NCBI RefSeq assembly: GCF_027111295.1
Contig: NZ_CP114287.1
Span: 5,084,001 to 5,148,000 of the forward strand
Source: Flavobacterium gelatinilyticum
GTDB taxonomy: Bacteria > Bacteroidota > Bacteroidia > Flavobacteriales > Flavobacteriaceae
DNA length: 64,000 nt
Direction: 5' to 3'
Of the stretch, positions 1 to 64,000 are shown one piece after another; position 1 is the first letter of the stretch; each line of letters begins with the position of its first letter. The notes beneath the pieces are model-generated. The model ran no database searches. It had not been told where the DNA came from and saw only the letters and a program-made list of their open reading frames with translations. The position numbers and the translations under genes were made by a program.

Positions 1-435
1 ACGAATACCAATTCATTGGTTTTTGCCACAAATAAAATCGAAGACGATTTGGCATTGTTTAATTCTTCAAAGACCTATTTGTATTATTACTCCAATAATA
101 CTTTTAAACTGCCAAAGGATTTTACATTCGTTTTGTCGTTTTGGGGATCAACCAAACAGAAAGAAGGTGTTTTTGAACGAAATGCCAAACTAATTTTTGA
201 TATGTCGCTTGCCAGATCTTTTGGTAAAAACTGGAATTGTACACTGAATTATAATGATATTTTTAAAAATACCATTTACACAGAAAGATTCACCATAAAC
301 AACATCGGCTCCAGAGCAAGATATTTAGTCGATGCTAATGAATTTTCGATTACACTTCGTTATTCTTTCGGAAAGATAAAAGATTCAGAATATAAAGAAA
401 AGAGCGTCAATGAGAATGAAAATCGTATTCGATAA
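1..435 (+). CDS. Outer membrane beta-barrel protein, C-terminal fragment
   Basis: The reading frame is open at the left window edge, so only the last ~145 residues are seen. It shows alternating aromatic/polar beta-strands (for example YLYYYSNNTF, SFWGSTKQK) and ends in a last strand FSITLRYSFGKIKDSEYK followed by a short charged tail. This is typical of the C-terminal barrel of the outer-membrane beta-barrel family (OMP_b-brl_3-like, TonB-dependent-receptor-related) common in Flavobacteriaceae. The substrate cannot be told from this fragment. A TTG at 16 is not a credible start; the gene continues to the left. Confidence 0.75.
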   Translation, partial: TNTNSLVFATNKIEDDLALFNSSKTYLYYYSNNTFKLPKDFTFVLSFWGSTKQKEGVFERNAKLIFDMSLARSFGKNWNCTLNYNDIFKNTIYTERFTINNIGSRARYLVDANEFSITLRYSFGKIKDSEYKEKSVNENENRIR

Positions 436-541
436 AAGGCTAATATCAAAAATTCCAAATTCCAATTCGAAATGTCAAATTGGAATTTGGAATTTAAATT
501 ATGTAATTTATTTTAAGATTGAGATTTAAAAATTTGAAGAA

Positions 542-1150
542 TTAACCTTCATCTTCTTCGCGTATTTTTACAGCGGCCATGTCGTCCGGAAGTTCTTCTT
601 CATCGTCTGTAGAATGCAGTTCGAAGAAACTAAAATACGAACCGCCGTAACTTTTCTGAAACGAAAAATTACTTAAATGATCCAATTTGGTATATTTTGA
701 ATGTTCGATAATCATCATACCGTCTTCAGAAAGCAGTTCTCTTTCAAAAACCGTAAGCGCAATTTTTTCAAAAGCCGCCTGATCGAAACCGTAAGGAGGA
801 TCTGCAAAAATGATATCGTATGATGTTTTACAATTATCAAGAAATTTATAAACATCGCTTTTTGTAGCAGCAATATCAAAATCGAATTCTGATGAAACCT
901 GTTTAATAAATTTCACACACCCAAAATCACCGTCGATTGAGGTAATAGGCGCACTGCCGCGCGAAGCGAACTCGTAACTTATATTGCCGGTTCCCGAAAA
1001 TAAATCCAAAACCTTTAAGCCGTCAAAACTAAAATGATTATTCAAAACATTAAATAATGCTTCTTTACTCATGTCAGTCGTAGGTCTTACAGGAAGGTTT
1101 TTTGGTGGAAAAATCCGACGCCCTTTGTATTTTCCTGAAATAATTCTCAT
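542..1150 (-). CDS. rsmD: 16S rRNA (guanine(966)-N(2))-methyltransferase RsmD
   Basis: This 202-residue class I SAM methyltransferase modifies G966 of 16S rRNA in the cytoplasm. It begins MRIISGKYKGRRI, the family's N-terminal signature. It then has the SAM-binding loop LDLFSGTGNISYEFASRG (around residues 48-65) and the catalytic motif ADPPYGFD (around 115-122). Length matches the family. The tail (residues ~180-202) is acidic. Its start overlaps the stop of the upstream DUF3822 gene by 4 bp, so the two are probably translationally coupled, an arrangement common in flavobacteria. Confidence 0.95.
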   Translation of the reverse strand: MRIISGKYKGRRIFPPKNLPVRPTTDMSKEALFNVLNNHFSFDGLKVLDLFSGTGNISYEFASRGSAPITSIDGDFGCVKFIKQVSSEFDFDIAATKSDVYKFLDNCKTSYDIIFADPPYGFDQAAFEKIALTVFERELLSEDGMMIIEHSKYTKLDHLSNFSFQKSYGGSYFSFFELHSTDDEEELPDDMAAVKIREEDEG

Positions 1151-1968
1151 GATTGAAATAAGATATAATGTTTTTGATTTTGAGCAGTTGTATAATTGTT
1201 TCTTTCTTTTGCCGTGGTAACATCCAAAAAGGAAACATTGCGTATGTATTTGTAAGCCATGGCATAAAAAGTGTCATTTTCTGTAATCGTACCCAGCAGT
1301 TCAAGCTGAAAAATCTCAGGATTTAAATTCAGCTGCTCGGCTGTAAAAAGAATGTAATAAATAAAATCTTCCGGTTTTTCATATTCAAATGAATTGAATA
1401 ACAGAAGTTTTTGGTTTTGAACCACAAGAATCTCAAAATGATCCGGATTAAAATTCACGATCATTTTTTTCTCGTCATTATTTTTGGAAGCTTCCAGAAT
1501 TTTTTCTGCCAGAATACTGTTTACGTGTTTATAATCAAATGAACCCACATTGTCAATCAAAAAATTGTTGATGTTGATATACGGAATATAAACAGAGTGC
1601 ATTTCGTAATTCAGAATGTGGTCGTAAGTAAAAAAGTCCGTTTCAAAAACTTTGGTGGTATATTGCAGATAACTTCCTAAATAATTCTCATCAAACAGTG
1701 CAGTAGGAACAAAAGTCGAAAGATTATTACTGTGTATTACTAAAATATCATCATACGTTTCCTTTAATTCAGGATGTTTTTTAAATGCCTCAGCGTACAA
1801 ATCCTCTATTTTGTTTTGTTTTTGCACATTATCAAATACCACTTCATTAAAAGAAGTGATGGTATTGTTTAAAGTATCAAAACAAGCAAATGAGAATCCG
1901 TTCAGCGAAACCTGAATCGAAAGTTTTTTATATTTTTTTGATGTGATATTTGTATTGTGTAATGACAT
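1147..1968 (-). CDS. DUF3822 family protein
   Basis: A 273-residue protein that I match to DUF3822, a Bacteroidota family of unknown function with a predicted actin-like (ASKHA) fold, normally found next to rsmD as here. Visible features are an N-terminal strand pair (LSIQVSLNGFSFACFD), a long mixed alpha/beta middle and the phrase ALFDENYLGSYLQYTT. It has no signal peptide or membrane segment, so it is cytoplasmic. It overlaps rsmD by 4 bp and is the first gene of that pair. No function is assigned. Confidence 0.8.
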   Translation of the reverse strand: MSLHNTNITSKKYKKLSIQVSLNGFSFACFDTLNNTITSFNEVVFDNVQKQNKIEDLYAEAFKKHPELKETYDDILVIHSNNLSTFVPTALFDENYLGSYLQYTTKVFETDFFTYDHILNYEMHSVYIPYININNFLIDNVGSFDYKHVNSILAEKILEASKNNDEKKMIVNFNPDHFEILVVQNQKLLLFNSFEYEKPEDFIYYILFTAEQLNLNPEIFQLELLGTITENDTFYAMAYKYIRNVSFLDVTTAKERNNYTTAQNQKHYILFQS

Positions 1969-2408
1969 ATTTGATTTACAATTCGTTACCGGCGCTGAAT
2001 AGAAAGAATTTTAGGCGACCACAAACTTACAAATTAAAAAGGAACAAATATAATTGCAATTTTAAAAATCAATATTACAAGAACGTTAGCACAGTATTAT
2101 TTTTGTATTATTTAACCTATTTTTTGCTTTTTTGAACCATTTAAGTAAGATAAGCTGTTTAAGTTTTAAAAACAGATATGAAAAGATTCTGCATCAGTGA
2201 TACAAATTTACGCTCTAAAATAATATGAACTTTTATCACTTACATAATTTAAACCCTTAAGATAGCACCTTAATTTTTTTAATTGCCATTGTTATTGACA
2301 TTAATTATTGCCATTGCCATTGATATTGCCATTTGACTTTTTTGGTAATTGATATTGTTATTGCCAGTGCCATTAAAAAAACCGAACTTTGCAGGCCAAT
2401 TTGATCTC
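1969..2408. other. Long intergenic region with AT-rich spacer
   Basis: About 440 bp separate the divergent DUF3822 and helicase genes. The first 300 bp are very AT-rich with no convincing open frame. The last 100 bp carry an ATTGCCATTG-type repeat listed separately. Promoters for both flanking genes must lie here, but I see no clear -33/-7 pair. Confidence 0.5.
2280..2382. repeat. Degenerate ATTGCCATTG / ATTGATATTG repeat tract
   Basis: The phrases ATTGCCATTG, TTATTGACATT, ATTGATATTG and TTATTGCCAGTGCC recur head to tail directly upstream of, and into the apparent 5' extension of, the helicase gene. It behaves like a decayed low-complexity repeat rather than coding sequence, which supports starting the helicase at 2409. 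Confidence 0.55.
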
Positions 2409-3818
2409 ATGAATTCACCATTATTTTACAGCCTTTTACAGAAAAGATTTCCTTTTGCACCAACATATAAGCAGGATATCTTTTTTCAGAAAATTGCTAT
2501 TTTTTTAACTGAACCCAAAAACGATACGATTTTTGTGCTGAAAGGATATGCCGGAACCGGAAAAACAACCGTGATTTCGACAATCGTAAACAATCTTGGC
2601 GACATCAATAAAAAATTTGTACTGCTGGCCCCAACCGGACGCGCAGCGAAGGTAATTTCGAATTATTCTAATACGCAGGCTTTTACGATTCATAAGAAAA
2701 TATATTTCCCAAAAAAATCATCGGGTGGAGGAGTAGCTTTTACCAAACAGGTCAATAAACATAAAAACACCATTTTTATAGTCGATGAGGCCTCTATGAT
2801 TTCAGACAGCACGCTGGACAGCGGATCGCTTCTCGACGATTTGATTTACTACGTGTATTCAGGAACGAACTGTAAAATGATTCTTTTAGGAGATACGGCT
2901 CAGTTACCACCGGTAAATCTGGATATAAGCCCGGCATTAGATATTCAGACTCTGGGTGTTCATTACGACAAAGAAATCGAACATATCGAACTTGATGAAG
3001 TAATGCGTCAGGAAGAAAATTCAGGTATTCTGTACAACGCAACCGAATTACGTGAACTGCTGAAAGAATCCTTTATAACCGAATTCAGGTTTAATGTAAA
3101 AAAGTTTAAAGACATTGTTCGTCTAACCGATGGTTATGATATTCAGGATGCCATAAACACGGCGTACAGTAATTATAGTATTGAAGACACAGCATTTATT
3201 GTGCGTTCTAACAAAAGGGCAAATCAATATAATGAACAAATCAGAAGCAGGATTTTATTTAAAGAAAGTGAACTTTCTGTTGGGGATTTTTTAATGGTGG
3301 TAAAGAACAATTATTACTGGCTGAAAGAAACCGATGAAGCCGGATTTATTGCCAACGGTGATATTATCGAAGTTCTGGAACTTTTTGGGATCAGGGAGTT
3401 ATACGGATTTACTTTTGCAAAAGTAAAAATAAGGATGGTCGATTATCCAAACCAAAAGCCTTTTGAAACGGTCTTGATTTTGGATACTTTAAAAAGCGAA
3501 TCACCTTCTTTAACTTACGAAGAAAGCAATCGCTTGTACGAAGAAGTAATGAAAGATTATGAAGATGAGCCAACGAAATACAAAAGATTCCAAAAAGTAA
3601 AAGAGAACGAATATTTCAACGGACTTCAGGTAAAATTCTCTTACGCCATAACCTGCCACAAATCGCAGGGAGGACAGTGGAATACGGTTTTTATTGAACA
3701 GCCGTACCTGCCTGACGGAATTGACCGTGATTATATAAGATGGCTTTACACTGCCATGACCAGAGCTAAAAATAAATTATATTTGATAGGTTTTAAAGAC
3801 GAAAGTTTTGAAGAGTAA
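2409..3818 (+). CDS. RecD-like AAA/UvrD-type ATP-dependent DNA helicase
   Basis: A superfamily I helicase of about 469 residues that would unwind DNA in repair or recombination. Walker A is GYAGTGKTT (near residue 46), Walker B is FIVDEASMI, motif III is ILLGDTAQLPPV. The C-terminal UvrD_C_2 part has ITCHKSQGGQW and YTAMTRAKNKLYLIG. An in-frame TTG at 2349 gives 20 more residues, but these fall in a repeat tract; ATG 2409 (MNSPLFYSLLQKRF) fits the family start better. It stands alone, with kdsB 123 bp downstream on the same strand. It is shorter than true RecD; the exact role is unknown. Confidence 0.88.
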   Translation: MNSPLFYSLLQKRFPFAPTYKQDIFFQKIAIFLTEPKNDTIFVLKGYAGTGKTTVISTIVNNLGDINKKFVLLAPTGRAAKVISNYSNTQAFTIHKKIYFPKKSSGGGVAFTKQVNKHKNTIFIVDEASMISDSTLDSGSLLDDLIYYVYSGTNCKMILLGDTAQLPPVNLDISPALDIQTLGVHYDKEIEHIELDEVMRQEENSGILYNATELRELLKESFITEFRFNVKKFKDIVRLTDGYDIQDAINTAYSNYSIEDTAFIVRSNKRANQYNEQIRSRILFKESELSVGDFLMVVKNNYYWLKETDEAGFIANGDIIEVLELFGIRELYGFTFAKVKIRMVDYPNQKPFETVLILDTLKSESPSLTYEESNRLYEEVMKDYEDEPTKYKRFQKVKENEYFNGLQVKFSYAITCHKSQGGQWNTVFIEQPYLPDGIDRDYIRWLYTAMTRAKNKLYLIGFKDESFEE

Positions 3819-3941
3819 CTAGAGTTTTCAGCCGACCCGAGCGATAGCGAATTATAGAAAAAAAATCGTGAAGCGCAGGCGGAAAAAAATTGCAGAAAAG
3901 ATAATAACCAGAAGGATTTTTCCTCGTAACAAAATATAAAA

Positions 3942-4676
3942 ATGAAAATAATAGCGGTAATTCCGGCGCGATATGCTTCGACACGTTTTCCTGCAAAGCT
4001 GATGCAGGATTTAGGAGGCAAAACAGTAATTCTTAGAACATATGAAGCTGCGGTTTCAACAAACTTATTTGATGACGTTTTTGTAGTAACTGATTCTGAT
4101 TTAATTTTTGATGAAATTGTTTCCAATGGAGGAAAAGCCATTATGAGCATCAAAGAACACGAATCTGGCAGTGACCGAATTGCCGAAGCCGTTGCCGGTC
4201 TGGATGTTGATATCGTGGTAAACGTTCAGGGCGATGAACCTTTTACAGAAGCCGGACCTTTAGAACAGGTTTTATCTGTTTTTAAAAATGATGAAGACAA
4301 AAAGATTGATCTGGCTTCCTTAATGCGAGAAATAACCAGCGAAGACGAAATTAACAATCCTAATAATGTAAAAGTAGTGGTTGACCAGTCACAATTTGCC
4401 TTATACTTTTCAAGATCAGTAATTCCGTATCCGAGAGATAAAGACGCCGGAGTACGATATTTTCAGCATATTGGGATTTACGCTTTCAGAAAACAGGCAT
4501 TATTAGATTTCTACAGTCTTCCTATGAAATCTTTAGAAGCTTCTGAAAAACTGGAACAGTTGCGATATTTAGAATTCGGAAAACGTATTAAAATGGTTGA
4601 GACAAACCACGTAGGAATCGGAATTGATACGGCTGAAGATCTAGAAAAGGCGAGGGCTGTTCTGGCTTCTAAATAA
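3942..4676 (+). CDS. kdsB: 3-deoxy-manno-octulosonate cytidylyltransferase
   Basis: CMP-Kdo synthetase transfers CMP from CTP to Kdo, activating it for addition to lipid A in the cytoplasm. The 244 residues begin with the nucleotide-binding signature [21 protein letters not shown] (arginine- and lysine-bearing loop). They also hold VVTDSDLI, the metal/substrate motif VNVQGDEPF, and the late [15 protein letters not shown]. Length is typical (about 245-250). A strong bidirectional terminator follows. Consistent with a Gram-negative, LPS-bearing organism. Confidence 0.95.
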
Positions 4677-4752
4677 ACTTTACGATTAAACGCCGTTATA
4701 ACCGATTTGCTTTTGCGAAAGCGCGGATTTAAAAACGGATTTTCTTTAAATC

Positions 4753-4784
4753 AAAAAAGCTCAACTTTAAGTTGAGCTTTTTTT
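4753..4784. terminator. Bidirectional rho-independent terminator
   Basis: A hairpin AAGCTCAAC...GTTGAGCTT with a five-base loop is flanked by A6 on the left and T7 on the right. It can end kdsB on the plus strand and the Lys-rich gene on the minus strand, which converge here. Confidence 0.85.
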
Positions 4785-4789
4785 GGATA

Positions 4790-5386
4790 TTATTTTTTCT
4801 TTTTCGCTTTTGCCTTCTTTTTAGATTTGGCTTTCTTTTTAGCAATTTTTTTAGCCTTAGCTTTGTCTTTCGCTTTTTTCGCTTTTTCTTTTTTCTTAGC
4901 AGCAGCTTTTAGTTTTGCTTTTTTGGCTTTTTCTTTCTTCTTGTCTTTTTTAGCTTTATCTTTTTTCTTGGCTAACTTCTTTTTTTCTTTGTCCTTTTCT
5001 TTGTCTTTCACTTTCTTTTCTTTTTTAGCAGCAGTTTCTTTATTAGAAACTACTTCATTAGTAGTAATAGTGTTTTCTTCTACAATTGGTGTTTCTACGA
5101 CTGCCGGTTTAATGGTTGGAACCGTTACTTTTTTAGCAGGAGTTCTGCGTGCTGCCGGTTTTACAGTTGCAGAAGCAGGAGCTTTTGTAGTTGTCGTTTT
5201 TGCTGTTGTCGTTTTTGCAGCTGTTGCGGCCGGTTTTGCAGTTGTAGTTCTTGCCGGAGCTTTACGAACTGGCGTTTTAGCCGGCACTGCGTTTTCTGTT
5301 TTTATATCTTCTGCAGCTGGCTGAGGAGTTTCAGGAGTTGCGGCGTCGATCTTCTCAGGAGTACTTTCTTCAGTTTTGTTTTCCAT
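4790..5386 (-). CDS. Histone H1-like Lys/Ala/Pro-rich basic protein
   Basis: A 198-residue low-complexity protein with three parts. An acidic, Pro-rich N-terminus (about 1-35) has DAATPETPQPAAED. A Pro/Ala/Thr segment with repeated TTTAKP/KAPART-like units covers about 36-125. The last ~70 residues are almost only Lys and Ala with some Asp/Glu. The layout resembles eukaryotic histone H1 tails and bacterial H1-like or AlgP-like proteins, so DNA binding or nucleoid association is an inference. It has no signal peptide or catalytic domain. It ends just before the shared terminator with kdsB. Confidence 0.7.
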   Translation of the reverse strand: MENKTEESTPEKIDAATPETPQPAAEDIKTENAVPAKTPVRKAPARTTTAKPAATAAKTTTAKTTTTKAPASATVKPAARRTPAKKVTVPTIKPAVVETPIVEENTITTNEVVSNKETAAKKEKKVKDKEKDKEKKKLAKKKDKAKKDKKKEKAKKAKLKAAAKKKEKAKKAKDKAKAKKIAKKKAKSKKKAKAKKKK

Positions 5387-5754
5387 ATTATTGTGCTTTT
5401 AGATGAGGATGTAATTAACAATGTGACTAAATTGTTAAGTTTTAGTTAAGTAAAGATAATTATAAAACAAGTTTTTCAATGTTAAGTTTTTTAGGAAAAT
5501 TTACATTTAACACATTGAAAGTTAAAGGATTAATTTTTTGGGTAAAATTAAAAACCAAAATCTCTTAACAATTCTACATGAAAAAATAGAAGAAATTGCT
5601 GTATAATTAACGAAATATGTACTCAAATTCGTTCTTTTGAAACGCATTTAATCCAGTCCAGATGCGGACAGCATCTTTTTATGACGATCCTTTTGTGAGC
5701 CGTAAAAAAGAAGTGTACAGATGGGAAACAGCTCAATATACTTTATAGAAAGAT
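5387..5754. other. Intergenic region, 368 bp
   Basis: AT-rich spacer between the start of the Lys-rich gene and the end of the rubredoxin gene, both on the minus strand. A 28-codon plus-strand frame (5662-5748) is present but unsupported. I see no RNA gene or strong terminator. Confidence 0.5.
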
Positions 5755-7185
5755 TTAATTGGTAATGGCTTCCAGAATTTTGAAATTACTTTTTGGAGCT
5801 TCGCATAATGAACAGCAATAATCCTCGCCTAAATCACTAAATAAAATACCTTTTGGAATTCCCTGAGTTTTGTCTCCGTATTCAGAATTATAAAGCGTTA
5901 GACATTCCTGACATTGATAAATATCTAATTTGGGCTTTTCTTTCTTCTGCTGCTTTTCATTGCTTTCTGCAGTAGAATTTCCGAGTTCTTCAAAATATTT
6001 TCGGCTTAATTCAATTAAAATTGTTGGAAGTTCCAGTTTGTCAATATCCTGCGAGTGTACAATATATTCGCGTGTATTTGGGTCAAAATTCTTCGCAAAC
6101 AATACATTATAAGTATCCCTGATTTTAATAGATTCCAAAGCTGCAGGAAGTTCATTTTTTTCGATAACAATCGAAGTGAAATAATGTCCGTCGCGGTTGT
6201 ATTCTGAAATTCCGAAATTGAGCCCGTAGGTGCTGATATCGAATTGATCTAGTGTACGAACTAAAAACGTTTTAAGATTCAAAGCCCATTCCATCGCAAC
6301 GGGTAAATGCCAGTTTAATTCTAATAAGGAATGGCGAACGTTGATTCCTCTTTTGCCCAGGAATTTTTCCCATTCCAGTTTTCGGTCTTTTGGAATTCCT
6401 TTTATAATGAATGATTTCCAGGGTGTGATACAAATTTTTCCAATTTTGCATTCAAAACACAAATCGCACATTTCTTTTAGGAAATCTAAATTGTATAAAT
6501 TATTTCGCCAATATAATCCCAGCCAGTATTGATCAATCCCCATTCTATTCATTCCTTCATAATATGGAAATGGATAAAACGAAATATGCAGCGGTTTGTC
6601 TATTGTTCGGCTATTTGTATCCAAAGCCTCGCTGACCAGCGTAAAAAGTAATTCGATATCTACAGAATCTTCTTCGGATATTTTTTCGATTTCATAATAA
6701 ATTTTCGCCAGATCCCAGCTGTAAAGCAAAACCGGATACACTTCCATCTTTTCCCATTTTGGGAGACGAATGTATAAATACCAATAATCTTCATGATCTG
6801 AAGCAATGAAATTTAAATGACCTGTAAATAACGGCACCAGCTGTTGTTTCGGATCGGTTATGTTGACTTTAAGTTTTGGCTGTTCTTTAAATTCTTCCAG
6901 AACATATAAAAAACGGTTTCCGGTAAGCCAGTTTGTATTTCTGAAAATATCTGTCGAAACATAAGAAGAAACGATATTATTACCGCTTTTCTGATCGGGA
7001 TAAACAAAATGATATTTTCCTAAAGTAGTTTTATCTAAAGATTTAAATCCCTGAGGAAAAATAATATCCTGTCTGGAACCAAAGGAAATAGAATCTAAAC
7101 CTTCGTCTATTGCTATATTTACAACTTCTTTTAATTCTCCTGGCGAAATAACTCCTCCTTTTACTATTAATCTTGTTAGTTCCAT
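5755..7185 (-). CDS. Rubredoxin fused to vestigial sulfite/nitrite reductase ferredoxin-like fold
   Basis: A 476-residue protein. Residues ~1-75 and ~245-310 resemble the two NIR_SIR ferredoxin-like half-domains: KGGVISPGELKEVVNIA then FGSRQDIIF, and KICITPWKSFIIKGI. The siroheme/4Fe-4S motifs of a real reductase (C-x5-C and C-x3-C, present in NirB of this window) are missing; the only other cysteine cluster is CDLCFECKIGKIC. A charged linker (~405-420) leads to a C-terminal rubredoxin with C425-x2-C428 and C458-x2-C461 (CSLCEAPKSNF), which binds one Fe. Probably a cytoplasmic electron carrier or adaptor serving the nitrate reductase encoded upstream on the same strand; it is now separated from that gene by an IS element. 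Confidence 0.75.
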   Translation of the reverse strand: MELTRLIVKGGVISPGELKEVVNIAIDEGLDSISFGSRQDIIFPQGFKSLDKTTLGKYHFVYPDQKSGNNIVSSYVSTDIFRNTNWLTGNRFLYVLEEFKEQPKLKVNITDPKQQLVPLFTGHLNFIASDHEDYWYLYIRLPKWEKMEVYPVLLYSWDLAKIYYEIEKISEEDSVDIELLFTLVSEALDTNSRTIDKPLHISFYPFPYYEGMNRMGIDQYWLGLYWRNNLYNLDFLKEMCDLCFECKIGKICITPWKSFIIKGIPKDRKLEWEKFLGKRGINVRHSLLELNWHLPVAMEWALNLKTFLVRTLDQFDISTYGLNFGISEYNRDGHYFTSIVIEKNELPAALESIKIRDTYNVLFAKNFDPNTREYIVHSQDIDKLELPTILIELSRKYFEELGNSTAESNEKQQKKEKPKLDIYQCQECLTLYNSEYGDKTQGIPKGILFSDLGEDYCCSLCEAPKSNFKILEAITN

Positions 7186-7196
7186 AGTTTTTATTT

Positions 7197-7270
7197 TGTT
7201 TCAGGTTTCAGGTTTTCTTTGTTTCAGGTTTTCTTTGTTTCAGGTTTCAGGTTTTCTTTGTTTCAGGTTT
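7197..7270. repeat. Tandem TTTCAGGTTT(TC) repeat
   Basis: The units TTTCAGGTTTCAGG and TTTCAGGTTTTCTTTG alternate several times just upstream of the rubredoxin gene. The reverse-complement phrase CTTGAAACCTGAAAC occurs at 8448-8462 on the far side of the IS, so this simple repeat brackets the IS and its target palindrome. Unit length and spacing are irregular and there are no spacers, so it is not a CRISPR. Confidence 0.8.
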
Positions 7271-7290
7271 TACCACAATCTTGTCATTTC

Positions 7291-8331
7291 TGTAAAGGTT
7301 ACTTATTTCGGTAACGGATTTATCATTTCAATTGGTTTTTTTCCATCAATTCCCTGATGTGGTCTTTCATGATTGTAATAATACAAATATTGTAATAATT
7401 CCTCTTTCAGTTCTTCTTGCGAATCAAAATCAGTATCCCGTAATAAATCCTCTTCGAGAGTTCTCCAAAAACGTTCAACCTTGCCATTTGTCTGCGGACG
7501 GTAAGGTCTTGTGTACCTGTGAACTATTCCTAATTCCATGAGCATTCTTTCAAATGGATGCTGATTTTTTACCTTGCTTGTTTTGATTCCAAATTCAGCC
7601 CCATTATCAGACAATATCTCTTCAAATTTTATTTCATAATGACTGCTTAAGATATTCAAGCACTTTAATGAGGCAAACATTACTGTTAAACTCGTGATGT
7701 CCGGAACTAATTCTGCCCAGGCAATACGGCTGTAATCATCAATTACACAGACTAAATAGAGTTTTTTGTTTTCTCCGCGAATTACGCTTTTGCTTAAATA
7801 ATGACAATCAATATGACCCAGCTGTCCCATTCTTTCTTTGATTATTTTCTGATGATTCTTTTTGATCTTCGGAGTTAATCTGTTTATTTTATGCCGCTTT
7901 AAAATATTGTAAACTCCAGAATATGAGGGTGTGTATTTTCCCAATTTGGGATTTAAGATACTAACAATTTCATATTTATTGTTTCCCTTTTCCCGTAATT
8001 CAACCACTTTTTGTTCTATGAACGGCAAAGGGCGTCTGGTTTTATATTTTGGGCCACGTTTTTGAGGCAGTAAATCTACTGACTTTCCACTTTGTTTATA
8101 TCGATTATAATACTTTAAAAAACTCTTTCTGCAAGTATCATTGGCCGTATAAAAATCCATTGCCTTCTTGTACAAGGGATGGGTCTTGTTTTTAACTTGT
8201 TCATATTCTTTAATTAGAAAACGGTACTTCTCTAAATAGTTTCTTTCCAATGTTGAATCCTGACTATTGTTTCTCATCCCAACAAAATTTATTAAAGTTA
8301 AATTTTGTTACCGAATTATCTAACTTTTACA
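7291..8331 (-). mobile_element. IS481-type insertion sequence, 1041 bp, complete
   Basis: The element has imperfect 25-bp terminal inverted repeats at 7291-7315 (TGTAAAGGTTACTTATTTCG...) and 8307-8331 (inverted TGTAAAAGTTAGATAATTCG...), matching at 21 of 25 positions and both ending in CGGTAAC. It is flanked by a perfect 5-bp direct repeat ATTTC (7286-7290 and 8332-8336), the target duplication. One intact transposase fills it. Intact ends, target duplication and frame suggest a recent, possibly still active insertion. Confidence 0.92.
7303..8277 (-). CDS. IS481-type DDE transposase
   Basis: A 324-residue transposase. The N-terminal part is helix-turn-helix (about 45-130, with the LLPQKRGPKYKTRRP linker). 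The C-terminal part is an rve-type RNase H integrase core with acidic residues D157 (GHIDCHYLSK), D224 (ILSDNGAEFG) and E268 (PQTNGKVERFW). The phrase TRPYRPQTNGKVERFWRTLE is characteristic of IS481 members. The frame is intact and its stop codon lies inside the left terminal repeat. There is no second frame or frameshift signal, unlike IS3 elements. Confidence 0.92.
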   Translation of the reverse strand: MRNNSQDSTLERNYLEKYRFLIKEYEQVKNKTHPLYKKAMDFYTANDTCRKSFLKYYNRYKQSGKSVDLLPQKRGPKYKTRRPLPFIEQKVVELREKGNNKYEIVSILNPKLGKYTPSYSGVYNILKRHKINRLTPKIKKNHQKIIKERMGQLGHIDCHYLSKSVIRGENKKLYLVCVIDDYSRIAWAELVPDITSLTVMFASLKCLNILSSHYEIKFEEILSDNGAEFGIKTSKVKNQHPFERMLMELGIVHRYTRPYRPQTNGKVERFWRTLEEDLLRDTDFDSQEELKEELLQYLYYYNHERPHQGIDGKKPIEMINPLPK

Positions 8332-8479
8332 ATTTCGACGGAGGAGAAATCACACGCGGGATGCGACAGAGATTGGAAAATTCACTTTGTAGAATTTCTA
8401 TTGTGATTTCTCGTTCCTCGAAATGACAAACGAAGCGAACTTGAAACTTGAAACCTGAAACGAAAAAACTGAAAAAAAA

Positions 8480-11400
8480 CTATTTACACTTCGCTAATAT
8501 CTCTTTTACTTCTGTCTTGCAGCTGCCGCATCCTAAACCTGCGCCTGTGTTTTTGCATAATTCCGTGAAATCATTGATACCGCTTTTGATGCTTTCTTCG
8601 ATGTTTCCGGCGCCAACCTGACTGCAGGAACAAACCAATTTCCCTAAAACCGGTTTTGTGTTTGAACTTCCTCTTAAAAGCGTATTTCGTTTGTCTGATA
8701 ATTCGATTTTGCTTTCGATCATGGTTTTAAATTCGGCAAACTCATTTTTATCTCCCATTAAAATTGCACCAACCAGAAGGTCATCTTTTACAATACATTT
8801 TTTGTAATAGCGTTTTTTCAAATCAGTAAAAACAATTTCTTCGTACGAATCGTCATTTTCCGGAATTGTGAGATCGCCAATACTGCAAAGATTAATATCT
8901 TCTAATTTTAGAATATTCATTAAAATCGAACCTTTATAATAACTGCTGATATCACCGGCAAGGAAATTCGCCAGAATATTGGCCTGTTCTTCGGCAGCAG
9001 AAGTGATTCCGAATAACTTATTATTGAATTCGGCAATTTCCCCAATCGCAAAAATATCCGGATTTGAAGTTTGCAGGTACTGATTTACTTTCACACCACG
9101 TCCGCAGGCTAAGCCGCTTTCACGTGCAATTTCGATATTTGGAATTGTTCCAATGGTATACACAATTGCATTTGCTGTGATGATTTTACCGCTTTTTAGA
9201 GCAATTTCAATTTCATTCGGATTATCGGTTTCGAAAACAGTGCTGACTTCATTATCAAAATAAATCTGAATATCACGAAGCTGTACTTCTTCGGCTAGTA
9301 ATTTACTTGAAATTCGGTCTAACTGGCGTTCCATTAAACGTGAAGCGCGCTGAATAATCGTAGTTTTTACTTTTTTATGTTTTAAAGCCGCCGCTAATTC
9401 TAATCCTAATAAACCGCCGCCAATAATAACAACATGCTGTTCTTCCGGCGGAAGATTGGTGCTGTCTAAATGTTTTTTCAAGCGATCGGCATCTTCTTTT
9501 CGTCTAACGGTGAATCGACCCGGAAGATGGAGCTGAGCGTTTTCAGGAACAAACGGACGGCTTCCGGTTGCTAAAATCAAAGAATCGTAAGTATGGATTT
9601 CGCCTTCGATGTCTGTGATTGTTTTTTTGCTAGTGTCTATTTTATCAATTGCAGTTCCGGCTTTCATGGTAATTTTTAATTTATTGAAAGTTTCTCCGTC
9701 TTTGACTTTTAAAAGCTGTTCCCAAGTGAATTCTCCTGTCATATATTCCGGAAGCAGAACACGATTGTAAAACGGATTTACTTCATTAGAAAAAACAATA
9801 ATTTCATCATTCGAATTGAATTCGCGGTAATTCTGTATGAATCGGAATGAAGCAGCACCTGCACCAACAATGGCAATTTTTTGAAATGGTTTTACATATT
9901 TTTTAATCGATACGGTTGTGAATTTAAAATCGGGTTCTTTTGAAACCGGATCGACAACGATATTCGTTAAATTGTTGGTTCTGTTTAAATCATTTTCAAG
10001 CTGTTTCCCCCAATGCATCGGCAGGAACAGTACTTTTTCTTTAATCGAATCAGTTACTTTTGCTTTTACGCGTACTTCACCATTTTGGCTTGAAACCACT
10101 ACAATATCTCCATTTTTAATATCGTTTTTAAAAGCATCAATCGGATTTATTTCTAAAACAGGACTCGGGATATGCGTCAATAATCTCGATACTTTTCCAG
10201 TCTTTGTCATTGTATGCCATTGATCACGAACTCTTCCCGTTGTTAAAATAAAAGGAAATTCTTCATTGGGCTGTACGGATGTATTTTCGATTGAAACCGG
10301 AAGATTAAAAATAGCTTTTCCGGATGGGGTATAGAATTTTTTATCTGTAAATAACCTTGGTGTTCCGGGATGATTATAATCGGGAACAGGCCATTGAAAA
10401 GTTCCTTCGTTTTTTAATCGGTTGTAATTCAGGAATGAAATATCAATATTGGTATTTTTAGTAAGTGCACAATGCTCTTTATAAACTTCTTCGGCACTGT
10501 TGAAATTGAACCCGTTGAAATTCATTTTTTTAGCAAAACGAATTAAAATTTCAATATCAGGAAGTGCTTCTCCGGGCGGATTAATTCCTTTTGGCAGATA
10601 CGAAATACGACGTTCCGAATTGGTCATTGTTCCGTCTTTTTCCAGCCATCCGGCGGCGGGCAGTAATAGATCGGCAAATTTGGCCGTATCAGCATTATGC
10701 GAAATATCCTGAACAACGACGAATTTGGCATTTTGAAGCGCTTTTTCTGCTCTTCTCGAATCCGGTAAACTTACTAAAGGATTGGTGCAGATAATCCAGA
10801 CCGCTTTCATTTTTCCCGATTCTAAAGCTTCAAACATTTCTGTTGCTGTTAAACCCGGTTTATCTGAAATTTCGCCAACACCCCAAAAATCAGCTACTTC
10901 TTTGCGATGTGCTGGATTTGCAATGTCTTTATGTGCGGCCAAAAGTGTGGCCATGCCGCCAACTTCACGTCCGCCCATTGCGTTGGGCTGGCCCGTTAAT
11001 GAGAACGGTCCGGAACCCGGTTTTCCAATTTGTCCGGTTAATAAAGACAAATTCAGTAATGCTGTATTTTTATCAACACCAACCGCACTTTGGTTTAATC
11101 CCATTGCCCAAAGAGAAATAAATCCTTTGGCTTTTCCGATGATGTCAGCTGCGAGTTTAATATCGTTTACGGGAATACCGCAGAGTTTGGAAGCTTTTTC
11201 TAAAGAAGTGCCCAAAACTAAATCCTTGTATTGCTTAAAATTTTCGGCGTTGTTTTTTACAAAATCATGATCTACGTACCCTTTTTCGATAATGCGTTTT
11301 GCAATGGCATGATACAATATCACATCAGACCCCGGAATGATCTGTAAATGCAGATCAGAGAAAACAGCGGTATCTGTTCGTCTTGGATCAATGCAGATTA

Positions 11401-11995
11401 TTTTGACTTTCGGATTTTTCTCTTTGTGTTTTTCTAATCTTCTAAAAAGAATAGGGTGGCACCAGGCAGGATTTGCACCCGTTATTAAAAATGTGTCTGC
11501 CAATTCGATATCATCGTAAGCAATTGGAACAGAATCTTCGCCAAAAGTTTTTTTATATCCCACAACTGCAGAACTCATGCAAAGTCTGGAATTGGTGTCG
11601 ATATTATTGGTTTTCAAAAAACCTTTTACGAGTTTGTTGACTAAGTAATATTCCTCGGTTAAACATTGTCCGGAAATATAAAATCCAACACTGTCTGGTC
11701 CATGCTTTTTTATTATTGAAGAAAAAACAGCAGCGGCTCGGTCAAGTGCAGTGTCCCAGCTTACACGTTCCAGCGGATAGGATTTACTGCCCCGCATTTC
11801 GGGATATAAAATTCGGTCTGAAGTGTCATTTACAACGTAATGCAGATTCATTCCTTTAGAACACAACATTCCTTTGTTTACAGGATGGTCTTTGTCGCCT
11901 TCAACCATTACACCGTTTTTAGAATCGTTTGTCACGATAATTCCACAGCCAACACCGCAATAGGAACAGGTAGTTTTTATCTTTTTATTTTGCAT
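8480..11995 (-). CDS. Assimilatory nitrate reductase fused to FAD/NAD(P)H reductase and BFD-type [2Fe-2S] domain
   Basis: A 1171-residue fusion that would reduce nitrate to nitrite in the cytoplasm. Residues 1-~690 are a molybdopterin oxidoreductase of the Nas/NarB/NapA type: [4Fe-4S] ligands C10, C13, C17 and C45, a likely Mo ligand C139 (NSRLCMSSAVV), and a C-terminal molydopterin-binding part (TTGRVRDQWHTMTKTG). Residues ~703-1060 are a NirB/NasB-like FAD/NAD(P)H oxidoreductase with two Rossmann motifs, IVGAGAASF and IIGGGLLGLELAAAL. The end is a BFD-like [2Fe-2S] domain (C1122, C1124, C1156, C1159). NAD(P)H could thus feed nitrate reduction in one chain. Divergent from the Crp/Fnr gene, with NarL-like operators between. 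Confidence 0.9.
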   Translation of the reverse strand: MQNKKIKTTCSYCGVGCGIIVTNDSKNGVMVEGDKDHPVNKGMLCSKGMNLHYVVNDTSDRILYPEMRGSKSYPLERVSWDTALDRAAAVFSSIIKKHGPDSVGFYISGQCLTEEYYLVNKLVKGFLKTNNIDTNSRLCMSSAVVGYKKTFGEDSVPIAYDDIELADTFLITGANPAWCHPILFRRLEKHKEKNPKVKIICIDPRRTDTAVFSDLHLQIIPGSDVILYHAIAKRIIEKGYVDHDFVKNNAENFKQYKDLVLGTSLEKASKLCGIPVNDIKLAADIIGKAKGFISLWAMGLNQSAVGVDKNTALLNLSLLTGQIGKPGSGPFSLTGQPNAMGGREVGGMATLLAAHKDIANPAHRKEVADFWGVGEISDKPGLTATEMFEALESGKMKAVWIICTNPLVSLPDSRRAEKALQNAKFVVVQDISHNADTAKFADLLLPAAGWLEKDGTMTNSERRISYLPKGINPPGEALPDIEILIRFAKKMNFNGFNFNSAEEVYKEHCALTKNTNIDISFLNYNRLKNEGTFQWPVPDYNHPGTPRLFTDKKFYTPSGKAIFNLPVSIENTSVQPNEEFPFILTTGRVRDQWHTMTKTGKVSRLLTHIPSPVLEINPIDAFKNDIKNGDIVVVSSQNGEVRVKAKVTDSIKEKVLFLPMHWGKQLENDLNRTNNLTNIVVDPVSKEPDFKFTTVSIKKYVKPFQKIAIVGAGAASFRFIQNYREFNSNDEIIVFSNEVNPFYNRVLLPEYMTGEFTWEQLLKVKDGETFNKLKITMKAGTAIDKIDTSKKTITDIEGEIHTYDSLILATGSRPFVPENAQLHLPGRFTVRRKEDADRLKKHLDSTNLPPEEQHVVIIGGGLLGLELAAALKHKKVKTTIIQRASRLMERQLDRISSKLLAEEVQLRDIQIYFDNEVSTVFETDNPNEIEIALKSGKIITANAIVYTIGTIPNIEIARESGLACGRGVKVNQYLQTSNPDIFAIGEIAEFNNKLFGITSAAEEQANILANFLAGDISSYYKGSILMNILKLEDINLCSIGDLTIPENDDSYEEIVFTDLKKRYYKKCIVKDDLLVGAILMGDKNEFAEFKTMIESKIELSDKRNTLLRGSSNTKPVLGKLVCSCSQVGAGNIEESIKSGINDFTELCKNTGAGLGCGSCKTEVKEILAKCK

Positions 11996-12050
11996 TTACA
12001 GTTTTTTTTTGGATAAAACGTATTGAATAAAAATCGTGTTCTAAATATTT

Positions 12051-12090
12051 TACGTATACAAAAATACGTATTTTTACGTATTTATACGTA
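12051..12090. promoter_or_regulatory. Cluster of NarL-like operators between nitrate reductase and crp/fnr genes
   Basis: A perfect inverted repeat TACGTAT-TT-ATACGTA (12075-12090) has the 7-2-7 spacing of NarL/NarP sites. A second pair, TACGTAT (12051-12057) and ATACGTA (12064-12070), is inverted with a 6-bp gap. Candidate -7 boxes are TACTTTTG at 12109-12116 for the plus-strand gene and CAAAAATA (TATTTTTG on the minus strand) at 12059-12066. The operator centre is about 40 bp upstream of the predicted plus-strand start site. Binding is inferred, not shown. Confidence 0.7.
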
Positions 12091-12171
12091 TTTTTTGAAT
12101 TTATTTTTTACTTTTGATGAAAGTAAATGAGGAACAAGAAATTAGTTTTAAACGGATAAAAATTAGAACTC

Positions 12172-12879
12172 ATGAAAGAAGAGCAAATGACTTGTTATTC
12201 CTGCACCAATGAAAATTGTTTAATTAAGAAGCATCTGCATTTGGAACAGATGCGTGCCTATGTTTTAAAAAAACAAAATATAAGTTGTAGAAAGTCAAAT
12301 CGGTTTATCACTGAAGGCGCGCCTTTGCATGGTCTCTATTTTATTTGTAAAGGCAAAGTCAAAACGGTAAAAACAGGAATCAACGGCCGTGAGCAGATTG
12401 TTCGCCTGACCAGAAACGGCGATATTATTGGTTTTCGCGGATTCGGAACTAGTAAACGTTACTTAATTGGTGCTTATGCACTCGAAGATACCGTTTTGTG
12501 TAATTTTAGTAATGAGACCATGCTCGAAATTTTACAGCAGATTCCCGAATTTACCTATGCCTTGATGTTGTTTTATGCAGATGAATTAAATAAAAGTGAA
12601 AACAATATTCGCAAAATAGCACACATGAATGTCCGCGAACGTGTAATTGATTTGCTGCTTTATATTCATCGTAAATTCGGACAGGTGAATGGTTTAATTG
12701 ATATTGAACTTTCGCGGAAAGAAATTGCAGATTTTGCAGGAACTACTGAGGAACAGGCAATTCGAATTATATCCGGTTTAAAAAGAGAAGCATTGATTAA
12801 AACCGAAGGAAAACGTGTCGGGATTTTAGAAATTTCAGAATTAAGATCTGAAATTATGGAGCATAAATATTTTTGTTGA
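12172..12879 (+). CDS. Crp/Fnr family transcriptional regulator with N-terminal cysteine cluster
   Basis: A 235-residue regulator. A cyclic-nucleotide-binding-type sensor domain (about 25-150) leads to a dimerisation helix and a Crp-type winged helix (about 165-230) with recognition segment DIELSRKEIADFAGTTEEQAIRIISGLKREALI. The N-terminus carries C8-x2-C11-x4-C16, with another Cys at 39. This resembles, but does not equal, the C-x2-C-x5-C of FNR, so an Fe-S redox or O2/NO sensor is possible. It is divergent from the nitrate reductase and shares its operator region, so it probably belongs to the nitrate/nitrite response. Confidence 0.88.
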   Translation: MKEEQMTCYSCTNENCLIKKHLHLEQMRAYVLKKQNISCRKSNRFITEGAPLHGLYFICKGKVKTVKTGINGREQIVRLTRNGDIIGFRGFGTSKRYLIGAYALEDTVLCNFSNETMLEILQQIPEFTYALMLFYADELNKSENNIRKIAHMNVRERVIDLLLYIHRKFGQVNGLIDIELSRKEIADFAGTTEEQAIRIISGLKREALIKTEGKRVGILEISELRSEIMEHKYFC

Positions 12880-12949
12880 GAGACAAAGTTACAAAGCGAC
12901 AGAGTTGCAAAGGTTTTGCCATGTACATATTTATAATGTATTTATTGTA

Positions 12950-12971
12950 GAGACGCACCGCAGTGCGTCTC
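12950..12971. repeat. Short perfect hairpin repeat GAGACGCAC/GTGCGTCTC
   Basis: A 9-bp perfect stem with a 4-base loop. It sits between the convergent crp/fnr-like and methyltransferase genes. It lacks a T-run, so it is listed as a dispersed hairpin repeat; a role in transcription termination is possible but weak. Confidence 0.65.
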
Positions 12972-12986
12972 CACGTCGAGTGTGTT

Positions 12987-13607
12987 TTATTTTTTCCTTC
13001 CAACAAATCGAATTACAGAACCAGTTCCGTTATGAAATAAGCCTTCGCTGAGTTCAATTTCTTTTTCTTCCAATTCAATGATTTCGTAATCTGGAAAATC
13101 AGCTTTGATTTCTTCTATTGAAAATAAGGATTCGATATCTTTTGGACCGCCGACTTTTTCGTTTTTAGTTACATACTCTAAATGTTTTTTACTGAAAGCT
13201 TCAAAAATTATAACCCCGTTTTTACACAAAAGTGCATCAAGCTGTTTATGAATTTTAGATTTAATTTCTGCCGGAAAATGTGCATAAATTAAAGCAATCG
13301 CATCAAATTGGTCTTCCTGAAAATTTAAAGTTTCGAGCTCGCCAACCTGATAATCGATTAAAACATTATTGTTTTTTGCCAAAATAAGGGCTTTGTTTCT
13401 GCCTTCTTCACTAATATCAAATGCCGAAACTTTCCAGCCCAGTTTTGCAGCAAAAACAGCATTTCGTCCTTCTCCCTCGGCAGGAAAAAGAATAGATCCA
13501 GTTTCAAATTTTTTTATTTGTTCTTTGAGGTAATTGTTGGGTTCTTCGCCGTATGCAAATTCTTCACTTTTGTAACGGTCGTCCCATCTTTTAGTCCAGT
13601 TGTTCAT
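12987..13607 (-). CDS. Class I SAM-dependent methyltransferase
   Basis: A 206-residue small-molecule methyltransferase. The N-terminal [21 protein letters not shown] is typical of the tellurite/thiopurine-methyltransferase-like group. The SAM-binding loop is [16 protein letters not shown] and the post-motif acid is in [11 protein letters not shown] motif IV-like [11 protein letters not shown] and a C-terminal strand pair complete the fold. It is cytoplasmic. It lies 28 bp downstream of an uncharacterised gene on the same strand. The substrate is unknown and a role in nitrate metabolism is not indicated. Confidence 0.85.
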
Positions 13608-13635
13608 GAATTACGATAATTATTAATTTTCTATT

Positions 13636-14403
13636 TTATTTTTTAAAGCCAATAAATCGCCAGAGGTTAAATTTCCTGTTGTCATATTGTTCCGGATTGT
13701 ACTTTTTAATTTCTATTTTTTCTCTGTCGGTTACTGCAATTCCAAAGTGATTTTCTATATTAGAATTTATTCTCTCAAATTTTCCTAAAGCCAGCATTTT
13801 TTCATTTATTCTGCATCCGTCATGATAGTCGTGGTAAATTTCAACAGGTAATGGTTTATAATGAGGAGTTGATTTGATATAAATGGTAAAAAAGTAGGGA
13901 TCGAGATCACCAAATTCAAGACCAAAAACCAATGGGACTTCAATTCTTTGCTGCGTTATTGTGTTTTCAAATAAGCAATGATAGCCATGAACAAAATATT
14001 TCCATTCATCCATTTTTCTCCATCCTGTTTTAAATCTGCCAAAAGTTAATAGCGGAAAATCCGGATTAATAGTCGTTTTAAGTTTTTTTGCAAGACTGAA
14101 TATTAAAGTTTCTCCTAATTGACGATAATCTTTTGCGCAGTCTTCAAAGAAAACCTGATTATCTTCAATTTCTTTGTCGGTTATTAATTTTGAGATGTTA
14201 ATTTCCGGTTCTGTTAATGGCGCAGCAACAAGAAAAGCCTCTAATTTCTGTTTCAAATCTGCTGCAACATGCTGACGTTGATTCTCAATACTGCCATCGA
14301 AAACAATTTTTAAAATCTGGTTTCTTGGAATCTGACAAATGTGTTCCAAAGAGGGAATCTGCTCTGTAGATTGTATATGTATAATTTCAACTGGTTTGTT
14401 CAT
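13636..14403 (-). CDS. Uncharacterised protein
   Basis: I do not recognise this 255-residue protein with confidence. It has no signal peptide or membrane segment. An N-terminal part (about 1-85) precedes a more conserved-looking half with FGRFKTGWRKMDEWKYFVHGYHCLFEN, VEVPLVFGLEFGDLDPYFF-like strands and HDGCRINEKMLALG. The His- and aromatic-rich segments FVHGYHC and YHDYHDGCRI could be ligand sites. It precedes a SAM methyltransferase by 28 bp, so the two may form an operon. It interrupts the nitrate region without obvious functional link. Confidence 0.6.
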   Translation of the reverse strand: MNKPVEIIHIQSTEQIPSLEHICQIPRNQILKIVFDGSIENQRQHVAADLKQKLEAFLVAAPLTEPEINISKLITDKEIEDNQVFFEDCAKDYRQLGETLIFSLAKKLKTTINPDFPLLTFGRFKTGWRKMDEWKYFVHGYHCLFENTITQQRIEVPLVFGLEFGDLDPYFFTIYIKSTPHYKPLPVEIYHDYHDGCRINEKMLALGKFERINSNIENHFGIAVTDREKIEIKKYNPEQYDNRKFNLWRFIGFKK

Positions 14404-14458
14404 TTGTAGGTTTTAGGGGCTTTTTTATATCATCAAATATACTTAAAATCAAAAAAAT

Positions 14459-14493
14459 ACCCTTTCTCAAAATTTGAAAAAGGGTGTTTTTTT
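14459..14493 (-). terminator. Rho-independent terminator after the porin gene
   Basis: Stem ACCCTTT...AAAGGGT with one mismatch and a short loop, with an A-run on the left (T-run on the minus strand) and T8 on the right. It lies 22 bp past the porin stop on the minus strand and separates it from the next gene. Confidence 0.75.
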
Positions 14494-14514
14494 TATAACA
14501 GACTTTGTAAATCT

Positions 14515-15786
14515 TTATTTTTTATAAGTAAAAATTCTTGGGTTTACAGAAATCATTAACCATGCCCAGTTGTTAGTATGCCCTGCATATCCTCCTTTAA
14601 CGTATTCCATAGTTTTTGAGCCAAACATTTGAGAATATCCTCCAGTTATAGTAATATCTTTTTTGAAATTATAACCAAAAGTGGCATCAATCTCAGTTCC
14701 CAGATATGAATCCATTTTTTCAAGAGGTGTAACGACATCTGCAGCAGTTAAAAATACATGCGGAATCAAAGCAAACTGCCATTTGTTTACATTGTAATTT
14801 AATTTGATAAAAACATCCTGTAACCCCACGCTGTTTGTGTAGTTTCCAACATAAAAATAATCCATATAACCATTAAATCCGTGGTTAGTTCCAAAAAGCG
14901 GATTGAAAGATTTGATTACTGTACTGCCGTCATTGGTGTCTTTTCCTGATAAAAATTCGTAACCCAATCCGGCTTTAAATGAATCTGTTACAGAGTAGTT
15001 AACATTAGCCGCAGCATTCCATGCACTTACCTTTAAGTCTGTACTCTTTCCGGTTTGACCATACAGCCAGAAGTTAGTGTCTAATTTATTCTTTTTATAG
15101 GTTACATACGTACCAAAAGTCTGTTTGTAATCTACCTTTAAATCCTGTGTTGGGTTAGCCGGAACAGCAGGATATTCGTAACCTGTATTAAGGAATAATA
15201 AACTTGCTCCTAAATCGCCTGTAAACTGATTGTGGTACCAGGCATACTGCATAGTTTTGTAATTGTTTGGAACAGTGTAAGGTGTCTGCACTAAATTTTC
15301 AGAAGTTGAATTGTAAGCACCTCCAAAATCCAGTTTCTGCTTTTCAGTATGGTACGAAAATATTAAGGCGTCATGGCTTTGACCTTGCTGCGCCCAGTCC
15401 AGTTCTCCAAGGATACGCTGGTTGTCATACGAAAGAACCTGACGTCCCATTCTGGCACTCCATTTTTCGTTAAAATTGTATTGTGCCCAGGCTTCGAAAA
15501 CTGCTACACCATTTTTATCAGACTGGGTTGTTGTTGGAACATCTCCCCAGGTTCTGGTGTTTTGGAGCGTTAATTTTACAATTAAATTTTCCTGGTTAAA
15601 ATTGAAGTTTAGACGGGATCTTTGTGAAATCTGCGAAGTCCCTTTCTGACCTTCATCGAGAAGTGATTTAAAACCGTTTCGATATTCAAAGCGCGGCCTT
15701 AACTGCAAGTTCACATCTAGTTCCTGTGCCTGAATTTCGAAACTTAATCCTAAGATAAGTACTAAAATTAGTTTAAGTTTTTTCAT
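14515..15786 (-). CDS. Alginate-export-family outer membrane porin, probably nitrate-linked
   Basis: A 423-residue outer-membrane beta-barrel. The signal peptide MKKLKLILVLILGLSFEIQAQ is followed by LDVNLQLRPRFEYRNGF, a typical first strand of the alginate-export (AlgE-like) porin family. Later strands include WSARMGRQVLSYDNQRILGELDW and GLGYEFLSG. It lies 109 bp downstream of the nitrate/nitrite MFS gene on the same strand, so it may be cotranscribed and supply nitrate or nitrite to the periplasm. That link comes from position only; the family name does not imply alginate here. Confidence 0.8.
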   Translation of the reverse strand: MKKLKLILVLILGLSFEIQAQELDVNLQLRPRFEYRNGFKSLLDEGQKGTSQISQRSRLNFNFNQENLIVKLTLQNTRTWGDVPTTTQSDKNGVAVFEAWAQYNFNEKWSARMGRQVLSYDNQRILGELDWAQQGQSHDALIFSYHTEKQKLDFGGAYNSTSENLVQTPYTVPNNYKTMQYAWYHNQFTGDLGASLLFLNTGYEYPAVPANPTQDLKVDYKQTFGTYVTYKKNKLDTNFWLYGQTGKSTDLKVSAWNAAANVNYSVTDSFKAGLGYEFLSGKDTNDGSTVIKSFNPLFGTNHGFNGYMDYFYVGNYTNSVGLQDVFIKLNYNVNKWQFALIPHVFLTAADVVTPLEKMDSYLGTEIDATFGYNFKKDITITGGYSQMFGSKTMEYVKGGYAGHTNNWAWLMISVNPRIFTYKK

Positions 15787-15895
15787 AAATTGTCATGTTT
15801 TAATAGATGGTGAATTTATAAGAAAAATAGTTCTTTTAGTATGATTTTAATCATATTTCTAATTTTTTTTTAATCTTGGCTTAACCTGTTGTTTT

Positions 15896-17365
15896 TCAGT
15901 TATCAATATTTAATACAAGTCTTTTATTGTTTATTTTTTTAGTAATTGTGTAGTGCATCCAGATCAGGCAGAAGATTGAAAACAACAGGATAAAAATCCA
16001 GGAACTTGACCAAATGCCTGTTGCTGTTAGTAAATATCCGAAAATTATAGGACCAAAAAAACCTCCCAAACCTCCAATCATACCCACCATACCGCCTACA
16101 ACACCTACTTCTGTCGGGAAATATTCCGGAATATGTTTGTAAACCGCCGCTTTTCCAATTCCCCAGGAAATTCCAATTAAGATTACTAATATAAGAAAAA
16201 TCCACATATTGGCATCAAACTTAATAACGGTAATGCCTTTTGCAATTAATTCTTTTTTTGCAATGTTTTGATTTTGAGTTACTACAACATCCTGCCAGCT
16301 TGATGAGGTTGGAAAAATGGTATTCTCATCTACGATTGCCGCTTTCTGCATAATAGGATATTCTTTATCTCCCACTTTTACGGTTTTGGAGTTGACCTCA
16401 TTGACCATTCCTTTTTTAGCAGCCAGTATTCCGGGACCGGCAGTTGTAATTTCCATTTTCGGAACCATTAATAAAGCGCTTAAAATTACAGATGAACCTA
16501 AAACCCAATACATTACTTTTCTGGCCCCGAATTTATCAGATAAATATCCTCCAAAAGCCCTAATTACTCCGGAAGGTAAGCTGAACATGGTTGCAAATAA
16601 ACCACCCATAACTAAGCTCGTTTGATAAACATTCATAAAGTTGGGTAAAAGCCATTGAGAATATGCTACAAAGCAGCCAAAAACTAAAAAGTAATACGCT
16701 CCAAAACGCCAGACTCTTTGTGATTTTAAAGGCGTAAGCATTTGCGAGACACTTTTTGTATTATTTTCTATTTTTTTGTTTTGAGCGAAAATTAAAAACG
16801 CAACACCTATTATAACTAATGAAATAGCATAAATAACAGGCAGAACTTTCCATCCGTTTTGCGGATCATTAATTGAAAAATGATTTAATAAAGAAGGGGC
16901 TAAAAAAGTTGTAATTGCAGCACCGGCATTTCCCATTCCGAAGATTCCCAGCGCGCGGCCTTGCCATTCTTTTGGATACCAAATAGAGGTGTAGCCAATT
17001 CCGACAGCGAAACTGGTTCCGACCATTCCGAAGAAGAAACTAAGTATAGCAAACATCAAGAAACTATCAGCGTAGGGAAGGAGAAATAGCGGAATTGCAC
17101 TGAGTAATAATAAAAGGGAAAACACATATTTTCCGCCAAACTTATCCGTCAGGATTCCGATTGGGAGACGCATTACGGATCCCGTTAAAATTGGAATACC
17201 CAAAAGCCATCCAACCTGAATCACGTTCCAATGGAAAATTCCGTTATCGACTAAAAAGGTTACTAAAACTCCGTTTAGTGTCCAGCAGGCAAAACACACT
17301 GTAAATGCCAATGTGTTCAAAAATAAAATTTTATGGGATTGCGATAGTGAGTTTGTATTTTTCAT
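15896..17365 (-). CDS. NarK/NasA-type nitrate/nitrite MFS transporter
   Basis: A 489-residue inner-membrane carrier with about 12 membrane helices. It has NarK-family features: the early WTLNGVLVTFLVDNGIFHW, the arginine in the first half (GSVMRLPIGILTDKFGGKYVF), the nitrate signature-like GMGNAGAAITTFLAP, and its second-half counterpart GGMVGMIGGLGGFFGP. An extra soluble segment (about residues 305-375, with VNSKTVKVGDKEYPIMQKA) is inserted between helices in the second half and is unusual in length. A perfect 28-bp palindrome with a NarL-like core lies upstream. It supplies the nitrate reductase and NirBD. Confidence 0.92.
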   Translation of the reverse strand: MKNTNSLSQSHKILFLNTLAFTVCFACWTLNGVLVTFLVDNGIFHWNVIQVGWLLGIPILTGSVMRLPIGILTDKFGGKYVFSLLLLLSAIPLFLLPYADSFLMFAILSFFFGMVGTSFAVGIGYTSIWYPKEWQGRALGIFGMGNAGAAITTFLAPSLLNHFSINDPQNGWKVLPVIYAISLVIIGVAFLIFAQNKKIENNTKSVSQMLTPLKSQRVWRFGAYYFLVFGCFVAYSQWLLPNFMNVYQTSLVMGGLFATMFSLPSGVIRAFGGYLSDKFGARKVMYWVLGSSVILSALLMVPKMEITTAGPGILAAKKGMVNEVNSKTVKVGDKEYPIMQKAAIVDENTIFPTSSSWQDVVVTQNQNIAKKELIAKGITVIKFDANMWIFLILVILIGISWGIGKAAVYKHIPEYFPTEVGVVGGMVGMIGGLGGFFGPIIFGYLLTATGIWSSSWIFILLFSIFCLIWMHYTITKKINNKRLVLNIDN

Positions 17366-17436
17366 AGCACTTATATTTTTATGTAAAAATAAGTACTATG
17401 ACTTAGTTAAAACCTGCTAAAACGCAGTTTTTAGAA

Positions 17437-17464
17437 AATAATTACGTATTAATACGTAATTATT
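17437..17464. promoter_or_regulatory. Perfect 28-bp palindrome with NarL-like 7-2-7 core
   Basis: The centre TACGTAT-TA-ATACGTA (17443-17458) is flanked by further matching bases to give 14-bp arms without mismatch. It lies 72 bp upstream of the transporter start, immediately beyond the stop codon of the response regulator gene. It is probably the binding site of that regulator, controlling the transporter. Confidence 0.75.
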
Positions 17465-17465
17465 C

Positions 17466-18125
17466 TTAAATTAACGAATACTCAGCCGCCTTATTAGAAA
17501 GTTCCATTAAGTTTTTTACTTTCAGTTTTTTCATCAAGTTAAAACGGTGTACTTCGGCTGTTCTCTTACTGATGTCTAAAGCTTCTGCAATTTCTTTATT
17601 TCCCTTTCCTGATAATAAAAGTGTAAGGATTTCTTTTTCTCTTTTTGTAATCATCATTTCTTCACCCAAAGTTTGTTTAGGTTCTAATGATGCAGACGAG
17701 TTTGTCAATTGACCAATTAAGATTGAAGAAATGTCGCCGCTAAAATATTTTCCTCCAGCAGAAACACTGTGAAGTGCTTTTAGAAATTCTTCTTTTGAAG
17801 AACCTTTTAGTAAATAACCATCGGCTCCGGCTTTTATAGATTTCAATACATATTCTTCCGATTCGTGCATCGAAAGCATAATGATTTTTACACTATTATT
17901 TTCGCTTCTAAGTTTTTCTACTAGTTCGATACCAGTAAGATTTGGCATTCTAATATCAGCTATAAGTAAATCCGGTTTTGTTTCGCCAACCACTTCAAGT
18001 GCATCTGCACCATCAATAGCTTCGCCTACAACCTCGATGTTTGCTTCGTTTTCCAGTAAAGATTTGATTCCGTCTCGAACAAAAACATGGTCATCTGCTA
18101 ATACTACACGAATGATATTACTCAT
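17466..18125 (-). CDS. NarL/FixJ-type response regulator, probably nitrate-responsive
   Basis: A 219-residue regulator. The receiver (1-~120) has acidic residues in VVLADDHVFVRDG, the phosphoacceptor Asp in DLLIADIRMPNLTG (near 56), Thr/Ser in IMLSMHES and the conserved Lys in GYLLKGSSKEE. The LuxR-type helix-turn-helix (~152-215) is MITKREKEILTLLLSGKGNKEIAEALDISKRTAEVHRFNLMKKL. Its neighbours are the nitrate transporter downstream and a NarX-like kinase upstream on the same strand, so it is the likely NarL/NreC equivalent. The two are separated by ~600 bp of repeats. Confidence 0.9.
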   Translation of the reverse strand: MSNIIRVVLADDHVFVRDGIKSLLENEANIEVVGEAIDGADALEVVGETKPDLLIADIRMPNLTGIELVEKLRSENNSVKIIMLSMHESEEYVLKSIKAGADGYLLKGSSKEEFLKALHSVSAGGKYFSGDISSILIGQLTNSSASLEPKQTLGEEMMITKREKEILTLLLSGKGNKEIAEALDISKRTAEVHRFNLMKKLKVKNLMELSNKAAEYSLI

Positions 18126-18153
18126 AGTTTACTTAATTTTGATTCTGGATTTT

Positions 18154-18192
18154 TACGTATATTCATCTATAAAGAAGATGCTAATATACGTA
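18154..18192. promoter_or_regulatory. Two inverted NarL-like half-sites upstream of the response regulator
   Basis: TACGTATAT at 18154-18162 and ATATACGTA at 18184-18192 are inverted with a 21-bp gap, just upstream of the regulator's start codon. They use the same heptamer as the 7-2-7 sites but not its spacing, so autoregulation is plausible but weaker. Confidence 0.55.
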
Positions 18193-18353
18193 CTTTTTTT
18201 TATTTTAAATTCTAATTTACGAAATTCCAAACTCCAAGATTAAAAAATCATTAGAAATCTACGGGCAAGTTTCAATGACGAAATTCGAAATTCCAAATAT
18301 TGTTGCGTTTAATTTTGTAAAAGTTTTAAACTTAGACAAAGTTTTTACACTCC

Positions 18354-18463
18354 AGTTTGTCATTCCGAGGAACGAGGAATCTCACGCGGGATTCTACAAA
18401 GATTGGTGATTTAGATTGTGGAATTTCTAGTGCGATTTCTCCTTTCAGTCGAAATGACAAACT
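18354..18463. repeat. Dispersed palindromic repeat, intact copy 2
   Basis: The ends AGTTTGTCATTCCGA and TCGAAATGACAAACT are inverted repeats with one mismatch. Inside are CACGCGGGATTCTACAAAG and TGGAATTTCTAG. It matches the IS-interrupted copy at 7281-8430 and looks like a REP/MITE-type non-coding element. Confidence 0.8.
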
Positions 18464-18499
18464 GCTGAAATTCTAGGCCTCTTTTGAAAACGTTTGCCC

Positions 18500-18612
18500 G
18501 CGAGAGGGATAGGAGCAATCCGCCGCGGCGGAGCGGATAGCCCGACAGCATCCCGATAAAAAGGGGTATAAGCGCAAAGAGAAGTACCCTTTTTATCGGG
18601 ATGGTGGCTCGC
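18500..18612 (+). ncRNA. Candidate structured RNA element, copy A
   Basis: Conserved strings AGGGATAGGAG (18505-18515) and CGGATAGCCCG (18534-18544) flank a small hairpin. A 17-bp hairpin (CATCCCGATAAAAAGGG..., 18549-18603) follows, and a closing stem GCGAG/CTCGC (18500-18504 with 18608-18612) brackets everything, giving a three-way junction. Copy B at 31053-31148 keeps both strings and changes the closing stem in a compensatory way. It may correspond to a published Bacteroidota motif such as Flavo-1; I could not check. Confidence 0.55.
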
Positions 18613-18643
18613 CCTGATTAATGAGATAATTAGTTAATTAGTT

Positions 18644-18717
18644 AATGTGTCAATTAGAAAATTAGATAATTGTTCTTTACTGCTCTGAGTAATTATCTAA
18701 TTATCAAATTGGCACAT
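18644..18717. repeat. 74-bp imperfect palindrome
   Basis: Arms of 28 bases (AATGTGTCAATTAG... and ...CAAATTGGCACATT) pair with three mismatches around a 19-base loop. It sits just past the stop of the sensor kinase gene and, with the two elements before it, fills the 600-bp gap to the response regulator. Confidence 0.75.
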
Positions 18718-18724
18718 TGCCACA

Positions 18725-20533
18725 TTATTTTAGAATTGGGATGTTGAACGTAATCCTAGTTCCTTCTCCAGGAATCGAATTCATAAACACACGACCATTA
18801 ATGTATTGGATTCTTTCTTTCATGAATAAAAGTCCCATTCCGGATTCGCTGTTGCGTTTTTTGTCGACTGAATTAACGTCGAAGCCTTTTCCGTTGTCGT
18901 CTACTATGATACTTAGAAGTGTTTCGCTATGCGAAAGTTGTACAATAATATGTGACGATTCGGCGTATTTTATGGCGTTGTTAATTGCTTCTTGCGTAAG
19001 ACGGTAAATATTGATTTCGATTAAGGAATCTAAACGCTGGTCAAAATCGGTTTTATTGTAAAAAAGGATTTCTTTTCCGGTTAGTTTAGAAAGTTCCTGT
19101 GTCAATTTTGAAAGCGACGAAACGATTCCGTGATCGCTCAATTCCGGAGGCATCAGGTTGAAAGTTGCCGTGCGGACACCTTTTATAATATCCAAAGAAA
19201 GCTTCTTTAAATACTCAATTTTTTGCTCCGATTTTTCTCTGTCATCCAGATTGATGCTTTCTAAACTGAATTTTAATCCCGTCAGCATTTGGCCGATTCC
19301 GTCGTGAATTTCTTTGGCGATTCGGTTTTGTTCGTTTTCTTGATTTTCAACGATTTTGCTCGAAATAATCTTCTGCTGATTGATTTTTTCGGTTGTGTTT
19401 TCAAGGTTCAAACGTTCCACTTCACGTTGTGCTTTTTTGCGTTCGGTGATGTTGAAACAAACGATTAAAAGCTCCAATTCGTCTTTTTTGATCATTACGG
19501 GAACCATCGACAAATCGAGCCAGATTTCTTTTTCGTCTTTATTGATGATTTTCATTTCGCCCTGCCAGCCACTTCTTTGTTTTTCGAAGATTAAACGGTC
19601 AAAATTAAGCTGTTCTTTTTCATCTTCTGTTAGTACTTCAGAGAATTTTTTGTTGGATGAAAACTTGGTGTAATTTAAAAGTTTGGCGAATTTTTCTCCG
19701 ATATGAATGATCGAACCGTCTGGCGTAATTCGGCAATAGAGAAGCGTATTTTCCATTGCATAATTGAGCGATTTTAACTCTTTTACCGAGTTTTCCTTGA
19801 TTTCGCTTAATATTTCGGTGTCGTATGCGAGTTTTAAAGCTTTCTTTTCTGAAGACAGAAGTTTGGCAATTAATCTTTCGATTTTCTTGTTGGTTGGTTT
19901 GAAAATGAAGAAGAATTCTAAAAGCAGAACCAAAAGGGTAAAACCGAAAATCCAATATTCGATTCGGCGTTGTTCGGTTACTTTTTCGTGTGCTTCAAGA
20001 TCGTATTGCGTTACAATCTGATTCATTTTTGAAAGGAAAACCCCTTCGTTTTTCAATATGATCTGAACCAGTTTTTGGTTTTCAATTTTCTTGTTTTTAT
20101 CTTTTAAGTTTGAAATTAATATATGAGAAGCATTGAAAATTCTATTAAAATTTGGTTCTATTTCAAGATATAATCGATTTAAGATTTCACTTTTTTGATG
20201 TGGAAAACCCAAACTGTCACTTCCGTTTTCAAGTGCATCATGATTGTCTTTCCAAAGTTTTAAAACCTCTTTTAAGTGCGAAGTTTTTTTGGCTGTAGCC
20301 GAATCTGAAACGTAATGTAAAATCAGTACTTCTTTGACAATTTTCTGGCTCAGCATTCTCTGTTTTCCAGAAAAATTGATAATCTTAGAATCGCTTAATT
20401 GCTGATTCAGATTGTATTGTACCAAAAACTGACTAATAATTATGGTTAAGGCAATAGTAAGAAGCGCAAAAAAATACAGTCGGCGTAAATTTTTGAAAGT
20501 AATTTTTTCTGCTTCTTGATTGTCCTTTTTCAT
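18725..20533 (-). CDS. NarX-like sensor histidine kinase (PilJ/NarX sensor, PAS, HisKA_3)
   Basis: A 602-residue membrane kinase. The first helix (about 17-37) leads to a periplasmic helical sensor of the PilJ_N/NarX type, with the P-box-like segment KIINFSGKQRMLSQKIVKE (about 56-74). A second helix (YWIFGFTLLVLLLEFFFIF, about 197-215), a PAS domain (about 255-370, ending NITERKKAQ), and a HisKA_3 dimerisation domain with AKEIHDGIGQMLTGL (phospho-His near 410) follow. The ATPase domain has EAINNAIKYA, VDDNGKGFD and GMGLLFMKERI. The P-box resemblance suggests nitrate/nitrite sensing; partner is the NarL-like regulator. It ends 5 bp before DUF4202. Confidence 0.88.
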   Translation of the reverse strand: MKKDNQEAEKITFKNLRRLYFFALLTIALTIIISQFLVQYNLNQQLSDSKIINFSGKQRMLSQKIVKEVLILHYVSDSATAKKTSHLKEVLKLWKDNHDALENGSDSLGFPHQKSEILNRLYLEIEPNFNRIFNASHILISNLKDKNKKIENQKLVQIILKNEGVFLSKMNQIVTQYDLEAHEKVTEQRRIEYWIFGFTLLVLLLEFFFIFKPTNKKIERLIAKLLSSEKKALKLAYDTEILSEIKENSVKELKSLNYAMENTLLYCRITPDGSIIHIGEKFAKLLNYTKFSSNKKFSEVLTEDEKEQLNFDRLIFEKQRSGWQGEMKIINKDEKEIWLDLSMVPVMIKKDELELLIVCFNITERKKAQREVERLNLENTTEKINQQKIISSKIVENQENEQNRIAKEIHDGIGQMLTGLKFSLESINLDDREKSEQKIEYLKKLSLDIIKGVRTATFNLMPPELSDHGIVSSLSKLTQELSKLTGKEILFYNKTDFDQRLDSLIEINIYRLTQEAINNAIKYAESSHIIVQLSHSETLLSIIVDDNGKGFDVNSVDKKRNSESGMGLLFMKERIQYINGRVFMNSIPGEGTRITFNIPILK

Positions 20534-20538
20534 ATTTT

Positions 20539-21123
20539 TTACAATCCTAAAGAAGCTTTTATTAGGTTTAAGTTTTCTTCAGAATAGTTGATTTTTAGAG
20601 CTTCCTGATGTCCTTTGTCCGACATTTTATCCCAAGTTTTCTTGATGATGTTTTTCAGTTTTTCATCATCATGTTTTTCTACAAAAGGTTCTAAGTAGTA
20701 TTCTAAAAATACCAAACAAATTACATCCTCTAATAATTGGGTCTCGGCGTCTTTTTTAAGTAATTTTTTTTCAATTAAGAAAGAAACACGATCGATAAAA
20801 GTTTGATTATATCCGGCTTTTTCTAATATTCCGGCAGTAGTTTTGGCGTGGAATTTTTTTAGTTCTTCTCTCCATTTTAAGTAACCAATACGATCCATCG
20901 GATAGGATTCGCGTGCCACTTTCCAACGACAGATGTGCTGTGCTTTTGAGGCAATCTGAACTTCTTCTGAAGCGTTTGGTTCAAACTGCATCAGTTTTTC
21001 ATACATCCTGTTTGAATACAGTAATTCTTTTGGATATTCTGTGTTTTGGTCTAATTCGATATTCGGATCTTGAGCATTTTCAGCATCAATCCATTCACTT
21101 GCTTTTTGAAAAGGTGTAGTCAT
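20539..21123 (-). CDS. DUF4202 domain-containing protein
   Basis: A 194-residue cytoplasmic protein I match to DUF4202 (for example FQKASEWIDAENAQDPN at the start and the His/Arg-bearing AQHICRWKVARESYPMDRIGYLKWR). The conserved His and Asp residues and all-helical look recall HD-type enzymes, but this is inference. DUF4202 genes are often seen beside nitrate/nitrite reductase genes, as here, between nirD and the sensor kinase, from which it is separated by only 5 bp. Function unknown. Confidence 0.85.
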   Translation of the reverse strand: MTTPFQKASEWIDAENAQDPNIELDQNTEYPKELLYSNRMYEKLMQFEPNASEEVQIASKAQHICRWKVARESYPMDRIGYLKWREELKKFHAKTTAGILEKAGYNQTFIDRVSFLIEKKLLKKDAETQLLEDVICLVFLEYYLEPFVEKHDDEKLKNIIKKTWDKMSDKGHQEALKINYSEENLNLIKASLGL

Positions 21124-21225
21124 TTTTTGGTTGGGTAATAGATTTTCAAAGATACGGAATTAAGTGAGAAAGTAGATAGGGAGATGAAAGAAGCAAGAAG
21201 AAAGATTTGAAAAACTTTGAGCAAT

Positions 21226-21264
21226 CTTTCTTCTTTCTTCTTTCTTCTTTCTTCTTTCTTCTTC
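21226..21264. repeat. TTTCTTC heptamer tandem repeat
   Basis: About five head-to-tail copies of a 7-bp TTTCTTC unit lie just past the nirD stop. Its slippage-prone structure could vary in copy number between strains. An inverted purine counterpart (GAAAGAAGCAAGAAGAAAG) lies at 21186-21204. Confidence 0.85.
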
Positions 21265-21280
21265 ACATCTATAAAAAAGT

Positions 21281-21658
21281 CTAATCTACGAACCCCACAA
21301 AAACTTCGTTTTCTACAATCTTAACAGGGTACGTTGCAATACTGTAATCTTCACCGTTTAAGTTTGAACCATCAACCAATGAAAATGTTTTTTTATGCAT
21401 CGGGCAGGCGATTTTCGGAATATCATCAGCAGAACCTGTCATTCCTCTTGAAAGCACCATTTCCATTTTGTGCGGACATGCATTTTGGCAAGCGTACCAT
21501 GCATTACGACGGGCAAAATTGAAAATTGCAATTTGCTTGTTTTTGTATTTGATGCATCCGCCTCGGTTGGTTGGAAAATCTTCTACTTTACCAGCTTTGA
21601 ACCAAATTGTTGCGTCGCTTGCGTGAACTGTTTCGTATTGATTTAAGATTTCTTCCAT
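21281..21658 (-). CDS. nirD: Nitrite reductase small subunit NirD (Rieske-type)
   Basis: The 125-residue partner of NirB in NAD(P)H-dependent nitrite reduction to ammonium in the cytoplasm. It has the Rieske-like fold and keeps complete cluster ligands: C-P-H in QNACPHKM (near 63) and C-P-M-H in IACPMHKKTF (near 88). Enteric NirD lacks these, so here it can probably bind a [2Fe-2S] cluster. It follows nirB by 260 bp holding a palindromic repeat; DUF4202 and the sensor kinase come next on the same strand. Confidence 0.93.
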   Translation of the reverse strand: MEEILNQYETVHASDATIWFKAGKVEDFPTNRGGCIKYKNKQIAIFNFARRNAWYACQNACPHKMEMVLSRGMTGSADDIPKIACPMHKKTFSLVDGSNLNGEDYSIATYPVKIVENEVFVGFVD

Positions 21659-21798
21659 TTTGATTGAGTTTTGGGTTTCTGTTTCTTAGCCCTCTTTTAC
21701 AATCATGAGAGTTATGATGGCGCAGTAAAAAGAGGGTAAGAAGGACAGCAAACGTTTAATTGTTTTTTTCTTTTTTTGGAGCTTTGTTGATGAAATTG

Positions 21799-21876
21799 CT
21801 CGCAAAGTCGCAAAGTCGCGAAGTTTTTTTCTTAAGTTTTTAATAATTTAATTTTGCGACTTGGCGTCTTTGCGAG
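21799..21876. repeat. 78-bp palindrome between nirB and nirD
   Basis: 21-base arms (CTCGCAAAGTCGCAAAGTCGC and its inverted near-copy) pair with two mismatches. The same phrase family (GACTTTGCGAGATTAAA) recurs at 27588-27605, so it is a dispersed repeat. In a nirB-nirD transcript it would fold and could affect processing or stability. Confidence 0.75.
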
Positions 21877-21918
21877 ATTAAAAACAGTTTTTTGTTTTAT
21901 TTCTTTTAAATTTTTTGT

Positions 21919-24432
21919 CTAAGACCAAGCTTTTGGCATCTTTTGATCTCTTAACGGAACAAAAGCGATATTGTCGTCTTTTTCGTCAGAGTTTACGAAA
22001 TGGTTGAAACGTTTCATTAATCTTGGTTTTTCCAGAACTTGTTTCCATTCGCATTCGAAAGTGTTAACCATAGTCTGCATTTCAGCTTCAAGGGTTTCGC
22101 AGATTCCTAAACTGTCTTCGATGATTACTTGTTTTAAATATTCTAAACCTCCATCTAGTTTTTCTAGCCAAGTTGAAGTTCTAATCAGTGGACCAGCAGT
22201 GCGGATGTAATACATTAAAAAACGATCCATGTATTTAATTACGGTTTCTTTGTCGATTTTCTCGGCCAAAAGAACCGCGTGTTTTGGATTTGCCCCGCCA
22301 TTTCCGGCGATGTATAAATTCCATCCGCCTTCAACAGCGATTAATCCGAAATCTTTTCCGCGTGCTTCGGCGCATTCGCGAATACAGGCCGAGACTCCGC
22401 CTTTTAATTTATGCGGAGAACGAATTCCTTTGTATCTGTTTTCTAGTTCGATGGCAAATCCGGCGCTGTCGTCCATTCCGTAACGGCACCAGGCATTTCC
22501 AACACAACTTTTTACGGCACGAAGCGATTTTCCGTAAGCGTGACCGCTTTCAAAACCATTATCGATTAAGATTTTCCAGATTTTTGGCAAATCACTTAAA
22601 TGTGCTCCAAATAAATCAACTCTTTGTGCTCCGGTGATTTTTGTGTATAAATCGAATTGTTTGGCTACTTCGCCAATTACGATTAATTTCTCTGCAGTAA
22701 TTTCACCTCCAGCCACTCTTGGAACAACAGAATACGTTCCGTTTCGTTGAATATTAGCCAAAAATCTATCGTTTGTATCTTGAGTCGTTACGTGTTTATT
22801 CGCTGTATCATTGTAAATACTGGAGAAAATAGAAGCAACAACTGGTTTGCAGACTTCGCATCCGTCGCCTTTTCCGTGATGATCCAGAACGTCGTAGAAA
22901 TTCTCGTATTTATTGATTTTTACTAAATCGAATAATTCCTGACGTGTATAGCTGAAGTGCTCGCAGATTACTTCTTTTACTTCTTTTCCTAAAGATTTTT
23001 GAGTTGCTTTTACCAAATCAGAAACCATTGGTTTACAGCCTCCACAACCAGAAGTTGCCTTTGTAGCTTTTACAACATCTGAAAAAGTAGCACAAGATTC
23101 GTCTAAAATTTTACAGCAGATAGCACCTTTCGTCACATTTTCGCAAGAACAGATTACGGCTGTGTCTGGCAAATCCATTACGCTTCCTAAAGATGAGCCT
23201 TCAGAACCGTCGCGTGAACCTAAAATCAAATCTTCCGGATTTTTAGGTAATGCCATTTCGTTAATATAAATCTGAAAAAGGGAACCGTAATCGCTGGAAT
23301 CTCCGACTAAAATCCCGCCCAATAAAGTTTTAGAATCTTTGGTAACATTTATTCTTTTATAAATTCCGCTTAATTTGTTTTCGTAAACAATGGCAGTAAC
23401 ATGTTCATTTTCAATAAAAGGATCACCAAAACTTGCCACTTCAACACCAATCAATTTCAATTGTGTCGACATATCGATGGTTTCTCTCATGGTTTTATCA
23501 CCATTGAGGATTTGCTCAGCGGCTACATCGGCCATTTCGTAACCTGGAGCAACAAGTCCGTAAATGTTTTGGTTGTAAAGAGCCGCTTCGCCAATCGCAA
23601 AAATAGAAGGATCTGATGTTCGCATTTGATTGTTTACCACAATTCCGCCTCTTACGCCAACTTCAAGCCCTGAAACTCTGGCCAGTTCGTCGCGAGGTTT
23701 TATTCCGGCAGATATAACCAGCATGTCTACTTTTAACAATTCGTCGTTTGCAAACATCATTCCTGTTATACTTTCCTTTCCGTCAATATATTGCGTTGCT
23801 TTGTTTAGATGAATTCCGATATTTAATTCTTCTATTTTTGATTGAAGCATATCGCTTGCACCCTGATCCAATTGTCTCGGCATCAAACGTGGCGCAAATT
23901 CTACCACATGCGGATTCAATCCTAAATCCCGAACTGCTTTTGCAGCTTCTAATCCTAATAAGCCTCCGCCTAAAACTGCCGCTTCAGTAGCGCCTTTTTG
24001 TTTTATTTTTTTGGCGTAAGTCATAATCGCGTCCAGATCTTCGATGGTTCTGTATACAAAAACGCCTTCTTTTTCGACCCCTTCAATTGGAGGAACAAAA
24101 GCCGAAGAACCGGTTGCTAAAACTAAGTAATCGTACGTATGTGTTTTGCCTAAGTGTGTATGTATTGTTTTTACATCACGATTTATATCTGTAATTAACT
24201 CAGATGTGTTTAGAATAATATTGTTTTCTGCGTACCATTCGGTTGTTGATAAAGATAAATCATCTGCCGTCTTTCCTCCAAAGTATTCGCTTAAGTGAAC
24301 GCGATCGTAAGCTCTTCGCGGTTCTTCACCAAATACCGTGATCTGATACTTTTCCTGTCCTGATTTTGCAATGAATTTTTCGCAAAATTTATAACCAACC
24401 ATGCCGTTTCCAACTACTATTACTCTAATCAT
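21919..24432 (-). CDS. nirB: Nitrite reductase large subunit NirB, NAD(P)H-dependent
   Basis: An 837-residue cytoplasmic enzyme reducing nitrite to ammonium with NAD(P)H. Domains in order: FAD/NAD oxidoreductase (1-~400; VVGNGMVGYKF and VLGGGLLGLEAAKAV), two BFD-like [2Fe-2S] segments (ICSCENVTKGAIC and GCGGCKP; then GDGCEVCKP), then a siroheme reductase domain. The siroheme/4Fe-4S ligands are present near 640-690: SCVGNAWC (C-x5-C) and ACIRECAEARG (C-x3-C). Length is typical. The upstream region contains NarL-like sites. The fused nitrate reductase of this window carries the same FAD and BFD modules, which suggests an origin by domain recruitment. Confidence 0.96.
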   Translation of the reverse strand: MIRVIVVGNGMVGYKFCEKFIAKSGQEKYQITVFGEEPRRAYDRVHLSEYFGGKTADDLSLSTTEWYAENNIILNTSELITDINRDVKTIHTHLGKTHTYDYLVLATGSSAFVPPIEGVEKEGVFVYRTIEDLDAIMTYAKKIKQKGATEAAVLGGGLLGLEAAKAVRDLGLNPHVVEFAPRLMPRQLDQGASDMLQSKIEELNIGIHLNKATQYIDGKESITGMMFANDELLKVDMLVISAGIKPRDELARVSGLEVGVRGGIVVNNQMRTSDPSIFAIGEAALYNQNIYGLVAPGYEMADVAAEQILNGDKTMRETIDMSTQLKLIGVEVASFGDPFIENEHVTAIVYENKLSGIYKRINVTKDSKTLLGGILVGDSSDYGSLFQIYINEMALPKNPEDLILGSRDGSEGSSLGSVMDLPDTAVICSCENVTKGAICCKILDESCATFSDVVKATKATSGCGGCKPMVSDLVKATQKSLGKEVKEVICEHFSYTRQELFDLVKINKYENFYDVLDHHGKGDGCEVCKPVVASIFSSIYNDTANKHVTTQDTNDRFLANIQRNGTYSVVPRVAGGEITAEKLIVIGEVAKQFDLYTKITGAQRVDLFGAHLSDLPKIWKILIDNGFESGHAYGKSLRAVKSCVGNAWCRYGMDDSAGFAIELENRYKGIRSPHKLKGGVSACIRECAEARGKDFGLIAVEGGWNLYIAGNGGANPKHAVLLAEKIDKETVIKYMDRFLMYYIRTAGPLIRTSTWLEKLDGGLEYLKQVIIEDSLGICETLEAEMQTMVNTFECEWKQVLEKPRLMKRFNHFVNSDEKDDNIAFVPLRDQKMPKAWS

Positions 24433-24464
24433 GATTTCTTTGTTTAAGTATTACTACGCAAATA

Positions 24465-24492
24465 TAAGTATTTATACTTATTTTTATACGTA
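24465..24492. promoter_or_regulatory. NarL-like operator upstream of nirB
   Basis: TAAGTAT-TT-ATACTTA (24465-24480) is a perfect inverted repeat with 7-2-7 spacing. A further ATACGTA half-site follows at 24486-24492 and GTATACGTAC at 24551-24560. A minus-strand -7-like box, TATATTTG (24459-24466), overlaps the palindrome edge, so the position relative to the start site differs from the nitrate reductase operator. Inferred only. Confidence 0.6.
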
Positions 24493-24701
24493 TTAAATTT
24501 ATTTTTTTGTGAAAAACCGAATGTCAGTATCTAAGTATTTCGTCGTAATCGTATACGTACTGTGGTTTTAGACTGTATTTTAAGAAGTAGAAATTTTCTA
24601 AATTTGAAAAGATTCTAAATAAGGTTTTAAAAAAAATGTCGTAAATTCATAAGAATTTTACAGGTGTTTAAGTGGAAAAGAACATTTTTAAATAAAATTT
24701 T

Positions 24702-25475
24702 ATGAAAAAAATACTTTTAGTATTGTTGTTATTAATTGGGATAACGGGCTGTAAATCTACAGCAGACAAGGAAACAAGTACATCTTCTTCGGGAATTTCG
24801 ACCGAAGAAGATTTGAAATATTATTTTAAAGCGACAGGAAACGAACCGTTTTGGGGACTTAAAATAGGAAATGAGCATATTGTTTTTACTTCGCAGATTG
24901 TTGGAAAAGAAAATATTACTTTCAATTCGGCTGAAGCTGTTAAGGCGATGGATGCTAACGTTAAAATGTACAAACTAAGTAACGAAAAGACAACGGCGAC
25001 GGTTACCATTCAGCAATTGGATTGTCAGAATTCGATGTCGGGAGCCATTTCGCCTTACAGTGTAAAGATTGAAATTAAAGATAATTCAGAATTAGAAGTA
25101 AAAAAGTTAAGTGGCTGCGGGAATTATGTAACTGATTATCGTCTTCATGATATTTGGGTTTTAGAAGAATTAAACGGTTATAAAGTCTTTGCAACTGATT
25201 TTCAGAAAGAGTTTCCAAGAATTGAGATTAATTCGGCAGAAAATAGGTTTATGGGATATGGAGGCTGTAACTCGATAACAGGACAAATCTTTTTTGAAAA
25301 AGATGTTTTGCGTTTTACCAAAGTAGTTTCGACTTTAATGGCTTGTGCTCCCGGAAATAAAGAGGGTGAATTTTTAAAAGCACTGCAAAGCGGTACAACA
25401 TATTCTATAGAAAATAACCGATTAACTTTATCAAATCCGTCTGCTAAACTTTTAGTTTTTAAAAAAGTAGATTAG
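24702..25475 (+). CDS. META-domain lipoprotein with N-terminal COG3650-like domain
   Basis: A 257-residue lipoprotein. The signal peptide ends in lipobox GITGC (Cys17). The first domain (about 38-140) has FKATGNEPFWGLKIG, typical of the COG3650-like domain often paired with META. The second domain (about 150-257) is META/HslJ-like: HDIWVLEELNGYKVFATDF, the signature FMGYGGCNSITGQIFF and STLMACAPGNKEGEFLKAL. META proteins are linked to stress and antibiotic tolerance, but the molecular role is not known. A shorter META lipoprotein follows on the same strand. Confidence 0.85.
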   Translation: MKKILLVLLLLIGITGCKSTADKETSTSSSGISTEEDLKYYFKATGNEPFWGLKIGNEHIVFTSQIVGKENITFNSAEAVKAMDANVKMYKLSNEKTTATVTIQQLDCQNSMSGAISPYSVKIEIKDNSELEVKKLSGCGNYVTDYRLHDIWVLEELNGYKVFATDFQKEFPRIEINSAENRFMGYGGCNSITGQIFFEKDVLRFTKVVSTLMACAPGNKEGEFLKALQSGTTYSIENNRLTLSNPSAKLLVFKKVD

Positions 25476-25583
25476 ATTTTTAGATTCAAAATATGTCTTA
25501 AACTGTTTTAAAAAAAACTTCTGCTGCATAGCGTTACGATAAGGCTGTAATATTTTTGTAAAATAAAACTTATATTATTTTAC

Positions 25584-26015
25584 ATGAAAAAAATTGTAAT
25601 GTTGTTTGCGGCTGTACTTGTTATATGCGGTTGTAAATCAAGTAAAGATGCTGGTTCAGGATCTGTAGTGAGTGATAATTCAATTGAAAAGAAATTAAAA
25701 CAGACCTGGATTTTAGAAAACTTAAACGGAAAGATGATCACTGAAAAAGATTTTTCAAGTTTTCCAAAGCTTGAAATGGGAGCGTCGACTTTTTCCGGTT
25801 CAACAGGATGCAACGGTATTAAAGGAGATTTGTCATCAAAAGGTGCAGGAAAACTTCAGTTTCAAAGTATTACTGCCGAAACTAAAAAATGCAATGCTAA
25901 AAAGGAAGGTGAGTTTTTACAATTATTAAGAACAACTTCCGGTTACTCTATTGAAAATAACAAACTTTATCTTTCTAATCAGTTTGGATTGACAATGTCA
26001 TTCAAAAAAGGTTAA
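25584..26015 (+). CDS. META-domain lipoprotein
   Basis: A 143-residue lipoprotein with lipobox VICGC (Cys17) and one META domain: LKQTWILENLNGKMITEKDF, FSGSTGCNGIKGDLSS and TAETKKCNAKKEGEFLQLLRTTSGY. It aligns with the second half of the preceding gene (same spacing of LENLNG, GGCN and EGEFL motifs), so the two probably arose by duplication. It is separated from it by 108 bp. A bidirectional terminator follows. Confidence 0.85.
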   Translation: MKKIVMLFAAVLVICGCKSSKDAGSGSVVSDNSIEKKLKQTWILENLNGKMITEKDFSSFPKLEMGASTFSGSTGCNGIKGDLSSKGAGKLQFQSITAETKKCNAKKEGEFLQLLRTTSGYSIENNKLYLSNQFGLTMSFKKG

Positions 26016-26018
26016 TTC

Positions 26019-26052
26019 AAAAAAGGCTTCAACTTAGTTGAAGCCTTTTTTT
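26019..26052. terminator. Bidirectional rho-independent terminator
   Basis: A 9-bp stem GGCTTCAAC/GTTGAAGCC with a 3-base loop is flanked by A6 and T7. It serves the META gene (plus) and the DUF2130 gene (minus), which converge. Confidence 0.88.
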
Positions 26053-26063
26053 ATATCAATTTA

Positions 26064-27344
26064 TTATTCAAATAATTCTTTTGGATCTTCATTTTCTTCT
26101 TCAATAAAATCAAGTTCCAAAGCTCTAACGCTCTGCACTGCATTTCCGGCAATACCACGAATCGAACCGTACATTCCTAAGGTATTATGTACTACTTTTT
26201 CGATTTGTTTTTCGCGTTGTTTCCATATTCTCTGCATGGCTCTTTTTTCAGCATCCAGATCGTTTTGCATTTGAGTAAAGCCTTCTACAATTCCTTCAAT
26301 CTGCAAACGGAATTCATTGCTTGTCAGGAAATCGTACAACATCGACATTTTATCGCCTTTGTTTTCCTGTGCCTGAACAGCCTGATTTACCTGAATTAAA
26401 GATTGACGAAGAACAGCACTTAAACCCTTAAATTCTTCATAGGTACAAATCCAGATTCCGTCGCGCATTCCCATTCTTTCCATTCCGGCAGGCATAACTT
26501 CTGTAACCAAAACTCCAATATTGGCTCTTTTGGTTCTAATATCGTTTTTAAATTTTTCAATCCAAGAAGGCTGAAACGCTTTTGTTCTTTTACTTTCGTA
26601 ATAAATAGAACCGCAATTTTGATGTTCTCTTGTGTTTACCACTTGAAGACAGTCGGCGCCATTCGCACCTTTTTTAACTTCATCAATACTGTCAAGTGGG
26701 AAATTATTGGCGAGCCATTCTTCAATCGCTAATTCCATTACTTCGCCTTGCAATTGCATAGAACCTTGTTCTTGCTTGCGTTTCATTTCTTCGGTCAGCT
26801 TTTTTTGTTCTTCCAGCTGTTTTTGAAGTTCTTTGAATTTTAACTCGTTTTTATCGTCTTCCTGTTTTCTTATTTTTTCACGTTCCAAAGCCAATTGAGC
26901 ATTTAATTGTTTTTCAGCTTCGGCTTGAATTGCTTCTTTCATTTCCAGTTTCTCGCGCTGTAATTTTGCGATTTCACCTTCCATTTTATTCAATTCCCTA
27001 ATTTTTTCCGATTTTTCCGAGAGTTCTTTTTCCATTAAAAGCAAACGGTCTTTGTTCTCTTCTTCGAGTTTGGCTTTTAGTTTCTCTGAAATTTCTTTTT
27101 CGGCGGTCTTTTTTTCGCGTTCCAAACGTTCAGCAAAAAGTTCGTTTTCCTGTTTCTTTTTAGCTTCAAATTCGGCTTTGGCTTTTTCGAATTGCTCGTT
27201 TTTAAGCTCTAATTCTTTATTTTGAAGATTAGCTTTTTGTTGAAATTCTTTACGGATACTATCTTCCAACTGATGTTTTAAGACATCATTTACGTCGATC
27301 GGAGTTCCGCAGTTTGGACACTGAATTGAAGATTGTTCAGCCAT
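26064..27344 (-). CDS. DUF2130 protein with zinc-ribbon-like start, coiled coil and PD-(D/E)xK-like core
   Basis: A 426-residue cytoplasmic protein. CPNCGTPIDVNDVL at 9-22 resembles half a zinc ribbon. Residues ~30-200 are a long charged coiled coil. The C-terminal DUF2130 domain (~205-400) has GADCLQVV followed by IYYESKRTKAF, i.e. Asp and Glu-x-Lys in the order of PD-(D/E)xK nucleases, then RTKRANIGVLVTEVMPAGMERMG. A DNA-cleaving activity is possible but unproven for this family. It stands alone between a terminator and a repeat-rich region. Confidence 0.82.
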   Translation of the reverse strand: MAEQSSIQCPNCGTPIDVNDVLKHQLEDSIRKEFQQKANLQNKELELKNEQFEKAKAEFEAKKKQENELFAERLEREKKTAEKEISEKLKAKLEEENKDRLLLMEKELSEKSEKIRELNKMEGEIAKLQREKLEMKEAIQAEAEKQLNAQLALEREKIRKQEDDKNELKFKELQKQLEEQKKLTEEMKRKQEQGSMQLQGEVMELAIEEWLANNFPLDSIDEVKKGANGADCLQVVNTREHQNCGSIYYESKRTKAFQPSWIEKFKNDIRTKRANIGVLVTEVMPAGMERMGMRDGIWICTYEEFKGLSAVLRQSLIQVNQAVQAQENKGDKMSMLYDFLTSNEFRLQIEGIVEGFTQMQNDLDAEKRAMQRIWKQREKQIEKVVHNTLGMYGSIRGIAGNAVQSVRALELDFIEEENEDPKELFE

Positions 27345-27467
27345 TTTGTGTTATTTTAATAAGTAGAATTATAATTTGCTAAGGTATTTAAAAGTTCTCT
27401 TTTTCTAATGTGGATTTCTGTACTAAATTGTAACGAATTTTTGTTATGGCCACGAATTCACGAATTT

Positions 27468-27570
27468 TTTGTTTCACGCAGATTTTGCTGATTGGAGCAG
27501 ATTTTACAGATTTTTATTTTAAATCATCTGCCTGATCTGCTTAAATCTAATAAAATCTGCGTGAAACAAA
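27468..27570. repeat. 103-bp palindrome, CGCAGATTT family
   Basis: Arms TTTGTTTCACGCAGATTTTG and its inverted counterpart TAAAATCTGCGTGAAACAAA. The inside is rich in GCAGAT/ATCTGC phrases. Related palindromes are at 28587-28703 and 33979-34152. Confidence 0.8.
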
Positions 27571-27619
27571 ATCTTTTGCGTCTCAGCGACTTTGCGAGAT
27601 TAAATAAAAACTTCGAGCC

Positions 27620-28501
27620 TTAGCGCCTTTGTGGCAACAAAAACGCAACAGCAGATTTTGTGATTTCTGAATGATCTTCTTTTGAAGTAATCAACGAGAC
27701 ATTTGTATATAAATTCACTTTTTTCAATTCTATAAAACCAATTTCCGAATCCTGATTATTCTTCGCAATGTTGGATGGAACAATCGAAATTCCCAATCCG
27801 TTTTTGACTAATTGTACGATTGAATTAATGTTGTTCGCTTCGTGAATAATCTTCGGCGTAAAGCCATAAAAAGCACAAAGTTCCAGCAAAACTTCATGAT
27901 AATGCGGTGCATAATCTTTGTTGAAAAATACAAATGTTTCGTCTTTCAGTTTTAGAATGTCATTTTCTGATTTTATCTGAGTGGATTTTTTATTGAAAAC
28001 CAACGAAAATCCGTCTTTGAACCATAAATGTGATTTTATTTTTGGTGAATGAATGGGCGATCTTATAATTCCCATTTCGATTTTTCCTTGTTCTAAAGCG
28101 TTGATCTGTTTAATGGTTGAAATTTCGAAAAGTTTAAAATTAACGTAGGGAAACTGCGCTTTAAGATGTTTTATTAAATCTGAAATAACAGATGAATAAA
28201 TTGAGCTGATATAAGCAATTCTGAATTCGCCCGAAACATTCTCTGAAATCTTTTTTGTTTTTGCAGAAATGCGTTCCAGATTCTGAAAAATCATCGTAAT
28301 TTCTTCTTTAAAATATTTTCCTGCTTCGGTTAATTCTACTTTTTTATTGTTTCGAATGAAAAGTTTTGCCTGAAGTTCATCTTCCAATTCAGCAATTTGC
28401 CGACTTAATGGCGGCTGAGAAATAAAGAGTTTTTCAGAAGCTTTGGTAAAGTTCAGTTCTTCGGCGACAGCCAGGAAATATTTTAAGTGACGTAATTCCA
28501 T
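27620..28501 (-). CDS. LysR-family transcriptional regulator
   Basis: A 293-residue LysR regulator. The N-terminal winged helix (1-~60) has MELRHLKYFLAVAEELNFTKASEKLFISQPPLSRQIAELEDEL. The effector-binding domain (~90-290) includes FRIAYISSIYSSVISDLIKHL and the late VKNGLGISIVPSNIA. It is divergent from a SAM methyltransferase, its likely target, although 220 bp with a palindromic repeat lie between. A repeated TTTTAAAGTATT motif directly upstream suggests autoregulation. Confidence 0.92.
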   Translation of the reverse strand: MELRHLKYFLAVAEELNFTKASEKLFISQPPLSRQIAELEDELQAKLFIRNNKKVELTEAGKYFKEEITMIFQNLERISAKTKKISENVSGEFRIAYISSIYSSVISDLIKHLKAQFPYVNFKLFEISTIKQINALEQGKIEMGIIRSPIHSPKIKSHLWFKDGFSLVFNKKSTQIKSENDILKLKDETFVFFNKDYAPHYHEVLLELCAFYGFTPKIIHEANNINSIVQLVKNGLGISIVPSNIAKNNQDSEIGFIELKKVNLYTNVSLITSKEDHSEITKSAVAFLLPQRR

Positions 28502-28502
28502 G

Positions 28503-28551
28503 ATACTTTTAAAGTATTGTTGATTGATAAAAATAGTATTTTTAAAGTATT
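28503..28551. promoter_or_regulatory. Repeated TTTTAAAGTATT motif upstream of the LysR gene
   Basis: ATACTTT-T-AAAGTAT (28503-28517) is a perfect palindrome abutting the start codon. The 12-bp string TTTTAAAGTATT occurs at 28507-28518 and again at 28540-28551, 33 bp apart, about three helical turns. Multiple phased sites like this fit a LysR autoregulatory operator. Confidence 0.55.
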
Positions 28552-28586
28552 TATGAAAGAGATAGTTTTGAAATATGAAAATAAAG

Positions 28587-28703
28587 CTCTCGCAGATTTG
28601 GGAGATTTAGCAGATTATAGTTTAGATAAATCATTCTAACCATAATAATATCCAGATCATATAATAGCAAAAAGATCCGCTCAATCTGCCAAATCTGCGA
28701 GAG
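28587..28703. repeat. 117-bp palindrome, CGCAGATTT family
   Basis: Perfect 15-base arms CTCTCGCAGATTTGG and CCAAATCTGCGAGAG enclose an AT-rich middle. It lies in the intergenic region between the divergent LysR and methyltransferase genes. Confidence 0.8.
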
Positions 28704-28722
28704 ATTATAAAAAACAAAGACC

Positions 28723-29430
28723 ATGAAAAAATCAACTATTGAAGAAATCAAAGAACGATTTGATAATGATGTCGAACGATTTTCAAATTTAGAAACCGGA
28801 CAAGTGGCGACAATTGATGCTGTTATTTCTTTAGAATTAATAACGGAAGCTTCAAAACGAATTGTGCCAAGCGCCAAGAATGTTTTAGATGTAGGCTGCG
28901 GTGCAGGAAATTATACTTTAATGATGTTGTCTAAAGTACCGAATTTAAACTGCACTTTGGTCGATTTGAGTTTGCCGATGCTGGATCGGGCTTTTGAAAG
29001 AGTTTCAAAGGAAACAAACGGAAAAGTCGAAATAAAACAAGGCGATATTCGAGAAACTGCTTTAGAAGAAAACAGTTTTGATATTATTTTGGCGGGTGCT
29101 GTTTTGCATCATTTACGTGACGATAACGATTGGGAAACGACTTTCACTAAACTATTCAAATTATTGAAACCAGGTGGGTGTTTAATGATTTCGGATTTAA
29201 TCACTCAAGACACTGATTTATTGAATGATTATACCTGGCAGCGTTATGGCGAATATTTGGAAGGAGTAGGAGGGGCAGAGTATCGCAAGAAAGTTTTAGA
29301 TTATATCGAAAAGGAGGATTCTCCAAGATCTATGAATTATCAATTGGATTTGATGAAAAAAGTAGGTTTTTCAAAAGTCGAAATTTTACACAAAAACATG
29401 TGTTTCGGAGCTTTTGGAGGGATTAAATAG
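28723..29430 (+). CDS. Class I SAM-dependent methyltransferase
   Basis: A 235-residue cytoplasmic methyltransferase. The SAM loop is VLDVGCGAGNYTLMML (about 50-65), the acidic post-I motif LVDLSLPMLDRAF and motif IV-like DIILAGAVLHHLRDD (about 123-137), then LKPGGCLMISDLI. The order matches the Methyltransf_11/25 group acting on small molecules. It is divergent from a LysR regulator that may control it. The substrate is unknown. Confidence 0.88.
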   Translation: MKKSTIEEIKERFDNDVERFSNLETGQVATIDAVISLELITEASKRIVPSAKNVLDVGCGAGNYTLMMLSKVPNLNCTLVDLSLPMLDRAFERVSKETNGKVEIKQGDIRETALEENSFDIILAGAVLHHLRDDNDWETTFTKLFKLLKPGGCLMISDLITQDTDLLNDYTWQRYGEYLEGVGGAEYRKKVLDYIEKEDSPRSMNYQLDLMKKVGFSKVEILHKNMCFGAFGGIK

Positions 29431-29437
29431 TTTTATA

Positions 29438-29492
29438 GCCACGAATTTTATTCTTTAAAATCTATGCTCAAAGCATTAAATTAATTCGTGGC
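29438..29492. repeat. Inverted repeat GCCACGAATT/AATTCGTGGC
   Basis: Perfect 10-base arms around a 35-base loop, between convergent genes. The related phrase GGCCACGAATTCACGAA is at 27448-27464, so it belongs to a dispersed repeat. The A-run after the right arm is on the wrong side for terminating either neighbour efficiently. Confidence 0.65.
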
Positions 29493-29501
29493 GAAAAAAA
29501 A

Positions 29502-29966
29502 CTATACATTAATGGGCATTGGGTATTTATTTCTTAGATCAAAAACTAATTCTGAAGGTCCGTTTTTCTGCAGGTAATCTAGTTTTTCTACGGCTTCTTC
29601 CATCGTTGGGATTTCTCCTTTTGGAATCCACCACATGGCGGTATGCGCTTTTCCGAATTTCTGAAACCATTCTTTTCGACGTCTTAAAAATTCGCTGTGA
29701 AACGTTTTGTACATATAATGTTCCAAAGTTTCAATGCTTTCCCAAACTGATACATTGATAATAATTTGTTCGTCGTTATACGGATTTAGACTTGTTGCAT
29801 TATAATTATTGTCATCGTCTTTTAATCTCCAGACAAAACCTTCGCTTTCTTCGGCTAAAGTATTTACGGTATCTAAGTTGTCTACAAACTCTTTCATGAT
29901 GGGGTCGTTGATGTCGACGCCTTTCATTTTGGCAATATTAATTTCAGCAAGATGGTAATGACTCAT
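29502..29966 (-). CDS. DUF3291 family protein
   Basis: About 154 residues counted from ATG at 29966 (MSHYHLAEINIAKMKG); an upstream start (29993) adds nine residues that do not fit the family. Key segments are FVWRLKDDDNN, INVSVWESIETLEHYMYKTFHSEFLRRRKEWF and TAMWWIPKGEIPTMEEAVEKLDYL. The fold is a dimeric alpha/beta barrel like antibiotic-biosynthesis monooxygenases. No cofactor site is apparent. It is downstream of a quinol monooxygenase and quinone reductase on the same strand, so a link to quinone metabolism is possible. Confidence 0.8.
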   Translation of the reverse strand: MSHYHLAEINIAKMKGVDINDPIMKEFVDNLDTVNTLAEESEGFVWRLKDDDNNYNATSLNPYNDEQIIINVSVWESIETLEHYMYKTFHSEFLRRRKEWFQKFGKAHTAMWWIPKGEIPTMEEAVEKLDYLQKNGPSELVFDLRNKYPMPINV

Positions 29967-30053
29967 AGTTTTATGTTTCTGAATAAGAGGCAATTTAGCT
30001 TTTTTCTGAATAATTACTTTAGATAAATTAGTTATATCTGTAACAGTTTTACT

Positions 30054-30133
30054 CCTGCAAGGTTTTTAAAACCTTGTAGGTCTTTTGAAGATGGTTTAAA
30101 GATATACCTACAAGGTTTTGAAAACCTTGCAGG
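30054..30133. repeat. 80-bp palindrome with nested hairpins
   Basis: Arms of 28 bases (CCTGCAAGGTTTTTAAAACC... and its inverted copy) match at 27 positions. Each arm is itself near-palindromic (AAGGTTTTTAAAACCTT), so the RNA or DNA can form either one long hairpin or two short ones. It lies between DUF3291 and the quinol monooxygenase. Confidence 0.85.
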
Positions 30134-30140
30134 AAAGGTT

Positions 30141-30419
30141 TCATAAAATCTGAGCTGTTTTGTAAACCTGAATTGGCGTTGCTACCAATGTTTCGGTTTT
30201 TTTGATGAAATCCTGAAGATAAGACTGGTTGTTGTGCAAATCTAAACCAACTTGGTCTTTCCATTCTTCCCAAAGAATAAAAACATTTTCTGAAGTGTGT
30301 AAATCGTAACGAATACAAGCTGCTTCTTTTCTAGTTTCGGTTACCAGATGTGTCAGCATATTTTGAACTTCAATTAAATGTTCTGGTTTGCTTTTTAAAA
30401 TTGCGGTAATTGAAATCAT
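30141..30419 (-). CDS. Putative quinol monooxygenase (ABM domain)
   Basis: A 92-residue antibiotic-biosynthesis-monooxygenase-type protein with MISITAILKSKPEHLIEVQNML, CIRYDLHTSENVFILWEEWKDQVGLDLHNNQSYLQDF and the two-strand/helix pattern of the YgiN group. The conserved EXW and His/Asn residues of cofactor-free quinol oxidases are present. It follows an MdaB-type NAD(P)H reductase by 2 bp, so they are cotranscribed; the pair matches the YgiN-MdaB quinone redox cycle. The function is inferred from family and context. Confidence 0.83.
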   Translation of the reverse strand: MISITAILKSKPEHLIEVQNMLTHLVTETRKEAACIRYDLHTSENVFILWEEWKDQVGLDLHNNQSYLQDFIKKTETLVATPIQVYKTAQIL

Positions 30420-30421
30420 AA

Positions 30422-31027
30422 TTATAAGTTTTTGAAAGTTTCTTCTAAGTGTTTGGTGTAATTCTCTTTAAAGATAACGATATTTTCTGGTGTAGCGCCT
30501 TTTTCTACGTCATGGAAATGGAATCCGTTTATGCGTTCCATTCCTGTGAATTTGTTCATTTTGTGGAAACCAAACATTACGCCGTCATCTACAGAAGTTT
30601 CTTCAAAGAATTCTCCCGGAAGTGTAAAAGCCGTTGCAGGGGCATTCCAGCTTGTGGTAAGCATGTATTTGCGTCCGTGTAAAAGTCCTCCGGTTCCGTA
30701 ATTGATGTCGGGATTTACACGGCTTCTTCCGTCGCTTTTGTAAATTCCGTTGTTGTGTCCTTGTGTGAAAACATCATCGATATATTTCTTAAAAAGATTC
30801 GGAATCTGAAACCACCAAACTGGTGTGTGATAGATAATTAAATCTGCCCAAACGAATTTTTCTACTTCTTTTTGAAGATCGATTTCGTCTTCTACATGTG
30901 TTGTTTTGATTTCGTAATCGTTGTTTTTTGAAAGAAATTCTACTGTCCAATCCTGAACGGTTTTGTTGAATTGTCCTCCTGAATGCGCGAATTTTTGTCC
31001 GCCGTTAATTATAAATATCTTTTTCAT
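30422..31027 (-). CDS. NAD(P)H-dependent quinone reductase, MdaB/flavodoxin-2 family
   Basis: A 201-residue FAD-binding flavodoxin-like fold enzyme that would reduce quinones by two electrons in the cytoplasm. It starts MKKIFIINGGQKFAHSGGQFN, typical of MdaB. It then has VWADLIIYHTPVWWFQIPNLFKKYIDDVF (~75-103), and LTTSWNAPATAFTLPGEFF with TGMERINGFHFHDVEKGATPE near the end. Length matches MdaB (about 195). It is the first gene of a pair with the quinol monooxygenase. Confidence 0.9.
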   Translation of the reverse strand: MKKIFIINGGQKFAHSGGQFNKTVQDWTVEFLSKNNDYEIKTTHVEDEIDLQKEVEKFVWADLIIYHTPVWWFQIPNLFKKYIDDVFTQGHNNGIYKSDGRSRVNPDINYGTGGLLHGRKYMLTTSWNAPATAFTLPGEFFEETSVDDGVMFGFHKMNKFTGMERINGFHFHDVEKGATPENIVIFKENYTKHLEETFKNL

Positions 31028-31052
31028 TTTAATTGTTCTTATGAAAACGGAT

Positions 31053-31148
31053 GTGTGAGGGATAGGAGTGGAAATCCTTTTGTGTCTCGTTTCTTAACGA
31101 GACATAAAAGATTGCAACGGATAGCCCGGTTCGCTGCGGCGAACACAC
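31053..31148 (+). ncRNA. Candidate structured RNA element, copy B
   Basis: Same plan as copy A at 18500: AGGGATAGGAG (31058-31068) and CGGATAGCCCG (31118-31128) flank an internal hairpin (TGTCTCGTT/AACGAGACA, 31083-31104). A second hairpin TTCGC-TGCG-GCGAA (31130-31143) follows. The closing stem is GTGTG/CACAC (31053-31057 with 31144-31148) instead of GCGAG/CTCGC, a change that keeps the pairing. It lies in the 309-bp gap between divergently placed genes with no obvious link to either. Confidence 0.55.
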
Positions 31149-31183
31149 CCAAATTATTTTTATGTTTTAAATTTTGAGATTTT

Positions 31184-31320
31184 TTAAACACATAGAAACA
31201 TAGGTTTTTCTTTCGTGAAAAGGGAATTGAAAGAAACTCGTTTCTAACACATAGCTATGTGTGATTATGCAAATGAAACGCCTTTAACGACAATGAAAGA
31301 CTATGTTTCTATGTGTTTAA
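31184..31320. repeat. 137-bp palindrome with perfect 20-bp arms
   Basis: The arms TTAAACACATAGAAACATAG and CTATGTTTCTATGTGTTTAA match perfectly. The inside has a second palindrome, ACACATAGCTATGTGT (31247-31262). It is intergenic, next to the aldo-keto reductase stop, and looks like another dispersed element. Confidence 0.85.
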
Positions 31321-31336
31321 ATATTTTAAAAGAGAA

Positions 31337-32323
31337 TTATTTTATTTTAGCAATTGCCTGATTGATGAATTCTAATTCTGAAGCTGATAAATCAAAATTC
31401 ATTGTTTTGGCGTTTGAAATCGCTTGTTCTGCGTTTCTTGCTCCCGCTAAAACTATTGCAATTCCTTTTTGTAAAGAAGTCCAGCGAAGAACTAATTGTG
31501 ATAAACTTGCCTCTTTTGCATGTGCTAATAAAGTCAATTCTTCGACTAAAGTTTTTACTTTTTGAAGATCAAATTGACCGAAATAACCGTTTCTGTGGTC
31601 GTTTTCTTTTAGTTTGCTGTCGGTGAAATATTTTCCAGTCAATAAACCTCTTTCCATTGGACTGTAAGCAATGATTCCGATGTTTTCCGCGACTGTAAAC
31701 GGAATAAGTTCGTCTTCGATTTTACGGTTCAGCATACTATAAGCAACTTGATTTGAAGCAACTTGGACTGTTTTTTGTGCTTCCTGAATTTGTGCAACAT
31801 TGTAATTACTTACTCCAAAAGCTCTGATTTTTCCTTGCTGGATTAAGCTTTCTGCTGCTTCCATTGTTTCAGAAATTGGAGTAGTGGAGTCTGGCCAGTG
31901 AATTTGCAGTAAATCGATATAATCGGTTTGAAGACGTTTTAAACTTTCTTCAACTTCTTTAATGACGTTTGCTTTTGATGAATATTTGTAAACCGGAACT
32001 TTTTTACCATTGTCATCTGCGTCGAAAAAGAAATCGCCTTTTCCGTTGTTGCTTCCGTCCCAAACCATTCCAAATTTAGTAAGCAATTGAATTTTAGAAC
32101 GGTCGTGAGTTTTAATGGCTTCCCCGATCATTTCTTCGCTTAAGCCAAATCCGTAAAAAGGAGCAGTGTCGATTGTAGTTACGCCGTGATCGATTGAAGC
32201 GTGAATAGAATCAATTGAATCCTTCTTTTCAGTTCCGCCCCACATGGTTCCGCCAATCGCAAAAGCACCGTAAGTGATCGTTGATAATTCCAATTCTGAG
32301 CTGCCTAACTTTCTATATTCCAT
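31337..32323 (-). CDS. Aldo/keto reductase
   Basis: A 328-residue NADP-dependent (beta/alpha)8-barrel oxidoreductase of cytoplasmic type. Catalytic residues are visible: Asp and Tyr in TIDTAPFYGFGLSEEMIGEAI, Lys in QLLTKFGMVWDG, and His in DLLQIHWPD. NADP-binding segments are AFGVSNYN and GIAIVLAGARNAEQA. The substrate is not known. It is divergent from an AraC regulator (117-bp gap), which probably controls it. Confidence 0.92.
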   Translation of the reverse strand: MEYRKLGSSELELSTITYGAFAIGGTMWGGTEKKDSIDSIHASIDHGVTTIDTAPFYGFGLSEEMIGEAIKTHDRSKIQLLTKFGMVWDGSNNGKGDFFFDADDNGKKVPVYKYSSKANVIKEVEESLKRLQTDYIDLLQIHWPDSTTPISETMEAAESLIQQGKIRAFGVSNYNVAQIQEAQKTVQVASNQVAYSMLNRKIEDELIPFTVAENIGIIAYSPMERGLLTGKYFTDSKLKENDHRNGYFGQFDLQKVKTLVEELTLLAHAKEASLSQLVLRWTSLQKGIAIVLAGARNAEQAISNAKTMNFDLSASELEFINQAIAKIK

Positions 32324-32391
32324 GATAGTGATTTTTTTCGTTTAAAATTTATGAGGCAAAATTATACTGTTTTTATGATTCTTATTTGGTA

Positions 32392-32418
32392 TATATTTGT
32401 CTTTTTTAGGTACATTTG
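32392..32418 (+). promoter_or_regulatory. Candidate promoter boxes for the AraC-type gene
   Basis: Two TAnnTTTG boxes lie just upstream: TATATTTG at 32392-32399 and TACATTTG at 32411-32418. A TTTG at 32385-32388 could act as a -33 element for the second, although spacing is 22 rather than 19-20. Which one is used cannot be decided. Confidence 0.4.
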
Positions 32419-32439
32419 CATCTTCAAATAAATGGAATT

Positions 32440-33285
32440 ATGAAAAAAGAAAATTTATATGAGCCTTTTACGGTTTCTTTTGAAACGTTGAGTGAGTATC
32501 CGGATGTGGGAGATCGTCATAATTTTTTCGAATTGGTTTATATTCTGGGAGGGACAGGGAGACAGTGTATTAATAAGAATATTTTCGAATACGATCCTGG
32601 GCATTTGTTTTTGCTAACGCCTGAGGATTGTCATAATTTCACGATTGAAACCGAAACGAAATTCTTCTTTTTACGATTCAATGATATTTATTTGAAAAAT
32701 TCGAGTCTGCAGAATGAAAATATTCAGCGATTAGAATATATTCTTCAAAATGCCAATCATCAGCCGGGCTGTATTCTTAAAAATGATCCTGATAAATGTT
32801 TGGTGAAAGTGATGATTGAAGCGATTTGCCGTGAACATCAGGATAAAGATGTTTACAATCAGGAATTGATTCAGCAATTGGTCAATACACTGATTATTAT
32901 CGTGGCGAGAAATATTGCGAAATATCTTCCTGAACAAGTTTCAATAAGTACAGAAGCTAAAGCGATGGATATTCTGCAATATATTCAGAACAATATTTAT
33001 TATCCTGAAAAAATTAAAGCAGAATCAATAAGTGATTATTTCGGAATTTCGAATACCTATTTAGGCCGCTATTTTAAGAAACATGCCAGCGAAACGATGC
33101 AGCAATATATAAGCAATTATAAAACGAAACTGATTGAGCATCGTTTGCAATTCAGCGATAAGCGTATTAACGAAATTGCATATGAATTTGGTTTTACGGA
33201 TGAAAGCCACTTTAATAAATTCTTCAAGAAACAGAAGGGAAACAGTCCATCAGAATTTAGAAAGACGATTCGGTTGAGTGCTTAA
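32440..33285 (+). CDS. AraC-family transcriptional regulator
   Basis: About 281 residues from ATG 32440 (MKKENLYEPFTVSFETLSEY); a TTG at 32416 adds eight residues but lacks support. The N-terminal cupin-like sensor (about 1-140) has NFFELVYILGGTGRQCINKN and HLFLLTPEDCHNF. The C-terminal HTH_18 (about 180-281) has ISDYFGISNTYLGRYFKKHASETMQQYISNYK and IAYEFGFTDESHFNKFFKKQKGNSPSEFR. It is divergent from the aldo-keto reductase it may control. Confidence 0.9.
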   Translation: MKKENLYEPFTVSFETLSEYPDVGDRHNFFELVYILGGTGRQCINKNIFEYDPGHLFLLTPEDCHNFTIETETKFFFLRFNDIYLKNSSLQNENIQRLEYILQNANHQPGCILKNDPDKCLVKVMIEAICREHQDKDVYNQELIQQLVNTLIIIVARNIAKYLPEQVSISTEAKAMDILQYIQNNIYYPEKIKAESISDYFGISNTYLGRYFKKHASETMQQYISNYKTKLIEHRLQFSDKRINEIAYEFGFTDESHFNKFFKKQKGNSPSEFRKTIRLSA

Positions 33286-33317
33286 GTTTTTTAACTTAGG
33301 ATTTTTTATAAAATAGA

Positions 33318-33944
33318 ATGATGAAAATTAGCGACTTAGATTTACTGGAATTAGATAATTTAGAGTTAGAAAAAACAGAATTTTATAAAGCTTACTCTTC
33401 TATGCCTTTTAATAAAGGTGTCATTTTTAAGCGAATAGGGGCGTATTCAAATTTTGTCTTTTCAGAAGTTATCAGTTCACTTAACAAAGAAATAAATGAA
33501 GTAACAATTCAAAACATAAATAATGTTGAAAAAATTAGAGCAAATGTTCAAATTCACGATTTTATTTATGAACTGCTTACTCATAAAGACATATTTAAAA
33601 AGTGGAGGTATAATGATGATGCGTTTTTTACAGAGTTTTCTATAGAATTTAATTCACAAGAAAGTTTTAGAAAAATTGGACTTTATGATATTGATACTGA
33701 AGAATTTATAAAAAGGTTGTTTTGTTTGTCAGTTGTAGGCTCCTGTTATGGAAGAATGAATTATGATGAACAGCAAATTAAAAGTATCATACAAGATTTT
33801 GTAAATCAGTTACTGAATGTTCCTGGCAACAGAATAGTTGTTTCAACACAACCGTGGAGTGGCTATCTTATAGGTTGGTTTGAATGTTTTTTTATTATTA
33901 GAAAGAATGATTTAATAATATTAGGACAAGATGATTACGATTAA
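33318..33944 (+). CDS. Uncharacterised protein
   Basis: I do not recognise this 208-residue protein. It has no signal peptide or membrane helix. It starts MMKISDLDLLELDNLELEKTEF, with a plausible alternative Met at the second codon. The second half contains LFCLSVVGSCYGRMNYDEQQIKSII and VVSTQPWSGYLIGWFECFFIIRKND, suggesting an alpha/beta fold. The very AT-rich codon use and position next to a SUKH-type immunity-like gene could mean an accessory immunity-type protein, but there is no direct evidence. Confidence 0.6.
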   Translation: MMKISDLDLLELDNLELEKTEFYKAYSSMPFNKGVIFKRIGAYSNFVFSEVISSLNKEINEVTIQNINNVEKIRANVQIHDFIYELLTHKDIFKKWRYNDDAFFTEFSIEFNSQESFRKIGLYDIDTEEFIKRLFCLSVVGSCYGRMNYDEQQIKSIIQDFVNQLLNVPGNRIVVSTQPWSGYLIGWFECFFIIRKNDLIILGQDDYD

Positions 33945-33978
33945 ATAATTATAACGGATTTACGCGAATTTATTTTTT

Positions 33979-34152
33979 GCCACAGATTCATAGGATTACA
34001 AAGGATTTTTTTATTTCACGCAGATTTTAAATGATTTAAGCAGATTTAAAATGGATTTTTTATAATCAGCTCTATCTGCTCCCGATAACTATCGGGACTG
34101 CGAGAGCAAAAAAAATCCGTAAAAATCCGTGTTTTCGCAAAGCGAATCTGTG
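33979..34152. repeat. ~174-bp palindrome, CGCAGATTT family
   Basis: The outer arms CACAGATTC/GAATCTGTG and inner arms AAAGGATTTTTTT/AAAAAAAATCC enclose TTTCACGCAGATTT, TAAGCAGATTT and a perfect hairpin CCCGATAACTATCGGG (34081-34096). It fills most of the gap between two convergent genes and is related to the palindromes at 27468 and 28587. Confidence 0.75.
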
Positions 34153-34165
34153 TCATCCGCGTACT

Positions 34166-35224
34166 TTAACTTTCTTTACCAACAATAAAATCAAAATGCT
34201 CGGTTTTACCAGCTCTTAAATTGTTGATTTCATTTTGAACTAATTCCTCTAAAGAATCTGCGACTATATTTCTGTCCCATGATTCATTTTGAAGTTCTAT
34301 GATTTGTCCAAACTTCCCTTTTGAAGCCGGATCTGTATCATAAACTAAATAATCTCCATTTCTTCCTGTAGCAAACGGAATCCATTTTGGGTTGGCGTAG
34401 TTGTTTGTGTTGATTTTTTCGAAATCTATTTCCTGTTCAGGTAAATCGTCTTCGTCAAATTGTAAATCCTGAATAGAATTCCATTCTTCTGCAATATCTT
34501 CAAAAGGAATAAGTTCGTAACTCCAATTGTTTACACCAAACTGAAAAGTCGAAGTAACCGCATCGTAATCGACATTTTGAACTTTGTAAAAATTGATTAA
34601 CGCCGGCGGAATCGTAATATCGTCTTCTAAGGCAGAATGCCGCTGAATATCTTCTATAGAAATACCTTCAGTAAGATTGTAATAGTCGTTATCTGTTGAA
34701 ACAATTTTATTGATTTCTGAAATCCATTCCCTCCATAAAGGTTCGAATGCTTTGAATTCTATGTCGAGTGGGGCGGAAGCTTTTTTGGGTTTTTCTTCTT
34801 TTTCGTAAGCAGAAATGCTGATGCCTGTAATTTTGCCATTTTCTTTATCAAACCAAACACTTGTTCTGCTAAGGATAAAAGCACCGCTTCTGTCGCCTTT
34901 AAAGAGCTTTACAAGTTTATCTTTATTGCTTTCGTAGTAATGAAATAATTCTTGTCCGTCAAGAATAAATTCTCCGTTAAAAATGCTTTTTGGACTAAAA
35001 TCATATTTAGGAAGTTCGAGTTCAAGTCCAATACTTTCGGCTTTATTTCCTTCTTTAGAAAAAACCATAATTCCCAGATTATCCCAGGTATAAATATGAT
35101 TATATTTTTTTTTGATATATCTATAATCTCCTAATGCTTGTTTTAAAACCGAGATATCAATTGGGAATTCGATGTTTGTATTGTTAATCTGAAAGCCTGT
35201 TTTGGATAATTCAAGTTTTGTCAT
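34166..35224 (-). CDS. SMI1/KNR4 (SUKH)-like protein with extra N-terminal domain
   Basis: A 352-residue cytoplasmic protein. The N-terminal ~145 residues (with ISVLKQALGDYRY and YTWDNLGIMVFSKEG) form a separate domain. After a Lys/Pro-rich linker (EEKPKKASAPLD), the C-terminal ~195 residues have a SUKH-like layout: IPPALINFYKVQNVDYD, WIPFATGRNGDYLVYDTDPASKGKFGQII and a final DSLEELVQNEI helix. SUKH proteins are often immunity partners of polymorphic toxins. No toxin gene is adjacent, so this may be a stand-alone or orphan copy. Confidence 0.72.
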   Translation of the reverse strand: MTKLELSKTGFQINNTNIEFPIDISVLKQALGDYRYIKKKYNHIYTWDNLGIMVFSKEGNKAESIGLELELPKYDFSPKSIFNGEFILDGQELFHYYESNKDKLVKLFKGDRSGAFILSRTSVWFDKENGKITGISISAYEKEEKPKKASAPLDIEFKAFEPLWREWISEINKIVSTDNDYYNLTEGISIEDIQRHSALEDDITIPPALINFYKVQNVDYDAVTSTFQFGVNNWSYELIPFEDIAEEWNSIQDLQFDEDDLPEQEIDFEKINTNNYANPKWIPFATGRNGDYLVYDTDPASKGKFGQIIELQNESWDRNIVADSLEELVQNEINNLRAGKTEHFDFIVGKES

Positions 35225-35241
35225 TTTTGCTTTTTTAGGAG

Positions 35242-36003
35242 TTAGATAATTTTCTTGATTACACGAAGTTTATGTGTGTGTTTATTAATTTCTGGATTGT
35301 AAATTCCTAAGTGATCTAAACGGTCAATACGTACTTTTCCACTTGCGTGAATAATGTAATTGTTTTCCATTATAATTCCAACATGAATGATGTTTCCTTC
35401 TTCGTTATCAAAAAAGGCCAGATCACCGGCTTCACTTTCTTCAATAAAACTCAATGGGTCGCCTTCTAATGCCTGTTGCGAAGCATCACGATGGATTCTG
35501 TAGCCATTTAACTTGTAAACCATTTGTGTAAAACCAGAACAATCGATTCCAAAAGGAGTTTTTCCGCCCCATAAATAAGGTGCGTTTAAATACATAAAAG
35601 CGGTTTTGATTAAAGCGCTTTTAGGTTTTATGCCGCTGGTTCTGGTTCCTTCGAAATCAAAGTTTGAAATATTGATTTCGTTATTGTTTAAAAAAGATAA
35701 TGAAGCTCCAAGTGGAATAGGAAGCAAGAGATTGTTTGGAGCTGTAATATAATCGATTAAGTCAGAGTTCAAAATAATTGCCTCTTTACTCAATAGATCA
35801 AATTGCTCTTTGGTAATTTCCTGAAATTGTTTAGAATCTACCCAGCCTTCATAATCATCAAATTGAATTCTGATTCGTGCCCATTGATTATGGCGCTCTA
35901 AAATTTCGATATGCTCCCCGAATAAAAGCTGTGTGACAATTTCACTTCTGTCGCTGGCTTCAGATCGAACGGGTACTATGGCTAAATTGCAAATTCCGAA
36001 CAT
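35242..36003 (-). CDS. NlpC/P60 (C40) peptidase with SH3-like domain
   Basis: A 253-residue peptidoglycan-peptide hydrolase. An N-terminal SH3b-like domain (about 1-65) has VPVRSEASDRSEIVTQLLFGE and WARIRIQFDDYEGWVDSKQF. The NlpC/P60 domain (about 120-250) has the catalytic Cys in GIDCSGFTQMVYKLNG, followed by GDLAFFDNEEGNIIHVGIIM with the active-site His and IIHASGKVRIDRLD with the third residue. There is no clear signal peptide, so localisation is uncertain; a turnover role in the cytoplasm is possible. It is 17 bp upstream of the SUKH-like gene on the same strand. Confidence 0.85.
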   Translation of the reverse strand: MFGICNLAIVPVRSEASDRSEIVTQLLFGEHIEILERHNQWARIRIQFDDYEGWVDSKQFQEITKEQFDLLSKEAIILNSDLIDYITAPNNLLLPIPLGASLSFLNNNEINISNFDFEGTRTSGIKPKSALIKTAFMYLNAPYLWGGKTPFGIDCSGFTQMVYKLNGYRIHRDASQQALEGDPLSFIEESEAGDLAFFDNEEGNIIHVGIIMENNYIIHASGKVRIDRLDHLGIYNPEINKHTHKLRVIKKII

Positions 36004-36068
36004 TTAAGGAAATTTATAAGTTGAAATCAGGAGTTACTTTTATAACTCCTGATTTTTTGAGATATTGT

Positions 36069-37247
36069 TTAAGCTCTTTCGATAACAATTGCTGATGCGC
36101 CGCCGCCGCCGTTGCAAATTGCAGCTGCTCCGGTTTTTGCATTGTTTTGTTCTAAAACATTTAGTAAAGTCACAATAATACGTGCTCCCGAAGCTCCAAG
36201 AGGATGTCCTAAAGAAACTGCGCCGCCGTTTACGTTTACTTTATCGTTATCAAGATTTAATATTTTTGCATTGGCCAGCCCAACTACAGAGAAAGCTTCG
36301 TTAAATTCGAAGAAATCAACATCTGAGATTGAAATTCCGGCTTTGTCCAATGCTTTTGGTAATGCTTTTGCCGGACTCGTTGTAAACCATTTTGGTTCCT
36401 GAGCAGCATCGGCATAGCCTTTTATGTATGCTAAAGGTTTTAATCCTAAAGCGTTTGCTTTTTCTTCTGACATTAAAACCAGAGCTGCAGCTCCGTCATT
36501 AATTGTTGAAGCATTTGCAGCGGTAACAGTTCCGTCCTTTGTGAAAACAGGACTTAAAGACGGGATTTTGTCTAATTTAACATTAGTATATTCTTCGTCT
36601 TTAGAAAATATAACCGGTTCGCCACGTCTTTGCGGTACTTCAACAGGAACAACTTCATTGTCGAATTTTCCGGCGTCCCAAGCTTTTGCACTTCTTTCAT
36701 AAGATTGAATTGCGAATGCATCTTGTTCTTCACGGCTGATTTTGTATTCAGTTGCACATGCATCAGCGCAAACTCCCATTGCGTTGTTGTCGTAAGCATC
36801 CGTTAAACCATCTTTCTGCATTCCGTCCAGCATTGTGGCAGGACCAAATTTGTTTCCGGCACGCATTTGTACATAGTGAGGAATCAAGCTCATGCTTTCC
36901 ATTCCGCCCGCCACTACAATTTCGGCGTCACCGCATGTGATTGCCTGAGCAGCGAACATTACAGCTTTCATTCCGGAGGCACATACTTTGTTTACTGTTG
37001 TAGCAGCAACTTCTTCAGATAATCCGGCAAATAATGCAGCCTGACGTGCGGGAGCCTGTCCAACACCAGCCTGGATTACATTTCCCATGAAAACTTCGTC
37101 GACTAATTTTGGGTCGAGGTTAATTTTTGAAAGGGCTCCTTTTATGGCAGCAGCTCCTAATTTTGGTGCAGGTACAGTAGATAACCCGCCCATGAAACTT
37201 CCGATAGGTGTTCTAACGGCAGAAACGATAACAACTCTTTTGTTCAT
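36069..37247 (-). CDS. Acetyl-CoA C-acyltransferase (thiolase)
   Basis: A 392-residue thiolase joining or cleaving acyl-CoA in the cytoplasm. The start MNKRVVIVSAVRTPIGSFMGG (37247) is the family N-terminus; a longer frame to 37418 adds an implausible hydrophobic/Lys leader. The nucleophilic Cys is in NKVCASGMKAVMFAAQAI (near 88). The C-terminal motifs are FEFNEAFSVVGLA, NVNGGAVSLGHPLGASGARI and AICNGGGGASAIVIE. It is probably used in fatty acid or ketone-body metabolism; acetoacetyl-CoA thiolase is also possible. A TAAATTTG box lies upstream. Confidence 0.93.
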   Translation of the reverse strand: MNKRVVIVSAVRTPIGSFMGGLSTVPAPKLGAAAIKGALSKINLDPKLVDEVFMGNVIQAGVGQAPARQAALFAGLSEEVAATTVNKVCASGMKAVMFAAQAITCGDAEIVVAGGMESMSLIPHYVQMRAGNKFGPATMLDGMQKDGLTDAYDNNAMGVCADACATEYKISREEQDAFAIQSYERSAKAWDAGKFDNEVVPVEVPQRRGEPVIFSKDEEYTNVKLDKIPSLSPVFTKDGTVTAANASTINDGAAALVLMSEEKANALGLKPLAYIKGYADAAQEPKWFTTSPAKALPKALDKAGISISDVDFFEFNEAFSVVGLANAKILNLDNDKVNVNGGAVSLGHPLGASGARIIVTLLNVLEQNNAKTGAAAICNGGGGASAIVIERA

Positions 37248-37273
37248 TTTCTGTTTAATAATAGTTAGTAAAG

Positions 37274-37306
37274 CAAATTTACTGTTTAGTTTGAATAAAT
37301 TCAAAT
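37274..37306 (-). promoter_or_regulatory. Candidate Bacteroidota promoter of the thiolase gene
   Basis: On the minus strand, TAAATTTG (37274-37281) fits the -7 consensus and TTTG (37303-37306) the -33 element, with 21 bp between them; 27 bp separate it from the start codon. Confidence 0.5.
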
Positions 37307-37424
37307 TTTGTATTGAAAGGGTTGATTTTAAATTTAAGGTGAAATTTTTGTTAATTCTATTCGTTTGATTGTGAAGTGGTTTTAAAAAAAGATTCAAAAA
37401 AACGAAAAAAAAGCGCAAAAAAGC

Positions 37425-37455
37425 TTGTGAGATATGTAATGTTGTTATACCTTTG
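37425..37455 (+). promoter_or_regulatory. Bacteroidota promoter of the tRNA cluster
   Basis: TTG at 37425-37427 and TACCTTTG at 37448-37455 are 20 bp apart, matching the TTTG-N19-TAnnTTTG consensus. The first tRNA begins 35 bp further on. Confidence 0.65.
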
Positions 37456-37489
37456 CAACCGCAAAACAGAAAGGAATTTCTTAAAGCAA

Positions 37490-37573
37490 GGAGAGGTGCC
37501 AGAGCGGTAATGGAGCAGATTGCTAATCTGTCGACGGGTAACCGTCGCCAGGGTTCGAGTCCCTGTCTCTCCG
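37490..37573 (+). tRNA. tRNA-Ser (anticodon GCU)
   Basis: Folds as a class II tRNA: acceptor GGAGAGG/TCTCTCC, anticodon stem GCAGA/TCTGT with anticodon GCT at 37522-37524, an extended variable arm (GACGGGTAACCGTC), T arm CAGGG-TTCGAGT-CCCTG. Length 84; CCA is not encoded. Confidence 0.95.
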
Positions 37574-37587
37574 CTTAAATTTTGCCT

Positions 37588-37662
37588 CGGGGTGTAGCGT
37601 AGCCCGGTTATCGCGCCTGCTTTGGGAGCAGGAGGCCGCAGGTTCGAATCCTGCCACCCCGA
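37588..37662 (+). tRNA. tRNA-Pro (anticodon UGG)
   Basis: Acceptor CGGGGTG/CACCCCG, anticodon stem CCTGC/GCAGG with TGG at 37623-37625, T arm GCAGG-TTCGAAT-CCTGC. Length 75 with discriminator A; CCA is not encoded. Confidence 0.95.
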
Positions 37663-37677
37663 CTACACTGAAATAAT

Positions 37678-37751
<74 letters not shown>

Positions 37752-37755
37752 CAAG

Positions 37756-37783
37756 AAGCCACTCAAATCGAGTGGCTTTTTTG
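37756..37783 (+). terminator. Rho-independent terminator of the tRNA cluster
   Basis: 9-bp stem AAGCCACTC/GAGTGGCTT, 5-base loop, then T6. It lies 5 bp past tRNA-Arg. Confidence 0.9.
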
Positions 37784-38058
37784 TTTTATGCAATCTACTT
37801 GATTTTAGTAATGATTTTTAAGAAGTTATTATAATTGATTTTAGAATTGCAATTTTATATGAAACCTGTTAATGATACTTTGATGGTTCCTGTATAATTT
37901 TATTCTAAACTTATTAAACTTTAGTTTTCCTTTGGATTGCCAACGGTTAAACTCAGCGCTGATTTAAACAGCAATAAAAAACATCATTTTTTAACTTAAC
38001 ACACAGTTTATGATTAAATAAACTTGTGATTGTATTCTTGTGAGTTAAAATACAAACA
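37784..38058. other. Intergenic region upstream of the PUL regulator
   Basis: 275 bp, AT-rich, without a credible open frame. TATTCTTG at 38033-38040, seven of eight matches to TAnnTTTG, is a possible -7 box for the regulator gene starting at 38059. Confidence 0.4.
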
Positions 38059-41000
38059 ATGATTAGGGCTTTACTCTTATGCTGCTGTTTCTCAGTATAT
38101 TCTTTTGCGCAGCAGATAAAATTTGAAAATTTTACTACAAATCAGGGATTATCAAATAATTCAGTACTTGATATAGAAAGTGACAGGGACGGGGGGCTCT
38201 GGATCGCTACCTGGGATGGTCTAAATTATTTTGACGGCCATAATTTTAAAATTTTCAAAAACAATTTTAATGATCCTAAAACCATTTCCAGCAATTATAT
38301 TACTAAGCTGAAAAAAGATGCAGCAGGACATATCTGGCTTATTACAAAAGAGGGGAATATAAATCAGCATATTGGCAATAATGAGTTTAAGGAATTTAAA
38401 TTCAAGGGTATTCCAAAAAACATTATTTTATCTCAAAAAGGAAATATCGTAGTACAGACCAATACGGCATACTATGAGTTTAAGAATAAATCTTTTGTTG
38501 AAACGGCTCGTAATAATGTAAGAACTGCAGATTTTAAAAACCTGAAGAATATTCTGCTTAGAAAATATCCTAAACTTATTGTAAATGATGTTTTAAAAGA
38601 TAAGGCAGGAAATATATGGTTTGCTACTCGTGAAAACGGATTATATATTATGACAAACGAATCAGATGAAAATGATATAAAACATTTCACTTCAGATTTA
38701 TATTCACCTTATTCCTTTAAAAACAATGAGATAGAAACGCTTCATGAAGATGATTTTGGAAATATCTGGCTGGGGCAGAAGGACGGCGGATTGAGTATGG
38801 CATTTACGGGTTCGGAAAAAATTAACTCGATTATGCCGCATCCTGCAAAAGAACCTTATCTGCCGGATGAAACCATACGTGCTGTGACTAAAGATAATAG
38901 AGGGAAAATCTGGCTGGGTTATTATACCAGAGGACTTTATTATTATAATGACAGAAGTCATTTTTTTGAGAAATTTAAAATAGATAAAGCGGCTTCACAT
39001 TCAGACTGGGAGCGAGTAAGGACACTGTTTACAGCAAGTGACGGATCAATCTGGGCCGGGACATACAAAGGAATTCTGCGTATCTCAGATAATACTTGTA
39101 CCAGTTATGAGAACAGTAATATTGAAGGAATGCCCATTAACAGATGTTACTCAATCTGCGAAGATCAAAACAAACAGCTGTGGATGGGATGCTGGGGAGG
39201 TTTGATAAAGTTTAATTTGACCACAGGAAAATTCGAAAAATTTAAAGGGCAGGAATTATTAAATAAATACAATATAAGATGTGTTAAGAAAAACCAGCAG
39301 AATCTGATACTGGCAACAGAAAGTGATGGTGTAATTGTGTTTAATTTAACGAATGGTACATTAAAAAAAATCACTACAAATGATGGTATTTTGGGAAACA
39401 GCATTTATTCGGTTTTTATAGACAATGAGTCCGATAATTACTGGATTGCTTCTTTGGGAGGTGTGACGGTTTTTAATAAAAAGAAAGGCATCATAAAAAA
39501 TATTACCGAATTGGAAGGACTGCCAAGTCACATGGTCTACGGACTTATTGATAACGGAAATAAAATCTGGATAAGCACCACAAAAGGAATTGCTTCTGTA
39601 GATAAAAAAAATTACAGCGTAACTTCTTACAATCCTGATTACGGATGGCAGGCGCCTGAGTTTTCTGAAGGTGCTTATTATCAAGATTCTAAAGGGAATT
39701 TGTTTTTTGGAGGTGTAGATGGGCTTAATTATTTTAATCCAAATGCAATTCATTCGGAAAATCCTAAAGCAAAAATTAAACTGAAAATAGACGGCAGTGA
39801 AAAGTATCAGGCTGCGATTGAAAAAGGATTTACAGAGAATGAATTGGAAATTGAGGTAATTCCTATTTTGTTTCCAAGAAACAAGAAGAATGAAATATAT
39901 TATAAGCTGGAAGGACATGATGAAAATTGGACACTTTTACCTGCCGGCAGTAAAATAAAATATACTCATTTATCATCCGGAGATTATAACTTTTTAATTA
40001 AGCAGGGCAAAAAAGGAATAGCCGAACCTGTCTTCTTTACGCTGCATATTACCGAAGCATTTTATGAATCGATAATGTTTTACATTCTGTTGTCCGGTTT
40101 TATCCTTTTATTTTGTGCGATAGTGGTTTATGTAAAAAATAAAGCCGCACTTGCACATCAAAAATATCTCGAAGAACTGGTAACGGCTCGTACGACTGTT
40201 ATTGAAAATCAGAAAAAAAATCTGGAAGAAATAAATCAGGAACTGGATCTGAAGAATAAAAAGATAGAAGAGCAAAAAGAAAAACTGCTGATACTTCACA
40301 GCAATTTAAAAAATGAAAATTTTGAAATTGAAAAATTCAAAACTTTTATGCTGTCTGAATTTCAGGAACCTATATCAAAAATAATTAAAATATCGGGTTC
40401 GCTTAAAAAAGATACAGAAACTCATAAAGCCCTAATTACACAATCGGATAAACTCGTAAACCTGATCTCCGAATGGAATTATCTGGAACATGTAAAAGAT
40501 CTGGGGCCAATTAAAAAAACAGCTGCTTATTTATTTCCGGTTTTAAAAAATAATGTCGAAAAGCTAAAAAAGAACTTGCAGCTTAATGAGGTAAATTTTA
40601 ATTGTGAGATTGACAGCACGAACTGTTTTGCAGTGATAGATATTTTGCGATTAAAACTCTCGATGCAGTATTTCTTTAATGATATCTGTAAATATTCAGA
40701 TAAGGACAGTACTTTGAATATTTCGATACTGTACGCAGATAACGGAATAGAAATAAAAGCAGCTTCAGACAGTGTTATCTTAAAAGATAATTGGTATAAT
40801 ATTTCGCACTACAGTCCTTACTTTAGGGCATTGCAGGTTCTATTGCAGGATATAAACGGCGAAATTATTCCATTTTTGGGCGAACAATTTCAAACAACGC
40901 TGCGAATTCCGATAGAGGTTATCGATCCTGACCTCAATTTTAAAGAAACCATTTCGTGGAAGAATTTTAATTACCAGGAGCAGTTTTCTTCAGATAAAAA

Positions 41001-41757
41001 ATGTCTTTTGGTTTTTTGTGATTCATACAATAGTCCGGCTGCCAGTCAGGTTTTAGAAAGCGAAAATTATAACCTGATTTTTGAAAGTTCGGTTTCTAAT
41101 TTAAACGCCGTCATGAAACAAATAGAAGTTTCTGCTTTGGTTTTTTATCAGGCCGGATTTTCAAAAGAACTGGTTAATTTTTTACAGTCAAATACAGAGA
41201 ATTCAAGTGTCAAAGTTCCTATGGTTTATATATCGGAAGATATTAATTACGAACTGGATGAACAATTACTTGAAATAGGCATTGATACGCATATTAAATT
41301 ACCAGCCAGTACTTCTTTTATCCGTAAAAAGATCGACAGCCTGATTAATCAGAATAAAGAGCCGATGAGGGAATATAAGATCCAGCAGAAAATATTTGAA
41401 ATCCTTACAGAAGACAACGATCATATTACACCAAATGAAAAGCTTTTAAAAAGAGCTTTGGAAATCATTAAGGAAGAATTGCAGAATCCTTTGTTTAATG
41501 TAGAAATGCTGGTGGAGCAATTAGGAATTTCTAGAGTAAAATGTTATCGTTTGTTTAAAGAAACACTCAATCAGTCACCTTCGGATATATTGATGTCGCT
41601 GCGTCTTCAAAAGGCAGAAGTTTTGCTAAAAACCAAAAAACTGAACATATCCGAGGTAAGTTTTGAGTGCGGTTACAATGATCCGAAATACTTTGGACGT
41701 TCTTTTAAAAAGTATTTTGGCAAAAGTCCGAAGGAATACAAAGAATATTCTGTGTAG
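38059..41757 (+). CDS. Hybrid-two-component-like PUL regulator with degenerate kinase and receiver
   Basis: A 1232-residue single-chain sensor/regulator. After a signal peptide (MIRALLLCCCFSVYSFAQQ) comes a periplasmic beta-propeller of two-component-regulator repeats (for example GLWIATWDGLNYFDG, KIWLGYYTRGLYYY). A Y_Y_Y domain (~590-660; IYYKLEGHDENWTLLP), a membrane helix (~668-690), a coiled coil, and kinase-, receiver- and AraC-like domains (~1133-1232) follow. The kinase position expected as SHEFRTPL reads LSEFQEPI, so the His is Ser766; the ATPase N and G boxes are absent. The receiver shows FYQAG where the phospho-Asp should be; Lys near 1079 remains. It likely signals without phosphotransfer. 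It sits upstream of SusC/SusD/GH92. Confidence 0.88.
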   Translation: MIRALLLCCCFSVYSFAQQIKFENFTTNQGLSNNSVLDIESDRDGGLWIATWDGLNYFDGHNFKIFKNNFNDPKTISSNYITKLKKDAAGHIWLITKEGNINQHIGNNEFKEFKFKGIPKNIILSQKGNIVVQTNTAYYEFKNKSFVETARNNVRTADFKNLKNILLRKYPKLIVNDVLKDKAGNIWFATRENGLYIMTNESDENDIKHFTSDLYSPYSFKNNEIETLHEDDFGNIWLGQKDGGLSMAFTGSEKINSIMPHPAKEPYLPDETIRAVTKDNRGKIWLGYYTRGLYYYNDRSHFFEKFKIDKAASHSDWERVRTLFTASDGSIWAGTYKGILRISDNTCTSYENSNIEGMPINRCYSICEDQNKQLWMGCWGGLIKFNLTTGKFEKFKGQELLNKYNIRCVKKNQQNLILATESDGVIVFNLTNGTLKKITTNDGILGNSIYSVFIDNESDNYWIASLGGVTVFNKKKGIIKNITELEGLPSHMVYGLIDNGNKIWISTTKGIASVDKKNYSVTSYNPDYGWQAPEFSEGAYYQDSKGNLFFGGVDGLNYFNPNAIHSENPKAKIKLKIDGSEKYQAAIEKGFTENELEIEVIPILFPRNKKNEIYYKLEGHDENWTLLPAGSKIKYTHLSSGDYNFLIKQGKKGIAEPVFFTLHITEAFYESIMFYILLSGFILLFCAIVVYVKNKAALAHQKYLEELVTARTTVIENQKKNLEEINQELDLKNKKIEEQKEKLLILHSNLKNENFEIEKFKTFMLSEFQEPISKIIKISGSLKKDTETHKALITQSDKLVNLISEWNYLEHVKDLGPIKKTAAYLFPVLKNNVEKLKKNLQLNEVNFNCEIDSTNCFAVIDILRLKLSMQYFFNDICKYSDKDSTLNISILYADNGIEIKAASDSVILKDNWYNISHYSPYFRALQVLLQDINGEIIPFLGEQFQTTLRIPIEVIDPDLNFKETISWKNFNYQEQFSSDKKCLLVFCDSYNSPAASQVLESENYNLIFESSVSNLNAVMKQIEVSALVFYQAGFSKELVNFLQSNTENSSVKVPMVYISEDINYELDEQLLEIGIDTHIKLPASTSFIRKKIDSLINQNKEPMREYKIQQKIFEILTEDNDHITPNEKLLKRALEIIKEELQNPLFNVEMLVEQLGISRVKCYRLFKETLNQSPSDILMSLRLQKAEVLLKTKKLNISEVSFECGYNDPKYFGRSFKKYFGKSPKEYKEYSV

Positions 41758-41935
41758 ACTTGCTGTTAGGGCTGTATTTACAGAAAGTTAGCATAAGGTT
41801 AATGAACAAAAATCACCCTTTTTTGCCGTTAATTCTATCCTAAATTGAAATATTAGTCCTCTTTTGAAAAACAAAAATCCTCCTGTTAGGAAGATCCATA
41901 AGATACTTTTGAGAAAACATAAAAAAGTATTTTAG

Positions 41936-44905
41936 ATGAAAAAAATTTACGCATTGTTAATTCTTGCCTTAGGATGTATGTCATATTCCCATGCGCAGGT
42001 ATCCGTATCAGGAGTTGTTGTTTCTGATGCAGAAAAAGTACCCGTACCAGGAGTCTCTGTGTATATTAAGGGAGAACCAAAAGGTGCTGTTACAACAGAT
42101 TTCGATGGAAACTTTAAAATTAAAGCATCGCAAAACGATGGTACTTTAGTGATTTCTTATGTAGGATTTCAAACTAAAGAAGTTTCGTATTCAGGAAGTC
42201 AAAAATTGACTATTTCATTAGCCGAAGAGGTTAGTACTTTAAATGAAGTAGTAGTAGTAGGTTACGGTTCTCAAAAAAGATCTGACGTAACCGGAGCAAT
42301 CGGATCTGTAAAAAGTGAAAATTTTAACAAAGGGGTTGTAGCCAATGCAGGACAATTGATTCAGGGAAAAGTTGCAGGGGTAAATGTTATTGCTGCAAGT
42401 GGTGAGCCAGGAGCTGCGCAGGATATAATCATTCGAGGGGTTGGAAGTTTACGTTCAGGAACTACACCGCTTTATGTAGTTGACGGTTTTGCTTTAGACA
42501 ATAGTAATAACGGTGTTGCTTCAAATCCGCTTAACTTTATTAATCCACAGGATATCGAAAGTATTGAGGTACTAAAAGATGCTTCTGCTTCTGCGATCTA
42601 CGGTTCCAGAGCTGCTAATGGGGTAATTGTAATTACAACAAAAAAAGGAGCAAAAGGAAATGCAAAAATAAACCTTTCGATGACTACCGGATTTTCTACA
42701 TTGGCTAATAAAGTAGATGTTTTTACTGCTGATGAATTCAGAAGAAATGTAACTGCTATAAATGGAAAATTAGTAGATGGAGGAGCCAATACAGACTGGC
42801 AGGATGAATTAACCAGAACCGGAGTTTCTCAAAACCTAAATTTATCGATGAGCGGTGGAACAGATAAGTCGACTTATGCGGCATCTGTAGGTGTAGACAA
42901 TCAGGAAGGTATTTTAAGAAACAGTGATTTAAAACGTTATTCAGGACGTTTAAATTTAAATCAAAAAGCACTTGATGACAAGTTTAATGTTGCTTTTAAT
43001 TTAACTGCGACAAAACTTGAAAATTTAAGACCAGATGCCAAAAGTGTTGTAGAGAATATGCTGACTATGAATCCAACAGATGCGGTTTATGTTAACGGAG
43101 AGCCAAATGTTAATTTAAGTAATAATATTAGGAATCCATTAATTAGCGAAAGGATTTACTCAGACTTTACAAACAACAATCGTATTTTGGCGAACATTGC
43201 ACCATCATATGAATTTATACCGGGTTTAACGTATAAATTTAATCTTGGGGTTGATTACTCTATGTCTCAAAGAGATGTACAAGTTTTACCTTATACTTCG
43301 GCTACTAATACAACTGTAAGTACTTTGGATAATACGATGACAACCAATAATAATACTTTATACGAAAACACACTGACGTATAATTTTAATAAAGGAGTTC
43401 ACAGTTTTACTGCTTTAGCGGGTCAATCTTACCAAAAAATACAAGTAAGTCAAAAAATATATAACCTAAAAGGCTTTCCTGATAATGGTATTGAACCAAA
43501 AAATCAAATTGGGGCAGCAAGTGAACGTACAACACAATCATCATCTGCTGTAGAAAATGAACTTCAGTCTTTCTTCGGAAGGTTAAACTATGGATATGAT
43601 AATAAATATTTGCTTACCGCTACAATGCGTGCCGACGGGTCTTCAAAATTTGGTAAAAACAATAGATACGGATATTTCCCATCAGTAGCACTTGGATGGA
43701 ACATAACCAGAGAAGAGTTTTTAAAAGAATCTGAAGTTTTAAACAATCTTAAGCTTAGAGCAAGCTGGGGACAAACCGGTTCTCAGGAAATTCCTTCTAA
43801 AATTACAAAATTAAGTTATAAAGAAAGTAATGGCGGATACGATACTTATCCATTAGATCCAACTGCTGCAGATTTAGCGGGATATCCTTATGGTTCAGTA
43901 TATACACGTTTGGCAAATCCTGATATTCAATGGGAGTTTTCAACACAAACAAATATTGGTTTAGATTTTAGTTTATTCAATAACAGGCTTTCAGGAACTA
44001 TCGATTACTTTAATAAAGTTTCAGAAAATATTTTACTAGAAGTAGCACCGGTTGACCCAATTCAGCCTACACCAAAATATTGGACTAATATTCCAGATAT
44101 GCAGATAAAAAACAACGGTATTGAAGTTGCTTTAGATTACAGCAGTGATAAAAGCCGTGATTTCTCTTACAGCATTGGTGGAAACATATCTTTTACAAAA
44201 AATAAAGTAGTAAACTCTCCTTACAAAATATTGACAACCGGGCAGGCACAAGGAGGAGGACAGACCGGAGTAACAATTAACGGAGTACTTAACGGACAGC
44301 CTATAGGTACATTTTATATGAATAAATTTATAGGAATTGGTCCTGATGGCCAGGATCAGTTTGAAGATTTAAATAATGATGGTAAAATTCTTGACGATGA
44401 CCGTATTGTGGCAGGAAGCGCATTACCAGACTATATTTATGCTTTTTACTTGAATTTCAAATACAAGAATTTTGATTTAGGATTTAATTTTAATGGTGCA
44501 GGCGGTAATAAAATTTTCAACCACGTTGCCATGACATCATTTGGAAGAGGAAAACTAGCAAATTCATATAATTCTACAAATAGATCTATAGAATTCGCAA
44601 ATGAAAGTGCTACTAATTCAAATTCAGTTTCCACAAGATATTTAGAAGACGGAAGCTTCCTGCGATTAAACAATGCGACTTTAGGATATAATTTGAGTCC
44701 AAAATTAATTGGACTGGATAATGTAATGGACAACATACGTTTTACATTAACGGGACAAAACTTATTTGTAATCACTAAATACAGCGGTTATGATCCTGAG
44801 TTAAACACCGGTACTTCAATTGGCGAAATTCAGTCTTTTGGGGTTGACTATTTCAGTTATCCAAGAAGCAGAACTATTGTAGTGGGCTTAAACGTGGCAT
44901 TTTAA
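41936..44905 (+). CDS. SusC-like TonB-linked outer membrane receptor (RagA family)
   Basis: A 989-residue outer-membrane importer for oligosaccharides. After the signal peptide (MKKIYALLILALGCMSYSHAQ) comes a carboxypeptidase-like domain (VSGVVVSDAEKVPVPGVSVYIKG). The TonB-box/plug follows: EVVVVGYGSQKRSDVTGAIGSV and NPQDIESIEVLKDASASAIYGSRAANGVI. The rest is a 22-strand-type beta-barrel ending RTIVVGLNVAF. It is followed by the SusD partner 15 bp downstream, and the pair takes up glycans for the GH92 enzyme. Confidence 0.95.
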   Translation: MKKIYALLILALGCMSYSHAQVSVSGVVVSDAEKVPVPGVSVYIKGEPKGAVTTDFDGNFKIKASQNDGTLVISYVGFQTKEVSYSGSQKLTISLAEEVSTLNEVVVVGYGSQKRSDVTGAIGSVKSENFNKGVVANAGQLIQGKVAGVNVIAASGEPGAAQDIIIRGVGSLRSGTTPLYVVDGFALDNSNNGVASNPLNFINPQDIESIEVLKDASASAIYGSRAANGVIVITTKKGAKGNAKINLSMTTGFSTLANKVDVFTADEFRRNVTAINGKLVDGGANTDWQDELTRTGVSQNLNLSMSGGTDKSTYAASVGVDNQEGILRNSDLKRYSGRLNLNQKALDDKFNVAFNLTATKLENLRPDAKSVVENMLTMNPTDAVYVNGEPNVNLSNNIRNPLISERIYSDFTNNNRILANIAPSYEFIPGLTYKFNLGVDYSMSQRDVQVLPYTSATNTTVSTLDNTMTTNNNTLYENTLTYNFNKGVHSFTALAGQSYQKIQVSQKIYNLKGFPDNGIEPKNQIGAASERTTQSSSAVENELQSFFGRLNYGYDNKYLLTATMRADGSSKFGKNNRYGYFPSVALGWNITREEFLKESEVLNNLKLRASWGQTGSQEIPSKITKLSYKESNGGYDTYPLDPTAADLAGYPYGSVYTRLANPDIQWEFSTQTNIGLDFSLFNNRLSGTIDYFNKVSENILLEVAPVDPIQPTPKYWTNIPDMQIKNNGIEVALDYSSDKSRDFSYSIGGNISFTKNKVVNSPYKILTTGQAQGGGQTGVTINGVLNGQPIGTFYMNKFIGIGPDGQDQFEDLNNDGKILDDDRIVAGSALPDYIYAFYLNFKYKNFDLGFNFNGAGGNKIFNHVAMTSFGRGKLANSYNSTNRSIEFANESATNSNSVSTRYLEDGSFLRLNNATLGYNLSPKLIGLDNVMDNIRFTLTGQNLFVITKYSGYDPELNTGTSIGEIQSFGVDYFSYPRSRTIVVGLNVAF

Positions 44906-44920
44906 TCAAAAAAATAAAAC

Positions 44921-46669
44921 ATGAAAAATAAAATAACAACGGCAGCTCTTGCATTCAGTTTATTCTTTACCTGGAGCTGTACAGACTTAGAAGAGAAGGT
45001 ATTGGATGAATCTTTAAACGGTACCGGACAAGTAGAAGCAATTAGTGGCGCAGTTGCCCCGGCTTATGGCCAGTTAAAATTAGTTTGGATGCACACCAAC
45101 AATTTTGGTTTACAGTTAATTTCCAGTGATGAGGGAATCCTGCCATACAGAGGAGGAACAGACTGGTATGATGGAGGTAAATATTTAGCAGTTCATTCAC
45201 ACGCTACAACTTCTACCAATGATTTGGTTACATCTACATGGAATGCCATTACTATAAATATTTCAAGAACATTATCTGCTATTGAAGTTTTGACTCCTTT
45301 GGCAGAAGCTGGTAATACAGAAGCACAAGGTGCGCTTTATGAAATGAAAGCACTTAGAGCTTATCTGAATATGATGACCCTGGACAGCTGGGGACTTGTT
45401 TTCAAAAAAGAATCGTCGGCTAGTATTTCAGAAATAATTAGAGGACAGGATGCAGTTTCTTATATCGAAAGTGAATTACTGTCTGTTGCAGATGTTATCA
45501 ATAAAGATAAAGGACCGGGAAGAATGACACAGGCTGCAGTTTGGGGGCTTCTTGCAAGATTAAACCTAAATGCACCTGTTTATCGTGACCCTTATGGTAC
45601 ACCTGTATTTACACCTGCAGATATGGATAAGGTTATAAAATATACAGATAACATTATCAACTCAGGAAAATTCACTTTTTCTCCAGAGTATTTTGATTTG
45701 TTTGACGATGATAATAACTCAAATAAAGAAATAATTTTTGCATTGGATCAGCGCGGTGTTTTAAGAGACGAACACAACCGCTGGGCCTATTGGTCAATTC
45801 CGGGGTCTATGTTCCCAAGACCAGAATCAATCAATGCAGACGGTACAGATGGTCCTGCTATTACTTCAGATTTCTATCGTACATGGGTAGACGCTTATGG
45901 TTCTGTAGATCCTGCTGATGCCGATTCAAGATTTTACAAAAACAACGCAAAAGTACCGGCTCATTTAAAAGATCTTACAGGACTTTCTCCGAAAGACGAT
46001 GCAGATATAAATCATTACTACTGTGTAAAGGCAGAAGAATTTGAAATCGACCGAGGAATTATGAGAGGTATACCGTGGGCGGCCAGAAAAGATGGCAACG
46101 GTGCATTTTATAAATGTGACGGAGGATACAGAATTTACCCTGTAAAACAAATTAAAGGAAATGGACCGGATCTTAATGTTGATTATGTAAATCTTACAGA
46201 AAAAGTTGATTTTACTAATGAAGGAAGTATGCATTATTCAGGATACCGAGTTTCTAAATATCAATTCAGCCACACTTCTCCAGACGGAAATTATTACAGC
46301 AGTGTAGATATGGTACTTTTAAGATACGCTGAAATTTTCATGATGCGTGCCGAAGCCAAATTAAGAAAAGGAGATAATGCAGGCGCATTAGAAGACATGA
46401 ATACAGTAAGAACTTCAAGAACTGCCCGTTTACCAATCCCTGCTGCATTACCAGCTATTAATTTAGATATTTTGTACAGAGAATATGGTTTCGAATTTTA
46501 CTGGGAAGGTTTAAGAAGAAATACACAAATCCGTTTTGGACACTTTGAAGACAAATGGACTGAAAAATCAGATACAGATGTAAATAAGAGATTGTTCCCA
46601 ATCCCTCAAGTATCAATAGATGGAGCTTCTAACGTTCCTGGATATCTAATACAAAATGAAGGATATTAA
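44921..46669 (+). CDS. SusD/RagB-family glycan-binding lipoprotein
   Basis: A 582-residue outer-membrane lipoprotein with lipobox TWSC (Cys20). It covers the SusC channel and binds glycan. The TPR-like helical N-terminal half includes NISRTLSAIEVLTPLAEAGNTEAQGALYEMKALRAYLNMMTLDSWGLVF. The C-terminal half has the family phrase YGFEFYWEGLRRNTQIRFG and RLFPIPQVSI. It starts 15 bp after susC, in the same operon, and is followed by a strong terminator before the GH92 gene. Confidence 0.93.
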   Translation: MKNKITTAALAFSLFFTWSCTDLEEKVLDESLNGTGQVEAISGAVAPAYGQLKLVWMHTNNFGLQLISSDEGILPYRGGTDWYDGGKYLAVHSHATTSTNDLVTSTWNAITINISRTLSAIEVLTPLAEAGNTEAQGALYEMKALRAYLNMMTLDSWGLVFKKESSASISEIIRGQDAVSYIESELLSVADVINKDKGPGRMTQAAVWGLLARLNLNAPVYRDPYGTPVFTPADMDKVIKYTDNIINSGKFTFSPEYFDLFDDDNNSNKEIIFALDQRGVLRDEHNRWAYWSIPGSMFPRPESINADGTDGPAITSDFYRTWVDAYGSVDPADADSRFYKNNAKVPAHLKDLTGLSPKDDADINHYYCVKAEEFEIDRGIMRGIPWAARKDGNGAFYKCDGGYRIYPVKQIKGNGPDLNVDYVNLTEKVDFTNEGSMHYSGYRVSKYQFSHTSPDGNYYSSVDMVLLRYAEIFMMRAEAKLRKGDNAGALEDMNTVRTSRTARLPIPAALPAINLDILYREYGFEFYWEGLRRNTQIRFGHFEDKWTEKSDTDVNKRLFPIPQVSIDGASNVPGYLIQNEGY

Positions 46670-46752
46670 AAATTAGTTAGTTTAATTGTTTTGAATTTTC
46701 GAAGGCTGCTCCGCCGCAATAAGGAGCAGTCTTCTTGTGTTTAGTTGTGAAG

Positions 46753-46780
46753 AACAGGGTTTAATAACCCTGTTTTTTTA
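46753..46780 (+). terminator. Rho-independent terminator between susD and GH92
   Basis: A 9-bp stem AACAGGGTT/AACCCTGTT with a 4-base loop followed by T7. It lies 84 bp past susD and only 32 bp before the GH92 start. An earlier hairpin GCTGCTCC...GGAGCAG is at 46706-46730. It would separate or attenuate the downstream enzyme gene. Confidence 0.8.
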
Positions 46781-46811
46781 TCTGTTTTTCTTAGAATAAA
46801 AAAGTAGAAAA

Positions 46812-49088
46812 ATGAAAAAAAATATAAAAGTCATACTGTTTTTAGGCATTTCATTACTGTTTAAAATTACACTTAACGCCCAGCAGAAAGTCCACACCTA
46901 TGTAGATCCCATGATCGGCTCAGAAGGCATCGGCCGTGTTTTTATAGGCCCTTCGTGCCCTTACGGAATGGTAAAACCAAGTCCTGACTGCACGGTGAGC
47001 CCCAACAGCGGGTGGCTTCCTATGCCAAAAGAAGTAACAGGATTCAGCCAGGTTCATGTAAGCGGAACCGGAGGCGGCCCCAAATACGGAAACATCCAGA
47101 TCATGCCTTTTTCCGGCACGTTGGATAAACTGGACCAGACCGCATACAGATCCGAAGAAAATGTAAAACTCGGATATTACCAGTCGGTTTTTAAAGAAAA
47201 CGGAATCAAAACCGAAATCACCACAGGCGAAAAAGTCTCTTTTTACCGGTTCACCTACCCCAAAAACACTTCAAAAGAACTCAAAATCGATCCCGGATTT
47301 TTTCTTGGCGAACAGCCTGAACCCGACGGCAGGGAAGCCCAGCAGTTTGTAGGTTCCCAGATTGAAATTGTTTCTAATACCGAAGTAAGAGGCTACAGCC
47401 GTATCAGAGGAGGATGGAACAACGGAAGAGCCTACACCGTCTATTTCTGGGCCGTATTCGATCAGCCGATTGCAAGATCTGTAACCTGGAAAGACGGAAA
47501 ATTGTATGCCGATGAAAAAACACAGTTTGATTCAGGGAAAAAAACCGCGGCGCTTCTTTCCTTTGGAAACACTGGAAAAGAAGAACTGAACGTTAAAATC
47601 GGAATCTCGTTTTTAAGCGAACTTAAAGCCAAAAATAATATTCAGGTTGAAATCCCGCATTGGGATTTTAATGCCGTTTTAGCGTCATTAGAAAATAAAT
47701 GGGAAAACCTGTTAAGCCGGATCCAGCTTTCAAAAGATACCTCCGACGAATATAAAAAAATGTTCTACACCGGTTTGTACCACACTATGATTATGCCCGT
47801 TGACCGGACAGGAGAAAACCCGTTATGGACAGACAACGAACCCTATTACGATGACTTTTATGCCATTTGGGACACATTCAGAACCTCAAGCCCTTTAATC
47901 ACACTTATCGATTCCAAACGCCAGGTAGAAATTGTAAACGCCATGATTAACATCTACAAACGCGAAGGCTACCTACCCGAAGGCAGAAGCGGCAACGACA
48001 ACGGAAGAACCCAGGGAGGTTCAAACGCTGAGGTTGTTCTGGCCGATGCTTTTGTGAAAAACCTAAAAGGCGTCGATTACGAACTGGCACTTCAGGCCAT
48101 GCTGAAAGACGCCACAGTCCCTCCCGGCGGAAACGAAGAAAAAGAAGGACGAGGCGGACTCATTGATTACCTCAGATTAGGTTATGTTCCTTACGGCACA
48201 GACCGCGCAGGAAACAGAACCATCGATTATTCATACAACGATTACAACATCGCCACAGTAGCCAAAGGACTGGGCAGAACAGACCTGTACAGCCAGTACA
48301 TGAAACAAGCCGACAGCTGGCAGAATTTATGGCGTGATGATTATGAAAACCAGGGCTCAAAAGGATTCATTATGCCCAAAGACAAAGACGGAAACTGGCT
48401 TGATGATATTGTTTTCGGCGAATCAAAAATCCAGAAACCCACTTTTAAATATACACCCGTTATTATCGAATCGCCCTGGTACGTCTGCCACTGGTGCGTG
48501 TTTTTCTATGAAGGCAATTCATGGGAATATTCACTGAGCATTCCGCATGATGTGCCGGAACTGATAAAAAAATCAGGAGGCGAAAAAGCCTTTGAAAACC
48601 GACTGAATACCTTTTTTAATTCAGATTTGTATAATGTGGCCAATGAACCCTCTTTCCTGACACCTTGTTTGTACCACTGGATCGGGAAACCGTATTTGAG
48701 CAGTGACAGGATCAGAACCATCATAAAAAACAGTTTTAACAGCTCATCAGAAGGACTTCCCGGCAATGACGATTCCGGAGCGATGTCTTCATGGCTGGCT
48801 TTCCACATGATGGGACTGTACCCAAATGCCGGACAGCCGTATTACCTGATCAATACCCCGCTGATAAAAGAAACGGCAATACAATTAGAAAACGGCAAAA
48901 GTTTTAAAATCACCACAAAGAAAATGAGTGATAAAAACAAATACATCAAAACAGCCCTTTTAAACGGAAAACCGTACGACAAAGCCTGGATTTCGCATGA
49001 AGATCTTAGCAACGGAGGAGAACTGATATTAGAAATGGATTCAAAACCATCTAAATGGGGAACAGCACTGCTTCCTCCATTGAAATAA
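46812..49088 (+). CDS. GH92 alpha-1,2-mannosidase-family exo-alpha-mannosidase
   Basis: A 758-residue secreted or periplasmic enzyme (signal MKKNIKVILFLGISLLFKITLNAQQ). GH92 enzymes remove terminal mannose from alpha-mannans and N-glycans and need Ca2+. N-terminal beta-sandwich features: TYVDPMIGSEGIGRVFIGPSCPYGMVKPSPD and VHVSGTGGGPKYGNIQIMPFSG. The C-terminal (alpha/alpha)6 part has WDTFRTSSPLITLID, EGRSGNDNGRTQGGSNAEV, and LPGNDDSGAMSSWLAFHMMGLYP with the catalytic-region GNDDSG. Base composition is more G+C-rich than the sus genes before it (52-55% in two 60-bp samples), suggesting a separate origin. Confidence 0.92.
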   Translation: MKKNIKVILFLGISLLFKITLNAQQKVHTYVDPMIGSEGIGRVFIGPSCPYGMVKPSPDCTVSPNSGWLPMPKEVTGFSQVHVSGTGGGPKYGNIQIMPFSGTLDKLDQTAYRSEENVKLGYYQSVFKENGIKTEITTGEKVSFYRFTYPKNTSKELKIDPGFFLGEQPEPDGREAQQFVGSQIEIVSNTEVRGYSRIRGGWNNGRAYTVYFWAVFDQPIARSVTWKDGKLYADEKTQFDSGKKTAALLSFGNTGKEELNVKIGISFLSELKAKNNIQVEIPHWDFNAVLASLENKWENLLSRIQLSKDTSDEYKKMFYTGLYHTMIMPVDRTGENPLWTDNEPYYDDFYAIWDTFRTSSPLITLIDSKRQVEIVNAMINIYKREGYLPEGRSGNDNGRTQGGSNAEVVLADAFVKNLKGVDYELALQAMLKDATVPPGGNEEKEGRGGLIDYLRLGYVPYGTDRAGNRTIDYSYNDYNIATVAKGLGRTDLYSQYMKQADSWQNLWRDDYENQGSKGFIMPKDKDGNWLDDIVFGESKIQKPTFKYTPVIIESPWYVCHWCVFFYEGNSWEYSLSIPHDVPELIKKSGGEKAFENRLNTFFNSDLYNVANEPSFLTPCLYHWIGKPYLSSDRIRTIIKNSFNSSSEGLPGNDDSGAMSSWLAFHMMGLYPNAGQPYYLINTPLIKETAIQLENGKSFKITTKKMSDKNKYIKTALLNGKPYDKAWISHEDLSNGGELILEMDSKPSKWGTALLPPLK

Positions 49089-49101
49089 AAACAGCATCAA
49101 G

Positions 49102-49668
49102 ATGAAAAATACAATTTTAGCCATTCTTTTATGTGTGATATTCCAAAATGCAAGATCACAAAGTTTTATCCCGGAAATTAAAAACGATACAGAATTTCAT
49201 TATGTATGCAGGCTTCATGGACAGACCAGAACGCTGACCCTGACAGCCAAACCCGAAAACGAAGGACTCACTTTTAAACTCGAAACACGAGGAGTAAAAA
49301 GCAGTATTGTAATGCTTCCCGAGGCGGTTAAAAACGGAAATTCCTTAAGTTTTAATCAGGGCGAATATGAACCGGTTCTAAACCTGAAACCCAATGAAAC
49401 TTTCTTTATGATTTCAAGGTCGGCATATCAGGAATTGATAAAAAACAATTCGTTCGTTTATAATAATACAACCTATGTTTTAGCTGCAAATGATTCAGAA
49501 AAAGAATATCAAATTCAGGGAAAAACTGTTGAAACGATACAGGTAAAAGCACAAATTGATCAAACTGAAATGTGGATTGTAAAAAATCCAGAATTTCCAT
49601 TAATCTGCAAAATGAATAGAAATCCGTTGGGAATAAATTTTACAATGGTAAAAGTTGTAGATAAATAA
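49102..49668 (+). CDS. Uncharacterised secreted protein
   Basis: A 188-residue protein with a signal peptide (MKNTILAILLCVIFQNARSQ). The mature part looks all-beta: EFHYVCRLHGQTRTLTLTAKPENEGLTFKLET, then FNQGEYEPVLNLKPNETFFMISRSAYQEL and MWIVKNPEFPLICKMNRNPLGINFTMV. It is 13 bp after GH92, so is in the same transcript and may bind or sense a glycan product. I do not recognise a family. Confidence 0.6.
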   Translation: MKNTILAILLCVIFQNARSQSFIPEIKNDTEFHYVCRLHGQTRTLTLTAKPENEGLTFKLETRGVKSSIVMLPEAVKNGNSLSFNQGEYEPVLNLKPNETFFMISRSAYQELIKNNSFVYNNTTYVLAANDSEKEYQIQGKTVETIQVKAQIDQTEMWIVKNPEFPLICKMNRNPLGINFTMVKVVDK

Positions 49669-50007
49669 TGTAAAAATTTGAAATCTAATAGAATTTTCGT
49701 CTCATGCATAATCTCTTACGGGATATTTGCATGGGACGTTTTTTTTCTGCCGTTGTTTAAAATATCCCGTGTGGTATTTTTAAATCTCAAAACCACTCCA
49801 TATAGCGGTTCTTGTTTTTACGTATTTTCTCAAAATGCATGTTGAAAAATCAATAAAATATTACAAATCCAGTAATATCAAGGCTTCCCGTTAAATTTAT
49901 TGAGATATTTTATTGATTATTATTTTTAACTGGTCTAAATTAAGTTATATTTGCAACGATTAACTGCCTTTCTGTTATAAATAGAATACTGCTCCAAATT
50001 CGTTACA
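49669..50007. other. Intergenic region upstream of the second uptake operon
   Basis: 339 bp, AT-rich. Two inverted phrases CGGGATATTTGCATGGGACG and AAAATATCCCGTG (49718-49771) could pair as a terminator-like hairpin after the mannosidase unit. TATATTTG at 49946-49953 is a possible -7 box 55 bp before the next start; no convincing -33 element. Confidence 0.45.
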
Positions 50008-52830
50008 ATGACTTTTCAGAATAGTCTCAAAATACAATTTAGAAAAAATAACAATCCTATATTTTTATTAGTATTCCTCTTTTTTATTCAAATTGTTTTT
50101 TCACAAAATACAAGCAAACCTGTTCAGATTACCATTAAAGATGCTGAGACTAAACTTCCCATCAAAGAAGCACAATTTACTGCCGATGGCATTTTTCAGA
50201 AATACGAAGTACAGTCGGACGATTTAGGTAACCTGATTTTAAATACGGTTTCAAATGGCAGATACAAAATAAAATTATCGCATAAAGGCTACGAAACAAT
50301 TGAAAAAACAATTGAACTGATTCCCGGACAGCATCTTTTTTTTGAATTAATCCCGAAGAGTATCGAACTGAACGAGGTCGTAATTACCGCAACAGAATCA
50401 CGCGGTATGACCAGTACTTCGATTATCGACAAAAAAGCAATGCAGCATTTACAGCCTTCGAGCTTTACAGATTTATTGGAATTACTGCCCGGCGGACGTT
50501 CAAAAGATCCGGTTTTTAATGCTTCTAATTTCATTAAATTAAGAGAAGTCGGTACATCAGATTCTAATTATGATATTTCATCACTTGGAACTGCTTTTGT
50601 AATCGACGGAATTCCAATTAATACCGATGCTAATCTGCAATACACAACCGGTCCGAGAATGAGTGTTACGCCCGGTTCCGGTTATGCCGACACACGAAGA
50701 AATACGACTTCAAGAGGAGTCGATATGCGCTCTATTTCTACAGACCAGATCGAAAGGGTAGAAATTGTTCGAGGAATTCCTTCTGTCGAATACGGCGATT
50801 TAACCAGCGGATTGATAAAAATAAAACGAAAAAGAGGCCGCACAAACTGGGAATCACGTTTTAAAGCCGATGAATTCAGCAAATTATATTATGTTGGAAA
50901 AGGATTTGAATCGGAAGCAAAACGTTTTGTGTTGAATGTTGGACTGGATTATCTGGATGCTAAACCGGATCCGCGAAATAGTTTTGAAAACTATAAAAGA
51001 ATTACCGCATCGATCCGTACACAGAAAACATGGGAAAACAATTCGCATTCGCTGCAATGGGATTCGAGCTTAGATTACAGTGGTTCAATCGACAACGAAA
51101 GGGCAGATCCGGATGTGGGTTATGCTAAAATTGACCGTTTCAGCTCTGATTATAACCGATTTTCGGCTGTAAATTCTTTCGATTTAAACTTCAAAACATC
51201 ACCTTTTTTAAAGTCAGTACAGCTTTCAACATCAGTAAGCCAACAATTGGATAAAATTGAACAGACCAAATGGGTTCAGGTTTCCAGTGCTACGGCAATT
51301 CCCAATAATACAGAGCAGGGAGAATCAGATGGGATTTTTTTAACGCCGCAGTATATTTCGAATCTTACGGTCGACGGAAAACCTTTTGATGCATTTTTAA
51401 AAGCAATGGCGAATTTCGAACTTCAGTTATTTGGAGTAAAACATGCCCTGAAAGCAGGTTCTGAGTGGACGTATTCTAAAAACAACGGAAAAGGTCAGGT
51501 TTACGATACCACACATCCGCCATCTCCCGAAATGTCTACACGACCAAGATCGTACAAAGACATTCCGGCCAGTACAGATATTTCTTTTTTTGCCGAGGAT
51601 GCCGTTACATTTCCGTTAGGAAAACACCAGTTGAATCTTGCAGGAGGAATCAGAGCAATGTCGCTCCTAAATGTTCCGTCAGCTTATGCAGTTTCCGGCA
51701 AATATTATTTTGATCCCAGAGTGAATGCACAATGGGCGCTTCCGTCTTTTCGAATAGGCAGTCATGCCTTAAAAGCTGAGCTTACGGCAGGAGTAGGGCA
51801 GTACACCAAATTCCCTACGCTGGCACAGTTATATCCTGATTTTATATACAATGATTTGGTACAGCTTAATTATTATCATGATAATCCGGCATACCGGAGA
51901 ATCAATTTAATGACCTATAAAACACTGCCAGTAAATTATAATCTGGCTCCGGCGATTAATAAAAAGTGGGAAGTCCGAGCTGATTTTTCGTATGATAACA
52001 ATCGTTTTTCGGTAACCTATTTTAACGAACGTATGCATTCGGGTTTTAGAAACGGTTCAAGGTATCAGGCACTTTCTTATAAAAAATACGATAACAATTC
52101 TATTGATCCTTCAACTTTAACCTCACAGCCTGATCTTGCCGATATGACTTATGTTATGGAAACTTTATTAACATCCTACAGCATTACCAATAATGGAAGT
52201 TCCCTGCTGAAAGACGGGATAGAATTTCAGTTTTCATCCAAACGTTTTTCTCAAATCAATACAAGGTTTACTTTAAACGGTGCCTGGTTTAAAACGACTT
52301 ATACCAATAGCAGTCCGGTTTATAAAAGCGGACAAAAAGATATTATTATCGACGGAAAAAGAATGCCTTATATAGGTCTTTATCAACGGGATGAAGGTTC
52401 TGAAAGACAGCAGTTCAATACCAATGTAATTGCCGATACTTATATTCCGTCATTGGGAATGGAATTTTCAGGTTCGTTTCAGTTTTTGTGGTTCAGCAGC
52501 AGTCAGTCAACGCCAATGAACGGAACGCCTGTTTCCTATATAAACCCTTCCGGAGAAGAACATCCGTACCTCGAAATAGATAAATCAGATCCTATCCTGC
52601 AATGGCTGGACATAAAGTACAATGACGCTTTATTTCAAAAAAGAACCATTCCGATGTCGATGAATATGAACCTGAAAGTTTCTAAAGATTTCTATAAGAA
52701 ATTCCGAATCTCCATGTTCGTTAACCGACTTTTCAGTTACTATCAAAACTACGAAATAAACGGTCAGAAAATAGAGCGGAGAGGACTTAATTCACCTTAT
52801 TTCGGTATGGAACTCAACCTGAATTTTTAA
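50008..52830 (+). CDS. TonB-dependent receptor with carboxypeptidase-like N-terminal domain
   Basis: A 940-residue outer-membrane receptor. The leader (MTFQNSLKIQFRKNNNPIF...) ends in a signal sequence (LLVFLFFIQIVFSQN). A CarboxypepD_reg-like domain (KPVQITIKDAETKLPIKEA) comes before the plug (ELNEVVITATESRGMTSTSIIDK; IERVEIVRGIPSVEYGDLTSGLIKIK). The barrel ends with SPYFGMELNLNF. It is the first gene of an operon with DUF4876, a DUF6850-like barrel and a di-haem peroxidase. The substrate is unknown; an iron/haem or other cofactor ligand is possible. Confidence 0.92.
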   Translation: MTFQNSLKIQFRKNNNPIFLLVFLFFIQIVFSQNTSKPVQITIKDAETKLPIKEAQFTADGIFQKYEVQSDDLGNLILNTVSNGRYKIKLSHKGYETIEKTIELIPGQHLFFELIPKSIELNEVVITATESRGMTSTSIIDKKAMQHLQPSSFTDLLELLPGGRSKDPVFNASNFIKLREVGTSDSNYDISSLGTAFVIDGIPINTDANLQYTTGPRMSVTPGSGYADTRRNTTSRGVDMRSISTDQIERVEIVRGIPSVEYGDLTSGLIKIKRKRGRTNWESRFKADEFSKLYYVGKGFESEAKRFVLNVGLDYLDAKPDPRNSFENYKRITASIRTQKTWENNSHSLQWDSSLDYSGSIDNERADPDVGYAKIDRFSSDYNRFSAVNSFDLNFKTSPFLKSVQLSTSVSQQLDKIEQTKWVQVSSATAIPNNTEQGESDGIFLTPQYISNLTVDGKPFDAFLKAMANFELQLFGVKHALKAGSEWTYSKNNGKGQVYDTTHPPSPEMSTRPRSYKDIPASTDISFFAEDAVTFPLGKHQLNLAGGIRAMSLLNVPSAYAVSGKYYFDPRVNAQWALPSFRIGSHALKAELTAGVGQYTKFPTLAQLYPDFIYNDLVQLNYYHDNPAYRRINLMTYKTLPVNYNLAPAINKKWEVRADFSYDNNRFSVTYFNERMHSGFRNGSRYQALSYKKYDNNSIDPSTLTSQPDLADMTYVMETLLTSYSITNNGSSLLKDGIEFQFSSKRFSQINTRFTLNGAWFKTTYTNSSPVYKSGQKDIIIDGKRMPYIGLYQRDEGSERQQFNTNVIADTYIPSLGMEFSGSFQFLWFSSSQSTPMNGTPVSYINPSGEEHPYLEIDKSDPILQWLDIKYNDALFQKRTIPMSMNMNLKVSKDFYKKFRISMFVNRLFSYYQNYEINGQKIERRGLNSPYFGMELNLNF

Positions 52831-52857
52831 CTTTTAATATTAATAAATATCCAAATT

Positions 52858-54072
52858 ATGAAAATTAAATTACTTCCCATTTTTTTTACGATAGCCGTGA
52901 TGGCGATATTACAATCCTGTTCAAAAGACGATGATAATGAAGGAAACAGACAAAGCGCTGTAACCTTAACTGTTGTAAATCCGGATGATTTGAGCAGTGT
53001 TTCGTATTCCGGTCTTTCGGTTTCTTTTAAAGAATTAAATACCGGTAAAGTAACTCAGAGCACTTCTTTTACAGGAAATAATCTTTCGATTTCACTGGCT
53101 GAAGGTTCTTATGAAATTTCAATTGACGGAAAAATTAAATATGAAGCAGACGGAACTTCGGCAGAAGCTTCTGTAAGCGGTTACAAAGAATCAGTTGTTA
53201 TTACAGGTTCTGCAGCATCGGTTTCTTTAAATCTTTTTCTAAAAACAACACAATCTGATTTTTTAATTGAAGAAGTATTCTTTACCGGAACCAGAACGGC
53301 CGAAGGAAAACAATATTTGGGCGATAAATATTTCAGAATTTACAACAACACAGACAAAACATTGTACGCTGACGGATTAATGATCGCACAGTCTGAATTT
53401 ATGACAACCGATAAACAGGAATATACGCCAAATATTATGGCACAGTCATTTGCTGCAAATGCTATTGCTGTTGTTCCGGGTAATGGTACAACGTATCCAA
53501 TTGCTCCGGGCGAATATTTTATTATTGCCGAAGATGCCATCAATCATAAAGAATACAACCCAAATTCAATGGATATGAGACCTGCAGCTTTTGAATTTTA
53601 TACCGAAGATGCAGACGATGTTGACAATCCTGCTGTTCCAAACATGGAAAATTTATTTTCATCTATGGTAATCCATAACAGAGGTTTCAGAAGTTTTGTA
53701 ATCGCCCGTATGCCGGCAGCAGTAAGCAAAACAGCTTATTTAACGGATTATACGTATGATTATGAATATAATCTGGTATTTGGAGGCGAAACGTACCCAA
53801 TGGGCGAAAGTGTATATTCTATTCCGAATGCATGGATTATCGACGCGGTAAATTTAAGTGTTGAATCAGAATTTCAGTGGATTGTTACAGCTCCGTCATT
53901 AGATATGGGATGGACCTACTGCGGAAAAGTAGATTCTGATGCCACCCGTTACGGAAAAAGTGTACGTCGTAAAACGCTTTCAACAGCTTCAAACGGTAAA
54001 AAAATCTTAAAAGACACCAATAATTCAACAGTAGATTTCAGCCCTGAGGCTAAACCATCTTTAATGAATTAA
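52858..54072 (+). CDS. DUF4876 lipoprotein
   Basis: A 404-residue lipoprotein with lipobox LQSC (Cys21) and an acidic stretch KDDDNEGN after it. A beta-sandwich N-terminal domain (about 30-130) with TLTVVNPDDLSSVSYSGLSVSF and IDGKIKYEADGTSAEASV is followed by a larger all-beta domain with FLIEEVFFTGTRTAEGKQYLGDKYFRIYN. This is the DUF4876 pattern in Bacteroidota TonB operons. It probably sits on the receptor as a surface partner, by analogy to SusD; no structure or ligand is known. It starts 27 bp after the receptor gene. Confidence 0.83.
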   Translation: MKIKLLPIFFTIAVMAILQSCSKDDDNEGNRQSAVTLTVVNPDDLSSVSYSGLSVSFKELNTGKVTQSTSFTGNNLSISLAEGSYEISIDGKIKYEADGTSAEASVSGYKESVVITGSAASVSLNLFLKTTQSDFLIEEVFFTGTRTAEGKQYLGDKYFRIYNNTDKTLYADGLMIAQSEFMTTDKQEYTPNIMAQSFAANAIAVVPGNGTTYPIAPGEYFIIAEDAINHKEYNPNSMDMRPAAFEFYTEDADDVDNPAVPNMENLFSSMVIHNRGFRSFVIARMPAAVSKTAYLTDYTYDYEYNLVFGGETYPMGESVYSIPNAWIIDAVNLSVESEFQWIVTAPSLDMGWTYCGKVDSDATRYGKSVRRKTLSTASNGKKILKDTNNSTVDFSPEAKPSLMN

Positions 54073-54082
54073 TACTCTAATC

Positions 54083-55591
54083 ATGAGCTTTCGTTCCCTA
54101 TTTCTGTTTTTTGTTTTCAGTTCTGGTATTTTGCATGCACAGGACAGTACTTCGGTATTGGTTCGTATTCATGAAAATATTTCTCCTGCGAGTAATTTTT
54201 CAAATACATTGTTTGTAAATCCTGCCAATCTTCCTTTTGCACGTACCTATTCTTTGTCTGAATTAAGTGCCGGATATACAACGAAGTCAGAACAGACTAA
54301 TTTACAGCAGTTAGGAAACGGCATCAATCAGTTTCTTATTAATGCACAATCGTATTACAAGATCGATTCCGGAAATACGGTTTTTGGAAATGCATATTAC
54401 AAGAACGGAAAACGAAAAAATGTGCATTGGAACGAAAGCTCAGATTATAATGTAATTTATCCCTACGTAACGGCTGATTCTATAGGCGGTGATATTTCAT
54501 TTGAAGAATACGCTTTTAAAGGCGGTTATTCAAAATCATTCTCTAAAACTAGAATCGGAATCGCTGCGGCGTACAGGGCTTTACTGGAATACCGCGATAT
54601 TGATCCAAGGCCTAAAAATACGGTTTCAGACCTTAATGTTCAGGCTGGGATTTCTCAAAATATTGGAAATCATTATGCTGTTGGAACTTCTGTTAACCTT
54701 CAGAAATATACACAATCTAACGCACTGAAATTCTTTAGCGAATTGGGAGCGCCTGCCGTTTATCACATGACGGGGCTTGGTGTTTATAATAATCTGCTGA
54801 CGGGGAATAAGTTGAGTTCTTTTTATGACGGAAGAGGCTATGGGGCAAATTTGCAGTTGTTTCCAAAGGATCAAAATGGTTTTGTTTTATCAGTAGGATA
54901 TAACCATTTTGATTATGAAAAAATAATGACCGAATTTCAGAACCTTGTAGCATCGACTATTTCAGAAAAGCGGTTTGAAGGAGAAGTTTCGTATCTTAAG
55001 AAATCAGAAACCCAGGTCTATGGTGCAAAAATCCAAGGATATTATACAGACAGAACAGGAACCGAGAATATATTTGATAATAAATCGACGACTTCATACA
55101 TCAAAATTTCTGAAGCCGATCGATATACTAACCAGATCGCATTTGTTGGAATTTCAGGATTGTACTATATTCCCAATCCCGAATTTTCATGGTCGGTTTC
55201 GCCTGGTTTTAATTTGAAAAACAGAGTCGAAAAATATATTGATCCGCTTAGGAAAATGGATATTACACAGGCAATTGGGCGGCTGGATCTTTCAGCATCA
55301 AAACTTCTGTCAAAATCGCTTATCAGCTTATTCGCAGGATTTGAGTACAGTGTAGCTTTAGATTCAGAAATGAAGTTAAGCGAACGAAAGGACAATTCCA
55401 TTTTTGATATGCTCGATTATAATTATTCGTACCTATCTTCTGATTATGCCAAAGCAAGTCTTGCAGCGCGATGGGATTATAAATACGATACAGATCTTAA
55501 TTTTTTTATTAAATCAGATCTCGATTATTACCAATATTCTAATACTAAAAACAATACCTGTTTCCAGATGTCTGTGGGTTTGACATTTTAA
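54083..55591 (+). CDS. DUF6850-like outer membrane beta-barrel protein
   Basis: A 502-residue protein with a signal peptide (MSFRSLFLFFVFSSGILHA) and many amphipathic strands, for example TLFVNPANLPFARTYSLSELSAGY, NGFVLSVGYNHFDYE and a final NTCFQMSVGLTF. Family assignment to DUF6850-like barrels comes mainly from content and operon context. It lies 10 bp after the DUF4876 gene. Role unknown; a transport or structural outer-membrane part of the same uptake unit is likely. Confidence 0.72.
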   Translation: MSFRSLFLFFVFSSGILHAQDSTSVLVRIHENISPASNFSNTLFVNPANLPFARTYSLSELSAGYTTKSEQTNLQQLGNGINQFLINAQSYYKIDSGNTVFGNAYYKNGKRKNVHWNESSDYNVIYPYVTADSIGGDISFEEYAFKGGYSKSFSKTRIGIAAAYRALLEYRDIDPRPKNTVSDLNVQAGISQNIGNHYAVGTSVNLQKYTQSNALKFFSELGAPAVYHMTGLGVYNNLLTGNKLSSFYDGRGYGANLQLFPKDQNGFVLSVGYNHFDYEKIMTEFQNLVASTISEKRFEGEVSYLKKSETQVYGAKIQGYYTDRTGTENIFDNKSTTSYIKISEADRYTNQIAFVGISGLYYIPNPEFSWSVSPGFNLKNRVEKYIDPLRKMDITQAIGRLDLSASKLLSKSLISLFAGFEYSVALDSEMKLSERKDNSIFDMLDYNYSYLSSDYAKASLAARWDYKYDTDLNFFIKSDLDYYQYSNTKNNTCFQMSVGLTF

Positions 55592-55621
55592 CAGGACTAT
55601 CAAATCTTTATTTGCTATCTA

Positions 55622-56764
55622 ATGAAACCTTTATTATTAAAAACTCTTTTTTTTACACTTTTTATCGGGTTTATCTATTCACTTTTGAGTTTTAGTGCCG
55701 CATTTTGCGAGAAGATAACCCATTCTGACTTACGCGAATTATACAGTAAACCGGTCAAAGAATGGCCAAAACCAACGATTGATAAAGGTGTAACCTGGCA
55801 GGAATTTGAATCTTTAACTATCGATACCAGTTATTACGATACCATGAGTGAGCCGAAAGTTATTTTAGGTCAGATGCTTTTCTTTGATCCTAAACTTTCA
55901 GGTTCCAATCAGATTTCCTGCAGCAGCTGCCACGATCCGGAACTGGCCTGGGGCGATGGGAGAGAAAAATCTCTTGGGAATGATCATTTGCAGGGACAGA
56001 GAAATACGCCGTCATTATACAATATTGCAGCCAGAAAAACTTTCTTTTGGGATGGCCGTGCCCTGACTCTTGAAGAACAGGCACAAGGACCAATTACGGC
56101 ACATCATGAAATGAATATGGAGTCGAAAACGCTGGCTAAAAAACTAAAAAAAGTCAAGGGCTATGCGGTTTTGTTTCAGAACGCCTATGGAACTCCTGAG
56201 ATTACCTATGAAAAAATCCTGCATTCGCTGGCCGATTTCCAAAAAACAATCCGCAGTAAAAGAAGTCGTTTTGATGCTTTTATTGATGGCGATTACACTC
56301 AGTTAACCGATCAGGAAATTCAGGGAATGCATCTTTTCCGTACCAAAGCACGCTGTATGAACTGTCACTCCGGAAAATACCTTACAGATGAATCATTTCA
56401 TAATATCGGACTTACCTATTACAAACGGGAATATGAAGACCTGGGACTTTACAACATTACCAAAAAAGCCGAAGATGCAGGCCGATTCAGAACCCCATCG
56501 CTCAGAGATGTAATGCACACAGGCCCGTGGATGCACAACGGTTTGTTCGACAATATGACCGGAATTATCAATATGTACAACAGCGGTATGCACATGATCG
56601 ATCCCGATGAAAATGAAAAGGCTGCCGATCCTTTATTTCCGCAGACCGATGTTTTAATGCAGCGCTTAAATCTCAATGATCAAGAAATCGAGGCATTGGT
56701 CTCTTTTATAAAAACTTTATCAGGAAGACAATATAAAATGGAGCGTCCGCAGATTTTGAGGTAA
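55622..56764 (+). CDS. Di-haem cytochrome c peroxidase / MauG-family protein
   Basis: A 380-residue secreted/periplasmic protein with an N-terminal hydrophobic export segment (about 5-28). Two haem c attachment sites are seen: CSSCHDPELAWGDG (near 100) and CMNCHSGKYLTDESFHNIGL (near 245). Family phrases include SGSNQISCSSCH, FFWDGRALTLEEQAQGPI, RFRTPSLRDVMHTGPWMHNG and EIEALVSFIKTLSG. Known relatives reduce H2O2 or oxidise protein side chains. As last gene of the TonB/DUF4876/DUF6850 operon it may handle the imported substrate or metal. Confidence 0.9.
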   Translation: MKPLLLKTLFFTLFIGFIYSLLSFSAAFCEKITHSDLRELYSKPVKEWPKPTIDKGVTWQEFESLTIDTSYYDTMSEPKVILGQMLFFDPKLSGSNQISCSSCHDPELAWGDGREKSLGNDHLQGQRNTPSLYNIAARKTFFWDGRALTLEEQAQGPITAHHEMNMESKTLAKKLKKVKGYAVLFQNAYGTPEITYEKILHSLADFQKTIRSKRSRFDAFIDGDYTQLTDQEIQGMHLFRTKARCMNCHSGKYLTDESFHNIGLTYYKREYEDLGLYNITKKAEDAGRFRTPSLRDVMHTGPWMHNGLFDNMTGIINMYNSGMHMIDPDENEKAADPLFPQTDVLMQRLNLNDQEIEALVSFIKTLSGRQYKMERPQILR

Positions 56765-56783
56765 TTTTGTGTTTTTATTTAGG

Positions 56784-57233
56784 TTATTTTTTAATTTCCA
56801 AATGTAAAATAGGATAGGGTTTCCCGAATCCGTCTAAATCGGAAACGGATTTGATCTCGAAACCAAAATGTTTATAAAAGGCAGCAGCTTTTAGGTTGTC
56901 TTTATTTACATCAACTTTGGTAATGTTGAGGTTTTCTAAGGCATAAAGTAAGAGTTTTTTCCCAATGCCTTTTCCAATTTCATCTGCAGTCACAAATAAC
57001 ATTTCCAGATTTTCTTCGTGCGTTCCTATAAATCCTGTTATCTGAAGGTTTTCATTTTTTATGCAATGCAAAGTTACCTGCTCAAAAAAGTTAGGAATAA
57101 GTTCTTTGTAAAAAATGAAATCTTCAGGTTTTAAAAAATCGTGTGTTGCCTTTACAGCAGATTCCCAAACTAAAAGCAAGTCTTTGTATTCATTTGTATG
57201 AACTTTATGAATAGTGTTTAAAAATGCATCCAT
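56784..57233 (-). CDS. GNAT-family N-acetyltransferase
   Basis: A 149-residue cytoplasmic acetyl-CoA-dependent acetyltransferase. The N-terminal helices (DLLLVWESAVKATHDFLKPEDFIFY) are followed by the acetyl-CoA-binding loop ADEIGKGIGKKLLLYAL (near 88-104) and NKDNLKAAAFYKHFGFEIKSV (~113-133). The final strand YPILHLEIKK closes the fold. Resembles the YjaB/putative acetyltransferase group. Substrate unknown. Convergent with the peroxidase gene. Confidence 0.88.
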   Translation of the reverse strand: MDAFLNTIHKVHTNEYKDLLLVWESAVKATHDFLKPEDFIFYKELIPNFFEQVTLHCIKNENLQITGFIGTHEENLEMLFVTADEIGKGIGKKLLLYALENLNITKVDVNKDNLKAAAFYKHFGFEIKSVSDLDGFGKPYPILHLEIKK

Positions 57234-57363
57234 TTTTTTTTATTTATAAAAAGCGAAAGTAATAATTACGGCAATAAAACTGCATTTTTAACTTTTAATC
57301 ATTGACAAAATAGTGTAACTTAGAGTAAAAGGCTTTAAAAATAACCTAAAAATTACGCTAAGA

Positions 57364-58185
57364 ATGCACTCAAAATACCTGTTTATATTTCTCATTTTGT
57401 TTTCAATACAATCAAAATCGCAGATTGTAGAAGAGAAAAAAAATTTCCGCGCCGCCGATTCATTACTTAAAGAATCCAGTTTTTCTGTCCACCGCGACAA
57501 TTACTTTTTAACCGGTGTACCTCTTAATACCGATATCACCAGAAACACCGCCGATGTAAAATATCAGGTAAGTTTCAAACTTCGATTAAATTCAAAACCA
57601 TTATGGGGCGGTTTTTTCCCCTACTTAATGTACACCCAGAAAGCATTCTGGGATATTTATGCCAGTTCAAAACCCTTTTCAGAAATCAATTTTAATCCCG
57701 GTGTGGCGATTGTGCGTCCGTTTTATTTAAAAGGAGACCGATTAACCTACGGAACCATTTCTCTGGAGCACGAATCAAACGGAAGGGATTCTATCTATTC
57801 AAGAACCTGGAATATGCTTGCGTTTTCCTTAAAATCGCAGGTTTCGCCGAGATGGATTGTTGGGCTTCGCGGATGGATTCCGCTTGTTGATAAAGAAGAC
57901 AATCCGGGATTAACACAATATGTGGGTTATGGGGAAGCCAGCGCAACGTATCAGATACAACCCGGACGATGGAGCGCCGATGTGCTTTTTAGAAAAGGAA
58001 GCGGTGTTATGAAATACGGTTCACTGCAGACACAGCTGAACTGGAGACCTTACAAAGACGAAAATTATTATCTCACCCTGCAATGGTTTGTGGGATATAC
58101 CGAGAGTTTAATCGATTATCAGGAACACAGAAGTATGCTGCGAATAGGTTTTACCATTAAACCCGAAAACATGGGGATTTTTTAG
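57364..58185 (+). CDS. pldA: Outer membrane phospholipase A
   Basis: A 273-residue outer-membrane beta-barrel enzyme that hydrolyses phospholipids in a Ca2+-dependent way. The signal peptide MHSKYLFIFLILFSIQSKSQ is followed by the PldA N-terminal region FRAADSLLKESSFSVHRDNYFL. The catalytic motif is present: His136 and Ser138 in ISLEHESNGRDSIYSRTWN. Other conserved parts are YTQKAFWDIYASSKPFSEINFNP and YLTLQWFVGYTESLIDY. Length matches OMPLA. A fatty acid desaturase gene follows 102 bp downstream. Confidence 0.88.
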   Translation: MHSKYLFIFLILFSIQSKSQIVEEKKNFRAADSLLKESSFSVHRDNYFLTGVPLNTDITRNTADVKYQVSFKLRLNSKPLWGGFFPYLMYTQKAFWDIYASSKPFSEINFNPGVAIVRPFYLKGDRLTYGTISLEHESNGRDSIYSRTWNMLAFSLKSQVSPRWIVGLRGWIPLVDKEDNPGLTQYVGYGEASATYQIQPGRWSADVLFRKGSGVMKYGSLQTQLNWRPYKDENYYLTLQWFVGYTESLIDYQEHRSMLRIGFTIKPENMGIF

Positions 58186-58287
58186 ATTTTTTCCGGTTGA
58201 AAGAACTGAATGATTTGTAAATGATTGTTTTAGTGATTTTTAACTTTTTTTCTTACATTTGATAGAACAATTCTAGCCAACACGATT

Positions 58288-59391
58288 ATGGAAAAATTAA
58301 AACGCCCGGTTTATCTGAAAGCCGGTACTGATGATTTTTTTAAGAAGATGCGCACAGAAGTAAACGAAACTGTTTTGCAGGACGCATCATTGTACCGTTT
58401 AAATGTCATAAAATCTTTAGGTCTTCTTGTTGTGTTTTTTGTGTTCTACAGCGGGATTTTATTTTTTGGGAACAATACGTCCTTACTCTATCTTTTTTAC
58501 ATTTTGTGCGGTTTTACCATGATTGTACTTTTTATAAATGCTTTTCATGATGCCGCACACGGCGCTTTGTTTAAAAAAGGAAAACACAACGAATGGTTCT
58601 TGTACGTTTTAGAACTTTTTGGAAGCAATCACTGGCTCTGGATGCGCCGTCATATAAATCTGCACCATGCCTATCCCAACGTTCCTGATTGGGATATCGA
58701 TATAAAACAAAGCGATATTATCCGTATTTTTCCTAATAGTCCGCTTTTTGGGTATCATAAATTCCAGCACATTTATATGTGGTTTATTTATCCGCTGTAT
58801 AGTCTGAACTGGATTTACATCCGCGACTTTAAGGATTTCTTCGGAACAAAAAATAATTACGTCAAGAAAGTAGTAGATACAATTCCAGCAAAGCAGATTT
58901 TTATTTTATTTGCTGCCAAAATCATTAATCTTTTCTACATTCTTTTTCTACCCATGATTGTCCTTAATCAGCCGTGGTATGTGGTTTTAGGCGGATGGTT
59001 TGCGATGCATTTATCAGGCAGCGTACTTGGAGTAGTAGCTTTGGTTTCGACACATGTTGATGAAGATGCTCATTTTCCCGGAACCGATGAAGACGGAAAT
59101 CTTTCGGCTACCTGGGCAGTGCACCAGATGATTGTAACCAAAGATTTCAGCACCAACAGCAAACTGGCAAATTTCTTATACGGAGGTTTTACGCATCACG
59201 TAGCACATCATCTTTTTCCAGGAGTGGGACATACCTATTATCCGTATATTACACCCATAATTATGCGTTATGCCGAAGAATATGATCTTCCGTATACTTC
59301 TTATCCGTTTTATCATGCCGTGCGGTCTCATTTCAGAATGCTGAAGAATAAAGGTGTGAAAGAAAATATTTTAATGACGGGGGAGATTTAG
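58288..59391 (+). CDS. Membrane fatty acid desaturase
   Basis: A 367-residue di-iron membrane enzyme that introduces double bonds into acyl chains. Three His boxes bind the iron: HDAAHGALF (near 90), HINLHHAYP (near 128), and HHVAHHLFPGVGHTY (near 310). About four membrane helices surround them. It fits the DesA/linoleoyl-CoA desaturase type with an N-terminal YLKAGTDDFFKKMRTEVNE. Whether it acts on lipids or CoA esters is open. It needs an electron donor not visible nearby. Confidence 0.9.
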   Translation: MEKLKRPVYLKAGTDDFFKKMRTEVNETVLQDASLYRLNVIKSLGLLVVFFVFYSGILFFGNNTSLLYLFYILCGFTMIVLFINAFHDAAHGALFKKGKHNEWFLYVLELFGSNHWLWMRRHINLHHAYPNVPDWDIDIKQSDIIRIFPNSPLFGYHKFQHIYMWFIYPLYSLNWIYIRDFKDFFGTKNNYVKKVVDTIPAKQIFILFAAKIINLFYILFLPMIVLNQPWYVVLGGWFAMHLSGSVLGVVALVSTHVDEDAHFPGTDEDGNLSATWAVHQMIVTKDFSTNSKLANFLYGGFTHHVAHHLFPGVGHTYYPYITPIIMRYAEEYDLPYTSYPFYHAVRSHFRMLKNKGVKENILMTGEI

Positions 59392-59568
59392 GATTTTGTT
59401 TTCCGGAGTTTTAAAAAGAAAAAGAATGTTTGGAAGTAAAAATGAAATGTATATCGCATTATTTTCTACCAATATTTTATTCCTTACAAAATATCTCGTA
59501 GGCATTATATAAAAAAGATTGTATGATTCTTGCTAAAATATAATTCCCGATCGTATTTCGAATCTCTT

Positions 59569-61317
59569 TTACCTCAAAACCGGAATCTTTACAAAACTAT
59601 CCGTGTACCATTTAATTCTAAGAGGTTCTTTAGCATCGCGTATTGTTTCCTCGCTTACCTCTTTTCCGGTTCCGTAATTTAATTGCGAAAAGGCATTTTT
59701 ATTTACTGTGAGAGCAATCAATAAACGGCTTCCTTTTTTTAACTTTCTGCTTACCAAATGTGTGTTTGAGAATGGAATCGTTTCGATTGTATCCGGTTTA
59801 AGAAGCTGTCTTTTTTCAATATCTTTTGCATAACTCGCCCGGCCAATATAATAAGAGAGATGAAAATAATCTCCTTCGGGAGTTACTTCATAAAGTGTTA
59901 CACCCAGATCCAGATCTTTTTTGTTGATGCCGGCTTTAATTTCGCCTAAAAAAGAACCATTTACAAGAAGCGGTTCGGTTAAAGGTTCACTTATAAAGAA
60001 ATAGCCATCATTTAAATTCACTTCTTTTTTGATGATTGGGTCCGGATAATAATCGTTATTGCTGATTTCACGGTTGGCAAAATCAACTTCCTGAGTTAGG
60101 TATTCTTGTTTTTTGGGTTTTGCAGAAAGGGCTTTGTAAAAACCTTTCTCCTTGCTGTTTGAGAGATAAAAAGTCAGGAAACCATTTTGCATTTTTTCAA
60201 ATGAAGAAGCGCTTTTCCACTCATTTGCCCCCATAACTTCATAATTGATTTTATCCTTTAAAATTTCAGGTTTTGGTCCTTTCTTCAAAATATAATCAAA
60301 CCATTGATACGTGATTTTTTTAATATCAATCAAAGAAACGGGATCAACTTTATAATCATAAAGAACCGCTTCGCCGCCAATTTGTGTTCCAAAATGTCCG
60401 TAAGGTCCAATAACAAGATAAAAAGGCGTTTTGGGGCTGTATTTTTCAAGTTCCCTTAGGTAATACAAACTCGAGTTTTGAGAATCATTATAATAACCGT
60501 CAAAAGCCAGAACAGGAATATTAATTTGGGAAAATTCGGTTTTATAAGGTGCCATTTTCTGCCAATACACGTCAAATGAAGGATGACTGATCCATTTTTG
60601 AAACCATCTGTTTGGAACTCCGTCTATGCTGTCCAGTTTTTTATAAGCCGTTCCGGATTCCCACCACTTAAACTGCATAGTTCTAAAACGCTTTCTGTCA
60701 TTTCCTGCAACGGTATCAGGATATTTACTGTTACCAACGTAAAAGGCCCATTCGTAATTGGGATTTATAAAAACATTATTTTCCATTGGATGCCCCATTC
60801 CAGGCCGGTTAGCGACATACGGAACGATGGTTTTAAGCGCCGGATGCATTTTTTTGCAGGCAGCCCATTGTGTAAAGCCGTTATAACTGCCTCCAAACAT
60901 TGCCACACTTCCGGTACACCATTTTTGTTTACTAATCCAGTCGATTGCATCATAAACATCGGTGCTTTCATCTTCATATGGGTTAATTTCATTGGGGCTG
61001 AAACGCTTTCCTCTTGCATATACAATCATGCCGATATAGCCTTTATCAACAGATTCTTTTATCGATTTCAGGTCCCTGCCTTTATCACGTACATAAATGG
61101 TATATTGTAGAATAACAGGTTTTGGTTCAGTATCATTTTTTTTACGGGCAATCATGGCCGATAAAAAAGCGCCGTCCCGGGTGCGGATTGAAACACTGTC
61201 CTGAATATCATAATTATTCTCTTTATCTGCTGTCTGTGCTTTTTTAGTCTGTTGTGCTGAAACAGAATTTATAACCAAAAATAAACTCAAAATTAAAAAT
61301 GATACCCTTCTGTGCAT
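59569..61317 (-). CDS. CocE/NonD-family hydrolase (X-Pro dipeptidyl peptidase S15-like)
   Basis: A 582-residue secreted serine hydrolase (signal peptide MHRRVSFLILSLFLVINSVSAQ). The alpha/beta-hydrolase core has the nucleophile motif VAMFGGSYNGFTQWAACK, with the Ser in GGSYNG. The phrase SVSIRTRDGAFLSAMI and the later VYWQKMAPYKTEFSQINIPVLAFDGYYND support the family. The C-terminal jelly-roll domain (~370-582) is typical of CocE/S15 enzymes. It could cleave acyl or peptide esters or beta-lactams; the substrate is not known. Confidence 0.88.
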   Translation of the reverse strand: MHRRVSFLILSLFLVINSVSAQQTKKAQTADKENNYDIQDSVSIRTRDGAFLSAMIARKKNDTEPKPVILQYTIYVRDKGRDLKSIKESVDKGYIGMIVYARGKRFSPNEINPYEDESTDVYDAIDWISKQKWCTGSVAMFGGSYNGFTQWAACKKMHPALKTIVPYVANRPGMGHPMENNVFINPNYEWAFYVGNSKYPDTVAGNDRKRFRTMQFKWWESGTAYKKLDSIDGVPNRWFQKWISHPSFDVYWQKMAPYKTEFSQINIPVLAFDGYYNDSQNSSLYYLRELEKYSPKTPFYLVIGPYGHFGTQIGGEAVLYDYKVDPVSLIDIKKITYQWFDYILKKGPKPEILKDKINYEVMGANEWKSASSFEKMQNGFLTFYLSNSKEKGFYKALSAKPKKQEYLTQEVDFANREISNNDYYPDPIIKKEVNLNDGYFFISEPLTEPLLVNGSFLGEIKAGINKKDLDLGVTLYEVTPEGDYFHLSYYIGRASYAKDIEKRQLLKPDTIETIPFSNTHLVSRKLKKGSRLLIALTVNKNAFSQLNYGTGKEVSEETIRDAKEPLRIKWYTDSFVKIPVLR

Positions 61318-61396
61318 AATAGTAAGTTTTCTAATTGAACGAATTTAATTATAATTTATATATTTACTTTTTAAGATAGACTCAAATTATAACTTT

Positions 61397-62050
61397 ATGT
61401 TACATTTTATAAAAACCTTTTTTGTTTTAGTGTTTTCATTTTCAATGCTTACCGTAAATGCGCAGCACGAAGCCTACGAGGTTCCGGCACATGAGCAGAT
61501 TCCTGATACAACTTTTGTAAACCTAAAAAACTACAGTAAAGATTTTGTCTACGATATGAAGTATGCCACAGAAGATAATTTTCTGAAAGCCAAAGTATAC
61601 GATTGTGCCGAATGTTTACTGCGCTTAAAAACCGTTAAAGCATTGGTTGCAGCCAATAAAGATTTTATTAAAAAAGGATATAAAATAAAGCTGTACGATT
61701 GTTACCGTCCTTTATCGATCCAGAAGAAGATGTGGGAAATTGTATCGAACCCAAAATATGTGGCTGATCCAAAAAAAGGCTCCATCCATAATAGAGGAGG
61801 AGCCGTTGATATTTCGTTAGTTGACCTGAACGGTAAAGAACTGGATATGGGAACCACTTTTGATTTTTTTGGTCCCGAAGCAGGTCACAACTATATTAAA
61901 TTTTCTAAACAAGTACTTGCAAACCGTAAATTCCTGAAAAAAGTAATGATCCAGAACGGATTCAATTCATTCGATTCAGAATGGTGGCATTACAACTTAA
62001 AAGCCGGTTTAAAAGAAGGACTTTCAAACCAAAAATGGAATTGCGAATAA
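61397..62050 (+). CDS. D-alanyl-D-alanine dipeptidase (VanX/DdpX-type, M15)
   Basis: A 217-residue Zn peptidase with signal peptide (MLHFIKTFFVLVFSFSMLTVNAQ). Zn ligands are in GSIHNRGGAVDIS (SxHxxGxAxD: His and Asp), and the catalytic Glu plus third ligand in SEWWHYNL (ExWH). It also has YDMKYATEDNFLKAKVYD and CYRPLSIQKKMW. Its activity is D-Ala-D-Ala hydrolysis in the periplasm, probably for peptidoglycan recycling. No van resistance cluster is seen nearby. Confidence 0.92.
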   Translation: MLHFIKTFFVLVFSFSMLTVNAQHEAYEVPAHEQIPDTTFVNLKNYSKDFVYDMKYATEDNFLKAKVYDCAECLLRLKTVKALVAANKDFIKKGYKIKLYDCYRPLSIQKKMWEIVSNPKYVADPKKGSIHNRGGAVDISLVDLNGKELDMGTTFDFFGPEAGHNYIKFSKQVLANRKFLKKVMIQNGFNSFDSEWWHYNLKAGLKEGLSNQKWNCE

Positions 62051-62617
62051 TTATTCAACACACCTGATATTTTCTATAAAATACGTGTTAGGTTTGGTAA
62101 CCTTGCCTGTAAGTTCAGAAGTAAGTTCGCTTTTTACGATATAATCTTCGGTATTAGTCAGGTATTTAATTCGCATAATCGAAATTGGCGATTTTTTAAG
62201 CTCTTCGTAATTATCTTTCATAAACATAAAAATCCCGGTCGTAATACGATTGTCAAACCCTTTGTCATCACGAATTAAAGTACCGCAGTTTTCCTGATTG
62301 ATGTGCATCAGGGTTACGATTTTTCCGTTTTCCAACTGTAAAAACACCTTCGAATTTTTATCAAAACAATTCGCCTTTATAAAATCGTTACTCTTTTGAA
62401 TAAGCTGTAAATTTAAAGTAGGCAGACCATCCGTTTGAGCCAGTGCGAAAAAAACATAATTAAAGTTTCCTCCAAAATACTTTTCGCTCATCAGGTATTC
62501 ATTTGTTATTTTGTAAGTACCAATAGAATCCGTTACGTTTGCACTGTATTCACATGGCTTTTGGGCAAATGCGGTAATCGTTAATAAAAAAAGAGTTAGT
62601 GTAATTAGTTGTTTCAT
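62051..62617 (-). CDS. Uncharacterised secreted protein
   Basis: About 188 residues from ATG 62617 (MKQLITLTLFLLTITAFAQ, a clear signal peptide); an ATG at 62638 adds seven residues and would overlap the upstream gene. Visible strands include CEYSANVTDSIGTYKITNEYLM, NYVFFALAQTDGLPTLNLQLIQKS and YEELKKSPISIMRIKYL, giving an all-beta or alpha/beta fold with two or three Cys. I do not recognise the family. It shares the strand with the methyltransferase 2 bp upstream. Confidence 0.65.
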   Translation of the reverse strand: MKQLITLTLFLLTITAFAQKPCEYSANVTDSIGTYKITNEYLMSEKYFGGNFNYVFFALAQTDGLPTLNLQLIQKSNDFIKANCFDKNSKVFLQLENGKIVTLMHINQENCGTLIRDDKGFDNRITTGIFMFMKDNYEELKKSPISIMRIKYLTNTEDYIVKSELTSELTGKVTKPNTYFIENIRCVE

Positions 62618-62619
62618 TT

Positions 62620-63801
62620 TTAAGTAATTTTTCTGCAAATTAAAACTATTTTGTTATCATTTTTATCAGTTGTAAAAAAACAATACATATTTCCTCCATT
62701 TTTTATTTTCCACTTTTTTCGAATATTTTCTACTGTCTCAGGAAAATTGCGGGTCGTAACATTCGCCTGCTGATTCTGCAGTTCGTTTTTCATTTCATTC
62801 TTGTTGTACGAAATTACTTTTTCGACCTCAAAGCTCCTTCCCGGAAAATCAATCAGAGTTTCAGATGTATATAAATGAGAATGTTTGTGCAGTTTGTGTA
62901 TTTTGAAGGCAGTACTCACTTCGTCAAACCCTCCCGATTTCATAATTGCCGAATTGGGTTCGTACAAATATTTTTGAGGCAGATTGTAAGACGGAAATTC
63001 AGTCTCGGAACCTAAAACAAATTCAAAAGTTTCAGTTTTCTCTTTTAAAATATTAGCGGTTTTGATGGTGATTTCGCCCGAATAATTTTTATGAATTTCG
63101 AAAAGAAGTTCTTTGACCTCATTTTCTAAAGCGATAATATGAATGTTTTTTACAAAATTGAGTTCAGATAAGCCTGCTGTAATATCGAGCAAAGGTGCGG
63201 TTTTAATTAAAACAGAATCGGCTTTTTCTAAATAAAAATCCAGTAATTCCGGCACATTAGGCAGACAGTCTTTCAGCATAAAAACTTTGCCTTTTGCATC
63301 GTTTCTTCGGGATGGATCAATGTAAATCCAATCCCATTTTGATTTGGATTCTTTCAGGATATTTAAAGAGTCTCCCGCATAGCAAAAGCAGTTTTTTACG
63401 CCTAATTGTTCAAAATTATGTTTTACAATGGCAGACAAATCTTCATTTATTTCGCAGTGAGACACCGTTTCGAATTTCTTCGAAAAATAATAATCATCAA
63501 CACCAAAACCTCCCGTAAGGTCAATCAGCGATTTTCCTTCGATTAAAGAAGCTTTATATGCCGCCGTTTTTTCTGATGAGGTCTGCTCAACCGAAACTTT
63601 AGAAGGATAGATTATATTCTCTGCAGCAAACCAGGCCGGCAGTTTGTCTTTTGCTTTTCCTTTGGCTTCAATCTGGTTTAAAATTAAAATCCATTCCACC
63701 TCCGGGAACGGATTTTTTTGAAGCGCTAATTTTGTTATTGATTCACTGCTATTCAGCGTTATAAAATCCTGAATGCTTTTGCTTAAAATAGAAGTGTTCA
63801 A
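62620..63801 (-). CDS. THUMP-like class I SAM methyltransferase
   Basis: A 393-residue protein with a helical N-terminal part (1-~85), a Rossmann methyltransferase core and a C-terminal THUMP-like/ferredoxin-like region. The SAM loop is LIDLTGGFGVDDYYFSKKF (near 93-111); motif IV is DWIYIDPSRRNDAKGK. It also has FCYAGDSLNIL and VLIKTAPLLDITAGL. The family is probably an RNA-modifying enzyme, inferred only from the THUMP-like part; the target RNA is not known. Confidence 0.83.
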   Translation of the reverse strand: MNTSILSKSIQDFITLNSSESITKLALQKNPFPEVEWILILNQIEAKGKAKDKLPAWFAAENIIYPSKVSVEQTSSEKTAAYKASLIEGKSLIDLTGGFGVDDYYFSKKFETVSHCEINEDLSAIVKHNFEQLGVKNCFCYAGDSLNILKESKSKWDWIYIDPSRRNDAKGKVFMLKDCLPNVPELLDFYLEKADSVLIKTAPLLDITAGLSELNFVKNIHIIALENEVKELLFEIHKNYSGEITIKTANILKEKTETFEFVLGSETEFPSYNLPQKYLYEPNSAIMKSGGFDEVSTAFKIHKLHKHSHLYTSETLIDFPGRSFEVEKVISYNKNEMKNELQNQQANVTTRNFPETVENIRKKWKIKNGGNMYCFFTTDKNDNKIVLICRKIT

Positions 63802-63804
63802 AGT

Positions 63805-64000
63805 TTAAATTCTTTCGGTTAAAATAGATATGACTTTATTATCCGGGAAAAATTCTTTTAAAATCACTTTAATCATCGTAAAAAGAGGAATTGCGATAAT
63901 CATTCCGACAATTCCAAAAGTAATACCGCTGATTAAAGTAATAAGGAATATTTCCAGCGGATGCGAATTTACGCTTTTTGAAGAAATTATTGGCTGGCTG
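63805..64000 (-). CDS. AI-2E-family transporter, C-terminal end
   Basis: Only the last ~65 codons are within the window; the gene continues to the right. The translation SQPIISSKSVNSHPLEIFLITLISG then ITFGIVGMIIAIPLFTMIKVIL matches the conserved end of AI-2E/PerM-type exporters, with HPLEIF and FGIVGMIIAIPL being typical. It ends with EFFPDNKVISILTERI. It is a membrane protein; the transported molecule is not clear. Confidence 0.8.
   Translation of the reverse strand, partial: SQPIISSKSVNSHPLEIFLITLISGITFGIVGMIIAIPLFTMIKVILKEFFPDNKVISILTERI

Follow-up and report, generated by a model that had tools for sequence, protein, structure and literature searches.

The window, the whole stretch of 64,000 nucleotides analysed here from positions 5,084,001-5,148,000 of contig NZ_CP114287.1 of Flavobacterium gelatinilyticum, holds a block of nitrate genes in the order nasC, divergent crp, methyltransferase, DUF6896, alginate-export porin, narK, response regulator, histidine kinase, DUF4202, nirD and nirB. 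The nasC gene (8480..11995, minus strand) encodes a molybdoenzyme resembling nitrate reductase, to which an NADH oxidoreductase half of NirB type is fused, with NCBIfam matches under the curated cut-offs, as is the case for several matches in the block. Beside it lies crp (12172..12879, plus strand), which encodes a Crp/Fnr-family regulator to be considered both as a target and as a rival binder. Further along, all on the minus strand, are the genes for a narK-like nitrate/nitrite transporter (15896..17365; TIGR00886 at 188 bits, cut-off 312), a response regulator with receiver and GerE helix-turn-helix domains (17466..18125; helix SKRTAEVHRFNLMKKL), which is the proposed binder, a histidine kinase with a PilJ/NarX-like sensor (INFSGKQRMLSQ), PAS, HisKA_3 and HATPase_c (18725..20533), a DUF4202 protein (20539..21123), a nirD-like Rieske protein (21281..21658) and the nirB nitrite reductase, recognised by its Pfam domains (21919..24432). 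In the 1171-residue NasC the NirB-like NADH/FAD and BFD half is fused on as if the enzyme carried its own NADH dehydrogenase. The DUF4202 gene is found between nirD and the kinase gene in most of the fetched loci, and an integrase-core (rve) transposase gene occupies 7303-8277, between a rubredoxin-domain protein gene and nasC.

The initial annotation had placed NarL-like operators between these genes, and its account of the letters is borne out. Perfect TACGTAT-NN-ATACGTA repeats stand exactly where it had put them, at 12075..12090 (TACGTATTTATACGTA), between the divergent nasC and crp, and at 17443..17458 (TACGTATTAATACGTA), 77 bp upstream of the narK ATG. The third dyad, TAAGTATTTATACTTA at 24465..24480 in the nirB promoter, again perfectly inverted, differs from the exact motif by two letters and represents the same element; its end lies 32 bp from the ATG. 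The three are intergenic and upstream of nasC/crp, narK and nirB, and the six additional half-sites (12051, 12064, 18154, 18186, 24486 and 24553) are all present. A second dyad with one mismatch (TACGTATTTTTACGTA, 12065..12080), absent from that annotation, overlaps the first 10 bp on and has its end abutting the nasC -7 box. Regarding the single heptamers, TACGTAT at 24486..24492 (minus strand) starts 12 bp upstream of the start of the nirB dyad, and another heptamer (24445..24451, plus strand) lies downstream of the nirB -7 box; in the regulator gene's own promoter, one heptamer (18186..18192, minus strand) runs into TATATTAG (18181-18188), and a second, inverted one (18154..18160, plus strand) is located between this promoter and the regulator gene. 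A degenerate promoter-proximal pair at narK (TAAGTCATAGTACTTA, 17390..17405, minus strand) was read from the sequence and aligned across loci. A short hairpin read by eye (17409..17432, minus strand) lies between dyad and promoter of narK and may serve as terminator for the regulator gene. Four dyads with up to two mismatches were counted in the window against a shuffle mean of 0.12, and for TACGTAT the count is 19, with 4.5 expected; neither number was reached in any of 100 shuffles.

The whole genome, a single contig of 5,832,845 bases, was scanned with the reversed pattern as control. In this genome the strict motif proved to be rare and associated with nitrate genes: exact TACGTAT-NN-ATACGTA has two copies, both in the window, and the control has none. 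The relaxed consensus TAMGTAWWWWTACKTA is found eight times, against zero for the control and around 0.9 expected from the base composition of the window. These copies are distributed over seven loci, namely nasC/crp (two overlapping), narK, nirB, a modE-like gene, moeA and two non-nitrate loci: a site that precedes an sdhC-like gene by about 107 bp (3842035; the label is our own reading, not from the scan) and one inside an ORF of 949 residues. When up to two mismatches are allowed, the genome as a whole shows no excess (20 matches versus 24 for the control), and therefore the specificity is limited to the strict form.

Conservation of the element was followed through 199 genomes of the genus, 53 of which contain the exact motif and two the reversed control. 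The regulator is found in 59 of them, the kinase in 57 (split in G057 and partial in G149), nasC in 56 and crp in 51. The perfect motif is present in 40 of the 59 regulator-bearing genomes versus 13 of the 140 regulator-less ones, with G149 counted as regulator-bearing on a 58% match and its dyads being of another promoter type. Stray copies of the dyad also occur in regulator-bearing genomes, for instance at L112 in G180. In the fetched loci, to which the fragmented regulator-bearing genomes G003, G031, G046, G062 and G074 do not contribute, and in the window, TAMGTAT-NN-ATACKTA with at most one mismatch precedes nirB in 28/28 cases, narK in 48/48, nasC in 44/45 and crp in 34/42. The same dyad is absent from the 225 upstream regions of regulator, kinase, nirD, DUF4202, META, MT and rubredoxin genes; it precedes DUF6896 in 0/2 and the porin gene in 2/22 cases. 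All 28 nirB dyads stand 31 or 32 bp from the ATG. A second set was composed of 80 loci of named genomes (1.55 Mb), whose species overlap with those of the first; L235, from Flavobacterium johnsoniae strain CI04, has the locus with four sites. Here, 239 of the 248 exact relaxed sites stand upstream of nirB, narK, nasC or crp at no more than 200 bp, and the remaining nine lie elsewhere in the loci, none of them inside mapped genes. With at most one mismatch, upstream regions were matched at nirB in 77/77 and at narK in 72/72 cases, and the same element precedes nasC in 55/55; when scored alongside 100 scrambled dyads, the dyad matched 194 of these 204 regions and any scrambled version at most two. 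Since the loci are mostly close kin, the counts overstate independence. The perfect copy is missing from 19 of the 59 regulator-bearing genomes; among the 16 of these that were fetched, the nitrate block has relaxed copies in 13 and none in the other three, G004, G057 and G159, which have lost nasC.

The polarity of the element was determined in 294 distinct upstream regions. Being self-complementary, TACGTA could equally form a direct repeat, but the asymmetric TAAGTA variant reveals an inverted one: TAAGTA-N4-TACTTA was counted 99 times, the direct forms TAAGTA-N4-TAAGTA and TACTTA-N4-TACTTA zero and eight times, respectively, and the everted form never. The only other common spacing of the inverted form is 14 (33 cases), and pairs of heptamers in direct or everted arrangement appear at further spacings because of the extra heptamers. 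These polarity and spacing counts correspond to the 7-2-7 inverted spacing of NarL/NarP operators. Position 3 of the half-site is A in 46% of 357 sites, and the comparative consensus reads TAMGTAT-WW-ATACKTA rather than the TACGTAT-only form. The regulator promoter was rejected as a full-dyad target within the genus (0/52 and 0/73 upstream regions); it bears single conserved heptamers instead, with a TAMGTAT half-site within 120 bp in 52/52 and 73/73 upstream regions.

Beyond the genus, the kinase (E <= 1e-70) and NirB (E <= 1e-200) are found in an identical set of 27 among 346 genomes of the order, and not one of the 346 has nirB without the kinase, the case wanted as a negative control. Eleven loci from other genera and families were collected, and the nirB upstream region was captured in nine of them. 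Eight of the nine, where NirB is 63-67% identical, carry the exact relaxed site and the ninth a site with one mismatch, so the motif accompanies nitrate-gene orthologues in related genomes both within the genus and outside it. In five loci of other genera (L125, L127, L130, L133 and L134), dyads with one mismatch also stand upstream of the regulator. Seven other-genus regulators were captured whole (54-60% identical); six of them keep the helix RTAEVHR[FY]NLMKKL, and the one from L130 has RTVETHRFNLMRKM.

Molybdenum genes extend the list of putative targets. The moeA gene at 5,048,711, outside the window, is preceded by TAAGTAAAAATACTTA and then TATTTG, the same composite as at nirB. It heads genes matching MobA, uroporphyrinogen-III methyltransferase, MoaD, MoeB, MoaE, MoaC/MoaB and MoaA (the MobA, MoaD and MoaE matches being under cut-off), and the operon lies downstream of genes for a NasC-like reductase and a NarK-like carrier. 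Among its orthologues (n=24, 62-100% identical; three of the 33 moeA-positive genomes, for which no locus was returned, are not included), the site is present in 19/19 from genomes with regulator and nasC (17 exact, two with one mismatch), and in 1/5 from genomes lacking either (G004 has it; G057, G159, G099 and G175 do not). The site is absent from all six moeA paralogues of about 45% identity. The modE-like gene, whose ModE domain model scores 88 bits under a cut-off of 98.5, adjoins genes for a TonB receptor and a molybdopterin-domain protein and is found in 15 of 30 genomes. Its 14 orthologues (at least 82% identity) all have a site with at most one mismatch to the strict form, 13 of them exact in the relaxed form; the fifteenth gene (42% match, L155) has no site and was omitted from the orthologue count. 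Just upstream of the moeA Moco/siroheme operon there is a second nitrate reductase cluster (L163:1154-16726; G000:C1:5039500-5058500), with a NasC-like catalytic subunit, a ferredoxin, a Rieske protein, a NarK-type carrier and perhaps a second carrier.

From these sequence comparisons, the adjacent NarL/FixJ-family regulator is very probably the protein that binds the dyads. Within the block, the other candidate is the Crp/Fnr-family protein whose gene lies at 12172: this gene adjoins the strongest site cluster, and Crp/Fnr proteins bind short inverted repeats. The regulator is present in 50 of the 51 crp-bearing genomes, and presence alone therefore barely separates the two proteins. The decisive cases are the nine regulator-bearing genomes without a Crp orthologue at E <= 1e-40, a cut-off that could miss a diverged copy. 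Four of them (G008, G102, G103 and G121) retain dyads at both nasC and narK; in the two of these four with nirB captured the nirB dyad is exact in one and has one mismatch in the other, and the fragmented G140 retains its dyad at nirB. The other Crp-less genomes, G004, G057, G149 and G159, have lost nasC. Because the four Crp-less genomes keep their sites, Crp was ruled out as main binder in favour of the regulator, a choice also favoured by the resemblance of the latter to FixJ described below, and the Crp/Fnr protein is left as a very unlikely binder. Binding by the regulator combined with the proposed target set, the sign of control apart, is a likely reading of the comparisons.

Similar dyads are also found in genomes without this regulator. 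Thirteen such genomes carry perfect dyads, and the analysis covered the sites of all but G037, G090, G092, G134 and G189. In the 68%-complete G181 a perfect dyad lies between nasC and crp, assigned by coordinates only. In the seven covered among the other 12 the dyads lie at unrelated genes, and other proteins can therefore use such a site. Most dyads in these seven genomes have a different promoter form, just before TTG, and some are near other LuxR-type regulators. All this would be expected if the dyad were a general promoter motif, or the site of another LuxR-type regulator, that stands at nitrate genes by coincidence. Nevertheless, the presence of nitrate or molybdenum genes at five of the seven loci in the source genome, the concentration of 239 of 248 sites at four nitrate-block promoters and the contrast at moeA between genomes with the nitrate system (19/19) and without it (1/5) argue against coincidence and make it extremely unlikely. 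Regarding the promoter form of these other dyads, in the regulator-less genomes and in G149 TACGTAT-WW-ATACGTA stands mostly just before TTG, some 20 bp ahead of a TAnnTTTG-like box (L057:5497-5545, L058, L137-L140 (G061); L045-L049 (G016); L050-L054 (G149); L059-L064). G061 has 26 sites, and the 16 listed form eight pairs 33 bp apart. One dyad pair precedes a Hachiman HamAB pair, and another site (L064) precedes RteC. A defence regulon in G061 was considered and rejected, as PADLOC matched two (HamA and HamB) of ten dyad-near proteins in G061 and G016 and none of the other eight.

The regulator itself combines features of NarL and FixJ. It has the receiver and GerE domains of the NarL/FixJ family, and its best solved match over the full length is NarL; for the DNA-binding domain, EsrB comes first, followed by FixJ (1x3u), ahead of NarL (1je8). 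With 160 bits it falls under the 250-bit cut-off of the NarL equivalog PRK10651, and the MctR model gives 192 versus 300. Its recognition helix reads RTAEVHR, versus RTVEVHR in FixJ and STVKVHV in NarL, and lysines of the NarL helix contact bases. The enteric heptamer TACYYMT described for NarL/NarP (PMC4886647) was discarded, as TACGTAT breaks it at position 4 and TAAGTAT at positions 3 and 4. FixJ selects GTAMGTAG and GTAGTTTCCC in SELEX and binds the 16-bp site TAAGTAATTTCCCTTA at fixK (PMC4999443); by comparison, GTAMGTAG and TAAGTAATTTCCCTTA share the TAMGTA core, and TAAGTAATTTCCCTTA also shares the 7-2-7 frame. The element thus combines the letters of a FixJ site with the layout of a NarL operator. 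Like FixJ of rhizobia, the system has the half-site (GTAMGTAG/TAAGTAA there), the 7-2-7 layout, the EVHR helix and a Crp/Fnr gene, as fixK, among its targets. However, FixL senses oxygen through haem (PMC4999443) and the kinase here has a PAS_9 domain and an N-terminal sensor of nitrate type; in addition, the site is a clean palindrome and the targets differ. The comparison suggests a half-site rule, an EVHR helix reading TAMGTA, common to FixJ and a Bacteroidota regulator.

With the enteric NarX-NarL/NarQ-NarP systems it shares a PilJ/NarX-type sensor, a HisKA_3 kinase, a receiver-GerE regulator, 7-2-7 inverted heptamers and nitrate targets. It departs from them in the heptamer (TAMGTAT instead of TACYYMT), in the helix (TAEVHRF instead of TVKVHVK), in a sensor followed by PAS with no HAMP or GAF match in Pfam, in operators merged with the -7 box and in its assimilatory targets. 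The initial annotation had proposed that the NarL-like regulator controls this set through TACGTAT heptamers, as a local version of the enteric design. Control through heptamers is backed by the comparison as a probable reading, with the half-site amended to TAMGTAT; the enteric design is not supported, in view of that heptamer, the EVHR helix and the fusion of heptamers to the -7 box, as well as of a wider set that takes in the Moco/siroheme operon, the modE-like gene and, through half-sites, the regulator's own promoter.

The sensor kinase matches PilJ, HisKA_3, HATPase_c and PAS_9 in Pfam, with no HAMP or GAF match. The motif INxSGxQRMxSQ, in keeping with a NarX/PilJ-type sensor with a G-x-x-R pocket, is present in 80/80 genus kinases, INFSGKQRMLSQ being the window copy. 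INxxGRQR is kept in 8/11 other-genus kinases, those of L130 and L131 departing after it, and the other three (L133-L135) match only from residue 171 or later. The N-box [IVL]-[ND]-x-A-G-x-Q-R-M-L-[ST]-Q of the PilJ domain of the nitrate chemoreceptor McpN (PMC6381276) is a pattern common to the genus kinases, in which a nitrate pocket is predicted accordingly. Unlike in McpN, serine replaces the alanine of the pattern in all 80, and the protein is a kinase and not a chemoreceptor. Nitrate kinases have been described in Bacteroidetes, some of them with PAS and lacking HAMP and GAF, with genes named narHK/narRR (PMC8199190); the pair studied here is of the same kind, with a PAS-containing, predicted nitrate-sensing kinase, in Flavobacteriales and near nitrate genes. 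The operator, the target list and the direction of control are proposed here and are not given in the consulted part of that 2021 review, where the role of nitrate kinases across organisms and the signalling of the GAF-less Bacteroidetes ones are listed as open. A literature search over titles and abstract starts found no published operator, target set or promoter geometry for this kinase/regulator pair. The pair was already known in Bacteroidetes; the operator, targets and promoter geometry appear to be new. The missing half would be supplied by a candidate operator, a target list reaching the Moco/siroheme genes and a geometry of the promoters from which the sign of control can be predicted.

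At the promoter level, transcripts of F. psychrophilum show a -7 box TAnnTTTG at -12 to -5, a median leader of 24 bases and 5.5% of leaderless mRNAs (PMC9723704). In the nitrate block, the last TA of the dyad or heptamer is the TA of a predicted box of this kind. For nasC the box is TATTTTTG (12059..12066, minus strand), whose TA ends the dyad 12065-12080; for narK it is TATTTTTA (17384..17391, minus strand; A for consensus G), which has its TA in common with a heptamer; and for nirB it is TATATTTG (24459..24466, minus strand), which has its TA in common with the dyad. In the 80 loci, the join ACKTA-nn-TTT[G/A] appears at nirB in 76/77, narK in 71/72 and nasC in 55/55 upstream regions, over a background in the same scan of 10/47 for crp, 14/75 for DUF4202, 6/77 for the kinase, 2/57 for META and zero for the others. 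It is also found at nirB in 8/9 loci of other genera and families, and in most regulator genes it takes the form TATATTAG, 48/52 having TT[TA][GA]. From the end of the predicted box to the ATG, the main classes measure 25-27 bp at nirB and 17-21 bp at narK. The dyad-adjacent TTTG was also considered as a -33 element, but in the main classes of narK and nirB it stands only 17-27 bp from the ATG; because of this distance and of the scarcity of leaderless mRNAs (5.5%, PMC9723704), it was assigned to the -7 element. No clear -33 TTG was seen by eye at these promoters. Relative to the predicted start, the nirB dyad spans around -26 to -11 and the nasC dyads -36 to -11. The narK dyad of the window lies at around -70, with the weak pair at the -7 box, and in four narK regions the dyad is found 36-37 bp from the ATG instead. 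At crp the dyad is upstream of the likely -7 box (our own reading, not from the scan). In 11 moeA promoters the full dyad comes after the -7 box and covers the predicted start; nine of these also have a TACKTA core before the box.

In the mechanism proposed here, a membrane kinase with a predicted nitrate pocket of NarX/McpN type would signal to the NarL/FixJ-family regulator encoded alongside, and a dimer of the latter would bind TAMGTAT-WW-ATACKTA. The targets would be nasC, crp, narK, nirB, the regulator's own gene (through half-sites), the moeA-led Moco/siroheme operon and the modE-like gene. The bound regulator would mainly keep the sigma factor off these promoters and nitrate would lift the block, the nitrate-bound kinase removing the repressing form so that nitrate acts as an inducer. 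Since the operator forms part of the core promoter, its last TA being that of the -7 box, and since sites cover the core promoter from either side, repression relieved by nitrate appears to fit best and is given a little better than an even chance, on the assumption that nitrate induces these genes. The narK dyad some 70 bp upstream of the predicted start, the crp dyad upstream of its likely -7 box and the lack of a clear -33 TTG weigh against repression. These two dyads would suit a nitrate-dependent activator: the same regulator at the same sites, differing in the sign of control only, would replace the missing -33 contact. This reading is kept for want of a -33 TTG visible by eye, and nitrate assimilation genes are usually nitrate-induced. 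On the other hand, at nirB, at nasC and at some of the moeA promoters the dyads reach to around -11, and in the 11 moeA promoters mentioned they cover the predicted start, a position from which activators rarely work; activation is accordingly considered a credible reading of somewhat lower than even probability. Under repression, a particular form of core-promoter gating can be put forward tentatively, at just short of even odds: regulator and sigma factor would compete for the same TA, and nitrate would jointly release nitrate and nitrite reduction, Moco and siroheme synthesis. If true, gating would be the reverse of nitrate-activated NarL control, and a dyad moved across the -7 box, as at moeA, would retain control.

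Some genomes have kept only remnants of the block. In G004 and G159 the fetched block is without nasC, narK and nirB and retains DUF4202 and the regulator. In the decayed nitrate loci L108 (G057), L105 (G004) and L106 (G159), the kinase is broken or absent, and the regulator and the porin are retained.
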